Source: Haliotis asinina (lineage: Eukaryota > Mollusca > Gastropoda > Lepetellida > Haliotidae). Taken from it: a stretch of 64,000 nucleotides of DNA. A model generated the notes under the pieces. It was given only the letters and a program-made list of their open reading frames with translations, did not search any database and was not told the DNA's origin. This document shows, piece after piece, positions 1 to 64,000 of the stretch. Location: assembly GCF_037392515.1 (NCBI RefSeq), contig NC_090281.1, positions 47,096,645 to 47,160,644 of the forward strand. Direction: 5' to 3'. Within the stretch, counting starts at the first letter, position 1; the number at the start of each line of letters is the position of its first letter. Position numbers and translations under genes: made by a program.

Positions 1-454
1 GAGAATTTCTTCTTCATGTACAAAAACACAGACTATTGCCTGTCAAGGGACACATAAAGTTTGGTTTGTTCAGATACAAATGAATAATACTGAATGTTTA
101 AATTCATTCTGAAATCAGTCTTGATTAACTTCATGTAATTTTAGCAGTGTCGAAGAATACCTGTCTCCATTCAGACAGTACAGCATCTGAGGACGATTAA
201 CAACTGTGTAGCATGGAAAGTTACAAATAATCTATGGCACCACACAGTCAGACTTGACGTATAGCTCCTTAATAAGCAATAACTGTCATTCAAGTAGCTC
301 CAGCAGTTTCTGTGTTTCTGTATCAAGCAGTGTGCAGAGGTCGCAAAGAGTATCGCAAGCACCATAATTCAAAACAAAATTATTTGAGACATCAAATTTA
401 GATTGCCACCAGTTGTACAATAGGGTTAAATTTCAGTTCACCAGTTAAATTGTG

Positions 455-460
455 TTTATT
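455..460 (-). promoter_or_regulatory. Polyadenylation signal AATAAA
   Basis: Minus-strand AATAAA about 130 bp past the stop of the zinc-binding gene, which supports 795-590 as its terminal exon. I see no exon that I can support in positions 1-454. Confidence 0.5.
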
Positions 461-589
461 GAAACTTTGACCATACTGAGACAGTTGAAAAAAATCTGTT
501 CCAATATACCCGCTCAAATCTGCTGCAAGACAGCAACTATGTGGTGGGCCAGTGTGAGATTTCTTTCCTCTTTCTTTGCAAAAAAGTTA

Positions 590-3500
590 TTAATGTTTTG
601 GCCACACAAGCTGCAATGTGTAACGTTGCTGACCATCATTCATTATAAAACATGGCCTTCTACCTTCAGGCATTTGCAGTTCAGCTGCAAGGGTTGTTGC
701 AAACAGTTTTGCTTCCTGCAGATATTTGTCTTTTTCTTCCTGTGAGGGCAAAGGTTTCAATTTCTTCGGTTTCTTAGGACGATCCAGTGCTAACCCTACA
801 ATGTAAATACAATGTCCTCTCATAATCTAAAGATAAAAATACAAACGAACATGGAGATCAAATATTTGATATCACATACCTCATGAAGATTTCTGAAGAT
901 TTATTGAAGATTAAGTGTTAGTAGTAACCCACAGACAGTGTTGTCCCAGGCATCTGGTAGTTTGGCAACAAAAGGAGATAACAAACAAACTATCATAGTT
1001 TCAAGTTTGTTTATTGGTTTGTATTACAAGGGGGTATGCACACTAAATCAAACACTTACACTTACCACCTTTGAAACTATGATCACTTATTTAACAACTT
1101 TTTCTCTAAGTTGAATAAAATTCTAAGATTTAAATTTTCAATTGGCAAGGTAAAATTATGAGGATTTGCATTATTAATTTGACTTTATTTGATTTATGTT
1201 TTTGTTTAAGGTAGATTTTATTGGTACATTCTCACTGCAAACAGACCACAGCTGCCTCCTACGACAAGAATAGTCACCGTTTGTGGCAAGCATGGGTTGT
1301 TGAAGATCTGTTTTAACAAAGAGCTTCATGGACATCAGTGATCTGAACATGACAGTTTGCAGAAAGTGTTCTCACCACAAGCATTACAGAGCAGGAGAGT
1401 CTTCCCTGTGGTCGGATCCATGTGAATTCTGGGGCTCGGCATGTGCTTGCTGCGTTTCACTCGGGAGCCTCGCTTTGACATCAGGGGGTTACATACATAG
1501 GAGGTCTTGCACAGGTCACAAGAAAAAGGCGTTCCTACAAAGTTACAGCATTTCATTATCACTACTACATCTGTATGTGGAGATAAAGAATGTCTTTGGT
1601 AGGGCAGAAATGATCACTTGATGATAATGTGACACATCAACCACAATACAGGACAATGCAACCACAATGCAAGTCCATGTTGGGGTACAGAAATTCAGCC
1701 GTTAGCAAGCGTCATCCTCAACAAGAAAGTTTAATTTCTTAGGCTTCCTTTACCACAGATAGGCCGATGATGTTGAACCTTCTGAGATTCATAGTTACAA
1801 CATCAGCACTGTGTCTGACACATGCATGTATAAAGTTTAAAGTCTAAATGACCCCATGTTTACTGAGGCCAAGGTGACAGCTGGAATGTGCTTCAGTGTT
1901 GTGTTTCTAATTGCAAGAAACATGTTTTGGAATTGTTTCCATACCAGGCTAAAAGGAGGAAGTTGCATACAGCAGGGTTTAGGATGATTGCTCTCAACCC
2001 AACCCAAAAGAAACGCATACTATGTTGTGTTTTAATAATATGCAAGTTATAGCAATTTACATGATTTTACACAAAAGAGTAATGTTGGACATTCTGAATG
2101 TGATAAGAAAATCAAAATGTTCATAGAAAATGTGTAATATGCTGGAGAAGAGATTGTAAAGGGGACAGTCTATAAAGAGCAGACATTATGAAAAGTTTTA
2201 AAGCATAATTAGGTGATCTGCCCAAATTTTGGTATACAGAGTGTCCATATGGATAGCAGTAAGATATCATTGCAGTACTCCCATTTGATCTTCTTTGTGT
2301 CTTCCATCTTGAGTCTGAGATGTCATCAGCCAAACTCCCTGAAACTGGCTTTTAAATTCCATTTTACTGATACTGTAGTAAAGTCATAAACTTGCAGGCG
2401 CATAAGAAAGTAAAAAGGTGGTCAGTTATACAGTTATCTTCACTTATTTTCTTTAGGTTCTATAGTGACAAACCACATTTCAATTTGTTGCTTCAATCTG
2501 AAAGACTAACCATTAGGTAACTTGTCATAGGGTCGATCAGGTGCAAAGGCTGATCCTGAGTTGTTTTTTTTCTTCTTCTTCTTGATATTCTGTCCTGAGC
2601 GGACTTTTGTTGAGGGATGTTCAAGGTCAAGGTCAGGTGAAAATGATCTTTTCTTTCTTCTCTCCCTTTCACTTTTCCGACTTCCTTGGCCTTCAAGTGA
2701 TGATGAACAGACAAACTCATCCATCTGCAAGACAATCAGGGTAACATGTGTCAGCGCCAAGTAATGTCCTTGACCTTCAAGTGAGGAACAAACTCATTCA
2801 TCTGCAAAATAACTATGGTAACATATGTTAGCACCATGTAACATCCTTGACTCGGTGGTTTGTACTCTTTGTAACATTCCACTAACAAATAAAGCAAGTC
2901 CAAACATTCATTTCTTTTCACCCATATACCTGAGATCAAGCCAATACCAGCTGAGAGAATATAGGTATTTAACATGAATATTGTGATTATGTCCCTTTGC
3001 TTTCTTAGACTTAAACCAGACATCACATGCAGCATGATGATGTTATTTGTCTGGTATTGAATCATAACAATTGATTCCCATGGTGCACTGACGCAGAAGG
3101 TAACTGGACATCAGTCTGTAAAAATACACAGAGTGAAACCAACAGTAAAGTTATGTGCTGTAATTATAGGCAATTATTATTTCAGCAACAAGTGATATAT
3201 TTGGATTCAAACATTAGGAAAATATAGATATGGAATACAATGTATTAGACTCACGATGATCGGTTATAACTAAGAGATGAAAACTCTAACAACATCAAAT
3301 AACTCAACTTGACAATCAACTGAGATCAAGGTTACTACATCCCAACAGCTTATAACCATCTATGAATATGCCAGTCAAGAATAACCCTACCATACATGCT
3401 GTCTATCTGCCTTCCTAGCCATAATCTGAAATCACAACAGCTATCTGTGATGTCATCACACCAGACATGAGCTTCCTAAGCTGTATAGCCTTCATGTATA

Positions 3501-3817
3501 TTTTCTCCTTGTACATAAGGCTGTGAACATGCAAAGATCGGTGTTACAACTGATCTTTGGCAACCCATGCTTGTCGAAAGGGGCAGCCAACGGGGTCGGG
3601 TGGACAACCTTGCTGACTTGGTTGATGCATGTCACCATATCTCACCGATGCTCATGATGTTGATCATTGGATTGTGTGTTCCTGACTTGATTATTTAAAC
3701 ACCAGCACAATATAACTGGAATATTGCTGTATGGCCTTAAAGTTTCACAACCAAACCAAACCAAAATATAATTATCTGCATTACCAGCTGGATAAGAGTG
3801 TCAGCCAGGATGACCAT
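590..3817 (-). CDS. Zinc-binding CxxC/CNACG-motif basic protein, four exons
   Basis: Exons on the minus strand are 3817-3785, 2724-2511, 1534-1376 and 795-590, joined in phases 0, 1 and 1; they total 612 bp, or 203 aa plus stop. The start ATG at 3817 has a good context (ACCCATGG) and gives an N-terminal helix MVILADTLIQL that runs into MDEFV. Residues 15-80 are charged and disordered, with a run of six lysines. The third exon carries a Cys-x2-Cys pair (CDLC) and, about 40 residues later, CNACG, the end of a GATA-like zinc knuckle, although the spacing is longer than in classical GATA fingers. The last exon is basic (RPKKPKKLKP) and then helical. A minus-strand AATAAA lies at 460-455. Nuclear location and nucleic-acid binding are inferences from composition. 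I do not recognise the family. The first exon is the least certain; the two central junctions are strong. Confidence 0.58.
1248..1312 (-). mobile_element. Fragment of molluscan SINE-like repeat (family 1)
   Basis: Short remnant matching the part around CAAGCATGGGTTG of the dispersed repeat seen whole at 24940-25205. It lies in the intron between the last two exons of the zinc-binding gene. Confidence 0.55.
2690..2845. repeat. Two-copy tandem duplication across a splice acceptor
   Basis: About 77 bp is present twice. Both copies hold, on the minus strand, a TTGCAG acceptor followed by ATGGATGAG or ATGAATGAG; the acceptors lie before 2724 and 2801. The left copy is continuous with the long open exon. 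The right copy runs into a stop after about 16 codons, so it is a decoy exon start. Confidence 0.7.
3533..3765 (+). mobile_element. SINE-like dispersed repeat (family 1)
   Basis: Diverged copy. It begins near CAACCCATGCTTGTCG, contains the GGTCGGGTGGACAACC and TTGGTTGATGCATGTCA blocks, and ends near the shared tail (ACTGGAATATTGCTGTATGG). Orientation is set so that the tail shared with the tRNA-headed SINE is 3'. Confidence 0.7.
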
Positions 3818-3929
3818 GGGTGAAGAAAGAGGAAAACGACTCTGAAGTCTTGGATGCCGCAGGTGCCATGCCAGATCCAAGACAGAGCGTGATCAAATCT
3901 ACAAAATTCCACGGATCCACGGAAAATTT

Positions 3930-3990
3930 TGAACACCTCAATGTTAATTTTGAACTGTTTGAAGCATGGGTATTGGATCGCACACTTCAG
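3930..3990 (-). repeat. Dispersed repeat with CCATGCTTCAAACAGTTC motif
   Basis: On the minus strand this reads as CCATGCTTCAAACAGTTC followed, after an AT-rich stretch, by TTGAGGTGTT. The same arrangement occurs on the plus strand at about 24562-24612 and 58207-58264, so it is an interspersed repeat and not unique sequence. Confidence 0.55.
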
Positions 3991-4599
3991 CCAATCTGTA
4001 TGCATCAAAAGATTCAAATCTTGCATGTTGCTGTTTTTTCCCGCATTTACTGTCTTAGTAAAATGTCTTAGTGTAATTCCCCTTCTTAATATTCACAAGG
4101 ACTACATTTTGACGTTTTGTCAAGATTTATTCACTGGAGCGCGAGACAAATCTTTTTGTACCCATTGCTAGATTCTGTAGACGCACAAGAAAAACAGATA
4201 GAGAGTCATCTCCCTTCCATCGATTTGCATTCATAGAACATTGGTAATTTCCATGCATAATTTGTGATTCAATGTTATTAGAAGAAGTAAAGAAGTACTA
4301 CTAGTAAGTACGGAATGCTTTGCCACTGGCAGGGGGTACACTGCAATGTACCTCGCTCATAAGTGGGGTACATTGATGATTATGCTTAGCCAATCAGAAA
4401 ATTACATTTATGTGTGAGGTAAGTTTATAGTAATGTCACTTTTGAGCAGCTTATTCACACCTAAGGTCAAAACGTTTTATAACTCTGCATCTTGCAGGTC
4501 CATGAGCTTGATCAGTGATAACACAGAAGGGACAAAATGTTTTGCATGCAAACTATATTCATAGGCATGTTTTCATGAAATCATTGTACAATGTTTTTT

Positions 4600-5150
4600 T
4601 ATTTGAGTTGTGTTGTTAATATCTGTGATTGTAGCATGTTTTATTATAAGGGTTGGACATGTTTTATTATCTGAGTTCTGTTATTACAATGTCTGTCATT
4701 GTAGCATACTCTGTTTTAGGGTTCTGCTTATTTTGTCATTGTAGGGTGATTTATTAGCAGGGTTTTCTTATTAATGTCTGTCATTGCTGGGTGTTTTATT
4801 GTTAGGGTTCTGTTATTATTGTGTCTGTCATTGTAGCATGTGCTTTTACTCAAATAGCATTCATAGTTGGCCCAATGTTGGGTCAACTATGAATGCTATC
4901 TGGGTATTAAGGCTCTGCTTATTTTGTCATTGTAGGGTGTTATATTATTAAGGTTCTCTTATTAATGTCTGTCATTGCTGGGTGTTTTATTGCAAGGGCT
5001 CTGTTATCATAATGTCTCACTGTAGCATGTTTTGTTATTAGGGTTCTTTTTTACTGTTATTGCAGGATGTTTTGTTATTAGGGTTCTCATTGATGTCAGT
5101 CCTTGAAGCATGTTTTATTACTAAGGATCTGCTATTAATGTCTGTCAGAA
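4600..5150. repeat. Degenerate tandem repeat, period roughly 55-60 bp
   Basis: Repeated blocks of the type TGTCTGTCATTGTAGCATG, TTTTATTATTAGGGTTCTG and TTATTAATGTCTGTCATTG, with point and length variation. No coding sense. A hairpin at 4854-4899 interrupts it. Confidence 0.65.
4854..4899. repeat. 46-bp hairpin
   Basis: ATAGCATTCATAGTTGGCCC pairs with the inverted GGGTCAACTATGAATGCTAT, giving a stem of about 21 bp with one G-T mismatch and a loop of about four bases. It stands alone in a degenerate minisatellite. Confidence 0.7.
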
Positions 5151-6690
5151 GTTTTCCTCCACTTCACAGTAACATGTCAGCAACATCGTCACAACACGGC
5201 GCCTCCACATCTGCAACATGCCCCCGTCATTGTAACTTGTATAACTTACTCAAGAAAACACTATTGAGAATTCGAAGCGTTCTACATTGTTTACCATCAA
5301 AATACTTCACGAACACTTTTCCTAAGACTTTGTTTGAAAGAAAATTCAAATATAACGAAATACACGGTGAACATTGTAATATGCATATCCACCTTATTGG
5401 GAAGATGAAACATCCCTGAGGTGAATGACAACTTACTGGAAATAACCCATTGTGTTCGACCGGAAGCGTGTGTTGGGAGAATACGCGATATTTACAAGTA
5501 GGAAATACGTCAATGTATCCGCATAATCTGTAAATTGTATCAAGCATGCGCATTGTTTGCATTACCTGTGGTGTACTTTACCTTTCAATGCGATATGCAC
5601 GTGGATTCCGTCAACTCTAAACCGAGAAACGGCCTGCACAAAAGTTCAGCGTTCCGCCATCACACTTGACCGTGAAAGGGTTCGTTGAACTCTCCCAAAG
5701 AGTGTTGAGAAGGAGTTGCTTCCCTTTGAACACCAGCGTTGCCAACACAAACGCAAAGTACTGGCAGGGATCATCAACAGTCTTCTCATCTCCCTGGTAT
5801 TGATGACTGTGATACAGGCGTAATATGCAGTTCAGCAAGATGTACATGTATTTTCTGCATATGTCTATTTCTTGTAACACATTCAGATGTATCGGCAGGC
5901 TTATCTCTGCAATCACAAATCAAATATGAAAAATAATTTACGGAATATGTAATGCAATAGATATAATACCAGCAGTCGCCTTTTATAAACAGCTACTGAA
6001 AACTTATATCGTTCAATTTCAAACCAATAATTTTGCAGATATTTTTCGGAGAAAACTAGTTGTTAGGTTTATTTAATTTAATCAGACTAAGACAGCATTG
6101 CATGGTTGCAAAAACCATACTGTATGTACTGATACAGTGGAGGGCGTGGGGAAAACCACAAAATTAAATTTGTGAAGTATATAGATGTGAATGTATTCTA
6201 TATAATATACTACACTGTGGGAATAAAGATGACCAGAAAAAAGAAAACAAACGAAACAAAACAAAGTAAACTGGAGCTGAATATTGGCCGGTGTGTTGAT
6301 ATTTTACAAATCGTGGTTATGCCTAAAATGGACATCTCTCCCAATGCATTTTAGAAATTTTACGTATCATCAGTAATAGTTTCAGTATGCAGCTTTGAGA
6401 ATAAAGCTATTTTCCTACCACTGATAAGATCTTGAGTGGGAATGAATGGCTTCCTGTGATGTTACATCGACAGAATAATTACCCTTATCGGTTGAATAGA
6501 TAACCATACAACAGAAAGAGCATCACGGCCTCGGCAAACATAGGTCCTACAATCACCAACATTTACGTGGAAACATATCATCGTTTTAGAGCGTTTGGTT
6601 TATTTTCTGTGATCTTATCTAGTTTGTAATATCAGTTTTGCCTTGATGACGCGAAGATGTGGTGGAAACGTTTTTGTGGAGTGTCAAGAT
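5151..6690. other. Gene-free stretch
   Basis: AT-rich intergenic DNA. A minus-strand open stretch at about 5800-5617 follows an acceptor-like ATACCAG but has no partner exon that I can find. Nothing else is supported. Confidence 0.4.
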
Positions 6691-6694
6691 GGGA

Positions 6695-7017
6695 ATGAGA
6701 AGCGATCGGGAAGCCAAGTGACGTCACTCGCTCACAAACACAGTGTTGTGCATTATTACTGCACAGCTACGATGAGAAAATATGAAATTTGAATCGAATG
6801 AACTGAATGAATGAATGCACCAAAGGTTTGGAGAGTTCTACATCCAATTATGTATATATGCTAGAATCAAACATATATTTTTGAAAAGATACAAAATGCA
6901 GTAATATTTGAAACATACAACAGAGCACAGTAAACTTTAACTCTTAGCTACAGATGATCATTGGTCATTATGTAAAAAACATGCATTGCTTGCTGTTCTC
7001 AAAAATACGGAATGCTG
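6695..7017 (-). mobile_element. LINE 3' UTR-like segment, copy 1
   Basis: About 320 bp that recurs in the same orientation at 8070-8395. Shared landmarks are AAGTGACGTCACTC, TATGAAATTTGAATCGAATG, GGTTTGGAGAG and the end AAATACGGAATGCTG. It directly follows the RT remnant at 7018-8040 in minus-strand reading, as the 3' UTR of that element would. Confidence 0.55.
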
Positions 7018-8040
7018 ACTAAGTTCCATGCACTAATGCGTTTTGCAATAATGTGCATGAACTTAGCCCAGCTATCAACAGTCATGCCCTGCTCTACCGG
7101 AGTAATGGAACCAAGGTATATCAGGACATACTCATCTTCACCATTCTTCAGTCTCATGTATGTGTCAAGACAGACGTTATCAACCAGACGCTCGTTCAGC
7201 GCATTTATGTTTTCTACCAGCTTGTCACAATATAGTATCTGATGTTTTGCATTGCTCTCACTTTCAGTCTCGCGTAACAGACGCAGCCCAGGTGTGACGG
7301 GCAGTATACCAAGCTGTATCAGAGCATAGACAGGAGGGGTGGCCGTGTTATACCACAAACGCAGGTTTTAGAGACGATGAGGAAAAGACGTGTATGAATA
7401 GCATTAAATCTCTGCTTGGACGCTTGTGGAGCTTACTCTCCCTTCAGTGTGTTTATGATGGCATATAGACTTCTGTACCGTGCAATTCCATACATTTTTG
7501 CATGAAAATTCTACTGTTGTCATGAATCTGAAAAACCATATTTGTGAGCTGCATTCAAAAGGTCATGGGCAATTGATCTTGTACTTTTAATCATAGTAGA
7601 CATATATTCCGCAAACCTTAAATACAACTTGAAGACAGGTTTCACAATACTGGTACTGGCTGAGCGACAGAGTCGACCCAGAAATAGGAGCTTTGATTCA
7701 TCAACTCTGCCTTGCATTGACCATAGTCCTAGAACCTGAATTGTAGCAACTGTAGGGGATCCTGTAGGGGAGATTCTGAACTCGTCTAGCAAAGTAGCAC
7801 TGGGCAGTTTCCATTTCGTTCATCTCAGTGTTGCCGATATATTGCTTCCTAACTCACATGCGTAGAATGCAGAAGGAATGATATAACTCTTTGTCAGATA
7901 TTGGACGACGACACGTGGTTTAATCCACCAGCTCTTAATCCTACATCTCGGAGTGAATTTATTGCCCTTAATTCTCGCCATGGCACAAACACGGGTTGAC
8001 ATTTCTCTGTATGGATGATGTACCACGCACAGTCAGTGTT
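7018..8040 (-). mobile_element. Degenerate LINE reverse-transcriptase C-terminal fragment
   Basis: Minus-strand reading contains, from 5' to 3', SYIIPSAFYACELGSNIS (the usual LINE RT pattern is YVxPxALYGCELW), then VDESKLLFLGRLCR (the usual xxKLxFLGRLC thumb-region motif), then a region ending in LIYLGS that resembles the C-terminal zinc-binding tail. These lie in different frames with frameshifts and stops between them (for example near 7390-7500), and the tail has lost its expected Cys residues. This is a dead, 5'-truncated non-LTR retrotransposon of a CR1/L2-like type; the clade is an inference. Confidence 0.65.
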
Positions 8041-8069
8041 GGATTTGATTGGAGGTCTCGTATGAACGA

Positions 8070-8395
8070 TTCAATGTGTGAAGGACAGGGCAAAGTGACG
8101 TCACTCATTCATAATCATTGTGTTGTGGATTGTTACTGCGCAGCTACTATGAGAAAAATGAAATTTGAATCGAATGAATGAATGTTCCTTATTTCCACTA
8201 AAGGTTTGGAGAGGTTATGCATCCAATTATGTATATATTTTAGAACCATCATATATTTGTGAAAAGACACAAAATGCAGCAGTATTTGAAACATACAACA
8301 GACCACAGTAAACTTTAACTTTTGGCTACAGGTGATCAGTGGTCAGTATGTAAAAAGCATTTATTGCTTGCTATTCTCCTAAATACGGAATGCTG
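8070..8395 (-). mobile_element. LINE 3' UTR-like segment, copy 2
   Basis: Second copy of the segment at 6695-7017. The two copies in the same orientation, each on the 3' side of minus-strand coding remnants, suggest two tandem truncated insertions of one family. To the right, 8400-9060 has only an unassigned minus-strand open stretch at 8726-8499. Confidence 0.5.
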
Positions 8396-9597
8396 GTATG
8401 AAATTTAAGAAACAGATATTACTACGTTTTCAAACAAATCGTTTTAAGATAAATGGTATCTGTGTACCAAAAGGCGAGAAATTCCTTATCTGCACGTTTC
8501 ACATCATTAGAACTTTAGCGTATGGATCTAATTTCAGCTGATGGAAACAGCGTTTGTATTTCAACACAGTGTTTGTTAATATGTAGTCAGTATTTTGTAA
8601 GTATTTCACAATCAGGCAGGGCCTTCTGTTTACAGGAAGCTCCTCATTCAGGGACAACAATCGCCTGAGCAGGATTATCCTTCCAGTCGCGGACCGACTG
8701 TACACGTCCTGCTGTGCGAGCAACACTTAAGTATGTCCCGTCACCTACTGCTGAGTTCGTAATGGCGACAAGTGGGCCCTATACCAAGTCGACCTAACCA
8801 GTGACTTGGAAACATACCTGCAGACTACAGGTTCTAACTATGTGGATATTTACTGCGTTGAAGGACTGTGATTGATGCTTCAAGGTAAATCAGCAATGTT
8901 TATGTTACATGAAAGGTAGTCAGGGTTGGACAGAAAGTAGCCTGGGCATAAAGACCTCAGCCTATCAAACCTTCCGATGTACCTCTAGATTGACAGGCTG
9001 AGGTAAGGTCAGGTGGCTGTGAACACTCACACGGTCATACAGAGTGTATATCTGGTCTTCCTCAGGGGTGTGGATGAGACAGCACCCCTCTCCGTCCCTC
9101 CCTCAGACGGGCGTGGTAAGTGTACCCGGTAACCACTGCCTCTAGCTCGGTGTGTCAGTAAATAAACAGTAATCAGTATGGTGTCATGTTCCGGGCCCTT
9201 TGCTTCCATCGTAACAATTATACTGTATATAACTATAAATAGTTACGATCGTGTACAGTATGTCATACAGGTATACTTTGAGTCAGCATGCTAGTATTGT
9301 GACATTACAGATAATGACGTAGCGTGTTACTTGAGTCGTCCTCGTCCGTTACACTTACAGCTATTGTATCCTCACAATTAAACACATAGGAGGTAATCAA
9401 GTAAAACAGAACAAAGACCGAGTAAACACCCAGACGCAGCGAGAGTAAACATGAACAAACACGAACACGTAAGAGGTAGAGACCACTTCCTGTTTACTGT
9501 CTACACAGTGTCTTGGGTGATCAGCTGGTTGTAGTGCTCGACTTCCAGGCTTGTCAGTTAACTGTATGATTTCCGAGCACAACATCCCATTTTTAAT

Positions 9598-9733
9598 ATA
9601 CTGGACGAAATAAGTAAGGGATAAGTTCGTATTTTTATGACTGTTATTTTATCAGTATGTCAATAAATAAATACATCATTATTCATAGTTTCAAAATTTA
9701 CAAATATCCCTATCTATTTTTGTCCAGTATATA
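9598..9733. mobile_element. Mariner-like MITE
   Basis: About 135 bp bounded by TATACTGGACGAAATAAGTA and, inverted, TATTTTTGTCCAGTATA. The termini are typical of mariner-derived MITEs with a TA target. The interior is AT-rich and has no transposase. Confidence 0.65.
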
Positions 9734-9799
9734 TTGCCCGAGCAGACATCCACTATGCAGAGAGTCAGACTACACGACTTATTCCGAGTTATCTGCAAG

Positions 9800-10045
9800 C
9801 CAAACATGTGGTGCAGGTGTCTTGAAATCACACATGTGGTGCAGCTGTCTTGAAATCACACATGTGGTGCAGGTGTCTTGAAATCAAACGTGTGGTTCAG
9901 GTGTCTTGAAATCACACATGTGGTGCAGGTGTCTTCAAGTGAACCATATGGTCCAGGTATGTTGAAGTCAACCATATGGTCCAGATGTCTTTAACTCAGA
10001 CATGTTGTTCAGGTATCTTCTACTCAAATATGTCGTCCAGGTGTT
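9800..10045. repeat. Minisatellite, ~28-bp unit
   Basis: About eight units of the form CACATGTGGTGCAGGTGTC plus TTGAAATCA, more diverged to the right, where CATATGGTCCAGG replaces CATGTGGTGCAGG. Confidence 0.75.
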
Positions 10046-10059
10046 CCCATGTCAGAAAT

Positions 10060-10650
10060 ATGTTAATGTTGTCAACAGGTCAGATATCTGTCATTTTTGT
10101 CAACAGATCAGACGTGTGTCGATGTTGTCAACAGATCTGACGTGTATCAATGTTGTCAACAGGTCAGATATGTTTCATTGTTGTCAACAGGTCAGACGTG
10201 TGTCATTAATTGTTGTCAACAGATTAGACATGAGTCATTGTCCACGGTTTAGCCGTGTCATTGTTGTCATTGTTGTCAATAGGACACACGTGCGTCATTG
10301 TTCTCAACAGGTCAGATATATGTCATTGTTGTCACCAGATCAGACGTGTATCAATGTTGTCAACGGATCAACCATGTGTCAAAAGATCACACTTGTGTCA
10401 TTGTTGTCAACAGATCAACAGATCAAACTTGTGTCATTGTTGTCAACAGATCAAGCTTGTGTCATTGTTCTCAACAGGTCAGATATATGTCATTGTTGTC
10501 AGCAGATCTGACGTTTATTGTTGTCAACAGATCATACATGTGTCGTTGTCAACATGTCAGTCATATGTCATTGTTGTCAACATATCAGACCTGTGTCATT
10601 ATTGTCAACAGACGAGACATGTGTCATTGTTGTCAACAGGCGTCGCTGTT
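10060..10650. repeat. Minisatellite, ~28-29-bp unit
   Basis: About twenty units built on TCATTGTTGTCAACAGATC followed by AGACGTGTG, with variable copies. Open frames across it are a by-product of the repeat. Confidence 0.8.
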
Positions 10651-11124
10651 ATCAACGGGTAAAGCATGTGCCAGACATATACATGACTACACGTTAATCT
10701 CACTTGCAGTATTGCAGGCACATGTATTACTCGCAAAGTGAAGGTATGTCAGCAAAAACATATTAGAGTAGGGTCGTAAGTTCAGTCCACATCACGTCAT
10801 TAATTCCTAATGTCGTCATTATATATCTAAATTGTCACACATAGGACAATTGGTTATTTTCTACTTTAATACTGTGTGAGAGTCTGTGCGTCACACTTAT
10901 CAACCTTCGCCAACCTATATAACTCGCAAAATGTTTTGTCCGCATATCAAGGAAAGTTATCAGAATTATTAATTTCATTAATTCCGTCCGTAAATCCTTC
11001 AGGAATAGTGTGTATATTTTGGGTTGGGTTTATTGTATTCAGTTGTACTATATACTTACTTCAGTCCACTGAGTCTTCCGTCTCGGACATATTTTCCCAT
11101 TGATGGGGGACTCATGAAGGTCCG

Positions 11125-11290
11125 GGTTAGAATGTATCTTCGGGAATCCATGCTGGTCGTTAGAGGCGACTAACGGAACAAGGGAGTCAGGCTGACTGAC
11201 TCGATTGACTCATGTCATCGATTATATACAGACCGCCACCATACAGCTGTAATATTGCTGAGTGCGGCGTAAAACTAAACTTACTCACAT
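11125..11290 (+). mobile_element. SINE-like dispersed repeat (family 1)
   Basis: Contains CCATGCTGGTCGTTAGAGGC, GACTGACTCGATTGACTCAT and the tail AATATTGCTGAGTGCGGCG with AAAACTAAACTTACTCAC. It is followed at once by a tRNA-headed SINE. Confidence 0.75.
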
Positions 11291-11301
11291 CCACACCCAT
11301 T

Positions 11302-11470
11302 GAGGGGCGGTTGGGTAGCCTAGTGGTTAAAGCGTTTGCTCCTCACCCCGAAAACCCGGGGTCGATTCCCCGCACGAGTACACGGGTGAAGCCCCCATCT
11401 GGTTTCCCCTTTCGTAATTCTGTTGGAATATTGCTAAGAGCGGTCTAAAAACAAAATCCCTCACTCACTC
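11302..11470 (+). mobile_element. tRNA-derived SINE (family 2)
   Basis: The head has a pol III A-box-like TAGCCTAGTGGTTAAAGCG and a B-box-like GGGTCGATTCCCCGC, followed by a body with CCCCCATCTGGTTTCCC and a tail GGAATATTGCTAAGAGCGG ending in a CACTCACTC run. This is the best-preserved copy in the window. Other copies are at 24222-24330 (+), 44781-44935 (-), 48032-48200 (-), 48372-48530 (-) and 59190-59352 (-). Confidence 0.8.
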
Positions 11471-11782
11471 TCCCCTTGAAGTTTCAGACGACACAGCAAA
11501 TAGTCGACGGAGAGGACGAGGGAGAGGTGTTGCTGTGGTGATGTGTATATAGCAGAAACATCCCAATGAAGAGGACGTCAGGAGAATGCTGTTTCTTTAC
11601 AGCGCTTTTGGGTGAGATAAGTAATAGGGTTCTTAGTTCCTCCAGTCAAATACCTGTTGCAGTCTGTCCGTTTCACGAATCCGCAGACTTCTTGTCTGTG
11701 AACAAGTGAATGAGTGGCTTCATCGCCACAAGTGAAAGTTTGAAATAGGCTGTCCTCCATTATTGTGTCATAGAATACTGGT

Positions 11783-12062
11783 TCACCTGATTTACATATG
11801 ACAATGTACCTGATTTACCTCTGAATGTTTACCTGATTTACCTCTAACTGTTTACCAGATTTAGATGTGACTTTAGCATATTTACCCACTGTTTACTTGA
11901 TTTACTTTTTGGCTGTTTACCAGATTTACCTTTGACTGGTGATTTACCTATATGACGATTTACCAAATTTATCTATAACTGACTCACCCGATTTACCTAT
12001 GACTGACTCACCCGATCCACCAATGACCGACCCACCTTAATAACCAATGATTGTCTAACCTG
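11783..12062. repeat. Degenerate minisatellite, ~27-bp unit
   Basis: Repeated TTTACCTGATTTACCTCTG-like units, diverging rightwards to GACTCACCCGATTTACCTAT. It ends about 100 bp before the first firmly identified TMEM272-like exon. Confidence 0.7.
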
Positions 12063-12165
12063 AATCTACCTCTATATCTCGTCGTGTTCTCACCTGTTGC
12101 TTCCTTCTGTCGTGAGAAACTGAATGCGTATACCCATTGCCTGAAGCTGAACTTTCATTCACCAG

Positions 12166-15100
12166 GAATCGTCATCCTCATTGGCTGTCTGTTCATTCTC
12201 GGAATCCCGAAGTTTGTTATAGGTATGTCACATATCGTAGTTATATATATGTATTTTTAAGTTAATTATTCACTACTCATAAAACCACCTTTTCTAATAT
12301 GATAATTATATTTTATCTTATTTAGCGAATTAATGATACTGTTTGGGAATCACGTAAGATGTTGGGTTTTTGTTTGTTTGTTTGTTTGTTTTTAAAACTA
12401 TCCATAACCAAGAAAAAAACCGATAGGCCAAAAGGGGGTATGCGCGATCACAGGCCCTCATGTCTTTGCGAAAAATTAATGATTGGAAAAAGGCGCCAGT
12501 GAGAGGACTTTCTGCTTATCATCGAGAAACACTCTTATTAGTTTTGAATGAAAAATATACATCTCTGAACACGGTTCTGCCATTAGACTTGCAGTGCAGT
12601 TTCATAGCATTGTGACATCAATTTGGTGACGTTATTGCATTGTCATAACATAGTACAAAATGTAGACGATCTATCGAGGAACAATGTGGAGCACAGCTTT
12701 GGATGATAAATAACATTATAGCTAAAATGGATAGAATTATCATTAAAACGCCCGCACGCTATCAGAAATGAGTGGGCTACTGTAACTTGATAATGCCCGC
12801 AAAAATGCTTGACGACGGGCCATTATCAATTAAGCGCGTTGTTAGGCGACGTGATAGGTAGGTCAGCTGTTGAAGTTCAATCACCTACGACCCGTTTGAA
12901 CTTTATTCATTATTGACGGTATATCTGGCTCACATTCGTCACATGTACCTGTGCCATTGTGCACGTTCTTGCTTGTGCCAACCATAACAATTGTGCCATA
13001 ACTTACCACATACAGCCATGAAAACATCGATTTGAAGTCTAACGTTGTTGAGCACTGAATGACGGTCGGTAGTATGGGCAAAGGTCAAGGTCGAATCTCG
13101 TTACTCTGAATAGTGACGTCATCTGTGTTGTTCTATGACGTGTGTATATTTGTAAAAGTGTCTCAGATACCTCCGTTGTTTTTTGTTAGCAGTAAATGCT
13201 TCTAAACCGATTCCGTTGTTTTCATTCTTATTTTAATGAAAATATTCGATTCATTTTAGTCATAGTAACGGTAACGCTATTTTTCCGGGCATTACCATTT
13301 GCAGGAGACGTCGGTCTTTTCAACTTAGTGTTTTTCAACTTAATGTCCTTCGTCGGGCAGTAAAATGAAACAATGTTATACCATAAGCTACTAGTGACCT
13401 TTATACACCTGATTACTATTTGTTCACTCGTCACAGACCTGCTCGTGGTGTTTGGGCCTCTTTGTGGATGAATGTGACTGGATGGCCAGGTTCGCAATTT
13501 TCGAAACATATCCTCCGCAATGTTGCTGGGATTTTTCTAAAAGCGGCCCCAAACTAAACTCAGTTACCCCCTCACATATTCCCCTTACGTATTCTTGCAT
13601 AATCCACCTTTATAAATATTAAGGGATGATTTGATTCACACGGTGCTATTAACCTTTCTCCACTCTAGGGATTGAGTATTTGCACCGATGTCCCGCGACT
13701 CCCCTCATCCCAGTGTATCTGTGTGTCTCGGGGCTGCTGGGTGTGGCCGGGGTGGGACACAGCGCCTTCCTATGGACATGCCTGTTTCGCAAGCACATGA
13801 AAACGAATAAAACAACTATCAACGTCTGCCTAATGTTGTGGGTGTTCGTGATGTTCACCATCCCCGTTGTCCAGCTTGTGGGTAAGTATGTTTGCCGGGT
13901 CAAGGTCGGCGAGACTGTGGTCAATGCTTCAGTTATGTGATCACTGTACCTTAGGTGATGCTGGTAACGTGCGTTATAGTGTGTCCTCCACGTATATACA
14001 ATCCAAATTATTTTGCACACCGATAAACCTTGACGGTGCTAATATATTGAATGCACTGAATTTGCTTATTAATGTATACCTGGTTGAAGAAGAAACATTT
14101 CATTCTTCATAGCTCATATATGAGTCTTATTACACATGAAATCTCTCAATCATACACATTATCTTCCCTGATTATAATGAAATGACTTTGTCTTAATCAC
14201 CTTGAAAGAGTTACACAAATAATCCTATTTAACACGTCACAATTTAATTCTGGACTCACAAAAGTCCAGAAACTCTCAGCACTGTGGCCACTCTCGCACA
14301 AGGGATTTCGCAAAATTAAACAGGCAGCTGTTATGTATGTGTGCTAAGGATGAAAAAATGAAAAAATTTTTTTTCGAAAACTCAAAATTTAAACTCGCTC
14401 GCCCATGGGCACGCCCATGGGCGAGCAGTGGCCAATGGGTAGGCCCATGGGCAGGCCCATGGGCGAAAGTGTTTCATTTCATCCAGAATGAATGTTTTGG
14501 AGGTTGTAAATGAATGAAAAAATGTTAATAAGTATCATGACACAAATTTCAGCTTGTTGTGACTTGACTCTGCTAACTGACAGCGATTTTGAAAAATCTC
14601 GCCCATGGGTGAAAAACATATTGGCCCATGGACGAGAATAATTAATTTCATTGAAACTACATGTTTTTTTTCCAGGCTGTGCAGTTTTTCAATAAATGAA
14701 CGTGTATTTATTATTGTCTTGACACGAAATTAAGCTTATTTTGACTTAATTCGGCTAATTAAGAGTGATTTTTCAAAAAGACTCGCCCATGGGCGAAAAC
14801 CATTTGGCCCATGGGTGAGAATAAAATAAAAAAGTACATTTATGAGTATCATGACAGAAATTTCAACTCACTTTGACTTAATTCTTCTAAATGAGAGCAA
14901 TTTTGAAAACTCTCGCCCATGGGAGAAAGACATTTTGGCCCATGGGCGAGAATATTTGCCTTCACTCAAAATACATCTTTTCCTGTGGTTTTGGAGGTGT
15001 AAATGAATGAGGATATATATATGAGTATCATGGCACAAAATCCAACTCATTATGACTTAATTCTGCTTATTGAGACCGATTTTAAAAAACATCTCGCCCA

Positions 15101-18100
15101 TGGGCGAAAAACATTGGGCCCATGAGCGAAAATCTTTCCTTTTCACTCCAAATACATCTTTTCTAATGTTTTGGAGGATGTAAATGTATGAAAGTGCCAT
15201 TATGAGTATCATGACACAAAATTCAACTGATTTTGACTTAATTTTGCGAATTCAGGAAGATTTTTAAAAATATGCCTGAATAATCACTTTTACTCAAAAT
15301 ACATCTTTTCCCGTGTTTTGGATTTTGTAAATGAATGAGGATATATTTATATGTATCATGGCACAAAATCCAACTCATTTTGACTTAATTCTGCTAATTT
15401 GTAACAAGTACAAGAATCTGGACTTCCACTTAAATTTTCATAGCTTTTTTTTATTGTCTTGGAGGTTGTAAATATATGAATGAAAGTGTGTTTATAATTA
15501 TCACGACAAAAAAAAATGAAATCATTCAGGTCTTAATTCGACTAATCTCTCTCGTGGACGAAAATATATTCGTTTGCTCGTTTTCTTTATTTTGCAAACA
15601 TATGGCTTAAAAATAGATGAAATTCTAATGACAATTCAGTTTGATTTCGTGAGTTTAGTTTTATGTTGCACTCAGTAATATCCCAGCAATATGGCGGCAG
15701 TTTGTAGATAATCGAGTTTGGATCAGACAATCCAGTGACCAACAGCATGAGCATCGACCTGCACAATTGGGAACTTATGACATGTGTCAACCAAGTCAGC
15801 GAGCCTGACCACCCGATCCCGTTAGTCGCCTCTTACGACAAGCATAGTCGCCTTTTATGGCAAGCATGGGTTGTTTAAGCCTTTTACTTCCAGCAACATA
15901 TACAATACACTTAGAATACTAAGCCTTGAGATTCTTTTGAATTTAGGTATTCTATAAATATACCAAAATTCAACCTATATCTATGAAGTTGAAGTTATTT
16001 GTGAAAGCCCTAATCAAGAGTGACCAAACTCCAGTGACTATGCTGGGACACAATGATAAATGGTGTTGTGAGATCTTTAACCTGTATTGAAACATGTCTT
16101 GCCAATACCTTGGAGAACTTGTGCCCGAGAATGCCCGAGAATAGCAGAAGACTCGTCTCTACGCTAATTAACGACCTAAAACACATACACACAGACTTCG
16201 GTGAAAGAATGAGCTGCGGAACCAATTCCTGAATGATAGTCGTCGCACGAACAGTAGTCGAGAAAGTTGGCGTCATCGTGAATCGAGGGTCTGTGAGCAA
16301 TGTAAACTGCATATTGTGAGACAGTGGCCACAATAAAGAATAAAGAAGATCTTGACAGAAGGCTTCAGCGTCTCAACGAGCAGCTCCAAAGACAAGAGAT
16401 TTCCGTAATGAGCTGTGCTCATCAGACTGTCTGCCTCGCTCATAGTGACCACATTACTGTACTTTATAACGTATTTGGTTTTCCTTCATGTCCGGAGCGT
16501 CGAACGCCATAGTGTTGACACCTGATTACCTCCTTACGTATTACCCGAGACATCGAATTTACCAAAATTTCAATTCAATTTTAGACAGCCCAGGCAAGTC
16601 GTTTGTTTAAGGAGTAAGAGGATTAGGAGGCATGGTCGACTAGATTTCTTTGTTTAACTAATCCCACACAGCCTTCACCAATAGAGGGAATGATTTCTGT
16701 TCAGTTATGACATTGCTGTTCTCCATATGTCTCTATTTTCTCCACACATCTCCATGTTGTTGTATTTGTGTGTTTTGTAACTCTGATTGGGACTGGTGAA
16801 CAAGCTTTACAGTACCTCACCCATACAGCATATAATACAAAATATAAATGAAGCATGTGTCGTCATCCATATGAACTATCATATAATAGCATATGCATAC
16901 ATATCATTACATCAAATACATCTATCATATAAGTAAACATGAAAAATAGAATTATGGTTTGTTGTGTCTGACTAGCTCTTTGTAGAAACACTGAACATTT
17001 GTGAGAAGGTTTTTGACAAGTTAATTAGTTTCCTGTTAAAAAATTAAAAAATCAAGCTTTGTGTTTTATGATAAAATCGTGGACGGATCAACTATTTTCT
17101 GGTTTTCACAGTGAATAAGTTCTTTTCCGTTCACCGAAGTCATCATAGACCACAGTGAGAAAAGGTCGATCTTCAAGCAGTAAGGAAGACCATGATAGCG
17201 TATGGAGTACGTGTGTCTTGGTCATCTCCTCCGTTATCCCCTCCCCGAATCCACACCCCACCAGGGCGTGTAGGACTTGTCTCGGTGAATAAAAAGGGAC
17301 TCCTATAACCCCATATACCCCTAATCACAATGCTATAATTTGTCGTTTTTGTGTATCCGGTTTTGTGTATTCTGTAATATTGTATAGTACTGGTGAAGTG
17401 TTAATCAAAGCAATATTTTGCTTGCTAAACGAACCACATTTTTTGAGAATCAAAATATGTTTTAAGCACATTTCCAAAATTGAAATGCAGCATGCACACA
17501 ATAACTAAATTGGAAGGAATATCGTGCCGGACAAGGTTTTCCAGAGCACCTGCACATAAATGTCAATGTCTTTCAAAGACTAATATGTGCAGGTCTTGCA
17601 AAAGGACAAAGCAGGTATGCTTGACAAAGTTCTTGCAAAGGAGGTTTATACACAACACCAAAACCAACCGGTCAGCTCGACGCCTTATAGAACAATCAAT
17701 TCGAGATTTCCTTTGAATGTGAGATATTTGGCTGCGCGTCTTGTGCAATCAGTCTTTTTCATCCATATACACTCACGAACACCTGTTCATTTCAAAGCTG
17801 GTGTCTCCTAATGACCTAACGTGATCCATGGATGAATTTTGTACATGACAAGTCAAATACACATGAAAGCGGCAGCTGTTATACTCCAATAAACAAGACC
17901 AGCGGACGAGACATGACTTTTTCGGTGCAAATTGTCGTAGGCGCTTTACGGAAATTACGTAAGTGAACGCGGAAGAAACAGAAAGCGTCATCGTTCCGCT
18001 CAGTTTCCATTGTCTTTGCGAGTTATGCTGAGATACTCAACAAACTGAGATAAAAGTCAAAATGATGAAAAAGTGGAAATCAGTGTGTGGATTAGAACTT

Positions 18101-21100
18101 GAAAATCACTCATGAAGTCTCTGACAAAGTAATATCTGTTCAGGTCATGATCATTTGGAAAGAAATACGAAAGTTCTATGGATATACAACTTCTTATAAG
18201 GTAAGCAGCATTTCGGCGTAGCTGTTAAACTCGTTATCAAGAAAGGAATATCTTACAGGTAGTCCTGTAAGTTAAACCTTTGTTTTGGGTCGAGGTCAAA
18301 ATCGTTTGGTGTAGTGACAACGGTGTTGTTTTATGGGATTAGACACGGCTTTTCTATAAAAAAAAGTAAAATGTGTGTCCTCAGGAAACGAAATAAGACA
18401 CGTGTACCAGAATGTAAGTGAATCGATGTTAGCGAGTTCAATCAGTGACTTCAGTTAAAATGGGCTTTCAGTTCACTCCTTCCAGTAGTAATGAGTTATT
18501 TAGTTTCTTGGTAAAATTGCTTGCAAGGTGAATGTTGAAAATGACAGTTTTCAGGATCATTTTAACAACTTCAGTTATGGCAAATGCGCTGCTATGCTTC
18601 ACGTTTCGTCCTACTTATTTTACGGGAAGATACCTTTTTGTAAACAGCTATATGTTCATTCTGAGAACTGGTAAAAAGGGAGAATATATCTCGTGAAAAT
18701 GAATTTTGAAAGACTGCAGATCAACAGTTCCAGTTGTCTCAACAACATAATTTCTAAAATACTTAGAGACAACAATCACGGAAGCCAAAGTAAATCTGTG
18801 TAGCAAAAATAGTGAAAATTTATTTAAAAAATAGAAAAGTAAACGCAAAGTCAATCTTGATTACATTACGTATTCCTCATAGCCCGATATAATGATTACA
18901 CATTAATAGTATGGATACGTTAATGTATAGTTTAAACTAATCTCCTCAAGTAATCGGGACTGGATTGTCAAGCATAAACATACATATCAATGCCGCTCCA
19001 TACCAATAATATAATTACATAACATACATGATAACAACACTTCATGTTCCGCTCGTCAAACGTCAGAATAAATTTACAGTTATCAAAGCAGACTAACAGG
19101 CCCACTAGCAGTAAAAAACAAAACAAAAACAAATAAATTAATAAATCCAAATGAATAGATGGAATACTAAAAACCACCAAAATATGCACGCCCCCTTTAA
19201 AAAGGTAGAGTGCAAAAGTGGCAAACCGGTAAAATATGTCAAGATTCAAACTCAAAACTATACAATCGTATTTTACTAGATAAATCAGAATGGTCTCAAT
19301 GTCATAATGTGGGTAGTTACAGAATCGAAGCAAAATATTGTACATATATGTATCATGAAATAATAATTTATCAACTGAATAACACATAAAAAATACTCTT
19401 ATGATATGTATAACATCACATTTGAGTAAAAAAAATGCATGCGTTGAGCTTGTTAGATGTTTTAAAGATCAATGGAATAGGTAGAAAAGGACACCCCCAC
19501 TTGGGAACTTGGGAGCAGAGAGACGCCACGGTTCAGTGGTTACAGCTATAGGGCCTTCTGTGCTCTCTGCTCATTATATTAAGGGTGGTGATGTAGATGA
19601 AGGTTACGCAGGAAAAGTAGGTGTTGTGGGTATACTACGTCAACAGGTAGCTGTGCAGTCAACCAGATAGTTTGTTGTTTTAACCTGTCTGACAATTGTT
19701 ACGCCTGACCAGGGAGACAATAACAAGCTGATGTTAACACATGTGATCTAACGATAGTTTTGCGTTCTTTAGCATGTTTTGGAAGGGATGGTCGTGATGT
19801 ATCATTTATTCTTTCATTCATTCACATATGTACTTCTTTCTTTTATTATTTCTTTCATTCATTCACATATACTTCTTGCTCTTCATTCATTCATTCATTC
19901 ATTCATTGTAAGATTTCGACTGATACAGTAAACTGACTGAAGTACTGTTAAACGCAGCCTAAGTTGCGATGGAGACGAATCAGGTCACTGTGTGCATTGG
20001 AGCATGAGGAGGCGCATACTAATTAGTACAAATGGTAAAGGAAACAAGCGAGTGACCTACCCCTGTTGTAGATAATTTCTGGTCTGACAAATGGGAGAAT
20101 ACCCCATAAAACCTCGGACGAGGAAAAACCGGCACGGGCAAACGGGAATTACTAAAAATGGAGACCACACTTTTAAAACGAAACATGCTAAACTGGGTAG
20201 GTACACTTAAAACTACTAGGCAGGTACATTTGGTGAATGTCAGCGGAATTGGCAAGACATGTTTCAATACAGGTTAAAGATCTCACAACACCATTTATCA
20301 TTGTGTCCCAGCATAGTCACTGGAGTTTGGTCACTCTTGATTAGGGCTTTCACAAATAACTTCAACTTCATAGATATAGGTTGAATTTTGGTATATTTAT
20401 AGAATACCTAAATTCAAAAGAATCTCAAGGCTTAGTATTCTAAGTGTATTGTATATGTTGCTGGAAGTAAAAGGCTTAAACAACCCATGCTTGCCATAAA
20501 AGGCGACTATGCTTGTCGTAAGAGGCGACTAACGGGATCGGGTGGTCAGGCTCGCTGACTTGGTTGACACATGTCATAAGTTCCCAATTGTGCAGGTCGA
20601 TGCTCATGCTGTTGGTCACTGGATTGTCTGATCCAAACTCGATTATCTACAAACTGCCGCCATATTGCTGGGATATTACTGAGTGCAACATAAAACTAAA
20701 CTCACGAAATCAAACTGAATTGTCATTAGAATTTCATCTATTTTTAAGCCATATGTTTGCAAAATAAAGAAAACGAGCAAACGAATATATTTTCGTCCAC
20801 GAGAGAGATTAGTCGAATTAAGACCTGAATGATTTCATTTTTTTTTGTCGTGATAATTATAAACACACTTTCATTCATATATTTACAACCTCCAAGACAA
20901 TAAAAAAAAGCTATGAAAATTTAAGTGGAAGTCCAGATTCTTGTACTTGTTACAAATTAGCAGAATTAAGTCAAAATGAGTTGGATTTTGTGCCATGATA
21001 CATATATATATCCTCATTCATTTACAAAATCCAAAACACGGGAAAAGATGTATTTTGAGTAAAAGTGATTATTCTGGCATATTTTTAAAAATCTTCCTGA

Positions 21101-22521
21101 ATTCGCAAAATTAAGTCAAAATCAGTTGAATTTTGTGTCATGATACTCATAATGGCACTTTCATACATTTACATCCTCCAAAACATTAGAAAAGATGTAT
21201 TTGGAGTGAAAAGGAAAGATTTTCGCTCATGGGCCCAATGTTTTTCGCCCATGGGCGAGATGTTTTTTAAAATCGGTCTCAATAAGCAGAATTAAGTCAT
21301 AATGAGTTGGATTTTGTGCCATGATACTCATATATATATCCTCATTCATTTACACCTCCAAAACCACAGGAAAAGATGTATTTTGAGTGAAGGCAAATAT
21401 TCTCGCCCATGGGCCAAAATGTCTTTCTCCCATGGGCGAGAGTTTTCAAAATTGCTCTCATTTAGAAGAATTAAGTCAAAGTGAGTTGAAATTTCTGTCA
21501 TGATACTCATAAATGTACTTTTTTATTTTATTCTCACCCATGGGCCAAATGGTTTTCGCCCATGGGCGAGTCTTTTTGAAAAATCACTCTTAATTAGCCG
21601 AATTAAGTCAAAATAAGCTTAATTTCGTGTCAAGACAATAATAAATACACGTTCATTTATTGAAAAACTGCACAGCCTGGAAAAAAAACATGTAGTTTCA
21701 ATGAAATTAATTATTCTCGTCCATGGGCCAATATGTTTTTCACCCATGGGCGAGATTTTTCAAAATCGCTGTCAGTTAGCAGAGTCAAGTCACAACAAGC
21801 TGAAATTTGTGTCATGATACTTATTAACATTTTTTCATTCATTTACAACCTCCAAAACATTCATTCTGGATGAAATGAAACACTTTCGCCCATGGGCCTG
21901 CCCATGGGCCTACCCATTGGCCACTGCTCGCCCATGGGCGTGCCCATGGGCGAGCGAGTTTAAATTTTGAGTTTTCGAAAAAAAATTTTTTCATTTTTTC
22001 ATCCTTAGCACACATACATAACAGCTGCCTGTTTAATTTTGCGAAATCCCTTGTGAGAGAGTGGCCACAGTGCTGAGAGTTTCTGGACTATTGTGAGTCC
22101 AGAATTAAATTGTGACGTGTTATTTACATTTTCAGGTGGGCCATACATCATTTATACCTATCATAAAGATACTTTTCACCAAGGAAGATGTGACGTCATC
22201 ACTACTTTGACGTCATTTCCCTCAGTATCCGGCCAATCGTCGACATCCAACACTTTAGGCATTGCCGTTACCCAACCATCGACAAACGAAACTGATTTTT
22301 CATATACATCGATCACGGATGAAAAACAAATATACTCGCAAAGTGGGAAAAACAATTCATGTGCATCTTGTGACGACGTAATCATTTTGTGTGCCTATGG
22401 CACTTCAATATTTGAGTTAGTATTTATGACGGTGCCATTGTTGTGTTTTGTAATGGCCGCCATTATATTGCGAGTTCGCCAAAAAGAGAACTTCTCGGAA
22501 CAAAAACGTGCAATTGTCTGA
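12166..22521 (+). CDS. TMEM272-like four-pass membrane protein (5' end not found)
   Basis: Exons 12166-12222, 13669-13881 and 22136-22521 are all joined in phase 1 and encode about 218 residues to a TGA stop. Four hydrophobic segments are seen: IVILIGCLFILGIPKFVIG, PVYLCVSGLLGVAGVG, NVCLMLWVFVMFTIPVVQLV and ELVFMTVPLLCFVMAAIIL. The block IEYLHRCPATPLIPVYLCVSG fits my memory of the TMEM272-like family (Y-L-x-x-C-P then IPVYL). Unusual is an S/T-rich loop of about 85 residues between helices 3 and 4 with several N-x-S/T sites. The function of the family is poorly known; a plasma-membrane location is inferred. The 8.25-kb last intron is filled by a foldback-like element. A small candidate upstream exon, 9066-9115 (ending PPSDGR in phase 1), is possible but weak. 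The true start is not identified. An AATAAA lies at 22793-22798. Confidence 0.68.
12263..13500. other. Intron of the TMEM272-like gene
   Basis: AT-rich intronic DNA with a GTTT-rich run near 12366-12390. No exon or recognised element was seen. Confidence 0.5.
13508..13570 (+). mobile_element. SINE 3' tail fragment
   Basis: Only the common tail remains: TTGCTGGGATTTTTCTAAAA, GCGGCCCCAAACTAAACTCA and a pyrimidine-rich CTCAC end. Confidence 0.55.
14380..15560. repeat. Tandem repeats with palindromic CATGGGCG core, left arm
   Basis: About seven units of roughly 120-190 bp. Units combine GCCCATGGGCGA-type palindromes, an ATGAGTATCATGACACAAA block and a TTTTGACTTAATTCTGCTAA block. The last units have lost the palindrome. 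The inverted counterpart is 20790-21965 in the right arm. Confidence 0.75.
15650..15885 (-). mobile_element. SINE-like repeat (family 1) nested in left arm
   Basis: Contains TTTTATGTTGCACTCAGTAA, CCACCCGATCCCGTTAGTCG and GGCAAGCATGGGTTG. An inverted twin is present at the matching place in the right arm. Confidence 0.8.
16104..20250. other. Central segment of the foldback-like element
   Basis: About 4.1 kb of AT-rich DNA with no supported gene. A hydrophobic minus-strand open frame at 19387-18968 has AT-driven composition and no homology that I know. A short CATT-rich stretch lies at 19795-19905. A splice-bounded 56-bp segment at 18144-18199 would create a stop if joined to the TMEM272-like exons, so it is not an exon of that gene. 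Confidence 0.5.
20470..20705 (+). mobile_element. SINE-like repeat (family 1) nested in right arm
   Basis: Mirror copy of 15650-15885. Identical short open frames are seen in both copies, so they come from one insertion copied along with the arm. Confidence 0.8.
20790..21965. repeat. Tandem repeats with palindromic core, right arm
   Basis: Inverted copy of 14380-15560, unit for unit, with scattered single-base and small length differences, for example in the TATATATATCCTC stretch near 21005. Confidence 0.75.
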
Positions 22522-22792
22522 GCTTGAAAGTTTTTATGTGTTATATTTATACCGTGACATGTTCTGTTTATTGACGTCATAGTACACAGGCCTTCAGGAC
22601 ATGCATAGGAAGTGCCGGCAGAGTTGCCTCTCTTGTACGCATCAGAATTCCTCATCAAAAACTCCACACTCAACTGGTTGTTTTCACCAAAGTAATAACG
22701 CAACATTTTAGTTCGTTTTAGAGTGATACGATTGCATAGTGTGTACCTCCTTTTTAACGCCATCATACATATTCTGTATTCATCTTTTTAAT

Positions 22793-22798
22793 AATAAA
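22793..22798 (+). promoter_or_regulatory. Polyadenylation signal AATAAA
   Basis: AATAAA about 270 bp past the TMEM272-like stop codon, in an AT-rich context. Confidence 0.55.
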
Positions 22799-22799
22799 C

Positions 22800-24220
22800 G
22801 TTTGTGGAAAATATACGTTTCCGTACGAAAATGAAAGTTGGTTCTGTTGAAAGTAGTAGTGCATTCTTCACAATTTCCATGTATCGTATAAATACCCGCT
22901 CCTTGCACACAGGCTGCATCTGGACCAAAACCATATATATATATACTTGCAGGCATCAGTTTTACGAGGCATTGTCATTTATCGTTAGTCTCTCAGAGGA
23001 TCTAAATCTATAGCATAGTATGGTAAACCAACTGAAGGTGTATTGTTCCACCAAGGCTACACGTGTCACAATGTTGTGTGTGGGGTGTGTGAATCCTGCT
23101 GCTTGCGTGTCACTCTCGCGGAGGGTAAGTCCAGCCTGATTCCCTGGGTCTGTTGCGCCTGTGCTGAAGATAATCCCTATCCATGCGCAACCGAAAGTTG
23201 GTCGTCATCAGTTACCCTTTCCTCGAAATAGAGTCCTTGTTTTTGCTAATATCTCAGTTTGTATGTTTGACAGAAGCTAACATCTTGACACGGCGACTAC
23301 ATAACCTCATATTTAGTGTAAAAATGCACAATACGTGAAATGAACTCAATTGATTATCTTGCAAAGATGTCGAAAGGAGTCAATTTCTCGGCTTTTCTGA
23401 TTCGCGCCGAAGGACGTGTCAACAAATGTTTCAGTTGTAAACAAAACATAATGTGTCATGACCAAATGATATGGGACTATAATCCATGACCATTTAGTTC
23501 ATCAGACAAGTCGGGATCGACTGACGAGTGTCTATCGAGGAAATGGTAGTTAATGACGACTTCCGGTTGAGGATGGACAGGACTTACGAGTTACGAGCCC
23601 GTATCTACAGCACATCAAAACAACAACGCTTGGAAACGGAGAGCCATTTAATGCTCACTACAGTTAACCTGTGTCGCCGTGATGGTTCGCTGCCTTGCCC
23701 GTGGAGAATCTGACAGACGAAATTACATCATGTTGAACAGTCTGAAATTGAGCTGAAACAAACACATAGAAAAATGTATCGCAAGACTTATGATTTAATT
23801 TTAACCTTAACTAGATGCTGACATCGTTGTCATAGCGGTCTGTTCCAAGAGAGGTTGGCTGTCATCCATCGACCAGCAAACAAGTGGCACCGAGACATTC
23901 AGGTGACCACGTGACAACAGGATACAGCTCATCTCAGAATCACCAGATTTCATCCGTTCATATCAGTCAGTGAGCATAACGTAAGTCATGTCGGCAGTAT
24001 TTCGGCTACATTGTGAGAATTCGTATCAAGGTGCGTGTTACAGCAGAGTGGCTTCAACATCTTCGTCTGTCTAACAGAATGGGCTGAAAGCGCTTAACAT
24101 ATAACGGGTATTCCACCAGACAATCTGTCAGACGTCCCTTGGCATCTGCAGAGCATAAAGCAGCACGAATAGTTTGATGTAAACTCGACGTCACAGGTGA
24201 CGCGGGTTATGCACAACCAT
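22800..24220. other. Gene-free stretch between convergent genes
   Basis: Lies between the 3' ends of the TMEM272-like gene and gene A. Short open stretches occur on both strands, but none has convincing splice partners or composition. Confidence 0.4.
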
Positions 24221-24221
24221 G

Positions 24222-24330
24222 GGATAGACTATTGGTTAAAACGTTCACTCGTCACGCCATCCCTACATGGGTACAATGAGTGCTGCTGGAATCTTGCCAA
24301 AAGCGGCGTAAAACCAAACTCACTCACAAC
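24222..24330 (+). mobile_element. tRNA-derived SINE (family 2), internally deleted
   Basis: The head GGGATAGACTATTGGTTAAA and the tail CCAAAAGCGGCGTAAAACC with CTCACTCAC are present, but the B-box region is shortened. Confidence 0.65.
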
Positions 24331-24561
24331 CGAATATCATGGAACAGACCCCGTGGTTCACTGACAAAACCAGAACAGATAACGGTATATCTCTGACATC
24401 GTATCCAAGGTTTACCCCTTATAGGTTCGGCACCACCTAAACGTACAGTCACAGGATTCTGATATCGTCAGCTCTATAGGAATCTAAAATACCATGTGGG
24501 ACAAGGAAAGCACTTTGACGTACATAGTGTGTTCATCCATGGACACGTGGAATTGACCCAA

Positions 24562-24612
24562 CACCCGTGCTTCAAACAGTTCAGACATATTATTGAGGTG
24601 TTCAGTAAGGTA
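24562..24612 (+). repeat. Dispersed repeat with CTTCAAACAGTTC motif
   Basis: Second copy of the repeat described at 3930-3990 (CGTGCTTCAAACAGTTCAG, then TTGAGGTGTTCAGTAAG). Confidence 0.5.
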
Positions 24613-24780
24613 AATGCGTTGCTCGCTGGTCCCTCGGGGCCCACAGGTTGATGTACCCTCTATGTGTGTTTATGTTAACATAAAAAAGTATGCAGGGTGC
24701 ATCAGCCCATGTCCCTGTCGTGACCAGTGAACATCTTATAATGCCCCTCGCTGTCCATCCAAACAGTGATCACTCACCCA

Positions 24781-27700
24781 TTACAAGATCTCATTCTGCA
24801 CGATTTGAATGACTTGCTGGATTTCAGCCACTGTTTCCGCAGCGGCACCCTGGGCCTCCAAAGCCTCGTTCTCGATGCCGTTGGCGTAATTGCGTATCAT
24901 AACCTTCTCATCAGCTAGAACAAAAATGTTGGAAGAGTGAGTGAGTGAGTGAGTTTAGTTTTACGCTGCATTCAGCAATATTAAAGCTATATACCGGCGG
25001 TCTGTAAATAATCGAGTCTGCACCAGACAACCCAGTGATCAACAGCATGAACATCGATCTGCGCATTTGGGACCCGATGACATGTGTCAGCGAGTCTGAC
25101 CACCCGATCCCGTTAGTCGCCTCTTACGACAAGCATAGTCGCCTGTTATGGCAAACATGGGTTGCCGAAGGCCTATTCTAGCCCGGGACCTTCACGGGTC
25201 GTGTTGATAGAGGAGCTGAGGGGTTTGAGTGCATCGCAGAAATTTACAGTGTGTCACGTTTACCAGAATGTGTCAATGTTAGGATGAGGAAGATTTAAAA
25301 GTATACACATCTCGGGCGCTCGCCGTGCCTCAGGTCGCAAGCGTACAACGAGGAGGGCTTGGTGCTGACAAACATAACCGTGGCGAACCGGGATTCGAAC
25401 TCTCAATCAAAGGAAACGACTTTGCATGGAGAGTCTTTCATCTTCCATCAACCAAGCCAGCGCACCACAACACCCGATCCCGTTAGTCGATCCTAACGAC
25501 AAGCATGGCTTGTTGAAAGCCAATTCTAAAACGAATATTCACGGGGTCAGCCCCACAGTAACAGTTGCAAACATGGCACTGTCGTCAAGATACCTACCAG
25601 AGAGAGTCTTCCCAGGGTTGTAGTAACTAGACGGTGGTGAGTGGTAGTAGCTTGAGTAACCATAGTAGCTGGATGAGGGCGAGTAGTAGTGGCTTGAGAA
25701 ACCATAGTAGCTGGACGATGGAGAGTAGTGGTAACTTGAGGGACCATAGTAGCTGGACGATGAAGAGTAGTGGTAACTTGAGGAACCATAGTAGCTGGAC
25801 GATGGAGAGTAGTGGTAACTTGAGGAACCATAGTAGCTGGACGATGGAGAGTAGTGGTAACTTGAGGAACCATAGTAGCTGGACGAGGGCGAGTAGTAGT
25901 AGCTTGAGGGACCATAGTAGCTGGACGACGGGGGGCTGTAGTAGCTTGATCCATAATCTGAAATATACACACAGATAAGGAAAGGGTAATCATGAACTAA
26001 AGGTAAACCGTGGAAGAGAAGGGTAGTCCGCGATGTGATGAAGCAAAGGTACGTTATTTGGCATATCCCACTGGCTGATCGTATAAGTACAATGACGAAC
26101 CAGCAGTGACGTCATCAACTCCTATTGTAAAGGAGGCCGGTGGTGTTGAAGCAGAGATGCACAGAGTAACGCTCCCCGTAAGGTGCTACACCCTTGCCAG
26201 CTATATATATATAGTAACGCTCCCCGTAAGGTGCTACACCCTTGCCAGCTATATATATATAGCGCATCTTCCCGGCATCTCAAGGGATCACAGTGTCTGT
26301 GTCGTATCATCCTCCGGTGTACGAAGTCGTCATCGTTTTGGCAGTAGTATGTTGAAGCTGTGGGGTGGAATTTGTCGACAAAGAACGTCTCCTTCCGCCC
26401 TGCAAGATTTGTCCGGTGTCTATGATGCAGAAACTATGGTCAACTGGACAGTCTTCAAGACTATTCCAGATTCCTTCAGGCAGGGTCGCCTCCGTGGTGT
26501 AGTGGTTAGAGCGTCCGCCGAGAGAGTGAAAGATCGCGGGTTCTATTCCCGACTGCGTTAAACCGAAATACGTTAGAATATAGTACTTGTTGGTCTCACA
26601 CATGGGAACCGAAAGGACTGGTCGGCATAATGTGGGGTATTCATGTTTAATGGCGATATAATTGGTATTTCAGCTAAAACACCTGTAGTACAAGCAGCCA
26701 CACATACACACGCACGCACGTCGTCAGATGAGCGAAGTATTACAAGTACGACGTTAAACCCCATTTCATGTCACCTCAGGCAGAGTGGCAGGCGGTTCTG
26801 CAGATCTTCTTCAACTGACAAGTGATGGTGGCACTCCGTGTTAAACTAGAGGTTGTCTGACGTCTGACGTTTGACGTTTTGTGGGACAGTTTGTGTCTCC
26901 TGCATTGACTTGACCCTCTGGTACTCACAAATGACCAAGCATTATTTCCAAATATGTATTACAACAAAAACGAAGTACTGTAACTACATTCGTCTATTCT
27001 TAACTTTAGAATATGCCTTGTTGCTGTCACCTTTAATATTGTTTTGAGTAGCTTATACACCAGATAAATCAATGTTGTGCACCATTCTTCATCCCCTCCC
27101 CCTCCCCCCGCCCGACACACACACACATCGGCTCTACTCATTGCGTTGATGGAGCACATGCGACGAACGATGGCATGTCCACAACTGACATGTTTCCTTT
27201 ATGGCGAGCTATTTTTGAGCAGCTCCAAACACTATGTTTCCCAAGTTTTAAGCACAAATGAGCATGCACTTTCTGCTAAGACTGCAAAGAGCGCCACAAT
27301 GCTCTAAATATGGTAAGGGTTCTAACATATTTTATGATAGACATATGGCGACGACAGAATCATACTTAAAGCATCGTATGTTCTTCGTTTCCGCTTCCGT
27401 TCAATTGACTAATTACATTGCATCTGTATGTGTCTGTGCCACGTGTCACGAGCAGGACTCCCCCTTTTCATGAATATTCAGCATCATCACTATTTGAATA
27501 GTATATTGGAGAGGTTTTAATTTGCTCATTTTATTTACATAAAATGTCCACGCCCTAATTTCTATGGCCGACGTAAAGAATGCATTCATTGCTCAACGAC
27601 TGTTTGAATCAGACAGTAACGTGACTGCATTCACGATAATCGATCAACGTAATGAAGATTCGCCTATCACGTTAACAATTCTACTGAGCCAAATCACATA

Positions 27701-28842
27701 GCCTACAGGCATGGATTCCTCGAACCCAAATCTAACCCAGATCTTTACTGTATACATACATGGATTGCTCAAAGCCAAGTCCAGACTACGTCTTCACGGC
27801 CTACTAGCATGGGTTGTTCTTAGCCATGTCTAAGATAGATCTTCACGAGATACAATCATGGACTGCTTAAAACCAATTGTGATGGTGTAAAATGCCTCAC
27901 GTACATGCTTGTCTCTTCAGTCGAGAGTTCTCCTTGAGGGAGTTGAGGAACTTACTGTCCTGAAAACAGAGAACCAAAGCATAATTAAACACGTACTTTA
28001 GGAATGGGTGAGTAAGAACGATACTTTACAACATTGTTCCAGCAACCTTACTGGGATTGGTCAGGTAAAAGCCATACACCTAGGAACACCCGCTCAATAC
28101 TTATATCAAGGGATACCCGCTCAGTCATCATACCTATGGACACCCGCTCATTCGTTATACTTCGGGACACCAGCCCATTCATTATACATAGGGACCTCTG
28201 CTCATTCAGTATACGTACGGACACCCTCTCATTTATTATACCTATGGACACCCGCTCATTCATTATACCTATGGACACCCGCTCATTCATTATACTTAGG
28301 GACACCTTCTCATTCGGTATATCTAGGGACACCCTCTCATTCATCATGCCTAGGGACACTCGCTCAGTCATCATACCTAGGAACACCCTCTCATTCATTA
28401 TACCTAGGGACACTAGCTCAGTCATCATACCTAGGGACACCTTCTCATTCAGTATACCTAGGGACACTAGCTCAGTCATCATACCTAGGGACACCCTCTC
28501 ATTCAGTATACCTAGGGACACTAGCTCAGTCATCATACCTAGGGACACCCTCTCATTCAGTATACCTAGGGACACTAGCTCAGTCATCATACCTAGGGAC
28601 ACCCTCTCATTCAGTATACGTAGGGACATCCGCTCATTCAGTATACCTAGGTACATGCTCTCATTTATTATACCTAGGGACACTCGCTCAGTCATCATAC
28701 CAAGGTACATCCTCTCATTCAGTATACCTAGGGACACTCGCTCACTCATATCTGTGACTGGGATATTTAAATTGACACTGACCTGAACACCACCCGCTGC
28801 AAGGGTGACGAGACATGCTACAATCAAACCGTGAGTGATCAT
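24781..28842 (-). CDS. Gene A: secreted Tyr/Ser-rich repeat protein
   Basis: Exons 28842-28783, 27959-27905, 25957-25598 and 24914-24781 total 609 bp, or 202 aa plus stop, with phases 0, 1 and 1. Exon 1 is a signal peptide (MITHGLIVACLVTLAAGGVQ). Exon 2 is a short propeptide ending RLKR-QA, a furin-type site. Exon 3 is about 120 residues of imperfect repeats on YYGSSSYHYSPSSS, very rich in Tyr and Ser. Exon 4 is helical, carries the block EAQGAAAETVAE and ends IVQNEIL. A TATA box sits 51-60 bp upstream of the ATG. It shares exon order, phases, RLKR and an EAQGA block with gene B on the opposite strand, so the two are paralogues. It resembles no family that I can name; an extracellular matrix, shell, mucus or egg-coat role is inference from composition. 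Intron 1 is nearly all minisatellite. Confidence 0.68.
24940..25205 (-). mobile_element. SINE-like dispersed repeat (family 1), near full length
   Basis: Starts GTGAGTGAGTGAGTTTAG, runs through CCACCCGATCCCGTTAGTCG and ends GGGACCTTCACGGGTC. It lies in the last intron of gene A. A partial second copy follows at 25466-25560. Confidence 0.85.
25466..25560 (-). mobile_element. SINE-like fragment (family 1)
   Basis: Contains CACCCGATCCCGTTAGTCG, GACAAGCATGGCTTGTTGA and ATTCACGGGGTCAG. It abuts the Tyr/Ser repeat exon of gene A. Confidence 0.65.
25610..25957 (-). repeat. Coding tandem repeat of gene A
   Basis: Roughly 42-45-bp units encoding SSYHYSPSSSYYGxS variants; the middle units are nearly identical and the outer ones diverged, as in a coding minisatellite kept in frame. 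Confidence 0.75.
26150..26270. repeat. Two-copy tandem duplication, ~48 bp
   Basis: GTAACGCTCCCCGTAAGGTG and CTACACCCTTGCCAGC followed by a TA dinucleotide run are repeated twice. It lies in the long intron of gene A. Confidence 0.8.
26487..26765 (+). mobile_element. tRNA-derived SINE, third family
   Basis: The A-box-like GTGGTGTAGTGGTTAGAGCG and B-box-like GGGTTCTATTCCCG fit a tRNA head. The distal end ACAAGTACGACGTTAAACCC differs from the tail of family 2. Confidence 0.65.
26770..27900. other. Intron sequence of gene A without recognised content
   Basis: Only a C-rich run followed by a CA run at 27094-27127 stands out. Confidence 0.4.
28085..28750. repeat. Minisatellite, 27-bp unit with 54-bp higher order
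   Basis: About 24 units. CCTAGGGACACCCTCTCATT plus CAGTATA alternates with CTAGGGACACTAGCTCAGTC plus ATCATA in the central part, giving a dimeric period. It fills intron 1 of gene A. Open frames on both strands arise because 27 is a multiple of three. Confidence 0.85.
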
Positions 28843-28892
28843 GGTTGTTGATGTCACAGAGACCCGATTGCACTCGCAATGAAATGTACACC

Positions 28893-28900
28893 TTTATATA
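28893..28900 (-). promoter_or_regulatory. TATA box of gene A
   Basis: Minus-strand TATATAAAGG, 51-60 bp before the gene A start codon, at a distance similar to the TATA box of gene B. Confidence 0.55.
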
Positions 28901-29589
28901 GTAAATATACACGATCAATGATATTGTACAGCTTCTACCACCTGCGAGTTGTGGCATTGTTGTCCAGCGTGTGGCAGTGTGACCAAACATCATCTGCAGC
29001 TGGGGAAGCGGACTGGAATCTGGTCCAGCAAGATGCGTGTTGTTTGTCACTTTCCAGGAGGATTCAGTACGCACTGTCTGGACAAAGCTCCATCACGGCA
29101 CGTACGCCATCGTGTTGTGGATCCAGGGAAAACTGCGTGTTTGGAGGTCCACACACATCACCTGGGGAAACATGCACTATTTCAATATTAATTCATATGC
29201 TGTATTTACACAATTATTAGATAGAAACAGGTGGTTTAAGTGGTTGAGCCTAAGATAACGATTAGGAAATCCCTTATTAGGCAACTTGATACTTCCACCA
29301 GTTTTGTCATAATTGAACTTTTAACGGAAATACTAAACTCTGTATTGAGAGTCTCCACTGAGTGTTTATTAAATAAAATACACATAGGTAGGCCGCACAA
29401 TTGGTATTAAGTGATGACATATCTTATTTCCAAAGTAACTAGAGTAATCACCTTGCCGTGTCCCCGGCAAACATAGGATAACTGTAGGTTAACCGGTTAA
29501 CTCACAGTCAGAATGAAGGACGAAAGCTAAAATGTGGCACACATTCACTCAACAATAAACCCTATTTCAGTTCGCCTCATCTTTTCTCC
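28900..29589. other. Upstream region of gene A
   Basis: No gene supported. Presumed promoter-proximal DNA between gene A and the 33-bp minisatellite. Confidence 0.35.
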
Positions 29590-31165
29590 CAATGATTGTA
29601 GTAAGTTGTGTAATAGGTAGTGTGGTACGTGTAATCAGTTGTGTAATAAGTAGTGTGGTAAGTGTAATCATTTGTGTGATAAGTAGTGTGGTAAGTGCAA
29701 TCAGTTGTGTAATAAGTAGTGTGGTAAGTCTAATCAGCAGTATAATAAGTAGTGTGGTAAGTGTAATCAGTTGTGTAGTAAGTAGTGTGGTAAGTGTAAT
29801 CAGTTGTGTAAGAAGTAGTGTGGTAAGTGTAATCAGTTGTGTAATAAGTAGTGTGGTAAGTGTAATCAGTTGTGTAATAAGTAGTGTGGTAAGTGTAATC
29901 ATTTGTGTAATAAGTGGTGTGGTAAGTGTAATCATTTGTGTAATAAGTAGTGTGGTAAGTGTAATCAGTTGTGTAATAAGTAGTGTGGTAAGTGTAATCA
30001 GTTGTGTAATAAGTAGTGTGGTAAGTCTAATCAGTTGTGTAATAAGTAGTGTGGTAAGTGTAATCATTTGTGTAATAAGTAGTGTGACAAGTGTAATCAT
30101 CTGTGTAATAAGTAGTGTGACAAGTGTAATCATTTGTGTAACAGGCAGTGTGACAAGTGTAGTCAGGTGTGTAATAAGTAGTGTGGTAAGTGTAATCAGT
30201 TGTGTAATAAGTAGTGTAGTAAGTGTAATCAGTTGTGTAATAAGTAGTGTGGTAAGTCTAATCAGTTGTGTAATAAGTAGTGTGGTAAGTGTAATCAGTA
30301 GTGTAATAAGCAGTGTGGTAAGTTTAATCAGTTGTGTAATAAGTAGTGTGGTAATTGTAATCAGTTGTGTAATAAGTAGTGTGGTAAGTGTAATCATTTG
30401 TGCAATAAGTAGTGTGGTAAGTGTAATCAGTTGTGTAATAACTAGTGTGACAAGTGTAATCAGTTGTGTAATAAGTAGTGTGGTAAGTGCAATCAGTTGT
30501 GTAATAAGTAGTGTGGTAAGTCTAATCAGCAGTATAATAAGTAGTGTGGTAAGTGTAATCAGTTGTGTAATAAGTAGTGTGGTAAGTGTAATCAGTTGTG
30601 TAGTAAGTAGTGTGGTAAGTGTAATCAGTTGTGTAATAAGTAGTGTGGTAAGTGTAATCATTTGTGTAATAAGTAGTGTGGTAAGTGTAATCAGTTGTGC
30701 AATAAGTAGTGTGACAAGTGTAATCAGTTGTGTAATAAGTAGTGTGGTAAGTGTAATCATTTGTGTAATAAGTAGTGTGGTAAGTCTAATCAGTTGTGTA
30801 ATAAGTAGTGTGGTAAGTGTAATCATTTGTGTAATAAGTAGTGTGACAAGTGTAATCATTTGTGTAATAAGTAGTGTGGTAAGTCTAATCAGTTGTGTAA
30901 TAAGTAGTGTGGTAAGTGTAATCATTTGTGTAATAAGTAGTGTGACAAGTGTAATCATTTGTGTAATAAGTAGTGTGGTAAGTGTAATCAGTTGTGTAAT
31001 AAGTAGTGTGACAAGTGTAGTCAGGTGTGTAATAAGTAGTGTGGAAAGTGTAGTCAGTTGTGTAATAAGTAGTGTGGTAATTGTAATCAGTAATGTAATA
31101 AGTAGTGTGGTAATTGTAATCAGTTATGTAATAAGTAGTGTGGTAATTGTAATCAGTTGTGTAAT
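29590..31165. repeat. Large minisatellite, 33-bp unit
   Basis: About 48 copies of GTGTAATCAGTTGTGTAATA followed by AGTAGTGTGGTAA, with recurrent variants (CAGTTG or CATTTG; GGTAAG or GACAAG). Because 33 is a multiple of three and one reading lacks stops, long open frames exist on both strands; I treat them as artefacts. Confidence 0.9.
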
Positions 31166-31689
31166 ATATATTACTATGTTCATATTAGGAATTTATAAAC
31201 GTTTCTATTTAGGAAAAGCAAGCTATATGGGTGTCAACTTCCATATTGTGAATAACACGGCGTTTCGGGGCGTATGCTTGGCCCTGAAGTCATCAGGTCA
31301 TCATCCAAAACTTCGCATTATTCACAATAATGAAACTGACATCTATATATCTTGCTTTTCTCATGCATTCCACTGCTAAATGCCCTCCAAAGATTTGTTT
31401 CTATTAACTTAGTTATGAGAATACCGCTGACGTGCGAGAGTCTTGTGCAATGTTGTCACACATCTTCAAAGAGACTAAAAAGCAAAACCTGATCTGTTCT
31501 TCTATGCCAAGCACACAATGGAAGGTCATTAGACATCCGAGCTGTTAGCGGTTATTTCCCAGCACACACGGCAATGGACGTCCCCTGACACGTCCCCAGT
31601 CAAGCATGTGTGCAATGTGGGTACCGTGCCCAAGCTTGGGGTAGCTCTTGGACAGTAGCAACCTAGTCCATCTCCAAGTTAATCAACAG
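31166..31689. other. Gene-free stretch between two minisatellites
   Basis: Short segment with no repeat family or exon that I can support. Confidence 0.35.
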
Positions 31690-33010
31690 CTTGGCGTAGG
31701 TCTTCAGGCAGAACGTTGATCTAGCTCTTCAGGCAGAACGTTGGGCAATACCAATTCAATCATCTCCAGGTTGATCAACAGCTTCGTCTAGCTCTTCAGG
31801 CAGAACGTTGGACAATACCAATGTCAATCATCTCCAGGTTGATCAACAGCTTCGTCTAGCTCTTCAGGCAGAACGTTGGACAATACCAATGTCAATCATC
31901 TCCAGGTTGATCAACAGCTTCGTCTAGCTCTTCAGGCAGAACGTTGGACAATACCAATGTCAATCATCTCCAGGTTGATCAACAGCTTCGTCTAGCTCTT
32001 CAGGCAGAACGTTGGACAATACCAATGTCAATCATCTCCAGGTTGATCAACAGGTTCGTCTAGCTCTTCAGGCAGAACGTTGGGCAATACCAATTCAATC
32101 ATCTCCAGGTTGATCAACAGCTTCGTCTAGCTCTTCAGGCAGAACGTTGGGCAATACCAATGTCAATCATCTCCAGGTTGATCAACAGCTTCGTCTAGCT
32201 CTTCAGGCAGAACGTTGGGCAATACCAATTCAATCATCTCCAGGTTGATCAACAGCTTCGTCTAGCTCTTCAGGCAGAACGTTGGACAATACCAATGTCA
32301 ATCATCTCCAGGTTGATCAACAGCTTCGTCTAGCTCTTCAGGCAGAACGTTGGACAATACCAATTCAATCATCTCCAGGTTGATCAACAGCTTCGTCTAG
32401 CTCTTCAGGCAGAACGTTGGTCTAGCTCTTCAGGCAGAACGTTGGACAATACCAATGTCAATCATCTCCAGGTTGATCAACAGCTTCGTCTAGCTCTTCA
32501 GGCAGAACGTTGGACAATACCAATTCAATCATCTCCAGGTTGATCAACAGCTTCGTCTAGCTCTTCAGGCAGAACGTTGGACAATACCAATTCAATCATC
32601 TCCAGGTTGATCAACAGCTTCTTCTAGCTCTTCAGGCAGAACGTTGGACAATACCAATGTCAATCATCTCCAGGTTGATCAACAGCTTCGTCTAGCTCTT
32701 CAGGCAGAACGTTGGTCTAGCTCTTCAGGCAGAACGTTGGACAATACCAATGTCAATCATCTCCAGGTTGATCAACAGCTTCGTCTAGCTCTTCAGGCAG
32801 AACGTTGGACAATACCAATGTCAATCATCTCCAGGTTGATCAACAGCTTCGTCTAGCTCTTCAGGCAGAACGTTGGACAATACCAATGTCAATCATCTCC
32901 AGGTTGATCAACAGCTTCGTCTAGCTCTTCAGGCAGAACGTTGGGCAATACCAATGTCAATCATCTCCAGGTTGATCAACAGCTTCGTCTAGCTCTTCAG
33001 GCAGACAATA
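31690..33010. repeat. Large minisatellite, ~70-73-bp unit
   Basis: About 18 units of TCATCTCCAGGTTGATCAAC, AGCTTCGTCTAGCTCTTCAG and GCAGAACGTTGGACAATACC. Some units are joined by short partial units (near 31720, 32420 and 32715). A stray unit piece occurs at 33725-33765. Confidence 0.9.
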
Positions 33011-33129
33011 CCAACATCAACCATCTAACCATCTCCAGCTTAATTTACAGCTGGGGTAGATCTTCAGGCATATAACAACACATAATTTAAAGTATTTATA
33101 CACAATGTCAACTACTCACAACATAATGA

Positions 33130-33700
33130 TGAATCATAACGTAATCAAAGTACATGATTTAATTATCACTCGTGCCTCATCATCGACTTCACTATTTAAA
33201 TTTTGGAAAAGATTTAGAAGTTTGATGCGGTATGGGACAAATAATTTTGATGTTCTATTAGTTTTGTAATGAATTATTTTGAAACGGTGGCCAGAAGGTA
33301 GACTTTCATAACATTCATTAAAAAGTGTGATGGACGCCATTGAATGGCCAGACCTTTCTTATTCACGTTTTGCTCATACTGAAATGGTAGAGGTTCGAAA
33401 AAGAAGCCGCAAATTCTGCTGGATAAATCACAATTTTGTCAAGCTTGGGTTTTTTCTCAGAAATAGGACGATTGCCATAGCAAGCATGAACGCAGAAAAC
33501 TGAAGTACTATTAATGAACGGTCGGTAGAACAACGTTAAGATATTAGTGTCAACATTAAATGATCGCAATTTTCGCACAAAGAAAAGCCTCTGTTGTGCT
33601 TTCCCCATGTACACGATGTGAATTTGATTTCCATGAAAGTTTAGTATCAATGATAGTACCCAGATATTCATGCACTTCTACTGTTTCTCACTTCAGTAAC
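33130..33700 (-). mobile_element. 5'-truncated LINE, RT C-terminal end
   Basis: Minus-strand translation gives GKAQQRLFFVRKLRSFNV, ILTLFYRPFINS, PKLDKIV and, further on, SLPSGHRFKIIHYKTNR with FVPYRIKLLN. This is the usual C-terminal order of L2/CR1-type reverse transcriptases (KAQQRLxFLRKLRSF, FYxxFIxS, LPSGRRF, KTNR, FVPxxIKLLN). It is broken by at least one frameshift between the two parts, near 33350, and the expected Trp-x-Gly core is changed. Confidence 0.75.
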
Positions 33701-34005
33701 AATACCGACACTAGCCTGGTGTTTCTCTTCAGGCAGAACGTTGGCCACTACCAAAGGCAACCCTGTGCCATCCAATTACAGTCCGGATATTGATCTACAC
33801 CACAGCTTCAATGTTCACCTCATATGTCTTGATAGTAGTTCATACGTACACACAGTATGTCCCACACTAAATACCTTCACCATAGAGAAACGTAAATCTT
33901 GAGAAAATTAGAATTGACGTATTGAAAAATCCACACGCACTTTCCCAGTCAGCTGGACTGACTGCTGCCAGCTGGTGTTTCACGTCACACACGGGGCGGT
34001 CAGGT

Positions 34006-34012
34006 TATATAA
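34006..34012 (+). promoter_or_regulatory. TATA box of gene B
   Basis: TATATAA 40-46 bp before the ATG at 34052, with a CACGTCAC element just upstream at 33981-33988. Confidence 0.65.
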
Positions 34013-34051
34013 GGCCACGTCCTTCCAAGGCTTCAGGCAAAACATAACACA

Positions 34052-37000
34052 ATGAGATACTTCCTGGTGCTGGTGGCGGGTCTCCTTGCCTGGAACGTTG
34101 TGAGAGCTAACGATGAAGCACCAGAGGTGAGTGAGTGGGTGAGTGGGCGGGTGGGTTGGATGCAGGAGGGAGAGAGGGATTTTTAATGTGGATTTTTCCA
34201 ACAGAGGTGACTTGGAAAACGAGTTCCTCAATAAAAGGTTTCATTCTTTTTGTGGCACAGACTGCAGAGAAGGCCGAAATTCGTCTGAAGCGCGAAGCAG
34301 GTACGTTAAAACATTGTTTACTCAAAGTTTTACAATAGAAACACATTCTTCTGTTATTAATGCGTTGTGGTGTTGTACATTATCAAAACGTGTGTTCGAG
34401 TATCTTCAGCACACTGGAATATAAATGACTTATTGGTTGATCATAGACGTTAATCTTTCAAGTAAGCAACGGTCGGCAAAAGATTTATACCTGCAAAATA
34501 ATTCTCGTTTCAGGGTATACAACAGCGGCGGCCTACTCCACAACCCCTAACCCCTACAAATCATCTGGTACCAAACGGAGTCCAACTGGTATGGCGTGAG
34601 ACAGCATGACATGTTTACAATTCCTATTAGCTCATGAAGCAAACGGAGATGTACAAATAAGCCTCACTACACACGACACACGATCTCCTCGCATTCTTCT
34701 TGCCGCCAACAATATGGGTCTCATTCCAGGGTACACCAAAGTGGCCTACTCTACAACTCCCTACCCACAAAAGTCATCAACAACCAAAAAGAGGTCTTGG
34801 TTTCCATGGAAGCGTAACAAGCGTCAAGCATGTAAGATTTCTCATTGACCACTGTATTGGATCTCCCGACACTTCCTGCAGTTTCAGTTGCCAGACGTCT
34901 CTGCAAGATGACAGTGGAGATTCCTATTGTCACCACCTGCTCGTCTTGATTATAACCTCACTTCCACATCTAAACACATTCTAACTGTTTCACAATGTAA
35001 CCCGATTGTCTACCACAACGTAACGAAGATTGTCAATGATAAGCTCTCCCCATCAAGGCAGTTCACTATAGTGTGAAGTCGGGTATGGTGAACAATTGGG
35101 CGTGGAGAGCAATAGGGTAAGGTGAATAATCCCGTATGGTGAACAATCGAGTAAGGTAATCGTACAATAAACAATCAGGTGTTGTGACCAGTTGGATATG
35201 GTCAACAATCGGGTATGTTGAACAATCGGGTGTGTTGAACAATCGAGTGTGTTGAACAATCGAGTATGGTGAGCTGTTGTATACAGAGGACAGTCAAGCA
35301 TGGTGCACAGTTTTCTGTGGTAAAAAGCTGCGTGTAGTGAAGATTCGCTTGTTGATTGTTGTGCTTGGTAATCTTCAGGCCACTGGAATATAACTGACTT
35401 CTTGCATTAACTTCCAAACCCGATAAGCATCGCACATTACAAAGTAGAGACACGTCTTTTCAAATTTCAGAACACTCAGTATTATTTGTTCTTACCACAT
35501 TGTCAATGTGAGTGGTTGATCATAGATGTTATTCTTTCAAGTAAGCTTTCAACGATCGCAAGTTGCCTTGTCGGAAGAAGATCTGTACCTTCAAGCTATG
35601 TCTCGTTTCAGGGTATACAACAGCGGCGGCCTACTCCACAACCCCTAACCCCTACAAATCATCTGGTACCAAACGGAGTCCAACTGGTATGGCGTGAGAC
35701 AGCATGACATGTTTACAATTCCTATTAGCTCATGAAGCAAACGGAGATGTACAAATAAGCCTCACTACACACGACACACGACACACGATCTCCTCGCATT
35801 CTTCTTTCCACTTTCTTTTCTTTTAGTGTGTAGATCATACCTACTCACCCTCGTCCTTCCAGTTCTATGCAGTAATTGTATTTCAAGTCGAATTTGCAAT
35901 GTCTGTTTGTTGGACATTATTTACTTTCATTAAAGACTTCTTTTGGGTAATATAAGCTATCAACTATGACACTGGCAAACTGGTGTTCGAGACACACTTT
36001 GTTATTTAGATCCAGATGCCACCAACAATATGGGTCTCATTTCAGGGTACACCAAAGTGGCCTACTCTACAACTCCCAAACCACAAAAGTCATCAACAAC
36101 CAAAAAGAGGTCTTGGTTTCCATGGAAGCGTAACAAGCGTCAAGCATGTAAGATTTCTCATTGACCACTGTATTGGATCTCCCTACACTTCCTGCAGGTT
36201 CAGTTGCCAGACGTCTCTGCAAGATGACAGTGGAGATTCCTATTGTCACCACCTGCTCGTCTTGATTATAACCTCACTTCCACATCTAAATACATTCTAA
36301 CTGTTTCACAATGTAACCCGATTGTCTACCACAGCGTAACGAAGATTGTCAATGATAAGCTCTCCCCATCAAGGCAGTTCACTATAGTGTGAAGTCGGGT
36401 ATGGTGAACAATTGGGCGTGGAGAGCAATAGGGTAAGGTGAACAATCCCGTATGGTGAACAATCGAGTAAGGTAATCGTACAATAAACGATCAGGTGTTG
36501 TGACCAGTCGGGTATGTTGAACAATCGGGTGTGTTGAACAATCGAGTATGGTGAGCTGTTGTATACAGAGGACAGTCAAGCATGGTGCACAGTTTTCTGT
36601 GGTAAAAAGCTGCGTGTAGTGAAGATTCGCTTGTTGATTGTTGTGCTTGGTAATCTTCAGGCCACTGGAATATAACTGACTTCTTGCATTAACTTCCAAA
36701 CTCCAAACCCGATAAGCATCGCACATTACAAAGTAGAGACACGTCTTTTCAAATTTCAGAACACTCAGTATTATTTGTTCTTACCACATTGTCCATGTGA
36801 GTGGTTGATCATAGATGTTATTCTTTCAAGTAAGCTTTCAACGATCGCAAGTTGCCTTGTCGGAAGAAGATCTGTACCTACAAGCTATGTCTCGTTTCAG
36901 GGTATACAACAGCGGCGGCCTACTCCACAACCCCTAACCCCTACAAATCATCTGGTACCAAACGGAGTCCAACTGGTATGGCGTGAGACAGCATGACATG

Positions 37001-40000
37001 TTTACAATTCCTATTAGCTCATGAAGCAAACGGAGATGTACAAATAAGCCTCACTACACACGACACACGATCTCCTCGCATTCTTCTTTCCACTTTCTTT
37101 TCTTTTAGTGTGTAGATCATACCTACTCACCCTCGTCCTTCCAGTTCTATGCAGTAATTGTATTTCAAGTCGAATTTGCAATGTCTGTTTGTTGGACATT
37201 ATTTACTTTCATTAAAGACTTCTTTTGGGTAATATAAGCTATCAACTATGACACTGGCAAACTGGTGTTCGAGACACACTTTGTTATTTAGATCCAGATG
37301 CCACCAACAACATGGGTCTCATTTCAGGGTACACCAAAGTGGCCTACTCTACAACTCCCAAACCACAAAAGTCATCAACAACCAAAAAGAGGTCTTGGTT
37401 TCCATGGAAGCGTAACAAGCGTCAAGCATGTAAGATTTCTTATTGACCACTGTATTGGATCTCCCTACACTTCCTGCAGGTTCAGTTGCCAGACGTCTCT
37501 GCAAGATGACAGTGGAGATTCCTATTGTCACCACCTGCTCGTCTTGATTATAACCTCACTTCCACATCTAAATACATTCTAACTGTTTCACAATGTAACC
37601 CGATTGTCTACCACAACGTAACGAAGATTGTCAATGATAAGCTCTCCCCATCAAGGCAGTTCACTATAGTGTGAAGTCGGGTATGGTGAACAATTGGGCG
37701 TGGAGAGCAATAGGGTAAGGTGAACAATCCCGTATGGTGAACAATCGAGTAAGGTAATCGTACAATAAACGATCAGGTGTTGTGACCAGTCGGGTATGTT
37801 GAACAATCGGGTGTGTTGAACAATCGAGTATGGTGAGCTGTTGTATACAGAGGACAGTCAAGCATGGTGCACAGTTTTCTGTGGTAAAAAGCTGCGTGTA
37901 GTGAAGATTCGCTTGTTGATTGTTGTGCTTGGTAATCTTCAGGCCACTGGAATATAACTGACTTCTTGCATTAACTTCCAAACCCGATAAGCATCGCACA
38001 TTACAAAGTAGAGACACGTCTTTTCAAATTTCAGAACACTCAGTATTATTTGTTCTTACCACATTGTCAATGTGAGTGGTTGATCATAGATGTTATTCTT
38101 TCAAGTAAGCTTTCAACGATCGCAAGTTGCCTTGTCGGAAGAAGATCTGTACCTACAAGCTATGTCTCGTTTCAGGGTATACAACAGCGGCGGCCTACTC
38201 CACAACCCCTAACCCCTACAAATCATCTGGTACCAAACGGAGTCCAACTGGTATGGCGTGAGACAGCATGACATGTTTACAATTCCTATCAGCTCATGAA
38301 GCAAACGGAGATGTACAAATAAGCCTCACTACACACGACACACGATCTCCTCGCATTCTTCTTTCCACTTTCTTTTCTTTTAGTGTGTAGATCATACCTA
38401 CACACCCTCGTCCTTCCAGTTCTATGCAGTAATTGCATTTCAAGTCGAATTTGCAATGTCTGTTTGTTGGACATTATTTACTTTCATTAAAGACTTCTTT
38501 TGGGTAATATAAGCTATCAACTGTGACACTGGCAAACTGGTGTTCGAGACACACTTTGTTATTTAGATCCAGATGCCGCCAACAATATGGGTCTCATTTC
38601 AGGGTACACCAAAGTGGCCTACTCTACAACTCCCTACCCACAAAAGTCATCTACAACCAAAAAGAGGTCTTGGTTTCCATGGAAGCGTAACAAGCGTCAA
38701 GCATGTAAGATTTCTCATTGACCACTGTATTGGATCTCCCTACACTTCCTGCAGGTTCAGTTGCCAGACGTCTCTGCAAGATGACAGTGGAGATTCCTAT
38801 TGTCACCACCTGCTCGTCTTGATTATAACCTCACTTCCACATCTAAATACATTCTAACTGTTTCACAATGTAACCCGATTGTCTACCACAACGTAACGAA
38901 GATTGTCAATGATAAGCTCTCCCCATCAAGGCAGTTCACTATAGTGTGAAGTCGGGTATGGTGAACAATTGGGCGTGGAGAGCAATAGGGTAAGGTGAAC
39001 AATCCCGTATGGTGAACAATCGAGTAAGGTAATCGTACAATAAACGATCAGGTGTTGTGACCAGTCGGGTATGTTGAACAATCGGGTGTGTTGAACAATC
39101 GAGTATGGTGAGCTGTTGTATACAGAGGACAGTCAAGCATGGTGCACAGTTTTCTGTGGTAAAAAGCTGCGTGTAGTGAAGATTCGCTTGTTGATTGTTG
39201 TGCTTGGTAATCTTCAGGCTGAACCACTGGAATATAACTGACTTCTTGCATTAACTTCCAAACCCGATAAGCATCGCACATTACAAAGTAGAGACACGTC
39301 TTTTCAAATTTCAGAACACTCAGTATTATTTGTTCTTACCACATTGTCCATGTGAGTGGTTGATCATAGATGTTATTCTTTCAAGTAAGCTTTCAACGAT
39401 CGCAAGTTGCCTTGTCGGAAGAAGATCTGTACCTACAAGCTATGTCTCGTTTCAGGGTATACAACAGCGGCGGCCTACTCCACAACCCCTAACCCCTACA
39501 AATCATCTGGTACCAAACGGAGTCCAACTGGTATGGCGTGAGACAGCATGACATGTTTACAATTCCTATCAGCTCATGAAGCAAACGGAGATGTACAAAT
39601 AAGCCTCACTACACACGACACACGATCTCCTCGCATTCTTCTTTCCACTTTCTTTTCTTTTAGTGTGTAGATCATACCTACTCACCCTCATCCTTCCAGT
39701 TCTATGCAGTAATTGTATTTCAAGTCGAATTTGCAATGTCTGTTTGTTGGACATTATTTACTTTCATTAAAGACTTCTTTTGGGTAATATAAGCTATCAA
39801 CTGTGACACTGGCAAACTGGTGTTCGAGACACACTTTGTTATTTAGATCCAGATGCCGCCAACAATATGGGTCTCATTTCAGGGTACACCAAAGTGGCCT
39901 ACTCTACAACTCCCTACCCACAAAAGTCATCTACAACCAAAAAGAGGTCTTGGTTTCCATGGAAGCGTAACAAGCGTCAAGCATGTAAGATTTCTCATTG

Positions 40001-43000
40001 ACCACTGTATTGGATCTCCCTACACTTCCTGCAGGTTCAGTTGCCAGACGTCTCTGCAAGATGACAGTGGAGATTCCTATTGTCACCACCTGCTCGTCTT
40101 GATTATAACCTCACTTCCACATCTAAATACATTCTAACTGTTTCACAATGTAACCCGATTGTCTACCACAACGTAACGAAGATTGTCAATGATAAGCTCT
40201 CCCCATCAGTTCACTATAGTGTGAAGTCGGGTATGGTGAACAATTGGGCGTGGAGAGCAATAGGGTAAGGTGAACAATCCCGTATGGTGAACAATCGAGT
40301 AAGGTAATCGTACAATAAACGATCAGGTGTTGTGACCAGTCGGGTATGTTGAACAATCGGGTGTGTTGAACAATCGAGTATGGTGAGCTGTTGTATACAG
40401 AGGACAGTCAAGCATGGTGCACAGTTTTCTGTGGTAAAAAGCTGCGTGTAGTGAAGATTCGCTTGTTGATTGTTGTGCTTGGTAATCTTCAGGCTGAACC
40501 ACTGGAATATAACTGACTTCTTGCATTAACTTCCAAACCCGATAAGCATCGCACATTACAAAGTAGAGACACGTCTTTTCAAATTTCAGAACACTCAGTA
40601 TTATTTGTTCTTACCACATTGTCAATGTGAGTGGTTGATCATAGATGTTATTCTTTCAAGTAAGCTTTCAACGATCGCAAGTTGCCTTGTCGGAAGAAGA
40701 TCTGTACCTACAAGCTATGTCTCGTTTCAGGGTATACAACAGCGGCGGCCTACTCCACAACCCCTAACCCCTACAAATCATCTGGTACCAAACGGAGTCC
40801 AACTGGTATGGCGTGAGACAGCATGACATGTTTACAATTCCTATCAGCTCATGAAGCAAACGGAGATGTACAAATAAGCCTCACTACACACGACACACGA
40901 TCTCCTCGCATTCTTCTTTCCACTTTCTTTTCTTTTAGTGTGTAGATCATACCTACTCACCCTCGTCCTTCCAGTTCTATGCAGTAATTGTATTTCAAGT
41001 CGAATTTGCAATGTCTGTTTGTTGGACATTATTTACTTTCATTAAAGACTTCTTTTGGGTAATATAAGCTATCAACTGTGACACTGGCAAACTGGTGTTC
41101 GAGACACACTTTGTTATTTAGATCCAGATGCCACCAACAATATGGGTCTCATTTCAGGGTACACCAAAGTGGCCTACTCTACAACTCCCAACCCACAAAA
41201 GTCATCTACAACCAAAAAGAGGTCTTGGTTTCCATGGAAGCGTAACAAGCGTCAAGCATGTAAGATTTCTCATTGACCACTGTATTGGATCTCCCTACAC
41301 TTCCTGCAGGTTCAGTTGCCAGACGTCTCTGCAAGATGACAGTGGAGATTCCTATTGTCACCACCTGCTCGTCTTGATTATAACCTCACTTCCACATCTA
41401 AATACATTCTAACTGTTTCACAATGTAACCCGATTGTCTACCACAACGTAACGAGGATTGTCAATGATAAGCTCTCCCTATCAAGGCAGCTGATTAAAGT
41501 GTGAGGTCGGGTATGGTGAACAAGTGGGTGTGGAGAAAAATTGGGCATGATGAACAATCGAGTCCGGAGAACAACTGATTTGGGTGAACTTTCTGCTGTG
41601 GGGGTCAGTTGCGTATGGTGAACTAAGTCGGGGTGGAGAGCGATTGTTTATGATGAACAATTACGTATGATGAACAATCGGGTGTGGCGAAGTGCCGGGT
41701 ACAGTGAATAGGCAGGTGTGATGGACACTCGGCTATGGTGGACAATCGGGTACAGTGAACAGTTGGGTATGGTGAGCAATGGGACACAGAGGACGGTCTA
41801 TGATGGTTAACATGCTACCGCCCCTCCCCTCCCCTAACTCTCCTCCAATTCTGAACCTCCCCATCCCAATCCCTACCGCCGCTCCCCCTCTCAGCCATAT
41901 CCCCCTTTTCCCTACCACCCCTACCTTTCTCAACTCCCCCTCCCCTTCCCTACCGCTCTCCCCCCCCCCCCTTCCTTCTTAACTACCCTTCCCCTTGCCG
42001 ACCGCCCCCTCCCTTTCCGCATCGCCTCTCCCCCACTCAACAGCCGTTTCCCCATCCTGTCGCCCCTTCCCTACCACTCTTTCCCCTTTTGAACCGCCAC
42101 TCCCCTTCCCGCTTTCGTCTGAAACACCAATACATTCCTACATTTCTATTCCGAGAAGTACCAATCTTCCGGTAGTGTACTGTTTGTTGTACTCCGGCGA
42201 CAAATTGACACACGTTCTTGTTCACGCAGATTACACAGCTCCCAACCAGTATGTGACAACCACATATCCGGACTACCAAACAACGGGCTACCAGTACATG
42301 ACAACCACATATCCGGACTACCAAACAACGGGCTACCAGTACATGACAACCACATATCCGGACTACCAAACAACGGGCTACCAGTACATGACAACCACAT
42401 ATCCGGACTACCAAACAACGGGCTACCAGTACATGACAACCACATATCCGGACTACCAAACAACGGGCTACCAGTACATGACAACCACATATCCGGACTA
42501 CCAAACAACGGGCTACCAGTCCATGACAACCACATATCCGGACTATCAAACAACGGGCAACATGTTGTACACTGACGATGGTTCAAGTGATCAAGGTAAT
42601 GTTTCATTTCTTCAAACTGAATCTCTTTGTGAAGCGAACAGCATTCTCCCGATACTATGTACGACGGTGTTACTTTCACGCAGATTCTTGCCGAGGTTTG
42701 GTTACATTTATATGCTGTTCGTCTCGAAGTCCAGGTACTTTCGAGGTTTCACCTATCTCAGTCTTCCCTGTGTATTGGGAACTTAGTGCAGTGTGTAAGC
42801 TCACATCTTAAGCGGGGACAATGTTACAAGTAAGGCGTTGTAAAGTGGCTACCAATGGTTACAGCGGGGACAATGCAACTAACCAAGGCCTTGTAAAGGG
42901 ACCATCTATATTGACAGTGTAACTTAACACGGTCTTGTAAAGGGGGACCACCTATAGTTACAGCGGGGACATGGGTCCTACTATGGATACAACGGGGACA

Positions 43001-43166
43001 TGTAACTGAATATGGCGTTGTAATGTGTCAAACTATGATTCCAGCAGAGACGGTGTACCAGCTGGTCAGCCTGGGACAGTCTCTGCTGCAGGAGGCCCAG
43101 GGCGCCTTAACTGATGCTGTAGCAGCTGAGGACATTATGAAGCAACTGGAGGACACACTGCTTTGA
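34052..43166 (+). CDS. Gene B: secreted Tyr/Thr-rich repeat protein with six duplicated exon pairs
   Basis: Exon 1 (34052-34126) is a signal peptide, MRYFLVLVAGLLAWNVVRAN. Exon 2 (34261-34300) is a propeptide ending RLKR-EA. Then come six copies of exon a (34514-34588, 35612-35686, 36901-36975, 38176-38250, 39456-39530, 40731-40805) and exon b (34730-34831, 36046-36147, 37328-37429, 38603-38704, 39883-39984, 41158-41259). Exon c (42230-42595) codes for about seven GYQYMTTTYPDYQTT repeats. Exon d (43045-43166) is helical (SLLQEAQGALTDAVAAED). All joins from exon 2 onward are phase 1. With every exon used the product is 554 aa. Exon a is Tyr/Thr/Ser/Pro-rich; exon b is basic and ends WFPWKRNKR-QA, a furin-type site, so the chain may be cut into several peptides. 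The cassettes could instead be alternatively spliced. Paralogue of gene A; an extracellular structural, adhesive or peptide-precursor role is inference. Confidence 0.68.
34514..41480 (+). repeat. Six-copy tandem array of a 1.28-kb exon-intron cassette
   Basis: Exon b starts are spaced 1316, 1282, 1275, 1280 and 1275 bp. Introns are as alike as exons, showing recent unequal exchange. The first unit has a short a-b intron (141 bp against 352-359 bp). Each unit holds its own small array of GTATGGTGAACAATCGGG-like pieces in the b-a intron; a diverged run of these continues to about 41790. Confidence 0.9.
41814..42135 (+). repeat. Pyrimidine-rich tract
   Basis: About 320 bp of almost only C and T on the plus strand (runs of CCCCTCCCC), upstream of exon c of gene B. 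The complementary strand is G-rich with many GGGG runs. Confidence 0.85.
42244..42560 (+). repeat. Coding minisatellite of gene B, 45-bp unit
   Basis: Seven units encoding Y-Q-Y-M-T-T-T-Y-P-D-Y-Q-T-T-G. The inner copies are identical at DNA level. The first unit (V for M) and the last units (S for Y, synonymous changes) differ. Confidence 0.9.
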
Positions 43167-43169
43167 ATA

Positions 43170-44780
43170 CACAGGGCGACTTTGTACTCACAACACGAAG
43201 TAAGGAAGACCCTCCTTCTCATATGTAGGTCGATTGTGGTAAAAAAAACATGAACAACATATTTCCAAATAATGCTCTTAACAACTTTTTCACGTAAGCT
43301 TTGCAAAAATGAGAAAGTGTACCAATAACGTCAAATTTGAGTCTCTGGATACTATGGTCATAATCCTGGCGAGAGCCGAATAGGAAACTTTTCAAGTGAG
43401 ATGTTGGACCTTGCCTGTGAACTGAATTAGTTTGGTCTCCGGATCCATGGACTCATGTCTCCTGACCTTCTTCCACAATGATCTTTCTCGTTAACATTTG
43501 ATCCCTTCGTGGGAATGACCTCCCCACATGTACTTGAGACGCTGAGGTGCCACATGATTGGCGCAAACAAACCATAATCTCTGCTTTCTATCGCGAGGTG
43601 AGCTATTTAGTAACTTCTCCTAATCCTTTATGGACACAAGTCTGCTTTCTGTTGGAGGTGTTTAATAACTTTTCCAAATGCTTGATGAACAAAAAACCTG
43701 ATGTCTGTCGTGAGCTGCAGCACAACTATAACTTAGACAGAAACAACTGTCACAGCTTAGGAACTGCGACATGATAGTACTTACTGTCACACATTCCTTA
43801 TGATGTCGGTGAAACATTTTGAACACCCACAGTGAATCATATTCTTCTTTTTTTTTTACAGAATTTTGGACTGGGCGATCACGTTCCTTTAAGAAGATAC
43901 AAATTTGTTCTGTGTGACTGATAATAAACGCGTTCACTGCCAAAATGTGTGTTTATACAACCTTGGTTTTCGTTTTAAAACTGCCCATGTAGAACTGCTC
44001 GCCAGAACGGACCAACGTTTGCATCGCGTGAACGCATCATGATATACGTACGGCTGTGAAGTGCGTACGCAAGTGAATTAAAGGTTGAGGACGATGGAAA
44101 ACGATAGATTTGTGTATTAGCGTTAATCTATTGTAGGTTTGTAGGTTCGGAACTGCAGTCCTAGACAATAAGCATTACGTGTTTGCTCTTTCGTTCAACT
44201 TTCTTCATGTCTTCACACACAAGAAAATTATGTTTAGCTCCTTATAAAAGGCAAGAGATTCGCATAAATTTATCTAGTTTCCATTTACCTGTAAATTTAG
44301 ATAAACACTGCAAATATAAGTGCCACTGCCCAACATTTCCTCGAAACATTTCCAAATCGGCAGAGATGAGTGATCATACCTGAAGCTCAAACTCAAATTC
44401 TTTATTCTCTAGAAACCGCCATGGGTAGATGACAGTATTTAGGATTTACTTAAAGCAATATAACACCTATGTGATGGCGGCATGAACAGACGACAAAGAA
44501 TATATCTTCCATATATTACATCCACTTCGTGACAAGCAGTGACGCTGTGGGACTATTCTAAGATGAAAAACAGACAAAAAGGAGGACCAACATTTGCAGG
44601 TTTGAATCAATTCGAATCTCCGGAAAAGGAGGTCAGTACTCTTCTTTCTTTTCATAGTAGGCCTGATGGATCGTAGACCCATCACACGGTTATCACCATG
44701 TAATACCGTGGAATTGCAGAGGACTGGGACAAATACATTTAGGATTAGCAATTATTGTCACACGACTTGCTTACAGAAGT
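43170..44780. other. 3' flank of gene B and gene-free DNA
   Basis: An AATAAA at 43923-43928 is a possible, distant polyadenylation signal for gene B. No further gene supported. Confidence 0.4.
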
Positions 44781-44935
44781 GAGTTTAGTCTTGCACTGCT
44801 TTTAGCAATATTTCGGCAACACCACAGTGGGATACAGTGAGAAATGGGCTTCAAACAAAGTACCCATCTGGGGAATAGGGTCTTTGGCGTTACCTGCGAA
44901 CGTTTTAACCACTAGGCTACCCCACATACCCTTTG
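44781..44935 (-). mobile_element. tRNA-derived SINE (family 2)
   Basis: Reads in reverse as tail, AGAAATGGGCTTCA body and head TTTTAACCACTAGGCTACCC (A-box complement). Confidence 0.75.
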
Positions 44936-44951
44936 CTTAAAGGAGATATAC

Positions 44952-46952
44952 TTAAAGGGGCACTGATGCGGAGCATTTTCCGTGGACTGGTGTAAACTTT
45001 TGTTATTGTTTTTCTCCCGTGAGTACCCGGATGATATCCCAGAATTCGTGACTGGTTCGTGACCTCTGTTGCGCAGTCCGTAAGCGCTATTGATAGTTTA
45101 ATTATAGACAGATCAACTGAGGTGAAGTCAATTGTACTTCATTACAAATGTATTATGAAAACAAATGAAACACTTTGAAGGTTAATCATCTGCCAGTGGT
45201 AGAAATGGTAAAAAACTATTAGGACGGAAAAATAACGAAGCCAATGTACGTCTCTATATTTTGTCTCATAACCCTAATTAGTTTATTGTCATATTTGTAT
45301 GATTCTGAAAATTAATAAAAGAACACACGATTTGCCTATACTCATAGTAAATTTCTAACATAACAGCAACATTTATACATTGTATAGATTGCCAATGTGG
45401 ATCCTATTTCACATACATACGCGATCTAGTGTGTGTTTTCTGTCATACAGATTCTGCTGAATGCTACAACAAATAAATTAAAACAAAATGCAAACAATGA
45501 ACGTAAAACAGACTAATTTTATAGCAACAGTGTCAGGCAACTACCTTGTTCAGGAATGTATCCATCAATATCCACGTAAAAGAAATCGTATTCCATTCAT
45601 CTGCAGCTGGTAAATAATCCTGCTCTGTGTCGCGTGTCTTACAACTGTCTCATTTGCGAAAAAGTAACACATCGTTTCACGTCTTTCGTTGGTGAAAACT
45701 AGATAAACCTCTCATTGGTCTCCCAAAATAGCACACCTGGCAACTAATTGTATGATGTCCACTATTCTAAGTAATTTAGTTGACCAATATTGAGCAACCA
45801 ATCAATCAACGCAAGAGTGGTTAATTCTTTGAAGGGAGGATGTTGTTTTTGCACTCACACTTTACGACAGGGTGTAGTCATCTACACACACTGCCTTTTG
45901 ACAAATCCGCTAGAAGAACAAAAGTAATTAATCAATCAGTGTGTTATCGGTTAATCCTTTGATCGATGTTTGTTTTTGTAACTCAGGTGATAAACCCTCT
46001 TGCATCACTTACATGCACATATTACATAACATACAATACATTTGCCATTACAGACCTTAATTTATACTGTTGAGTATTTACTCCAGACAGGAGAAATGCC
46101 AAATGGGAACCTTTGTTGAGTAACCGAAGTGGTGTTGCTACTAATTATACCTGTTATAAATTCATGAATTGACCATCATGAGAATGATGACAAATAACAC
46201 GTGTAGGTTTACACCATCAAACGCAAGTTACAGCAAGGAAGATGTAATCTCTGTGTCGCATGCAGCCTGAAAACACTTATGGGCCGAAACTGTTTTGAGG
46301 ATACCAACGGAATTTCGTTACATAAGGAATACACACAGGCATTTGCTGTGTACTTTGGTAAATAAGTGAAATAAGTTTTTTTTACGTAAGACAATTTTCA
46401 GATTTCTCTACCAAAGCCCAGGTCATCGTTTTTTTGTTTACGAATTCAAATAAATCAACTGTGTGTTTTATTATCATAAATAATAAACCATTGTAGCTAC
46501 CATAGCTACCAAAATTTACGTATGCTATTTGCTATCACAGCTCAACCAACACTCAAAACTACCTAAATATAAAGCTTTGCAATCTTCCGTACTGAAACAA
46601 ATGGGTTGCTACGTGCCTGTAGACATCATATTTTCATGTAACATGATTAAATATCGAGGTTAAAAACACAGAAATAGTAAGTATACCATCCAAGCATCCG
46701 AAAAGAACTACACTGCTGGGATATATGGTTACGATCAAACAAGGAATACCATGGATATTTTTAAACAAATGGCATGTGATGGGCATCCGGCCTCCTGACT
46801 GTTTAAGTGAAGAAATTTTTCTAATATGGACAGGAGCCCAGTTCCTTTGTCCGTCACGGTCGAAGGAGTGGGCGCTGACCAATTTGCGGTCTGCTTTCGT
46901 AATTAGACCGTTGGCGAGAAGCATTATTCGCTCCGCATCAGTGCCCCTTTAA
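44952..46952. mobile_element. Non-autonomous DNA transposon at a TTAA site
   Basis: Inverted ends AGGGGCACTGATGCGGAGC lie at 44956-44974 and, reversed, 46930-46948, each flanked by TTAA (44952-44955 and 46949-46952). The 2.0-kb interior is AT-rich with no transposase. TTAA target choice points to piggyBac or Kolobok-type mobilisation. The inner sequences of the two ends diverge beyond the 19-bp repeats. Confidence 0.75.
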
Positions 46953-46954
46953 GA

Positions 46955-48030
46955 TATAGAGGTGAATTCAAAAGGAGACAGAATGATTCCTATTTCTCCC
47001 ACTGATATCCTTTCCCTACAGCCTTTAGTTCCTGGCATCGTACAGCTTATTTTTACATTGTATTGTGCTGTGTGCCGATATATGATTGCAGGCAAGTTAA
47101 AATGTAAAACTGGGACTTTCTCGCTGTCTTGCTGCCCTCTACTGACAGATCTTATATACTTAATGGACGGTGGTGTATAGAGCTTGGGTCACAAAAAGAG
47201 CAACACTGGGTTGGAAGAGTCCTTGGATAGGGTGACCATGTTTGGTAGCTTGGCTCCTGCGAGTTTCTAGGAATTCAGTTTCGTCTCACCATGGTCTCAC
47301 CTTATGCAAGTGAGTTTGTTCAAAATTGCCGCTGTTCATCCAGCAGAAACTGAGCACCTTGCGGAAGAAAGTCATGTGACTATAACCCTCTACCACCAAA
47401 CAGACCCGGGGTTACAAAAATCAGACCGTTTGGGTGCTTCAGACATGCATTCTGCATGAAGCAATGGACATGATAGATAGACTACTATTACCATCTACCA
47501 TACTGGTACTATCCTGGTCATAATATGGCAATAACATTGCTGAAGTGACAATAAATTTCAACATGCCAATCCTACTTAGCACATGGCAAGTCAGAACTTC
47601 ATACAGGAAATGAAGAATTATTTATTTAAAAGTTAATTACTGGAAAAACAAAGTACAATTGTAGAAAAATGACAATTAAATGCAACAACGAAGATAAGTG
47701 TAGAGGATTAACGCCTACCATGCCTTCTGCACAACATGTGTTTCCAACACATAAAACATTACCATCATGAGAGAGAAATATATATATACATATTTGTTAG
47801 AAAAATGGGTCAACAATAAATATTATAAGACAATTTAACATAATATGAATGTCATCAACATCATTCTCAAGAAACAGTTGTCATTGAACATACAAATGCT
47901 ACCAGTTCATCGCACATTCGTCAAGTACCTTTAACAAATCAAACTGAAAATCAAACCATAGGTTTGGGAAACTCATTTCATCCACTGTAAAAATGTCGTG
48001 TAATTTCCTTTAGATTTAACTAATCCTTTG
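46955..48030. other. Gene-free stretch
   Basis: No repeat family or exon supported. Confidence 0.35.
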
Positions 48031-48031
48031 A

Positions 48032-48200
48032 GTGAATGAGTGAGCTTAGTTTTACACTGCTTTTAGCATTATTCCAGCCATATCATAGAGGGGAACACCA
48101 GAAATGGGCTTCACACTTGTACCCATATAAGGAATTGAACCTGGATCTTCGGCATGGCAAGTGAGCAATTAAATCACTAGGCTACCCTACTGCCCCTAAC
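48032..48200 (-). mobile_element. tRNA-derived SINE (family 2)
   Basis: Tail GTGAGCTTAGTTTTACACTG, body CAGAAATGGGCTTCACAC, head complement AAATCACTAGGCTACCC. Confidence 0.8.
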
Positions 48201-48371
48201 CTTTGAGAAACCTGCAGGTCAAACTACAGAGTTGTCCAAAACCCCTAATCTCTGGTTATGAAAGGACCACTAGATCTTGAAGATCTTGAACTGAAGCTGG
48301 TTACCACTGTTCTGGTTCAGCAGCTGGTGTAAGTGTGAGCCACATAAGTCAATGATTCATTGCATCACTTA

Positions 48372-48530
48372 TCAGTGAGTGTGGTTATATGATACTTTTT
48401 GCAATATTCCAGCTACATCATGGCAGGGACACCAGAAATGGGCTTCACACATTGCACCCATGTAGGGAATCAAACCCTGGTCTTAAGAGTGATGAGCGAA
48501 CGCTCTGATCACTAGGCTACCCCACCATCC
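48372..48530 (-). mobile_element. tRNA-derived SINE (family 2)
   Basis: Body CACCAGAAATGGGCTTCACA and head complement GATCACTAGGCTACCCCA. It lies 170 bp from the previous copy in the same orientation. Confidence 0.8.
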
Positions 48531-48534
48531 ACCC

Positions 48535-49660
48535 ACTAATCAGGTAATGATGACATGAATGACTGAATCAAACTCTCCAATGTATTGAATCACTCTGCTG
48601 TGAAGGTTGCACTTGAATACTACAATATGACCGTGGCAAACCAGAGGTTAATGGAATGACAACTCCCAGTGCTATTGTTGGGTGACCCTCTATCAACCAC
48701 GTCACACGACATACACACCTCATCCAATTTTTTATCAGTACTTCTACCTGGGCTCACTCTTACATTCAGACTCCTTACAGAGGACAGACACCCAATCAAA
48801 ACAGCTAATTAGGCCCTATACACAGGAACAGAAGCACATTGTACCCCCCACTCATTCAGAAAACAGTCATATATCTCGCAAAAAATACACATACAAATAG
48901 ATTTTATCAAGTACTAAGCATTATTTTCTAGACAGAAAGAGTTATTTCCACTTATTTACAAAGAATTTTTAATTGTATAATCACATACAACACCTAGGTA
49001 GAAATGGATGAGACGTTTTTGTTATCACCATGCAAAACGTTAGGCTTCAAAAAAGTCTGTGTTGACCTTGTTAAAAAAATGACAATGTCGCTGGTTACAC
49101 AAATTTCATGTCTAAATAATTGACATGACACACACCTGGGGAGAGTATTTACTGACATGCAAAGAGTTTTGTGTATGAGATATTATTCTGATAAAATTAA
49201 ATGCGTCGATTGCTCGACTAGGCTTTATGATACATCTAGACACTGTAGCTGAAGAAACAAACTGCAACACTGTCTGTATGCAGAGATGCCAACCATGAAG
49301 TTACAGAAAATGCAGTCTTTTCTGGGTGAAAGCCAGATCCAAGCACTGAAGGTGCAAGTTGAGGATGAGCGTGGATTCGGACATGTATTTGTTTCAACAT
49401 CATTGTCAATAACATGCAAAATACAGAATCAAGACCCAAAGATTGCAAGCTATGCTTCCAAACACTTTTACCAGTGTCAACTCAATTAAATATTTAATGG
49501 TGACATCTTAGTGGTTGGCATCTTTGTATGTGTACACAGACTAATCACTAACCATTACATAAACATCTCAAGCTGTCTGACAACCAAATCATGTCTCCAG
49601 TCAACATAGGTTTGTGGGGATTATTTTTCCACCTTGTTGTACTTTAGCATGGCAGTAACT
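48535..49660. other. 3' flank of the CUE-like gene
   Basis: No exon supported. Short open frames at 49225-49490 on both strands lack splice context. Confidence 0.35.
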
Positions 49661-49662
49661 GT

Positions 49663-52600
49663 CTAGACAGCCGACACGAGCAGAGAGTGAGCGTTTGCTT
49701 CACTGAGGTTCTCCATGCTTGGGCCAGCATGGAGCTCACTCTGGGGTCCACATCGGATGGACAGGTCTGGACCCTGTGCTCCCTGGCTCCCGTGAACTCG
49801 GTCCCGGTCTGGTCCACATCTGTTTGCTGGGTTAGGGCCTTGAGCAGGTGTGTATTCAGATCTGCCATTTAAAATAAACTGAATCAGTGACAGTGACCAA
49901 AGGTTATGATATGACTCAATGAAATTCTGTTCGTAGCATATATGTTCTGCATGTAACCTTAAAATTGGATGTAAGTGGGTTGTAGGTAGTGTGACAAACA
50001 TCTAATAATGCTTGTTCTTTGTTAAAATACTCCTCAGCATCTCAGTTTAGGAGTCTTGATAAATGGTGGTTATCATGAACAATGACCTTCACCTTTGAAG
50101 TGCAATGACATTGCCACCATTCCATCTTTCTCAGGTTTTCCTAACATTTGGGGTACAGGTCCAGAGATGACATTGCCACAGTTTCCTGTTTCTCCAGTTT
50201 CCTAACATCTGAGGCAATGGTCCAGAGATGACATTGCCAACATCTCCCCATTTCTCCTGGGGAAATGGTCCAAATATGACATTGCCACCCTTTCCTTTCA
50301 CTCCAGTTTCCCTAACATCCCTAAACAATGCTCCAGAGATGACACTGTCACCAACTGTCAGTTACCATAAAAGATCATTCTTATACTTGAGGTCAAGATG
50401 TACTCTGGAACCTTTCAAATCCCTGTGCCCCACTTACAACAGTAGTGTCTTGTCTGGGCCATTCCTCAGATCTGGGTTGGGCCCATGGGCCACTGTTTTG
50501 TACACAGACTCATTCCTCCTGGGCTGGGATGTGACCACCCTTCTGGCTGGTGACTTCACGTGTGTTGCAGTGGGCCGAACACGATGTCTGCTGATGATCA
50601 ACACATATGGAAAGCTTATTACTGAGTTATCCAAAGTAATCTAAAGTACTTCACATCAACACACCATGAGGTGTCATAACTTGACAATACCGGTAGTAAT
50701 GTCATATATCAGAGAGTTGTTTCAATTCCATTGAAAGTAGGTGGTCATTTGATATGTACAAGGATACAGACAATGACAGGTAATATGTCCGAACCAAGTT
50801 CATGGAAAATCCAACTACCAGAAATTCCATGACACAATATATCTCTGCAGGTCTGATTCTACTGACCTATTCATGTTGGTAAAGGCTGTTCTTGGAGGAG
50901 GTTTTACTGAACATATTTCTAGTAATTGACCATGAGCATATCCTAATGCTTTTTGTATGGGGCACTTTAACAATCCACAACACTGCCCAGCTCATATGAA
51001 CCTTCTATTATGAGTCATACTCAGTTCTCTGAGGTCTGCGTTGTCCAAAAGCTCCAGTCTGGCAGTTTTTTCTTATAGAATTTCAGTAATTACGGATTTG
51101 ACAAGCAGGGATTGCCTGACCTTGAAGGCAATATTCCACCCCTGTCTGCAGCAAGAGTCAGTAAATATTCCCAAACTGGAATCACAAATTTCACATTTCA
51201 TGTTTTCAATAAATAGTGATATGGCTTAGCACATATATGGCTTTGCTTTGTTTCTCCCTGACTAATTTGTTCAAAATAACATTTTGTTCCACAATTTCAT
51301 GTGCAACACAACTAGGGTTTACAGCTACACAGGGTTAAAGGACAAGGGTGATGAGAAGGGCACACATTTCACCTTACCTACTAGGGGCTTTGCCAACTGG
51401 TATTTTTCACCCACACTTAATGCTAAGAATCATTTTATGTATACAAACAGGATCTGCTCATGTTCAGGGACTCCTTTCACAAAGAACCTTTTCTGAAGCT
51501 AACCTTAAGTCCCATTCTTTCACACTGCACTAATGTAACCTTGGTGACTTACATTCACCTCGGTGCTTTGTGAAAGGAGGTCCAGGAATACTTCAGTCAT
51601 ATGGTATTTCAATTATCATGATCATCATACAGAAAATGTTTTACATAAACTTCTATATCTGTAGTGAGTGAGTGAGTTTTAGGCCACATTCAGCAATATT
51701 CCAGCTATATGGACGCAGTCTGTAAGTAATCGAGTCTGGACCAGACAATCCAGTGATCAACAATATGAGCATCAATCTACATAAATGGGATACGATTAGA
51801 TGTGTCAACCAAGTCAGTGAGTCTGACCACCTGGATCCTTTAGTTGCCTCTTACAACAAGCATGGGTTACTGAAGATCAATTCTAGCCTGGATATTCATG
51901 GGTCATATACATCTAAATAATATGGGATTGAAATAAAGATTGAGTGACAACATGACACCCATCAATATACAGCTAATCTGGGTAGCATGTAGGCAGGGAT
52001 TGGGAAAGGCAGGGGCCATGGTCCATTTTGCACATAAGAATGAAAAATGGCCAAATAAAATTTTGAAGTTTACTGTTGATACAAGGGCAGTGGCCCATTC
52101 TAAATTCAGAAAATGGCTAATAATCCTGAAAATGGCCCATTGTCAAAGTTCTCTTTCCTAATCCTTGTGTAGGTACAACAGTTTTACAATATCCATCTGA
52201 TTGAGAAGGGTACCTGGACAACACACAGATGCATGTGTGTAACATAACACATGACACACAACACAACTGCAAATCACAGTTTACATGGCACAAGTGGCAC
52301 ATGTATGTTGTAAGCATCAAACTTATGACTATCTAAGATGAAGCCCAAACTAAAATAACCACAACATACTTAACGACAGGAGTGTATAACACATGCAGTA
52401 CATCTGTTTCTGAAGTTTGTTGTCTGAGAAACTAAGTGGGTAGGTGAAGTGCAAGGGTGGATGACTGGGTGGTTGGTTCAGCTGTGATATGGATAGGTGG
52501 GCAGATGATGTTGATGTGGGTGGGTCGGTGAGTGGTGGGTGAATGAGTTTGATGTGGGTGTTCAAGGTGCCTGGATAGTTGGTTGAGTTATGACACAGAT

Positions 52601-55600
52601 AAGTGGGTGGATGAGTGTTGATAAGTGTCTATGAGGTGCCTGGGTGGCTGGTTGATCTGTGAAACTGATAAGGTGGGTGTTGAGAGCTGATGTGGGTGGT
52701 TGAGATGCCTGGGTGGGTGCTTGAACTGTGACATGGATAAGTGGGTGGATGAATGTTGACGTGGTTGGTCAATTGGGTGGGTGCTTGAGCTGTGACATGG
52801 ATAAGTGGGTGGATGAGAGCTGATGCGGCTGGTCAAAGCGCCTAGGTGGATGACTGGATAGATGACTGAGCTGACATTAATAAGTGGATGGATGTGTGTG
52901 GATGTGCGTGGTAAAGGTGCATGGGTTGGTGACTGGGTAGGTGGTTGAACTGTGACATGGACAAGTGGGTTTATGAGTGAAGAGTGATGTGCTTCTAAGT
53001 CAAACAGATTTGTGGAAACTATAAAGCTGTAACATTATGCAGACTCCCAGACTGGTGGTCTCTAACCTGCCAGTATTTCAAAGGAGAAGACAGGAAATAA
53101 TTATAACCGTGGAACAGGTATACCTTGAGAAGGACATTTCTGAAAAAGTTCTAAATTCCTTTTTGATACATGTTAATAAAGCATTTCAACATCAAGTCAT
53201 TCTCACCAAAGTCAAGCTGAAGTATGCGCTACTAGCAATCTTAGTCTTACAGATGTGCTGAACACAGGAAAGTTTGTTGGTGAGAATTTTTGTTTTTAAA
53301 ATACCTGTGGACCAAGAATTACTAGTGTGGACCCACTCTGTGCAGGACAACATTGACACCAGCTAGCAGTGTTTTATCTGTGTGATGTGATTGGTCAGTC
53401 TAATGTACAAGATACCACATTGATACCAGCATGCAGTGTTCTACCTGTGTAACCTGTGATGTGATTGGTCAGCCTAATCCAGAAGGTACCACATTGACAC
53501 CAACATGCAGTGTTCTACCTGTGTAAGCTGTGATGTGATTGTTCAGCCTAATCTACAAGATACCACATTGACACCAACATGCAGTGTTCTACCTGTGTAA
53601 GCTGTGATGTGATTGGTCAGCATCAGGGACACTGTCCTTGGCATCACGCAGACAACAAGAGGTTGCGAGGTGATTGAGCATGTCATTGGTGGTAGTTAAA
53701 AGCTGCTCACTCATCCTAGAGATTAGGGGTCAAGAAGGTCAGAGGTCAGGTTGGTCAGAGGTCATGAAGGTCAGAGGATAGAATTCAGAATGTGAAGTTG
53801 CTATGACATTAAAAATCATTACAACAATACAGTTTGGATATTTTCTTCTCAGCAGTCAGCAATGTTCCAGCTATAGACATTTGAGCATGGCAAACCAGTG
53901 GTCAACTGTAGGAGCAATGTTGTATGATGGCACAGCACAGCCAGGTGATACAAAATAACCTTTCTATATTCTGCTTTATTGATAAACCATTATTCTCATT
54001 CACATTGACCTGACAAGTATGCTGGAGAACAATACGGTAGTTGACTCAGGTATGTAGAAGGGCCGATATGTCTACAGAGCAACAGAAGAAGGAGCCCAGA
54101 AACTTTTCACTGTTCAATTTACATGATGTCATGCAAGATGGATAAACAAAAGTTAAAGGATAACAGTGGTTACAGCGACAATGAATGATATCAACAGAAT
54201 ATTCGCAGTATATAATCCAAAACTAGTTGTTTTCAGATTCTGATATGTTTGTAGCCTTGAAATCTATATATTAATACATATATGGTGATACCAAAATTTG
54301 TTGCTGTGATAAGACACAGCTTCTTGTCTGCATGTTGTGCATGAAACATTTTGTCCAAAAACTTAGCCCCACAGAGGGATGTCTGCATTATAGAGGGATG
54401 ACTGGATTATAGAGGGATGTCTGGATTATAGAGGGATGTCTGCATTATAGAGGGATGACTGGATTATAGAGGGATGTCTGGATTATAGAGGGATGTCTGC
54501 ATTATAGAGGGATGTCTGGATTATAGATAGGTGCACACTATACTATACTATATACTATACTAGAGAACATGTAATAGTTGAACTACATAGACCCTGGCCT
54601 CAAGTATGATGATCAGAAATCAATCCCCAAGTCAATACTTGAGATTAGGAAATATAATTAAATGGTACTGATTGTCAAATATATATTTGTCAAAGAGCAT
54701 CTACAAGATTGTTCAGCAAATTGTTTCATAGGCCCATATAAATCTACTATTCTATACTGAAAAACAAGAATTGCCTACAGCAGGCTGATCTATGGTAGCT
54801 TACAACAGATTGCACAGATCTTCGCTGGCCTACAACAGATAGCACTGATCATTGCTAGCCTACAAAAGACTGCACATCTACTAGTCTACTAAGGATTTCA
54901 CAGACATTCCACAATCTCCAAAAGATTTTATTGACATTATACAAATCTACGACACATTTGATGGATAATATGCTATTCTTCAACAGATTGCATATCTTTA
55001 CTAGTCCACAGCCAGTGTCTATTCTAGAACTGAAAATCTAGATTTGTCACCCCCTTACAAAAAAAGGAGGGGAGATTTGGAAAATGTAGGGGGCAATACC
55101 TGTATTACTGTCTTTCAAAATAGTGTGGATGTACGAAAGTTATTGCAACCACCACCAGTGAAACTATTGCTCATTTTATTTTGGCTACCATAGTCACATA
55201 TCATAGCACCAAGCTCATTTTGAGAGAGCCATGTTTTTCTGAAAAGCACTTTGTTTGGGGTTTTTTTAGATTTGGAGGGACCAGGGTCAGTCTCGGGGTT
55301 TTACTTGCATTTCGATTCTCACATCTCCTTAACAGATGTATCGGTCTGGGGAGGCATGGCGGACACTGTTGCTTTCTCAGTGTTTTTTTTGCGCAAAAAA
55401 GACACTTATTTTCATTCTTTTGCGTGGCATTATTCAAGCCAAATTAAGACAAACTGTTGTAAATAAGAATTACGTATTCATTTGTAGTCTGCAACTTCAA
55501 GTGATCATGTTCTCTGATTTCGAAAATGAAGCTAAAACAAACTGATGTTCTAAAAAAGATCGACGAAACTGTGTTTTGCAAGTGCTGTACACAAGCACTA

Positions 55601-58600
55601 TGTTTAGAGTTCATAGTCAATTAATTAATTAATCAAATCATAACTCCATCGAAAAATGTTATCTATTTTCATACTGATATGACTGGAATTTCATTTCCCC
55701 AGTGCCAATAGTGGTTTTAACCAAGGGAGGTTACTCTGTTTTGTTTACATGATGTCACTCAAACTTGAATCTGTGGCCGACTCCGATTTAAAAAGTCATT
55801 CCTTGTCAATATAAAGCTTTTTTTCGAATGTTTTTTGAAAGGTCGTTAGGAAGCAAATTACTATGCGTGACAGTTCGCGCTCTGTTGTTTTTATGAGGCG
55901 CGATTTGATCATTATTAGCGTGAATCATGCAATCGCACGTCCTAGAATAGACACTGCACAGCAGGTTTCATTTCTACTATACTAGTCAACTATATACTGA
56001 TCAGATTTTCTACTTGTCCACAACAGCCAGTCAAGTTAAAAAGCAATTTTATACTCCTTCGTCTAGAGCACAAAGGTCATTGGCATGACGAGATTCCACC
56101 TCTGGGTAATGAAATCATCTCCGCTTCCGTCATGACATGATCTCACCCCTGGCTCATGGCACGATCCCCTCCCTGGATCCAGACATGATTCCATCCCTGG
56201 GTCTTGATGTGATCCTACCCCTGGGTCGTGATCTGATAACCCCCCTGGGTCCTCATGTGATACCCCCCTCAGTTATGACGTGATACCACTTGTGTTGTGA
56301 TGTGAACCCACCTCATGGTTCCGGGTCATGACATGATACCCCTCTGGATCATGAAATATCCCCTTCTCAGTTATGATGTGATCTCACCCCTGTGTCATGA
56401 TGTGATCCTACCTCAAGGTCATGATGAATTAACACCCTGGATCATGACATGATCCCACGCTACACATTGTGAAGAGACAAAGGCTGACCTTGGATGCAGC
56501 TTCTATGACAAGGAAGACTATGTTGCTACTACTAGTGCCACACAGAAACCATATCTCAACAAAATCACTTCAGGGGGACAAAACAAGGCAAAATGGAATC
56601 TACTGACAAAACACAAGCAATGTTGGGAGAATGGATGTAACACTTATCTCACCACTGTTTACGCACCCTTACTAAGTAGGAGATGCTAAATCCAGACATT
56701 TTTCCAAGGAATGTTTGTGTGGTACAGAAGACTGCTAAATTACCTCTGAACTCTGATATACCTCTGAATTATCTGTCTATGTACGTCTGTGCATGATAGC
56801 GTCCTTAAAGGGATTGACTTCAGGACAATGTCCCTTGCTGCCATGTTGTGTGCACTGAACCACGAGGCCAGCTCACAGGACAGCCAAAACCACAATCACC
56901 ACCAACAGTGTTGTTGTCTTTGTTGTTGTACTTATCCATGTGATTCTCATACCCCTTTAACTTGAAAAGCAGTGGTACCAATGTTGCAATCAAGCTACAC
57001 TTACTTTGTGACTTGCTTCGCCTTCTGTTGCTGTGCTGTGGGCGTGACACGTCTGTCCTGGGATGATCCTCGTGTACTAAGGGGGGTTGTCTCACGGCTG
57101 GAGGATGCATGGCCTGACCTACAAATGACAGTTCGCACTAGTAAACGGACAGAAATGAATGTGTGACTAACAGCTGTCAAGTCAGATCCTGCATGAATTT
57201 GTCCAAACCACACCATGGCCTGGTATGAGTAGGTGGAGTTACGCAATGTGTGGGTTCATTGGTTAGATCTCCTGTTGGTTGCGCTCATAAAGCAAGTCAA
57301 GCACATAACAACATATCAAGCATAATCGAGACGAAATGCTCTTAGTTGCTCGCTTCAAAGGAATAGATGAAAACAACAAACACATCAAACAACATAATAC
57401 GTAACCAAACCATTCTCACATACACAACATCCAATACAACAAAAGATACTGATATTGATGAAGAATTGCACTGGGACCAATTTAATACTGCCCTTAGACC
57501 AACAGAATAGTGCACGGAGACCAATGAAATAGTGAACTGGGACCAATGAATACAGTGGACTGGGACCAACTAAATAGTGCACTGGGACCAATGAATACAG
57601 TGGACTGGGACCAACGAAATAGTGCACTGGGACCAATGAATATACAGGACTGGGACCATCTATATAATGCACTGAGACCAACTGAATAGTGCATTGAAAC
57701 CAATGAATATAGTGGACTGGGACCAACTATATAGTGAACTGGGACCAATGAATACAGAGGACTGGGACCAACTAAATAGTGCACTGGGACCAATGAATAC
57801 AGTGGACTGGGACCAACTGATTAGTGAACTCGGACCAATGAATATAGTTGACTGGGACCAACTAAATAGTGAACTGGGACCAACTGAATAGTGCACTGAG
57901 ACCAATGAATATAGTGACCGGGACCAACTGAACAGTGTATTGACACCAATGAATACAGTGGACTGGGCCCAACTGAATAGTGAACTGGGACCAATGAATT
58001 TTGCAATTTGACTAACTATATACACAGATATACAAATATATACCTATCCACATCTATCTATCTGTCTGTCTGTCTGTCTCTCTGTCTATCTGTCTATCTT
58101 ACCAACTCACACATAAATGTTGTTTTCTGCTTGACTGAGTGCTTGTCTAATATTTTCAATGTACCCCGCTTACATGTGAGTGACATTTCTATGCTACAAA
58201 ATGTTTTGTACCCATGCTTCAAACAATTCAATATTAAAACCATTAATATTAAGGTGTTTGGTAAGATTAAGGTTATCACTGGTGCCTTCTGACTCTGGGA
58301 ACATAAACAAATATCGAATGTACAGCAACCAATGTTACCCTCAGGACCAGTGAATAAAGTATAATATACACTGTCTATCTATGAATGTCCTTCGATTGAC
58401 AGTCTTACCCTTGAATCTGGGTCCTTCCTTCGCTGGTTGTTGGACGTTCAGAAGAAAACGCCACAGGGTCAAGGTTCGTCTCAGATGCCATGGTGACAGG
58501 AGCAGTATTTGAGGCTGACTGACTTCCTTGTGAGCTGGCACTGGCGGAAGCTGGAACACAGTGAACATGGGGTGAGTGAATGAGTTCAGATTTACTCTGC

Positions 58601-61600
58601 ACTCAGCAATATGCCCGTTACATGGCAGCAGTCTGTGAATAATTTAGTTTGAACCAGACAATAATCCATTGATCAACACTATCATCATCGACAATGGACA
58701 CAAAACACACAGTGAGATTTCTCACTGTCCCAATAAACTGCAGAGGTCCATAAACTATGGAGGTTCGTAACAGACTTGGAACATTGGGTGAGATTTCTTA
58801 ATGTCTCAATAAACTACGGAGGTTCGTAACAGACTTGGAACATTGGGTGAAATTTCCTACTGTCTCGATAAACTACGGAGGCCCAGTTTCAGTTTCACAA
58901 CAGTAACAGTTTCACAAGCATAAAACAAACAGAACCAAACACTTTTTGAATTGACATCCACAGAGAAAACTGTGGATAATCAAAGAGGTTTCCATGTTCT
59001 GTTTTTCATACACTCTACATGACACGCCACATATTTTGGTTAGGTTGCTGTTTCCATCTTTGGATACTCACCTCGTTGACCAGAGGATTGGTTTTTGGAG
59101 CTGAAAAATAACAAAAAATGCTTACATGTAACATTGCAGGATATCCAGATGGCCCTCATGTTGACACAAAATACATGTCATATCACACAAATGAGTGGGT
59201 TTAGTTTCATGCTGCTCTCAGCAAAATTCAAGCAATATCACAGCTAGGGACACCAGAACTAGACTCCACACTTAGTACCCATGTGGCGAATCAAACCCGA
59301 AACTTCGGCATGACGAGCAAATACTTTATTTACTGGGCTACCCTAAGACCCCTTCACATCACACAATATCCTGTTCACAAAGTGATCTTATTTTCACACC
59401 AAGTGGTTATTCCACGGAGGTTTTTCCAGTCCATGGAGGTTATTCCAGTCACATCTTCCTATTAAACATCTTTTCTAATACGGCCATAATCCCGGTTTCT
59501 TGTAAAAGTTCCTAGCGACCAAAAATCAGCACACAAATTATCTCTCTTCTTTGTATGAATCAGATCACGTTACATTGACTTAGATCCAATAAGGCGACCG
59601 CTATGGAGTTAGTTGATCTGTTAGTTGTGAAGGATAGATTCGGTATTTCATGCTTAACTGAAAAGCAGAAACACATTTTTGTTCATGTGACACTTGTGAC
59701 ATTTAATTGCTAGCATGTCAACGTCAACAAGTAGGATGGATACGCCTTTGATCCGCCACATGACTGGGTTCTGTCTAGATGAAACATTTGCACATCATGA
59801 TGATGAAGAGGTTATAGTTTTCCCTAAGCATATGGCAATTATCAAATCTGTGCCAAAGGTCACCTTTGAAACAACGTCAATAATAGCACAACTACACTGG
59901 ATTGCAACCAATCACGAATCCAGAACACTCACACCATGAAAGGGCCATATTAGAACAGAGGTCACGTAGGAAGATACGACAAGAGTAAACTCTGTGAGAA
60001 GAGAATAGGTTCAAACCACCTGATATTTTGCTGTTTTTGTTCCAACGGATTCTAATATCAGTCAGATGTAATGACATACTCATTATGCACAGTGATGAAA
60101 CTCCCTCTGCCTCTACATGTTGCTAACATGGCTGCTACCCACCTGTAAGTCCCACCCAAAACTCTCTTGGCACTCTCCTCACTGTAGCTGGTAGCTTCCA
60201 GAGCCATTGTAATAATGTCCATACCAACGCTGGGATACTGCGACTTTAGCTTGGATTTCACTAAACATGAAACAAAAAAAGATACTCATTACTATTACTG
60301 AGGGGAAACATAGGTGTGTTCATGGATACTGCGACTTCAGCTTGGATTTCACTAAACATGAAACAAAAAAAGATACTCATTACTATCACTGAGGGGAAAC
60401 ATAGGTGTGTTCATGGATACTGCGACTTTAGCTTGGATTTCACTAAACATGAAACAATAAAGATACTCATTACTATCACTGAGGGGAAACATAGGTGTGT
60501 TCATGGATATTGCGACTTTAGCTTGGATTTCACTAAACATGGAACAAAAAAGATATTCATTACTATTACTGAGGGGAAATATAGGTGTGTTCATGGATAC
60601 TGCGACTCTAGCTTGGATTTCACTAAACATGGAACAATAAAGATACTCATTACTATTACTGAGGGGAAACATAGGTGTGTTCATGGATACTGCGACTTCA
60701 GCTTGGATTTCACTAAACATGAAACAAAAAAAGATACTCATTACTATCACTGAGGGGAAACATAGGTGTGTTCATGGATACTGCGACTTTAGCTTGGATT
60801 TCACTAAACATGAAACAAAAAAGATACTCATTACTATTACTGAGGGGAAACATAGGTGTGTTCATGGATACTGCGACTTCAGCTTGGATTTCACTAAACA
60901 TGAAACAAAAAAAGATAGTCATTACTATCACTGAGGGGAAACATAGGTGTGTTCATGGATACTGTGACTTTAGCTTGGATTTCACTAAACATGAAACAAA
61001 AAAAGATACTCATTACTATTACTGAGGGGAAACATAGGTGTGTTCATGGATACTGCGACTTTAGCTTGGATTTCACTAAACATGAAACAAAAAAAGATAC
61101 TCATTACTATCACTGAGGGGAAACATAGGTGTGTTCATGGATACTGCGACTTCAGCTTGGATTTCACTAAACATGAAACAAAAAAAGATACTCATTACTA
61201 TCACTGAGGGGAAACATAGGTGTGTTCATGGATACTGCGACTTTAGCCTGGATTTCACTAAACATGAAACTAAAATGATACTCATTACTATTACTGAGGG
61301 GAAACATAGGTGTGTTCATGGATACTGTGACTTTAGCTTGGATTTCACTAAACATGAAACAAAAAAGATACTCATTACTATTACTGAGGGGAAACATAGG
61401 TGTGTTCATGGATACTGCGACTTAAGCTTGGATTTCAATAATCATGAAATATATGGGAACAGGCGTCACCAACAGCGCTACCTAACAGACAAAAAGTTCT
61501 GCATGTCACCTCATAGACAGACAGTGCTACATGCAATCGAAACGTGCGAGATAATTTTTTGTTATTTGTAATTGAATCTATTGGTGTAAAGATAATGGCT

Positions 61601-64000
61601 TCTGGGCAACAGCTGTTGTTCGGCAAAAATATCTTACGAAGAATTACCCCACTCACACTTATGGCCATTCAATACTGATGTCAAGTTTACAATTTTGTGT
61701 ATGCTGGTATAACACTGACCATTTTACATGCTATTTCTATACTCATATCTGTGATATTCTAGTTGGTATTACTGTCACTCGCTCACAGGTTTTTCAAAAT
61801 TTAACTTTATTTGTTCTAAAATTATCACTTGTTTTTAGTCACAATATGGCAGAAATATTGCCAATGTGAGCATTAAATCTTTACTCAATCACTTACTGTC
61901 TACTAAGATCAGTGAGTAAGTGGGTGAGTTGAGTTTTATGCCGCACCCAGCAATATTCCAGATATATGGCAGCGATCTGTAAATAATCAAATTGGGACCA
62001 GACAATCCAGTGATCATCAACATGAGCATCGAACTGCGCAATTGGGGATAAACATATCAGTGTATGGGCAAAATTATGAGGTTGCATGCACAAGAGGTTT
62101 CTGTAGTTTGAGTCGGCCAATAGTTGTTTGGATTTCTGAATCTTTGGTTCCAGGGAGTCATGTATTCAAACCAGCATATCATGTTCTTTCTCCATGTACT
62201 CAGACAACCACTTCCCAATGTAAATAGATGGCACAGTATCATATTGTACTATCTTTACAGTGTTTCCATTTACCGGTGTTTTCCGACATAACATGCCCTG
62301 TACTGGAAATCTCATGCGCTATCGGTTCAGAGTACCGGTAAATATCATATGCAGTTAGTTGGGTGTAAGACAAGTGGTAGTAATCATATGTTAAAAACGC
62401 ACTTTGCAATAAAATCATCTGACTTTTTGGTCTCATCACCATTGAAAAATATGATAATGGAAATCCCTCTGATCAATATTCAGAAGTCACCAAAGTAAAG
62501 TGTTCTGGTTAGCTGAGAAAGCAATTCACAACAACTTGTGTCCTCCCTGTCTGGTGGAAAGATACGAGTAATTATGACAGGCTTTCAATGTACATGTCAG
62601 ATGGCAACTCAAAAGCAAACAACAATGTCATCTTTTCCAGTAGGGGTCACGCTTATTTGCCGAAACGCAAGGTTAACGAAAATGAGGAAGCTACTGGTGA
62701 CATTCGTAATAACAATGATTGCCAAAAAGATTCAAACTGTCAGTGAAAAGAAGAGAGTCAAGTGGTTTAATGAGGACTGGTTTCACGAATTTCACTGGTT
62801 ATGTACTAAAAAATCACCAGAACGGGAAACTTCATAAGTTTTGCAAAATATGTGAAGCAGTTAGTAAATTGAATGTATTTACTTGTGGGAGAATTAATTG
62901 ACCAAAACAGCTTTGAAAGAACAGCTGTGACAGCCATAGTCATCCTGAGGTTGGGTATTTTGTTGGTTTTTTCAGGTGGGGCCGGGGGAGAATGGGATCA
63001 TTACCGTTATAGTACAGAACTATTGAAAATTGTAACGTGCCAAAAATATTCATTGCTGTCGGTAACTGTACCAGATGTTTGAAAAGTTAGTGGAAATACT
63101 GCTTTAAGTTCGCTATTAAAAAAGTAACGTGTGAAATGTTTTCTGTGTGGGTTTTCGAAGTAAAAAATTGAAAGGTCCAAAACTTTTCGGTATTCAGTCA
63201 TCAATTTCTGGAGGGTTGTCAAACATTCACAAGGAGAGATAGTATATTGGAATAAGAAACTGAACAGCAACATATTCCCCACGTACTTCTCTCCTTCTCT
63301 GCCTCAGACAACTGTGGTCTGTCTGGTTGTCCCGATGGTTGTGGGGAAGTAGCTGAAGAGCGTGAGTGATTCCCACTGTGGCGACGGTGTCCGCCCGACG
63401 TGGTGTGATGGGGGCTCAGACGAGACGAACTTGAGTGGGTGGAGCTGGAGTGGGAGGTTGTCTCATGATGACGAGGAGAGTGGCTTGGGGACACTGTCCG
63501 ACTTGTGCTGCGTGAGCCATGAGCTGGTTGGAACCCAAGATCAATGAGCTGTTCCTTGGCTTCCTCCTCATTGTTGCCGCACCTGCAAATTGTATCTATG
63601 GTAACTGGGATGTAGCTAAGATACACTGTGTTAGGAAACTATGGCAACTGTGATTACAAAATGCCATTAAGAAATTTGTAACATATGTTATATTTGGGAT
63701 TACACTTATTGAGTAAAGTACAAATTCTGGTACTTTTTGGGTTGAGTCCGTTTCTGGATTTGAAGCTCGGAGTCAGGCACCTATTTGCCAGCTCAGTGGT
63801 GTGGTATGCATCTATGGCAACTAGGAAGTAACTCACATGGCCAGTATGTCCTGGATGACCCCGACTGTAGCAACTGGAAACATGTCCTTGAGCCGTGAGG
63901 CTGGTGTATTGGTTAGCTGCTGAACAGGTTGCTCCTTGGTGTAGCCCTTGCCCAGCAGCTCTGACACCGTGTGACCATAGTGGTTGTGGTTTCTGTTGTC
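49663..64000 (-). CDS. CUE-like domain protein, nine exons, 5' end beyond window
   Basis: Exons: 64000-63837 (open at the edge), 63582-63287, 60260-60143, 59100-59072, 58550-58409, 57118-57005, 53715-53593, 50590-50438 and 49861-49663. Phases agree at every join and the sum, 1338 bp, gives 445 aa plus stop. The first two exons form a CUE-like segment: LKDMFPVATVGVIQDILAM followed by CGNNEEEAKEQLIDLGF. The third exon holds a second possible one (LKSQYPSVGMDIITMALEA). A His/Ser-rich linker lies between them. Residues after that are Ser/Thr-rich and probably disordered. The last two exons repeat GPNP and GPD/GPQ pieces (HGPNPDLRNGPDKTLL; QGPNPANRCGPDRDRV). CUE domains bind ubiquitin, so a cytosolic ubiquitin-linked role is an inference. 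I cannot name the orthologue. Two junctions lie next to minisatellites made from copies of themselves. Confidence 0.72.
50100..50355. repeat. Minisatellite, ~55-62-bp unit
   Basis: About five units around GGTCCAGAGATGACATTGCC and TTTCTCCAGTTTCCTAACAT, in the last intron of the CUE-like gene. Confidence 0.75.
51664..51905 (-). mobile_element. SINE-like dispersed repeat (family 1)
   Basis: Begins GTGAGTGAGTGAGTTTTAGG, contains GGACCAGACAATCCAGTGAT and ends in CCTGGATATTCATGGGTC. Confidence 0.8.
52430..52985. repeat. Minisatellite, ~80-85-bp unit
   Basis: About six or seven degenerate units of TGGATAAGTGGGTGGATGA, GTTGATGTGGGTGGT and GCCTGGGTGG. G-rich on the plus strand. Confidence 0.7.
53345..53650. 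repeat. Minisatellite across an exon end, ~71-76-bp unit
   Basis: Four units of ACATTGACACCAACATGCAG, TGTTCTACCTGTGTAAGCTG and TGATGTGATTGGTCAGCCTA. The right-most unit contains the 3' part and donor site of the exon 53715-53593 (minus strand CACAG-GTAGAAC), so the donor is present in several copies. Confidence 0.8.
54375..54530. repeat. Minisatellite, 19-bp unit
   Basis: Eight units of GGATTATAGAGGGATGTCT and GCATTATAGAGGGATGACT variants. Confidence 0.9.
54770..54905. repeat. Degenerate tandem repeat, ~30-bp unit
   Basis: About four units around CTACAACAGATTGCACAGATC and related sequence. Confidence 0.55.
55007..55962. mobile_element. Non-autonomous DNA transposon with 15-bp TIRs
   Basis: CAGTGTCTATTCTAG at 55013-55027 is matched inverted at 55942-55956. 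CACAGC flanks both ends (55007-55012 and 55957-55962), a likely 6-bp target duplication. The 0.9-kb interior has short open frames only. The superfamily is unclear: the CAGTG terminus recalls hAT, but hAT duplicates 8 bp. Confidence 0.68.
56090..56470. repeat. Degenerate tandem repeat, ~35-40-bp unit
   Basis: Repeated CATGACATGATCCCACC and CCCTGGGTCATGATGTGATC pieces, about ten units, in an intron of the CUE-like gene. Confidence 0.7.
57470..58010. repeat. Minisatellite, ~45-bp dimeric unit
   Basis: Alternating half-units GTGCACTGGGACCAATGAAT and GTGGACTGGGACCAACTAAA with short A/T joins, about 24 half-units. Open frames on both strands are by-products. Confidence 0.85.
58040..58100. repeat. 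TCTA/TCTG microsatellite
   Basis: Imperfect run of TCTG and TCTA tetranucleotides. Confidence 0.85.
58207..58264 (+). repeat. Dispersed repeat with CCATGCTTCAAACAATTC motif
   Basis: Third copy of the repeat described at 3930-3990. Confidence 0.5.
58571..58690 (-). mobile_element. SINE-like fragment (family 1)
   Basis: Begins GTGAGTGAATGAGTTCAGAT, contains CTGCACTCAGCAATATGCCC and breaks off after ATCCATTGATCAACACTAT. Confidence 0.65.
58715..58880. repeat. Three-copy tandem repeat, ~65-70 bp
   Basis: Units of AATAAACTACGGAGGTTCGT, AACAGACTTGGAACATTGGG and TGAGATTTCT. Confidence 0.75.
59190..59352 (-). mobile_element. tRNA-derived SINE (family 2)
   Basis: Tail GTGGGTTTAGTTTCATGCTG and head complement TTTACTGGGCTACCC; diverged. 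Confidence 0.7.
60230..61445. repeat. Minisatellite made from an exon start, 91-bp unit, 13 copies
   Basis: Each unit carries on the minus strand the acceptor CATGTTTAG and the first bases of the exon 60260-60143 (TGAAATCCAAGCTGAAGTCG), followed by CAGTATCCATGAACACACC. The real exon is at the left end; the 13 copies lie upstream of it in transcription order. In the gene's frame each copy reaches a TGA soon after its acceptor. Confidence 0.9.
61912..62046 (-). mobile_element. SINE-like fragment (family 1)
   Basis: Contains AGTGAGTAAGTGGGTGAGTT, CCGCACCCAGCAATATTCCA and GGGACCAGACAATCCAGTGA, then stops at CTGCGCAATTGGGG. Confidence 0.75.
62268..62343. repeat. Short inverted-repeat unit
   Basis: ATTTACCGGT and ACCGGTAAAT bound a 76-bp segment; possibly a tiny MITE. 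The rest of 62350-63280 is intron of the CUE-like gene without other recognised content. Confidence 0.4.

Follow-up and report, generated by a model that had tools for sequence, protein, structure and literature searches.

Gene B, a Haliotis asinina gene on the forward strand of the window (the whole stretch of 64,000 nt analysed here, contig NC_090281.1, positions 47,096,645 to 47,160,644), probably, though not securely, encodes a secreted precursor that a convertase would cut into six basic peptides and an acidic structural protein rich in Tyr and Thr. Its 16 exons (signal, propeptide, six a+b pairs, c and d) join into one open frame of 553 residues plus a stop, and the 12 symmetric a and b exons sit between the signal/propeptide exons on the 5′ side and two coding exons on the 3′ side. 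Next to it, in head-to-head orientation on the minus strand (28842-24781), is gene A, whose exons come in the same order and phases; this context is new to the description of the locus.

Exon structure of gene B

The predicted features of gene B are as follows.

34006..34014, + strand: TATA box TATATAAGG, 46 nt upstream of the ATG
34052..34126, + strand: exon 1, signal peptide MRYFLVLVAGLLAWNVVRANDEAPE (judged by eye), phase 0 out
34261..34300, + strand: propeptide exon, end R-L-K-R-E-A, phase 0 in and 1 out (by signature and DNA similarity to gene A)
34514..34588, + strand: exon a, cassette 1
34730..34831, + strand: exon b, cassette 1, end RNKR-QA
35612..35686, + strand: exon a, cassette 2
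36046..36147, + strand: exon b, cassette 2
36901..36975, + strand: exon a, cassette 3
37328..37429, + strand: exon b, cassette 3
38176..38250, + strand: exon a, cassette 4
38603..38704, + strand: exon b, cassette 4
39456..39530, + strand: exon a, cassette 5
39883..39984, + strand: exon b, cassette 5
40731..40805, + strand: exon a, cassette 6
41158..41259, + strand: exon b, cassette 6
42230..42595, + strand: exon c, 15-aa Tyr/Thr repeats (YQYMTTTYPDYQTTG type) and acidic tail, phase 1-1
43048..43166, + strand: exon d, C-terminal helix and stop
43862..43945, + strand: predicted 3′UTR exon, AATAAA at 43923, end approximate

The initial annotation described twelve phase 1-1 exons in six cassettes, each exon b ending in R-N-K-R, and both points held: all 12 exons (a, 75 nt, and b, 102 nt, six copies each) are flanked by AG and GT, are in phase 1 on entry and exit and carry no stop in that frame of the 553-residue product, and RNKR occurs in 6/6 b exons, followed by QA and a phase-1 donor. 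A further R-x-K-R site absent from that annotation, RLKR, lies in the upstream propeptide exon. The cassette length of 1.28 kb fits four of the five a-to-a spacings (1289, 1275, 1280 and 1275 nt), the first being 1098 nt. The idea that any number of exons may be kept or skipped in frame is right as regards the symmetric exons, since junctions in every pairing of the propeptide exon, a, b and c are stop-free and skipping from the propeptide exon to c keeps the frame; however, it needs narrowing, because the b-to-d junction creates TAG and exon c thus cannot be skipped directly after b.

Splice sites were ranked among all GT and AG sites of the window with a scoring matrix; on this scale, the 12 a and b exons had acceptors in the top 1.0–3.4% of AG and donors in the top 3.1–3.2% of GT. 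The exon 1 donor, GTGAGT, was among the top-scoring GT sites of the window, and weaker acceptors preceded exon d of gene B (top 10.7% of AG sites) and the repeat exon and exon d of gene A (15.9% and 9.6%). Another exon a donor, GTGAGA, 7 nt downstream, was rejected, as it ranked in the top 11.0% versus 3.2% of GT sites and its use, as read by inspection, would shift exon b out of frame and into a stop. A post-stop donor of gene B, GTAAGG at 43200, was picked by eye. The exon c repeat has a 45-bp period and 7.0 copies, and AlphaFold2 without an alignment modelled exon d as one helix over residues 2-37 of 38 (mean pLDDT 96.0).

Exons a and b share homology, as taken from cassette 5, where the alignment starts about 24 nt before the exon; the comparison in cassette 1 gave only an intron stretch common to both flanks. 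In the a/b alignment, exon a was read as being without the b-type donor position and as using another GT (top 3.2% of GT). Divergence over 20 codons gave dN/dS of 0.19–0.24, with a modest synonymous excess (binomial p 0.024–0.048) and a third-position excess at p 0.014–0.075, one of the four distinct b versions being above 0.05. This comparison used 4/6 b copies, the remaining two each having an identical counterpart among them; the single-codon gap was set where it left the fewest differences. A visual impression that exons a and b are directly related to the beginning of exon c was discarded because the best local DNA matches fall outside the exons.

Gene A and the putative cleavage signature

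The predicted features of gene A are as follows.

28892..28900, − strand: TATA box TATATAAAG, 58 nt upstream of the ATG
28783..28842, − strand: exon 1, signal peptide MITHGLIVACLVTLAAGGVQ (judged by eye)
27905..27959, − strand: propeptide exon, end R-L-K-R-Q-A, phase 0 in and 1 out
25598..25957, − strand: repeat exon, 14-aa Ser/Tyr repeats (GSSSYHYSPSSSYY type), phase 1-1
24781..24914, − strand: exon d, C-terminal helix and stop
23630..23752, − strand: predicted 3′UTR exon with ATTAAA, end approximate

Both genes follow the plan signal, propeptide, Tyr-rich repeat and helix with phases 0, 1 and 1, have a prepropeptide of 36 residues ending in RLKR followed by [QE]A, and possess a TATA box and, by inspection, a split 3′UTR. 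The motif TATATAA[AG]G, which was defined from the two gene sites themselves, has just two occurrences when both strands of the window are counted, one before the ATG of A and one before that of B, and the broader TATA[AT]AA[AG] occurs six times. In gene A a post-stop donor, GTGAGT, was seen by eye 3 nt past the stop, and exon d was likewise modelled (AlphaFold2 without an alignment) as one helix, over residues 2-42 of 43 (mean pLDDT 95.6). An amphipathic character of the C-terminal helices was rejected, as the moment was equalled or exceeded in 266 and 651 of 2000 shuffles.

Against mononucleotide shuffles, DNA similarity between A and B was matched in 3/2000 cases for the propeptide exon and 7/2000 for exon d, and was not significant for the signal exon (1097 of 2000 shuffles as good), exon c (1451), promoter (1113) and 3′UTR (661); the protein similarity of exon d was also not significant (460/5000 shuffles as good). 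No a- or b-like exon of gene A was present among the best nine tblastn matches per query. On sequence grounds, gene A is a structural paralogue of gene B that lacks the a+b pair and its amplification; the paralogy rests on the propeptide exon, exon d DNA, architecture and phase and not on every common exon. The layout of gene B would thus be a shared plan with an insertion rather than a one-off.

The signature R-x-K-R-[QE]-A in phase 1 before GT[AG] occurs at eight places in the window, all in genes A and B, and in 0 of 100 windows shuffled by a first-order Markov model (1 in 60 such shuffles for an earlier version of the pattern). The pattern of the propeptide end was written post hoc, with the sites already seen, and the scan was repeated allowing any two residues after R-x-[KR]-R: this loose form, R-x-[KR]-R-x-x-N with GT[AG] behind it and an in-frame AG before it, had nine matches in the window, eight of them these sites, versus a mean of 0.46 in 100 first-order Markov shuffles, none of which exceeded two, and one in the reversed window. 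The end of exon b matches the end of the propeptide exon at 14/16 nt in gene A (3/2000 shuffles as good) and 13/16 nt in gene B (16/2000). As read from these alignments, the exon b end reproduces the propeptide-exon end of both genes in residue, phase and nucleotide, and each cassette thus looks like an inserted processing unit.

Predicted products and database searches

Cutting at R-x-[KR]-R would divide the gene B protein into 36 + 59×6 + 163 aa and the gene A protein into 36 + 166 aa; the last product of gene B and the only one of gene A, both beginning QAYY, parallel each other. The junction codons give QA-W-Y at b/a and QA-Y-Y at b/c, the latter also in gene A; the first product of gene B starts with EAGY, not with QA-aromatic-Y. 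The six 59-aa products have net charges of +11 to +13 each and +73 in sum. The 163-aa product has a net charge of −16, with 18% Tyr, 24.5% Thr and 6.1% Gly, and the whole precursor is Thr/Tyr-rich with 11.6% Tyr, 4.3% Gly and no Cys. Each cassette has four basic stretches (KR, KKR, KR and KR), preceded by T, T, W or N, and never by Gly, in all six cassettes.

The A and B proteins resembled four Pfam families up to E 1, all under the cut-off, and 10 other ORFs (of 95 listed in the window) matched no family up to E 0.01. Rfam at gathering thresholds, ARAGORN and NCBIfam each returned nothing. In the PDB, the gene B protein had two matches only (E 0.35 and 0.45); gene A matched an antibody chain (E 0.051) and an enoyl-CoA hydratase/isomerase-family chain (E 1.4e-4), the latter over residues 30-173, the Ser/Tyr repeat, and set aside as low-complexity. 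Strings from the predicted A and B proteins had no match in the literature searched, and among the matches listed no paper on this gene was recognised by title or abstract, only analogues.

Discussion

We propose that the gene B polypeptide would enter the secretory pathway, where a furin-type convertase may cut at seven sites, after RLKR and after each of the six RNKR. Six 59-residue basic peptides rich in Tyr, Thr, Ser and Lys would be released, five starting with Gln-Ala-Trp-Tyr and able to form pyroglutamate, along with one 163-residue acidic protein starting with Gln-Ala-Tyr-Tyr. Basic and acidic products would be secreted together and may assemble into extracellular material through charge and tyrosine cross-linking. 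The cassette may have arisen when a repeat-type exon gained a propeptide-type end; unequal crossing-over could then have multiplied and homogenised the a+b pair, giving more basic products per transcript, and phase symmetry would keep the frame intact when duplication or exon skipping alters the copy number. The initial interpretation was a precursor cut into repeated basic peptides or a splice-variable matrix protein; the former half gains from the match of the exon b end to the propeptide-exon end and from the QAYY start of both final products, and the latter is possible from the sequence. The expression of gene B, and its tissue, we infer.

In that other half, the cassettes would be included in varying number with RNKR mostly intact, and the basic repeats would form a block that binds mineral or polyanions, linked to the Tyr-rich block, as in the lysine-rich matrix proteins of pearl oysters. 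The symmetry of the 12 exons and exon c and the stop-free propeptide/a/b/c junctions suit such an uncut protein, as does the resemblance of basic and Tyr-rich blocks in one protein to KRMPs as outlined in PMC4498902. However, the exon b end matches the propeptide-exon end including two residues beyond the cut, which a plain basic block would not need, and gene A has one such site in the same place, and we regard an uncut protein as unlikely. It is more doubtful still that splicing now passes over both exons a and b, or just a, so that gene B works in four exons as gene A does and the array is an intronic tandem repeat carried as a passenger. Exon and intron columns have varied alike since amplification (3 variable columns in 177 exon positions and 21 in introns, with the sixth unit cut 220 nt past exon b); exon columns vary no less than intron columns, and recent selection on exons thus lacks support. 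The missing b-type donor position in exon a and the in-frame skipping from the propeptide exon to c also fit a passenger array. Against it stand the a/b dN/dS of about 0.2, the high ranks of the a and b acceptors and donors, and the 12 copies without stop or frameshift, to which low divergence gives little weight.

A peptide-hormone or antimicrobial precursor, cut at TKR/S, KKR/S, WKR/N and NKR/Q into short peptides such as the SWFPWKRNKR region six times over, would account for the four basic stretches per cassette, and the Trp/Pro/Arg mix is reminiscent of indolicidin-like peptides. Antimicrobial genes with furin-cut repeat precursors are known (PMC9246212). Nevertheless, the basic sites lack the preceding Gly that C-terminal amidation requires, Lys/Arg runs would be present in any basic structural block as well, and gene A, which follows the same plan, encodes a Ser/Tyr repeat protein and lacks a/b-like exons among those nine best matches per query; we consider short peptides improbable. 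The copy number of six rests on one assembly, and the units are 97–100% identical at aligned positions (indels not counted), which would fit a number that is wholly or partly an assembly artefact. This seems very improbable, however, given the ordered variants between units (e.g. columns common to 1-3 versus 4-6), the private indels, and the diverged flanks before a1 (69/99 alignment columns) and after b6 (315 columns with 20 mismatches, of which the last 85 columns hold 18, and nothing aligning beyond 41574). These features point to unequal crossing-over in steps more than to one haplotype collapsed or doubled.

If the cleaved-precursor reading is true, a gene for one secreted product would have come to encode several, its own processing signal having been copied into an internal pair of exons that was then amplified in frame, and gene A, without the insert, would offer a before/after comparison beside gene B. 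We suggest, tentatively and with considerable doubt, that one gene and one convertase may supply the two components of an extracellular material in a set ratio; the count of symmetric cassettes, each a repeat exon fused to a propeptide-type cleavage end, would tune that ratio in evolution or from tissue to tissue. Cassette number could then be counted directly in different individuals, species and tissues to ask how the number of repeats governs the ratio and properties of secreted material.

Comparison with known systems

Furin-cut multi-peptide precursors are already known as a kind, and in gene B repeated units ending in R-x-[KR]-R were found in 6/6 units and in the propeptide. The Gly right before dibasic sites that marks amidated neuropeptide precursors was absent from all six cassettes. 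The best Pfam resemblance was to New_glue (PF21827; E 0.0084), at 16.3 bits versus a cut-off of 31, which falls short of membership, and composition may explain it.

Filaggrin repeats lie in one exon. Like gene B as predicted, profilaggrin is a precursor cut into many structural units, 10-12 in humans; as reviewed in PMC9140947, the in vitro cut by furin or PACE4 falls between the N-terminus and the first repeat, with several other proteases handling the rest. In gene B, unlike profilaggrin as described there, a furin-type site closes every unit.

The KRMPs of pearl oysters, alongside which shematrins are named, combine a Lys-rich basic block with a Gly/Tyr region in a matrix protein (PMC4498902). 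Gene B is similar in its basic Lys-rich region (cassettes of +11 to +13) and Tyr-rich low-complexity block. Compared by description, it differs in having no Gly/Tyr-rich region (4.3% Gly), in being Thr/Tyr-rich without Cys, and in its repeated R-x-K-R sites and amplified exon pairs.

Baramicin A of Drosophila, a 'protein-based operon', carries tandem peptides with furin sites between them in one secreted precursor, as given in PMC9246212. Both systems thus have furin-site-separated tandem peptides, differing terminal domains and paralogues without the repeated part. Set against the description of Baramicin A, gene B is distinguished by a repeat made of a pair of separate symmetric exons and by a last product that is a Tyr-rich repeat protein.

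Exon plan of gene B and its neighbour gene A

Gene B and its neighbour gene A, which has the same exon plan without the a+b pairs, lie head to head, with start codons 5.2 kb apart.

Features of genes A and B
34052-43166, plus strand: gene B, comprising a signal-peptide exon, a propeptide exon (pro), six cassettes of one exon a and one exon b, and exons c and d
Plus strand, 40 nt: gene B propeptide exon, ending in R-L-K-R-E-A
Plus strand, 75 nt, six copies: gene B exon a, phase 1 in and out
Plus strand, 102 nt, six copies: gene B exon b, phase 1 in and out
Plus strand, 366 nt: gene B exon c, repeat exon
Plus strand: gene B exon d, last coding exon
28842-28783, minus strand: gene A signal exon
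27959-27905, minus strand: gene A propeptide exon, ending in S-R-L-K-R-Q-A
25957-25598, minus strand: gene A repeat exon, 14-residue Ser/Tyr repeats
24914-24781, minus strand: gene A last coding exon

All 12 cassette exons of gene B have AG and GT borders with phase 1 entry and exit, confirming the twelve phase 1-1 exons in six cassettes described in the initial annotation, and the R-N-K-R that it placed at the end of exon b was found, followed by QA, in all six copies. The spliced frame comprises 553 residues and a stop. The 1.28-kb unit held for four a-to-a spacings but not for the first (1098, 1289, 1275, 1280 and 1275 nt, in order). Because every junction combination among pro, a, b and c is stop-free, cassettes can be included or skipped without a shift of frame; however, the earlier claim that any number can be skipped needs amendment, as exon b spliced directly to d yields TAG.

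Exon phases are identical in the two genes (0 out; 0 in, 1 out; 1-1; 1 in). Counted to the end of RLKR, each prepropeptide has 36 residues; the final products, 163 residues long in gene B and 166 in gene A, both start with QAYY. With both strands of the window counted, TATATAA[AG]G has two occurrences, one ahead of each ATG (46 nt in gene B, 58 nt in gene A), and the broader TATA[AT]AA[AG] has six. By inspection, both 3' ends are predicted to contain a donor shortly past the stop, a pyrimidine-rich acceptor and a short exon carrying AATAAA in gene B and ATTAAA in gene A. Exon d was predicted, with no alignment used, to form a single helix (mean pLDDT 96.0 in B, 95.6 in A), the hydrophobic moments of which were not above chance, being equalled in 266 and 651 of 2000 shuffles. 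In DNA alignments, the propeptide exons (3/2000 shuffles as good) and exons d (7/2000; 15/16 nt in common) were similar between the genes, and no similarity was detected for the signal exon (1097/2000), exon c (1451/2000), promoter (1113/2000) or 3'UTR (661/2000), or for exon d at the protein level (460/5000). Because of the shared architecture and the similar propeptide exon and exon d, we take genes A and B to be paralogues.

Cleavage-type ends and homology of the cassette exons

The window was scanned for an in-frame AG followed by the furin-type site R-x-[KR]-R, two residues, one nucleotide and GT[AG]. Nine matches were obtained, compared with 0.46 per shuffled window (maximum 2, n=100) and one in the reversed window. 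Eight of the nine lie in the propeptide exons of both genes and in the six copies of exon b, and only these carry [QE]A after the site, a combination found in none of 100 shuffled windows (an earlier version of the scan with [QE]A gave one match in 60 shuffles). Across the cleavage site and donor, exon b is alike at 14/16 nt with the gene A propeptide exon (3/2000 shuffles as good) and at 13/16 nt with that of gene B (16/2000). The junction residues are QA-W-Y at b|a and QA-Y-Y both at b|c and at the gene A propeptide junction; the gene B propeptide junction differs (EA-G-Y). Each cassette thus has a mature-protein-like start and a propeptide-like end.

In cassette 5, exon a aligns with exon b from approximately 24 nt upstream of the exon (68/91 columns). 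Over 20 codons, dS between a and b was 0.95-1.22 and dN 0.20-0.23. The resulting ratio of 0.19-0.24, for which the support is modest (p 0.024-0.048 for the synonymous excess and p 0.014-0.075 for the third-position excess), argues that both exons were translated during their divergence.

History of the cassette array

Exon a is identical in 15/15 pairs of copies, and divergence at aligned positions is 0-2.9% in exon b, 0.3-2.1% in a-b introns and 0.1-1.1% in b-a introns. The 24 variable columns among units fall in exon b (3), exon a (0) and introns (21), and recent selection is therefore not demonstrated. Variants common to neighbouring units, such as 1-3 versus 4-6, fit stepwise tandem duplication. 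On both sides of the array lies diverged sequence of the internal-intron type, namely the stretch ahead of the first exon a, which is alike at 69/99 columns, and sequence from approximately 220 nt past the last exon b onwards; past the last b, 18 of 20 mismatches, by our own count, fall within the last 85 of 315 columns. Diverged outer flanks are expected where unequal exchange homogenises inner units, which argues against a simple assembly artefact, the copy number being that read from one assembly.

The first a-b intron (34589-34729) has 141 nt versus 352-359 nt in the other units, which carry an extra block of approximately 211 nt. A 17-bp minisatellite (TCGGGTATGGTGAACAA type), which may promote unequal exchange, is present in each of the five b-a introns and again downstream of the final exon b.

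Positions of the 17-bp minisatellite
35204-35272
36395-36554
37677-37836
38952-39111
40227-40386
41507-41780

Repeats around the genes

The gene A signal exon stays open for 264 residues (28842-28048, minus strand), running through a 27-bp minisatellite in intron 1 that encodes 9-aa ILNERVSLG-type repeats, and a retained intron would therefore encode a second secreted repeat protein. Between the genes, a 33-bp minisatellite (29597-31166) reads TYHTTYYTTDY in one minus-strand frame (8 stops in 536 codons), resembling exon c in composition; this reading may have arisen by chance or may be what is left of a repeat exon. CTTCAGGCA lies at 34031, close to the start codon of gene B, with further copies at 33062 and 33727, at 22 positions within or beside a 68-bp minisatellite (31702-32995), and elsewhere in the window only at 664, 26474 and 12146 (minus strand); duplication of a gene start might be the origin of the 68-bp minisatellite. 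Within gene A intron 3, the stretch 25500-24930 (minus strand) is, by eye, a SINE-like sequence with a TCAC tail, at which ARAGORN and Rfam returned nothing.

Predicted products and known relatives

In-silico cutting after R-x-[KR]-R gave fragments of 36 aa, six times 59 aa and 163 aa for gene B, the precursor of which has no cysteine, and of 36 and 166 aa for gene A. The six 59-aa fragments carry net charges of +11, +13, +13, +12, +12 and +12, the 163-aa fragment −16 (18.4% Tyr, 24.5% Thr) and the 166-aa fragment −5 (22.3% Tyr, 31.3% Ser).

Considering the observed exon plan, frame, repeated cleavage-type ends and structural paralogue, together with established knowledge of secretory convertases, we propose the following scenario. 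The signal peptide would be removed, the gene B precursor would be cut at seven furin-type sites, and an N-terminal Gln of the products could form pyroglutamate. The products, basic peptides and an acidic Tyr-rich protein, may be used jointly in cross-linked extracellular material. In rival readings, the gene B product may be an uncut, splice-variable protein, the cassettes may be unused, or gene B may be a hormone or antimicrobial precursor.

No Pfam family scored above the cut-off (best New_glue, 16.3 versus 31 bits), NCBIfam gave no match, no PDB relative was judged meaningful, and six strings of the two proteins occurred in no paper of the literature library searched. Both genes are predicted to encode secreted Tyr-rich proteins and are unmatched in the libraries searched, and gene B alone of the pair has a processing cassette that is in frame and amplified. 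SINE-like sequence suggests a mollusc, perhaps an abalone, as the source of the window; a literature search gave no confirmation. For the shell proteome of Haliotis laevigata, many low-complexity, repetitive shell proteins are described; the words 'tyrosine' and 'furin' are absent from the main text of that paper (PMC6003135). The pearl oyster KRMPs are close to gene B by composition, but their reported Gly/Tyr region has no counterpart in gene B (PMC4498902). Baramicin A (PMC9246212) and profilaggrin (PMC9140947) are analogues of gene B in the way they work.
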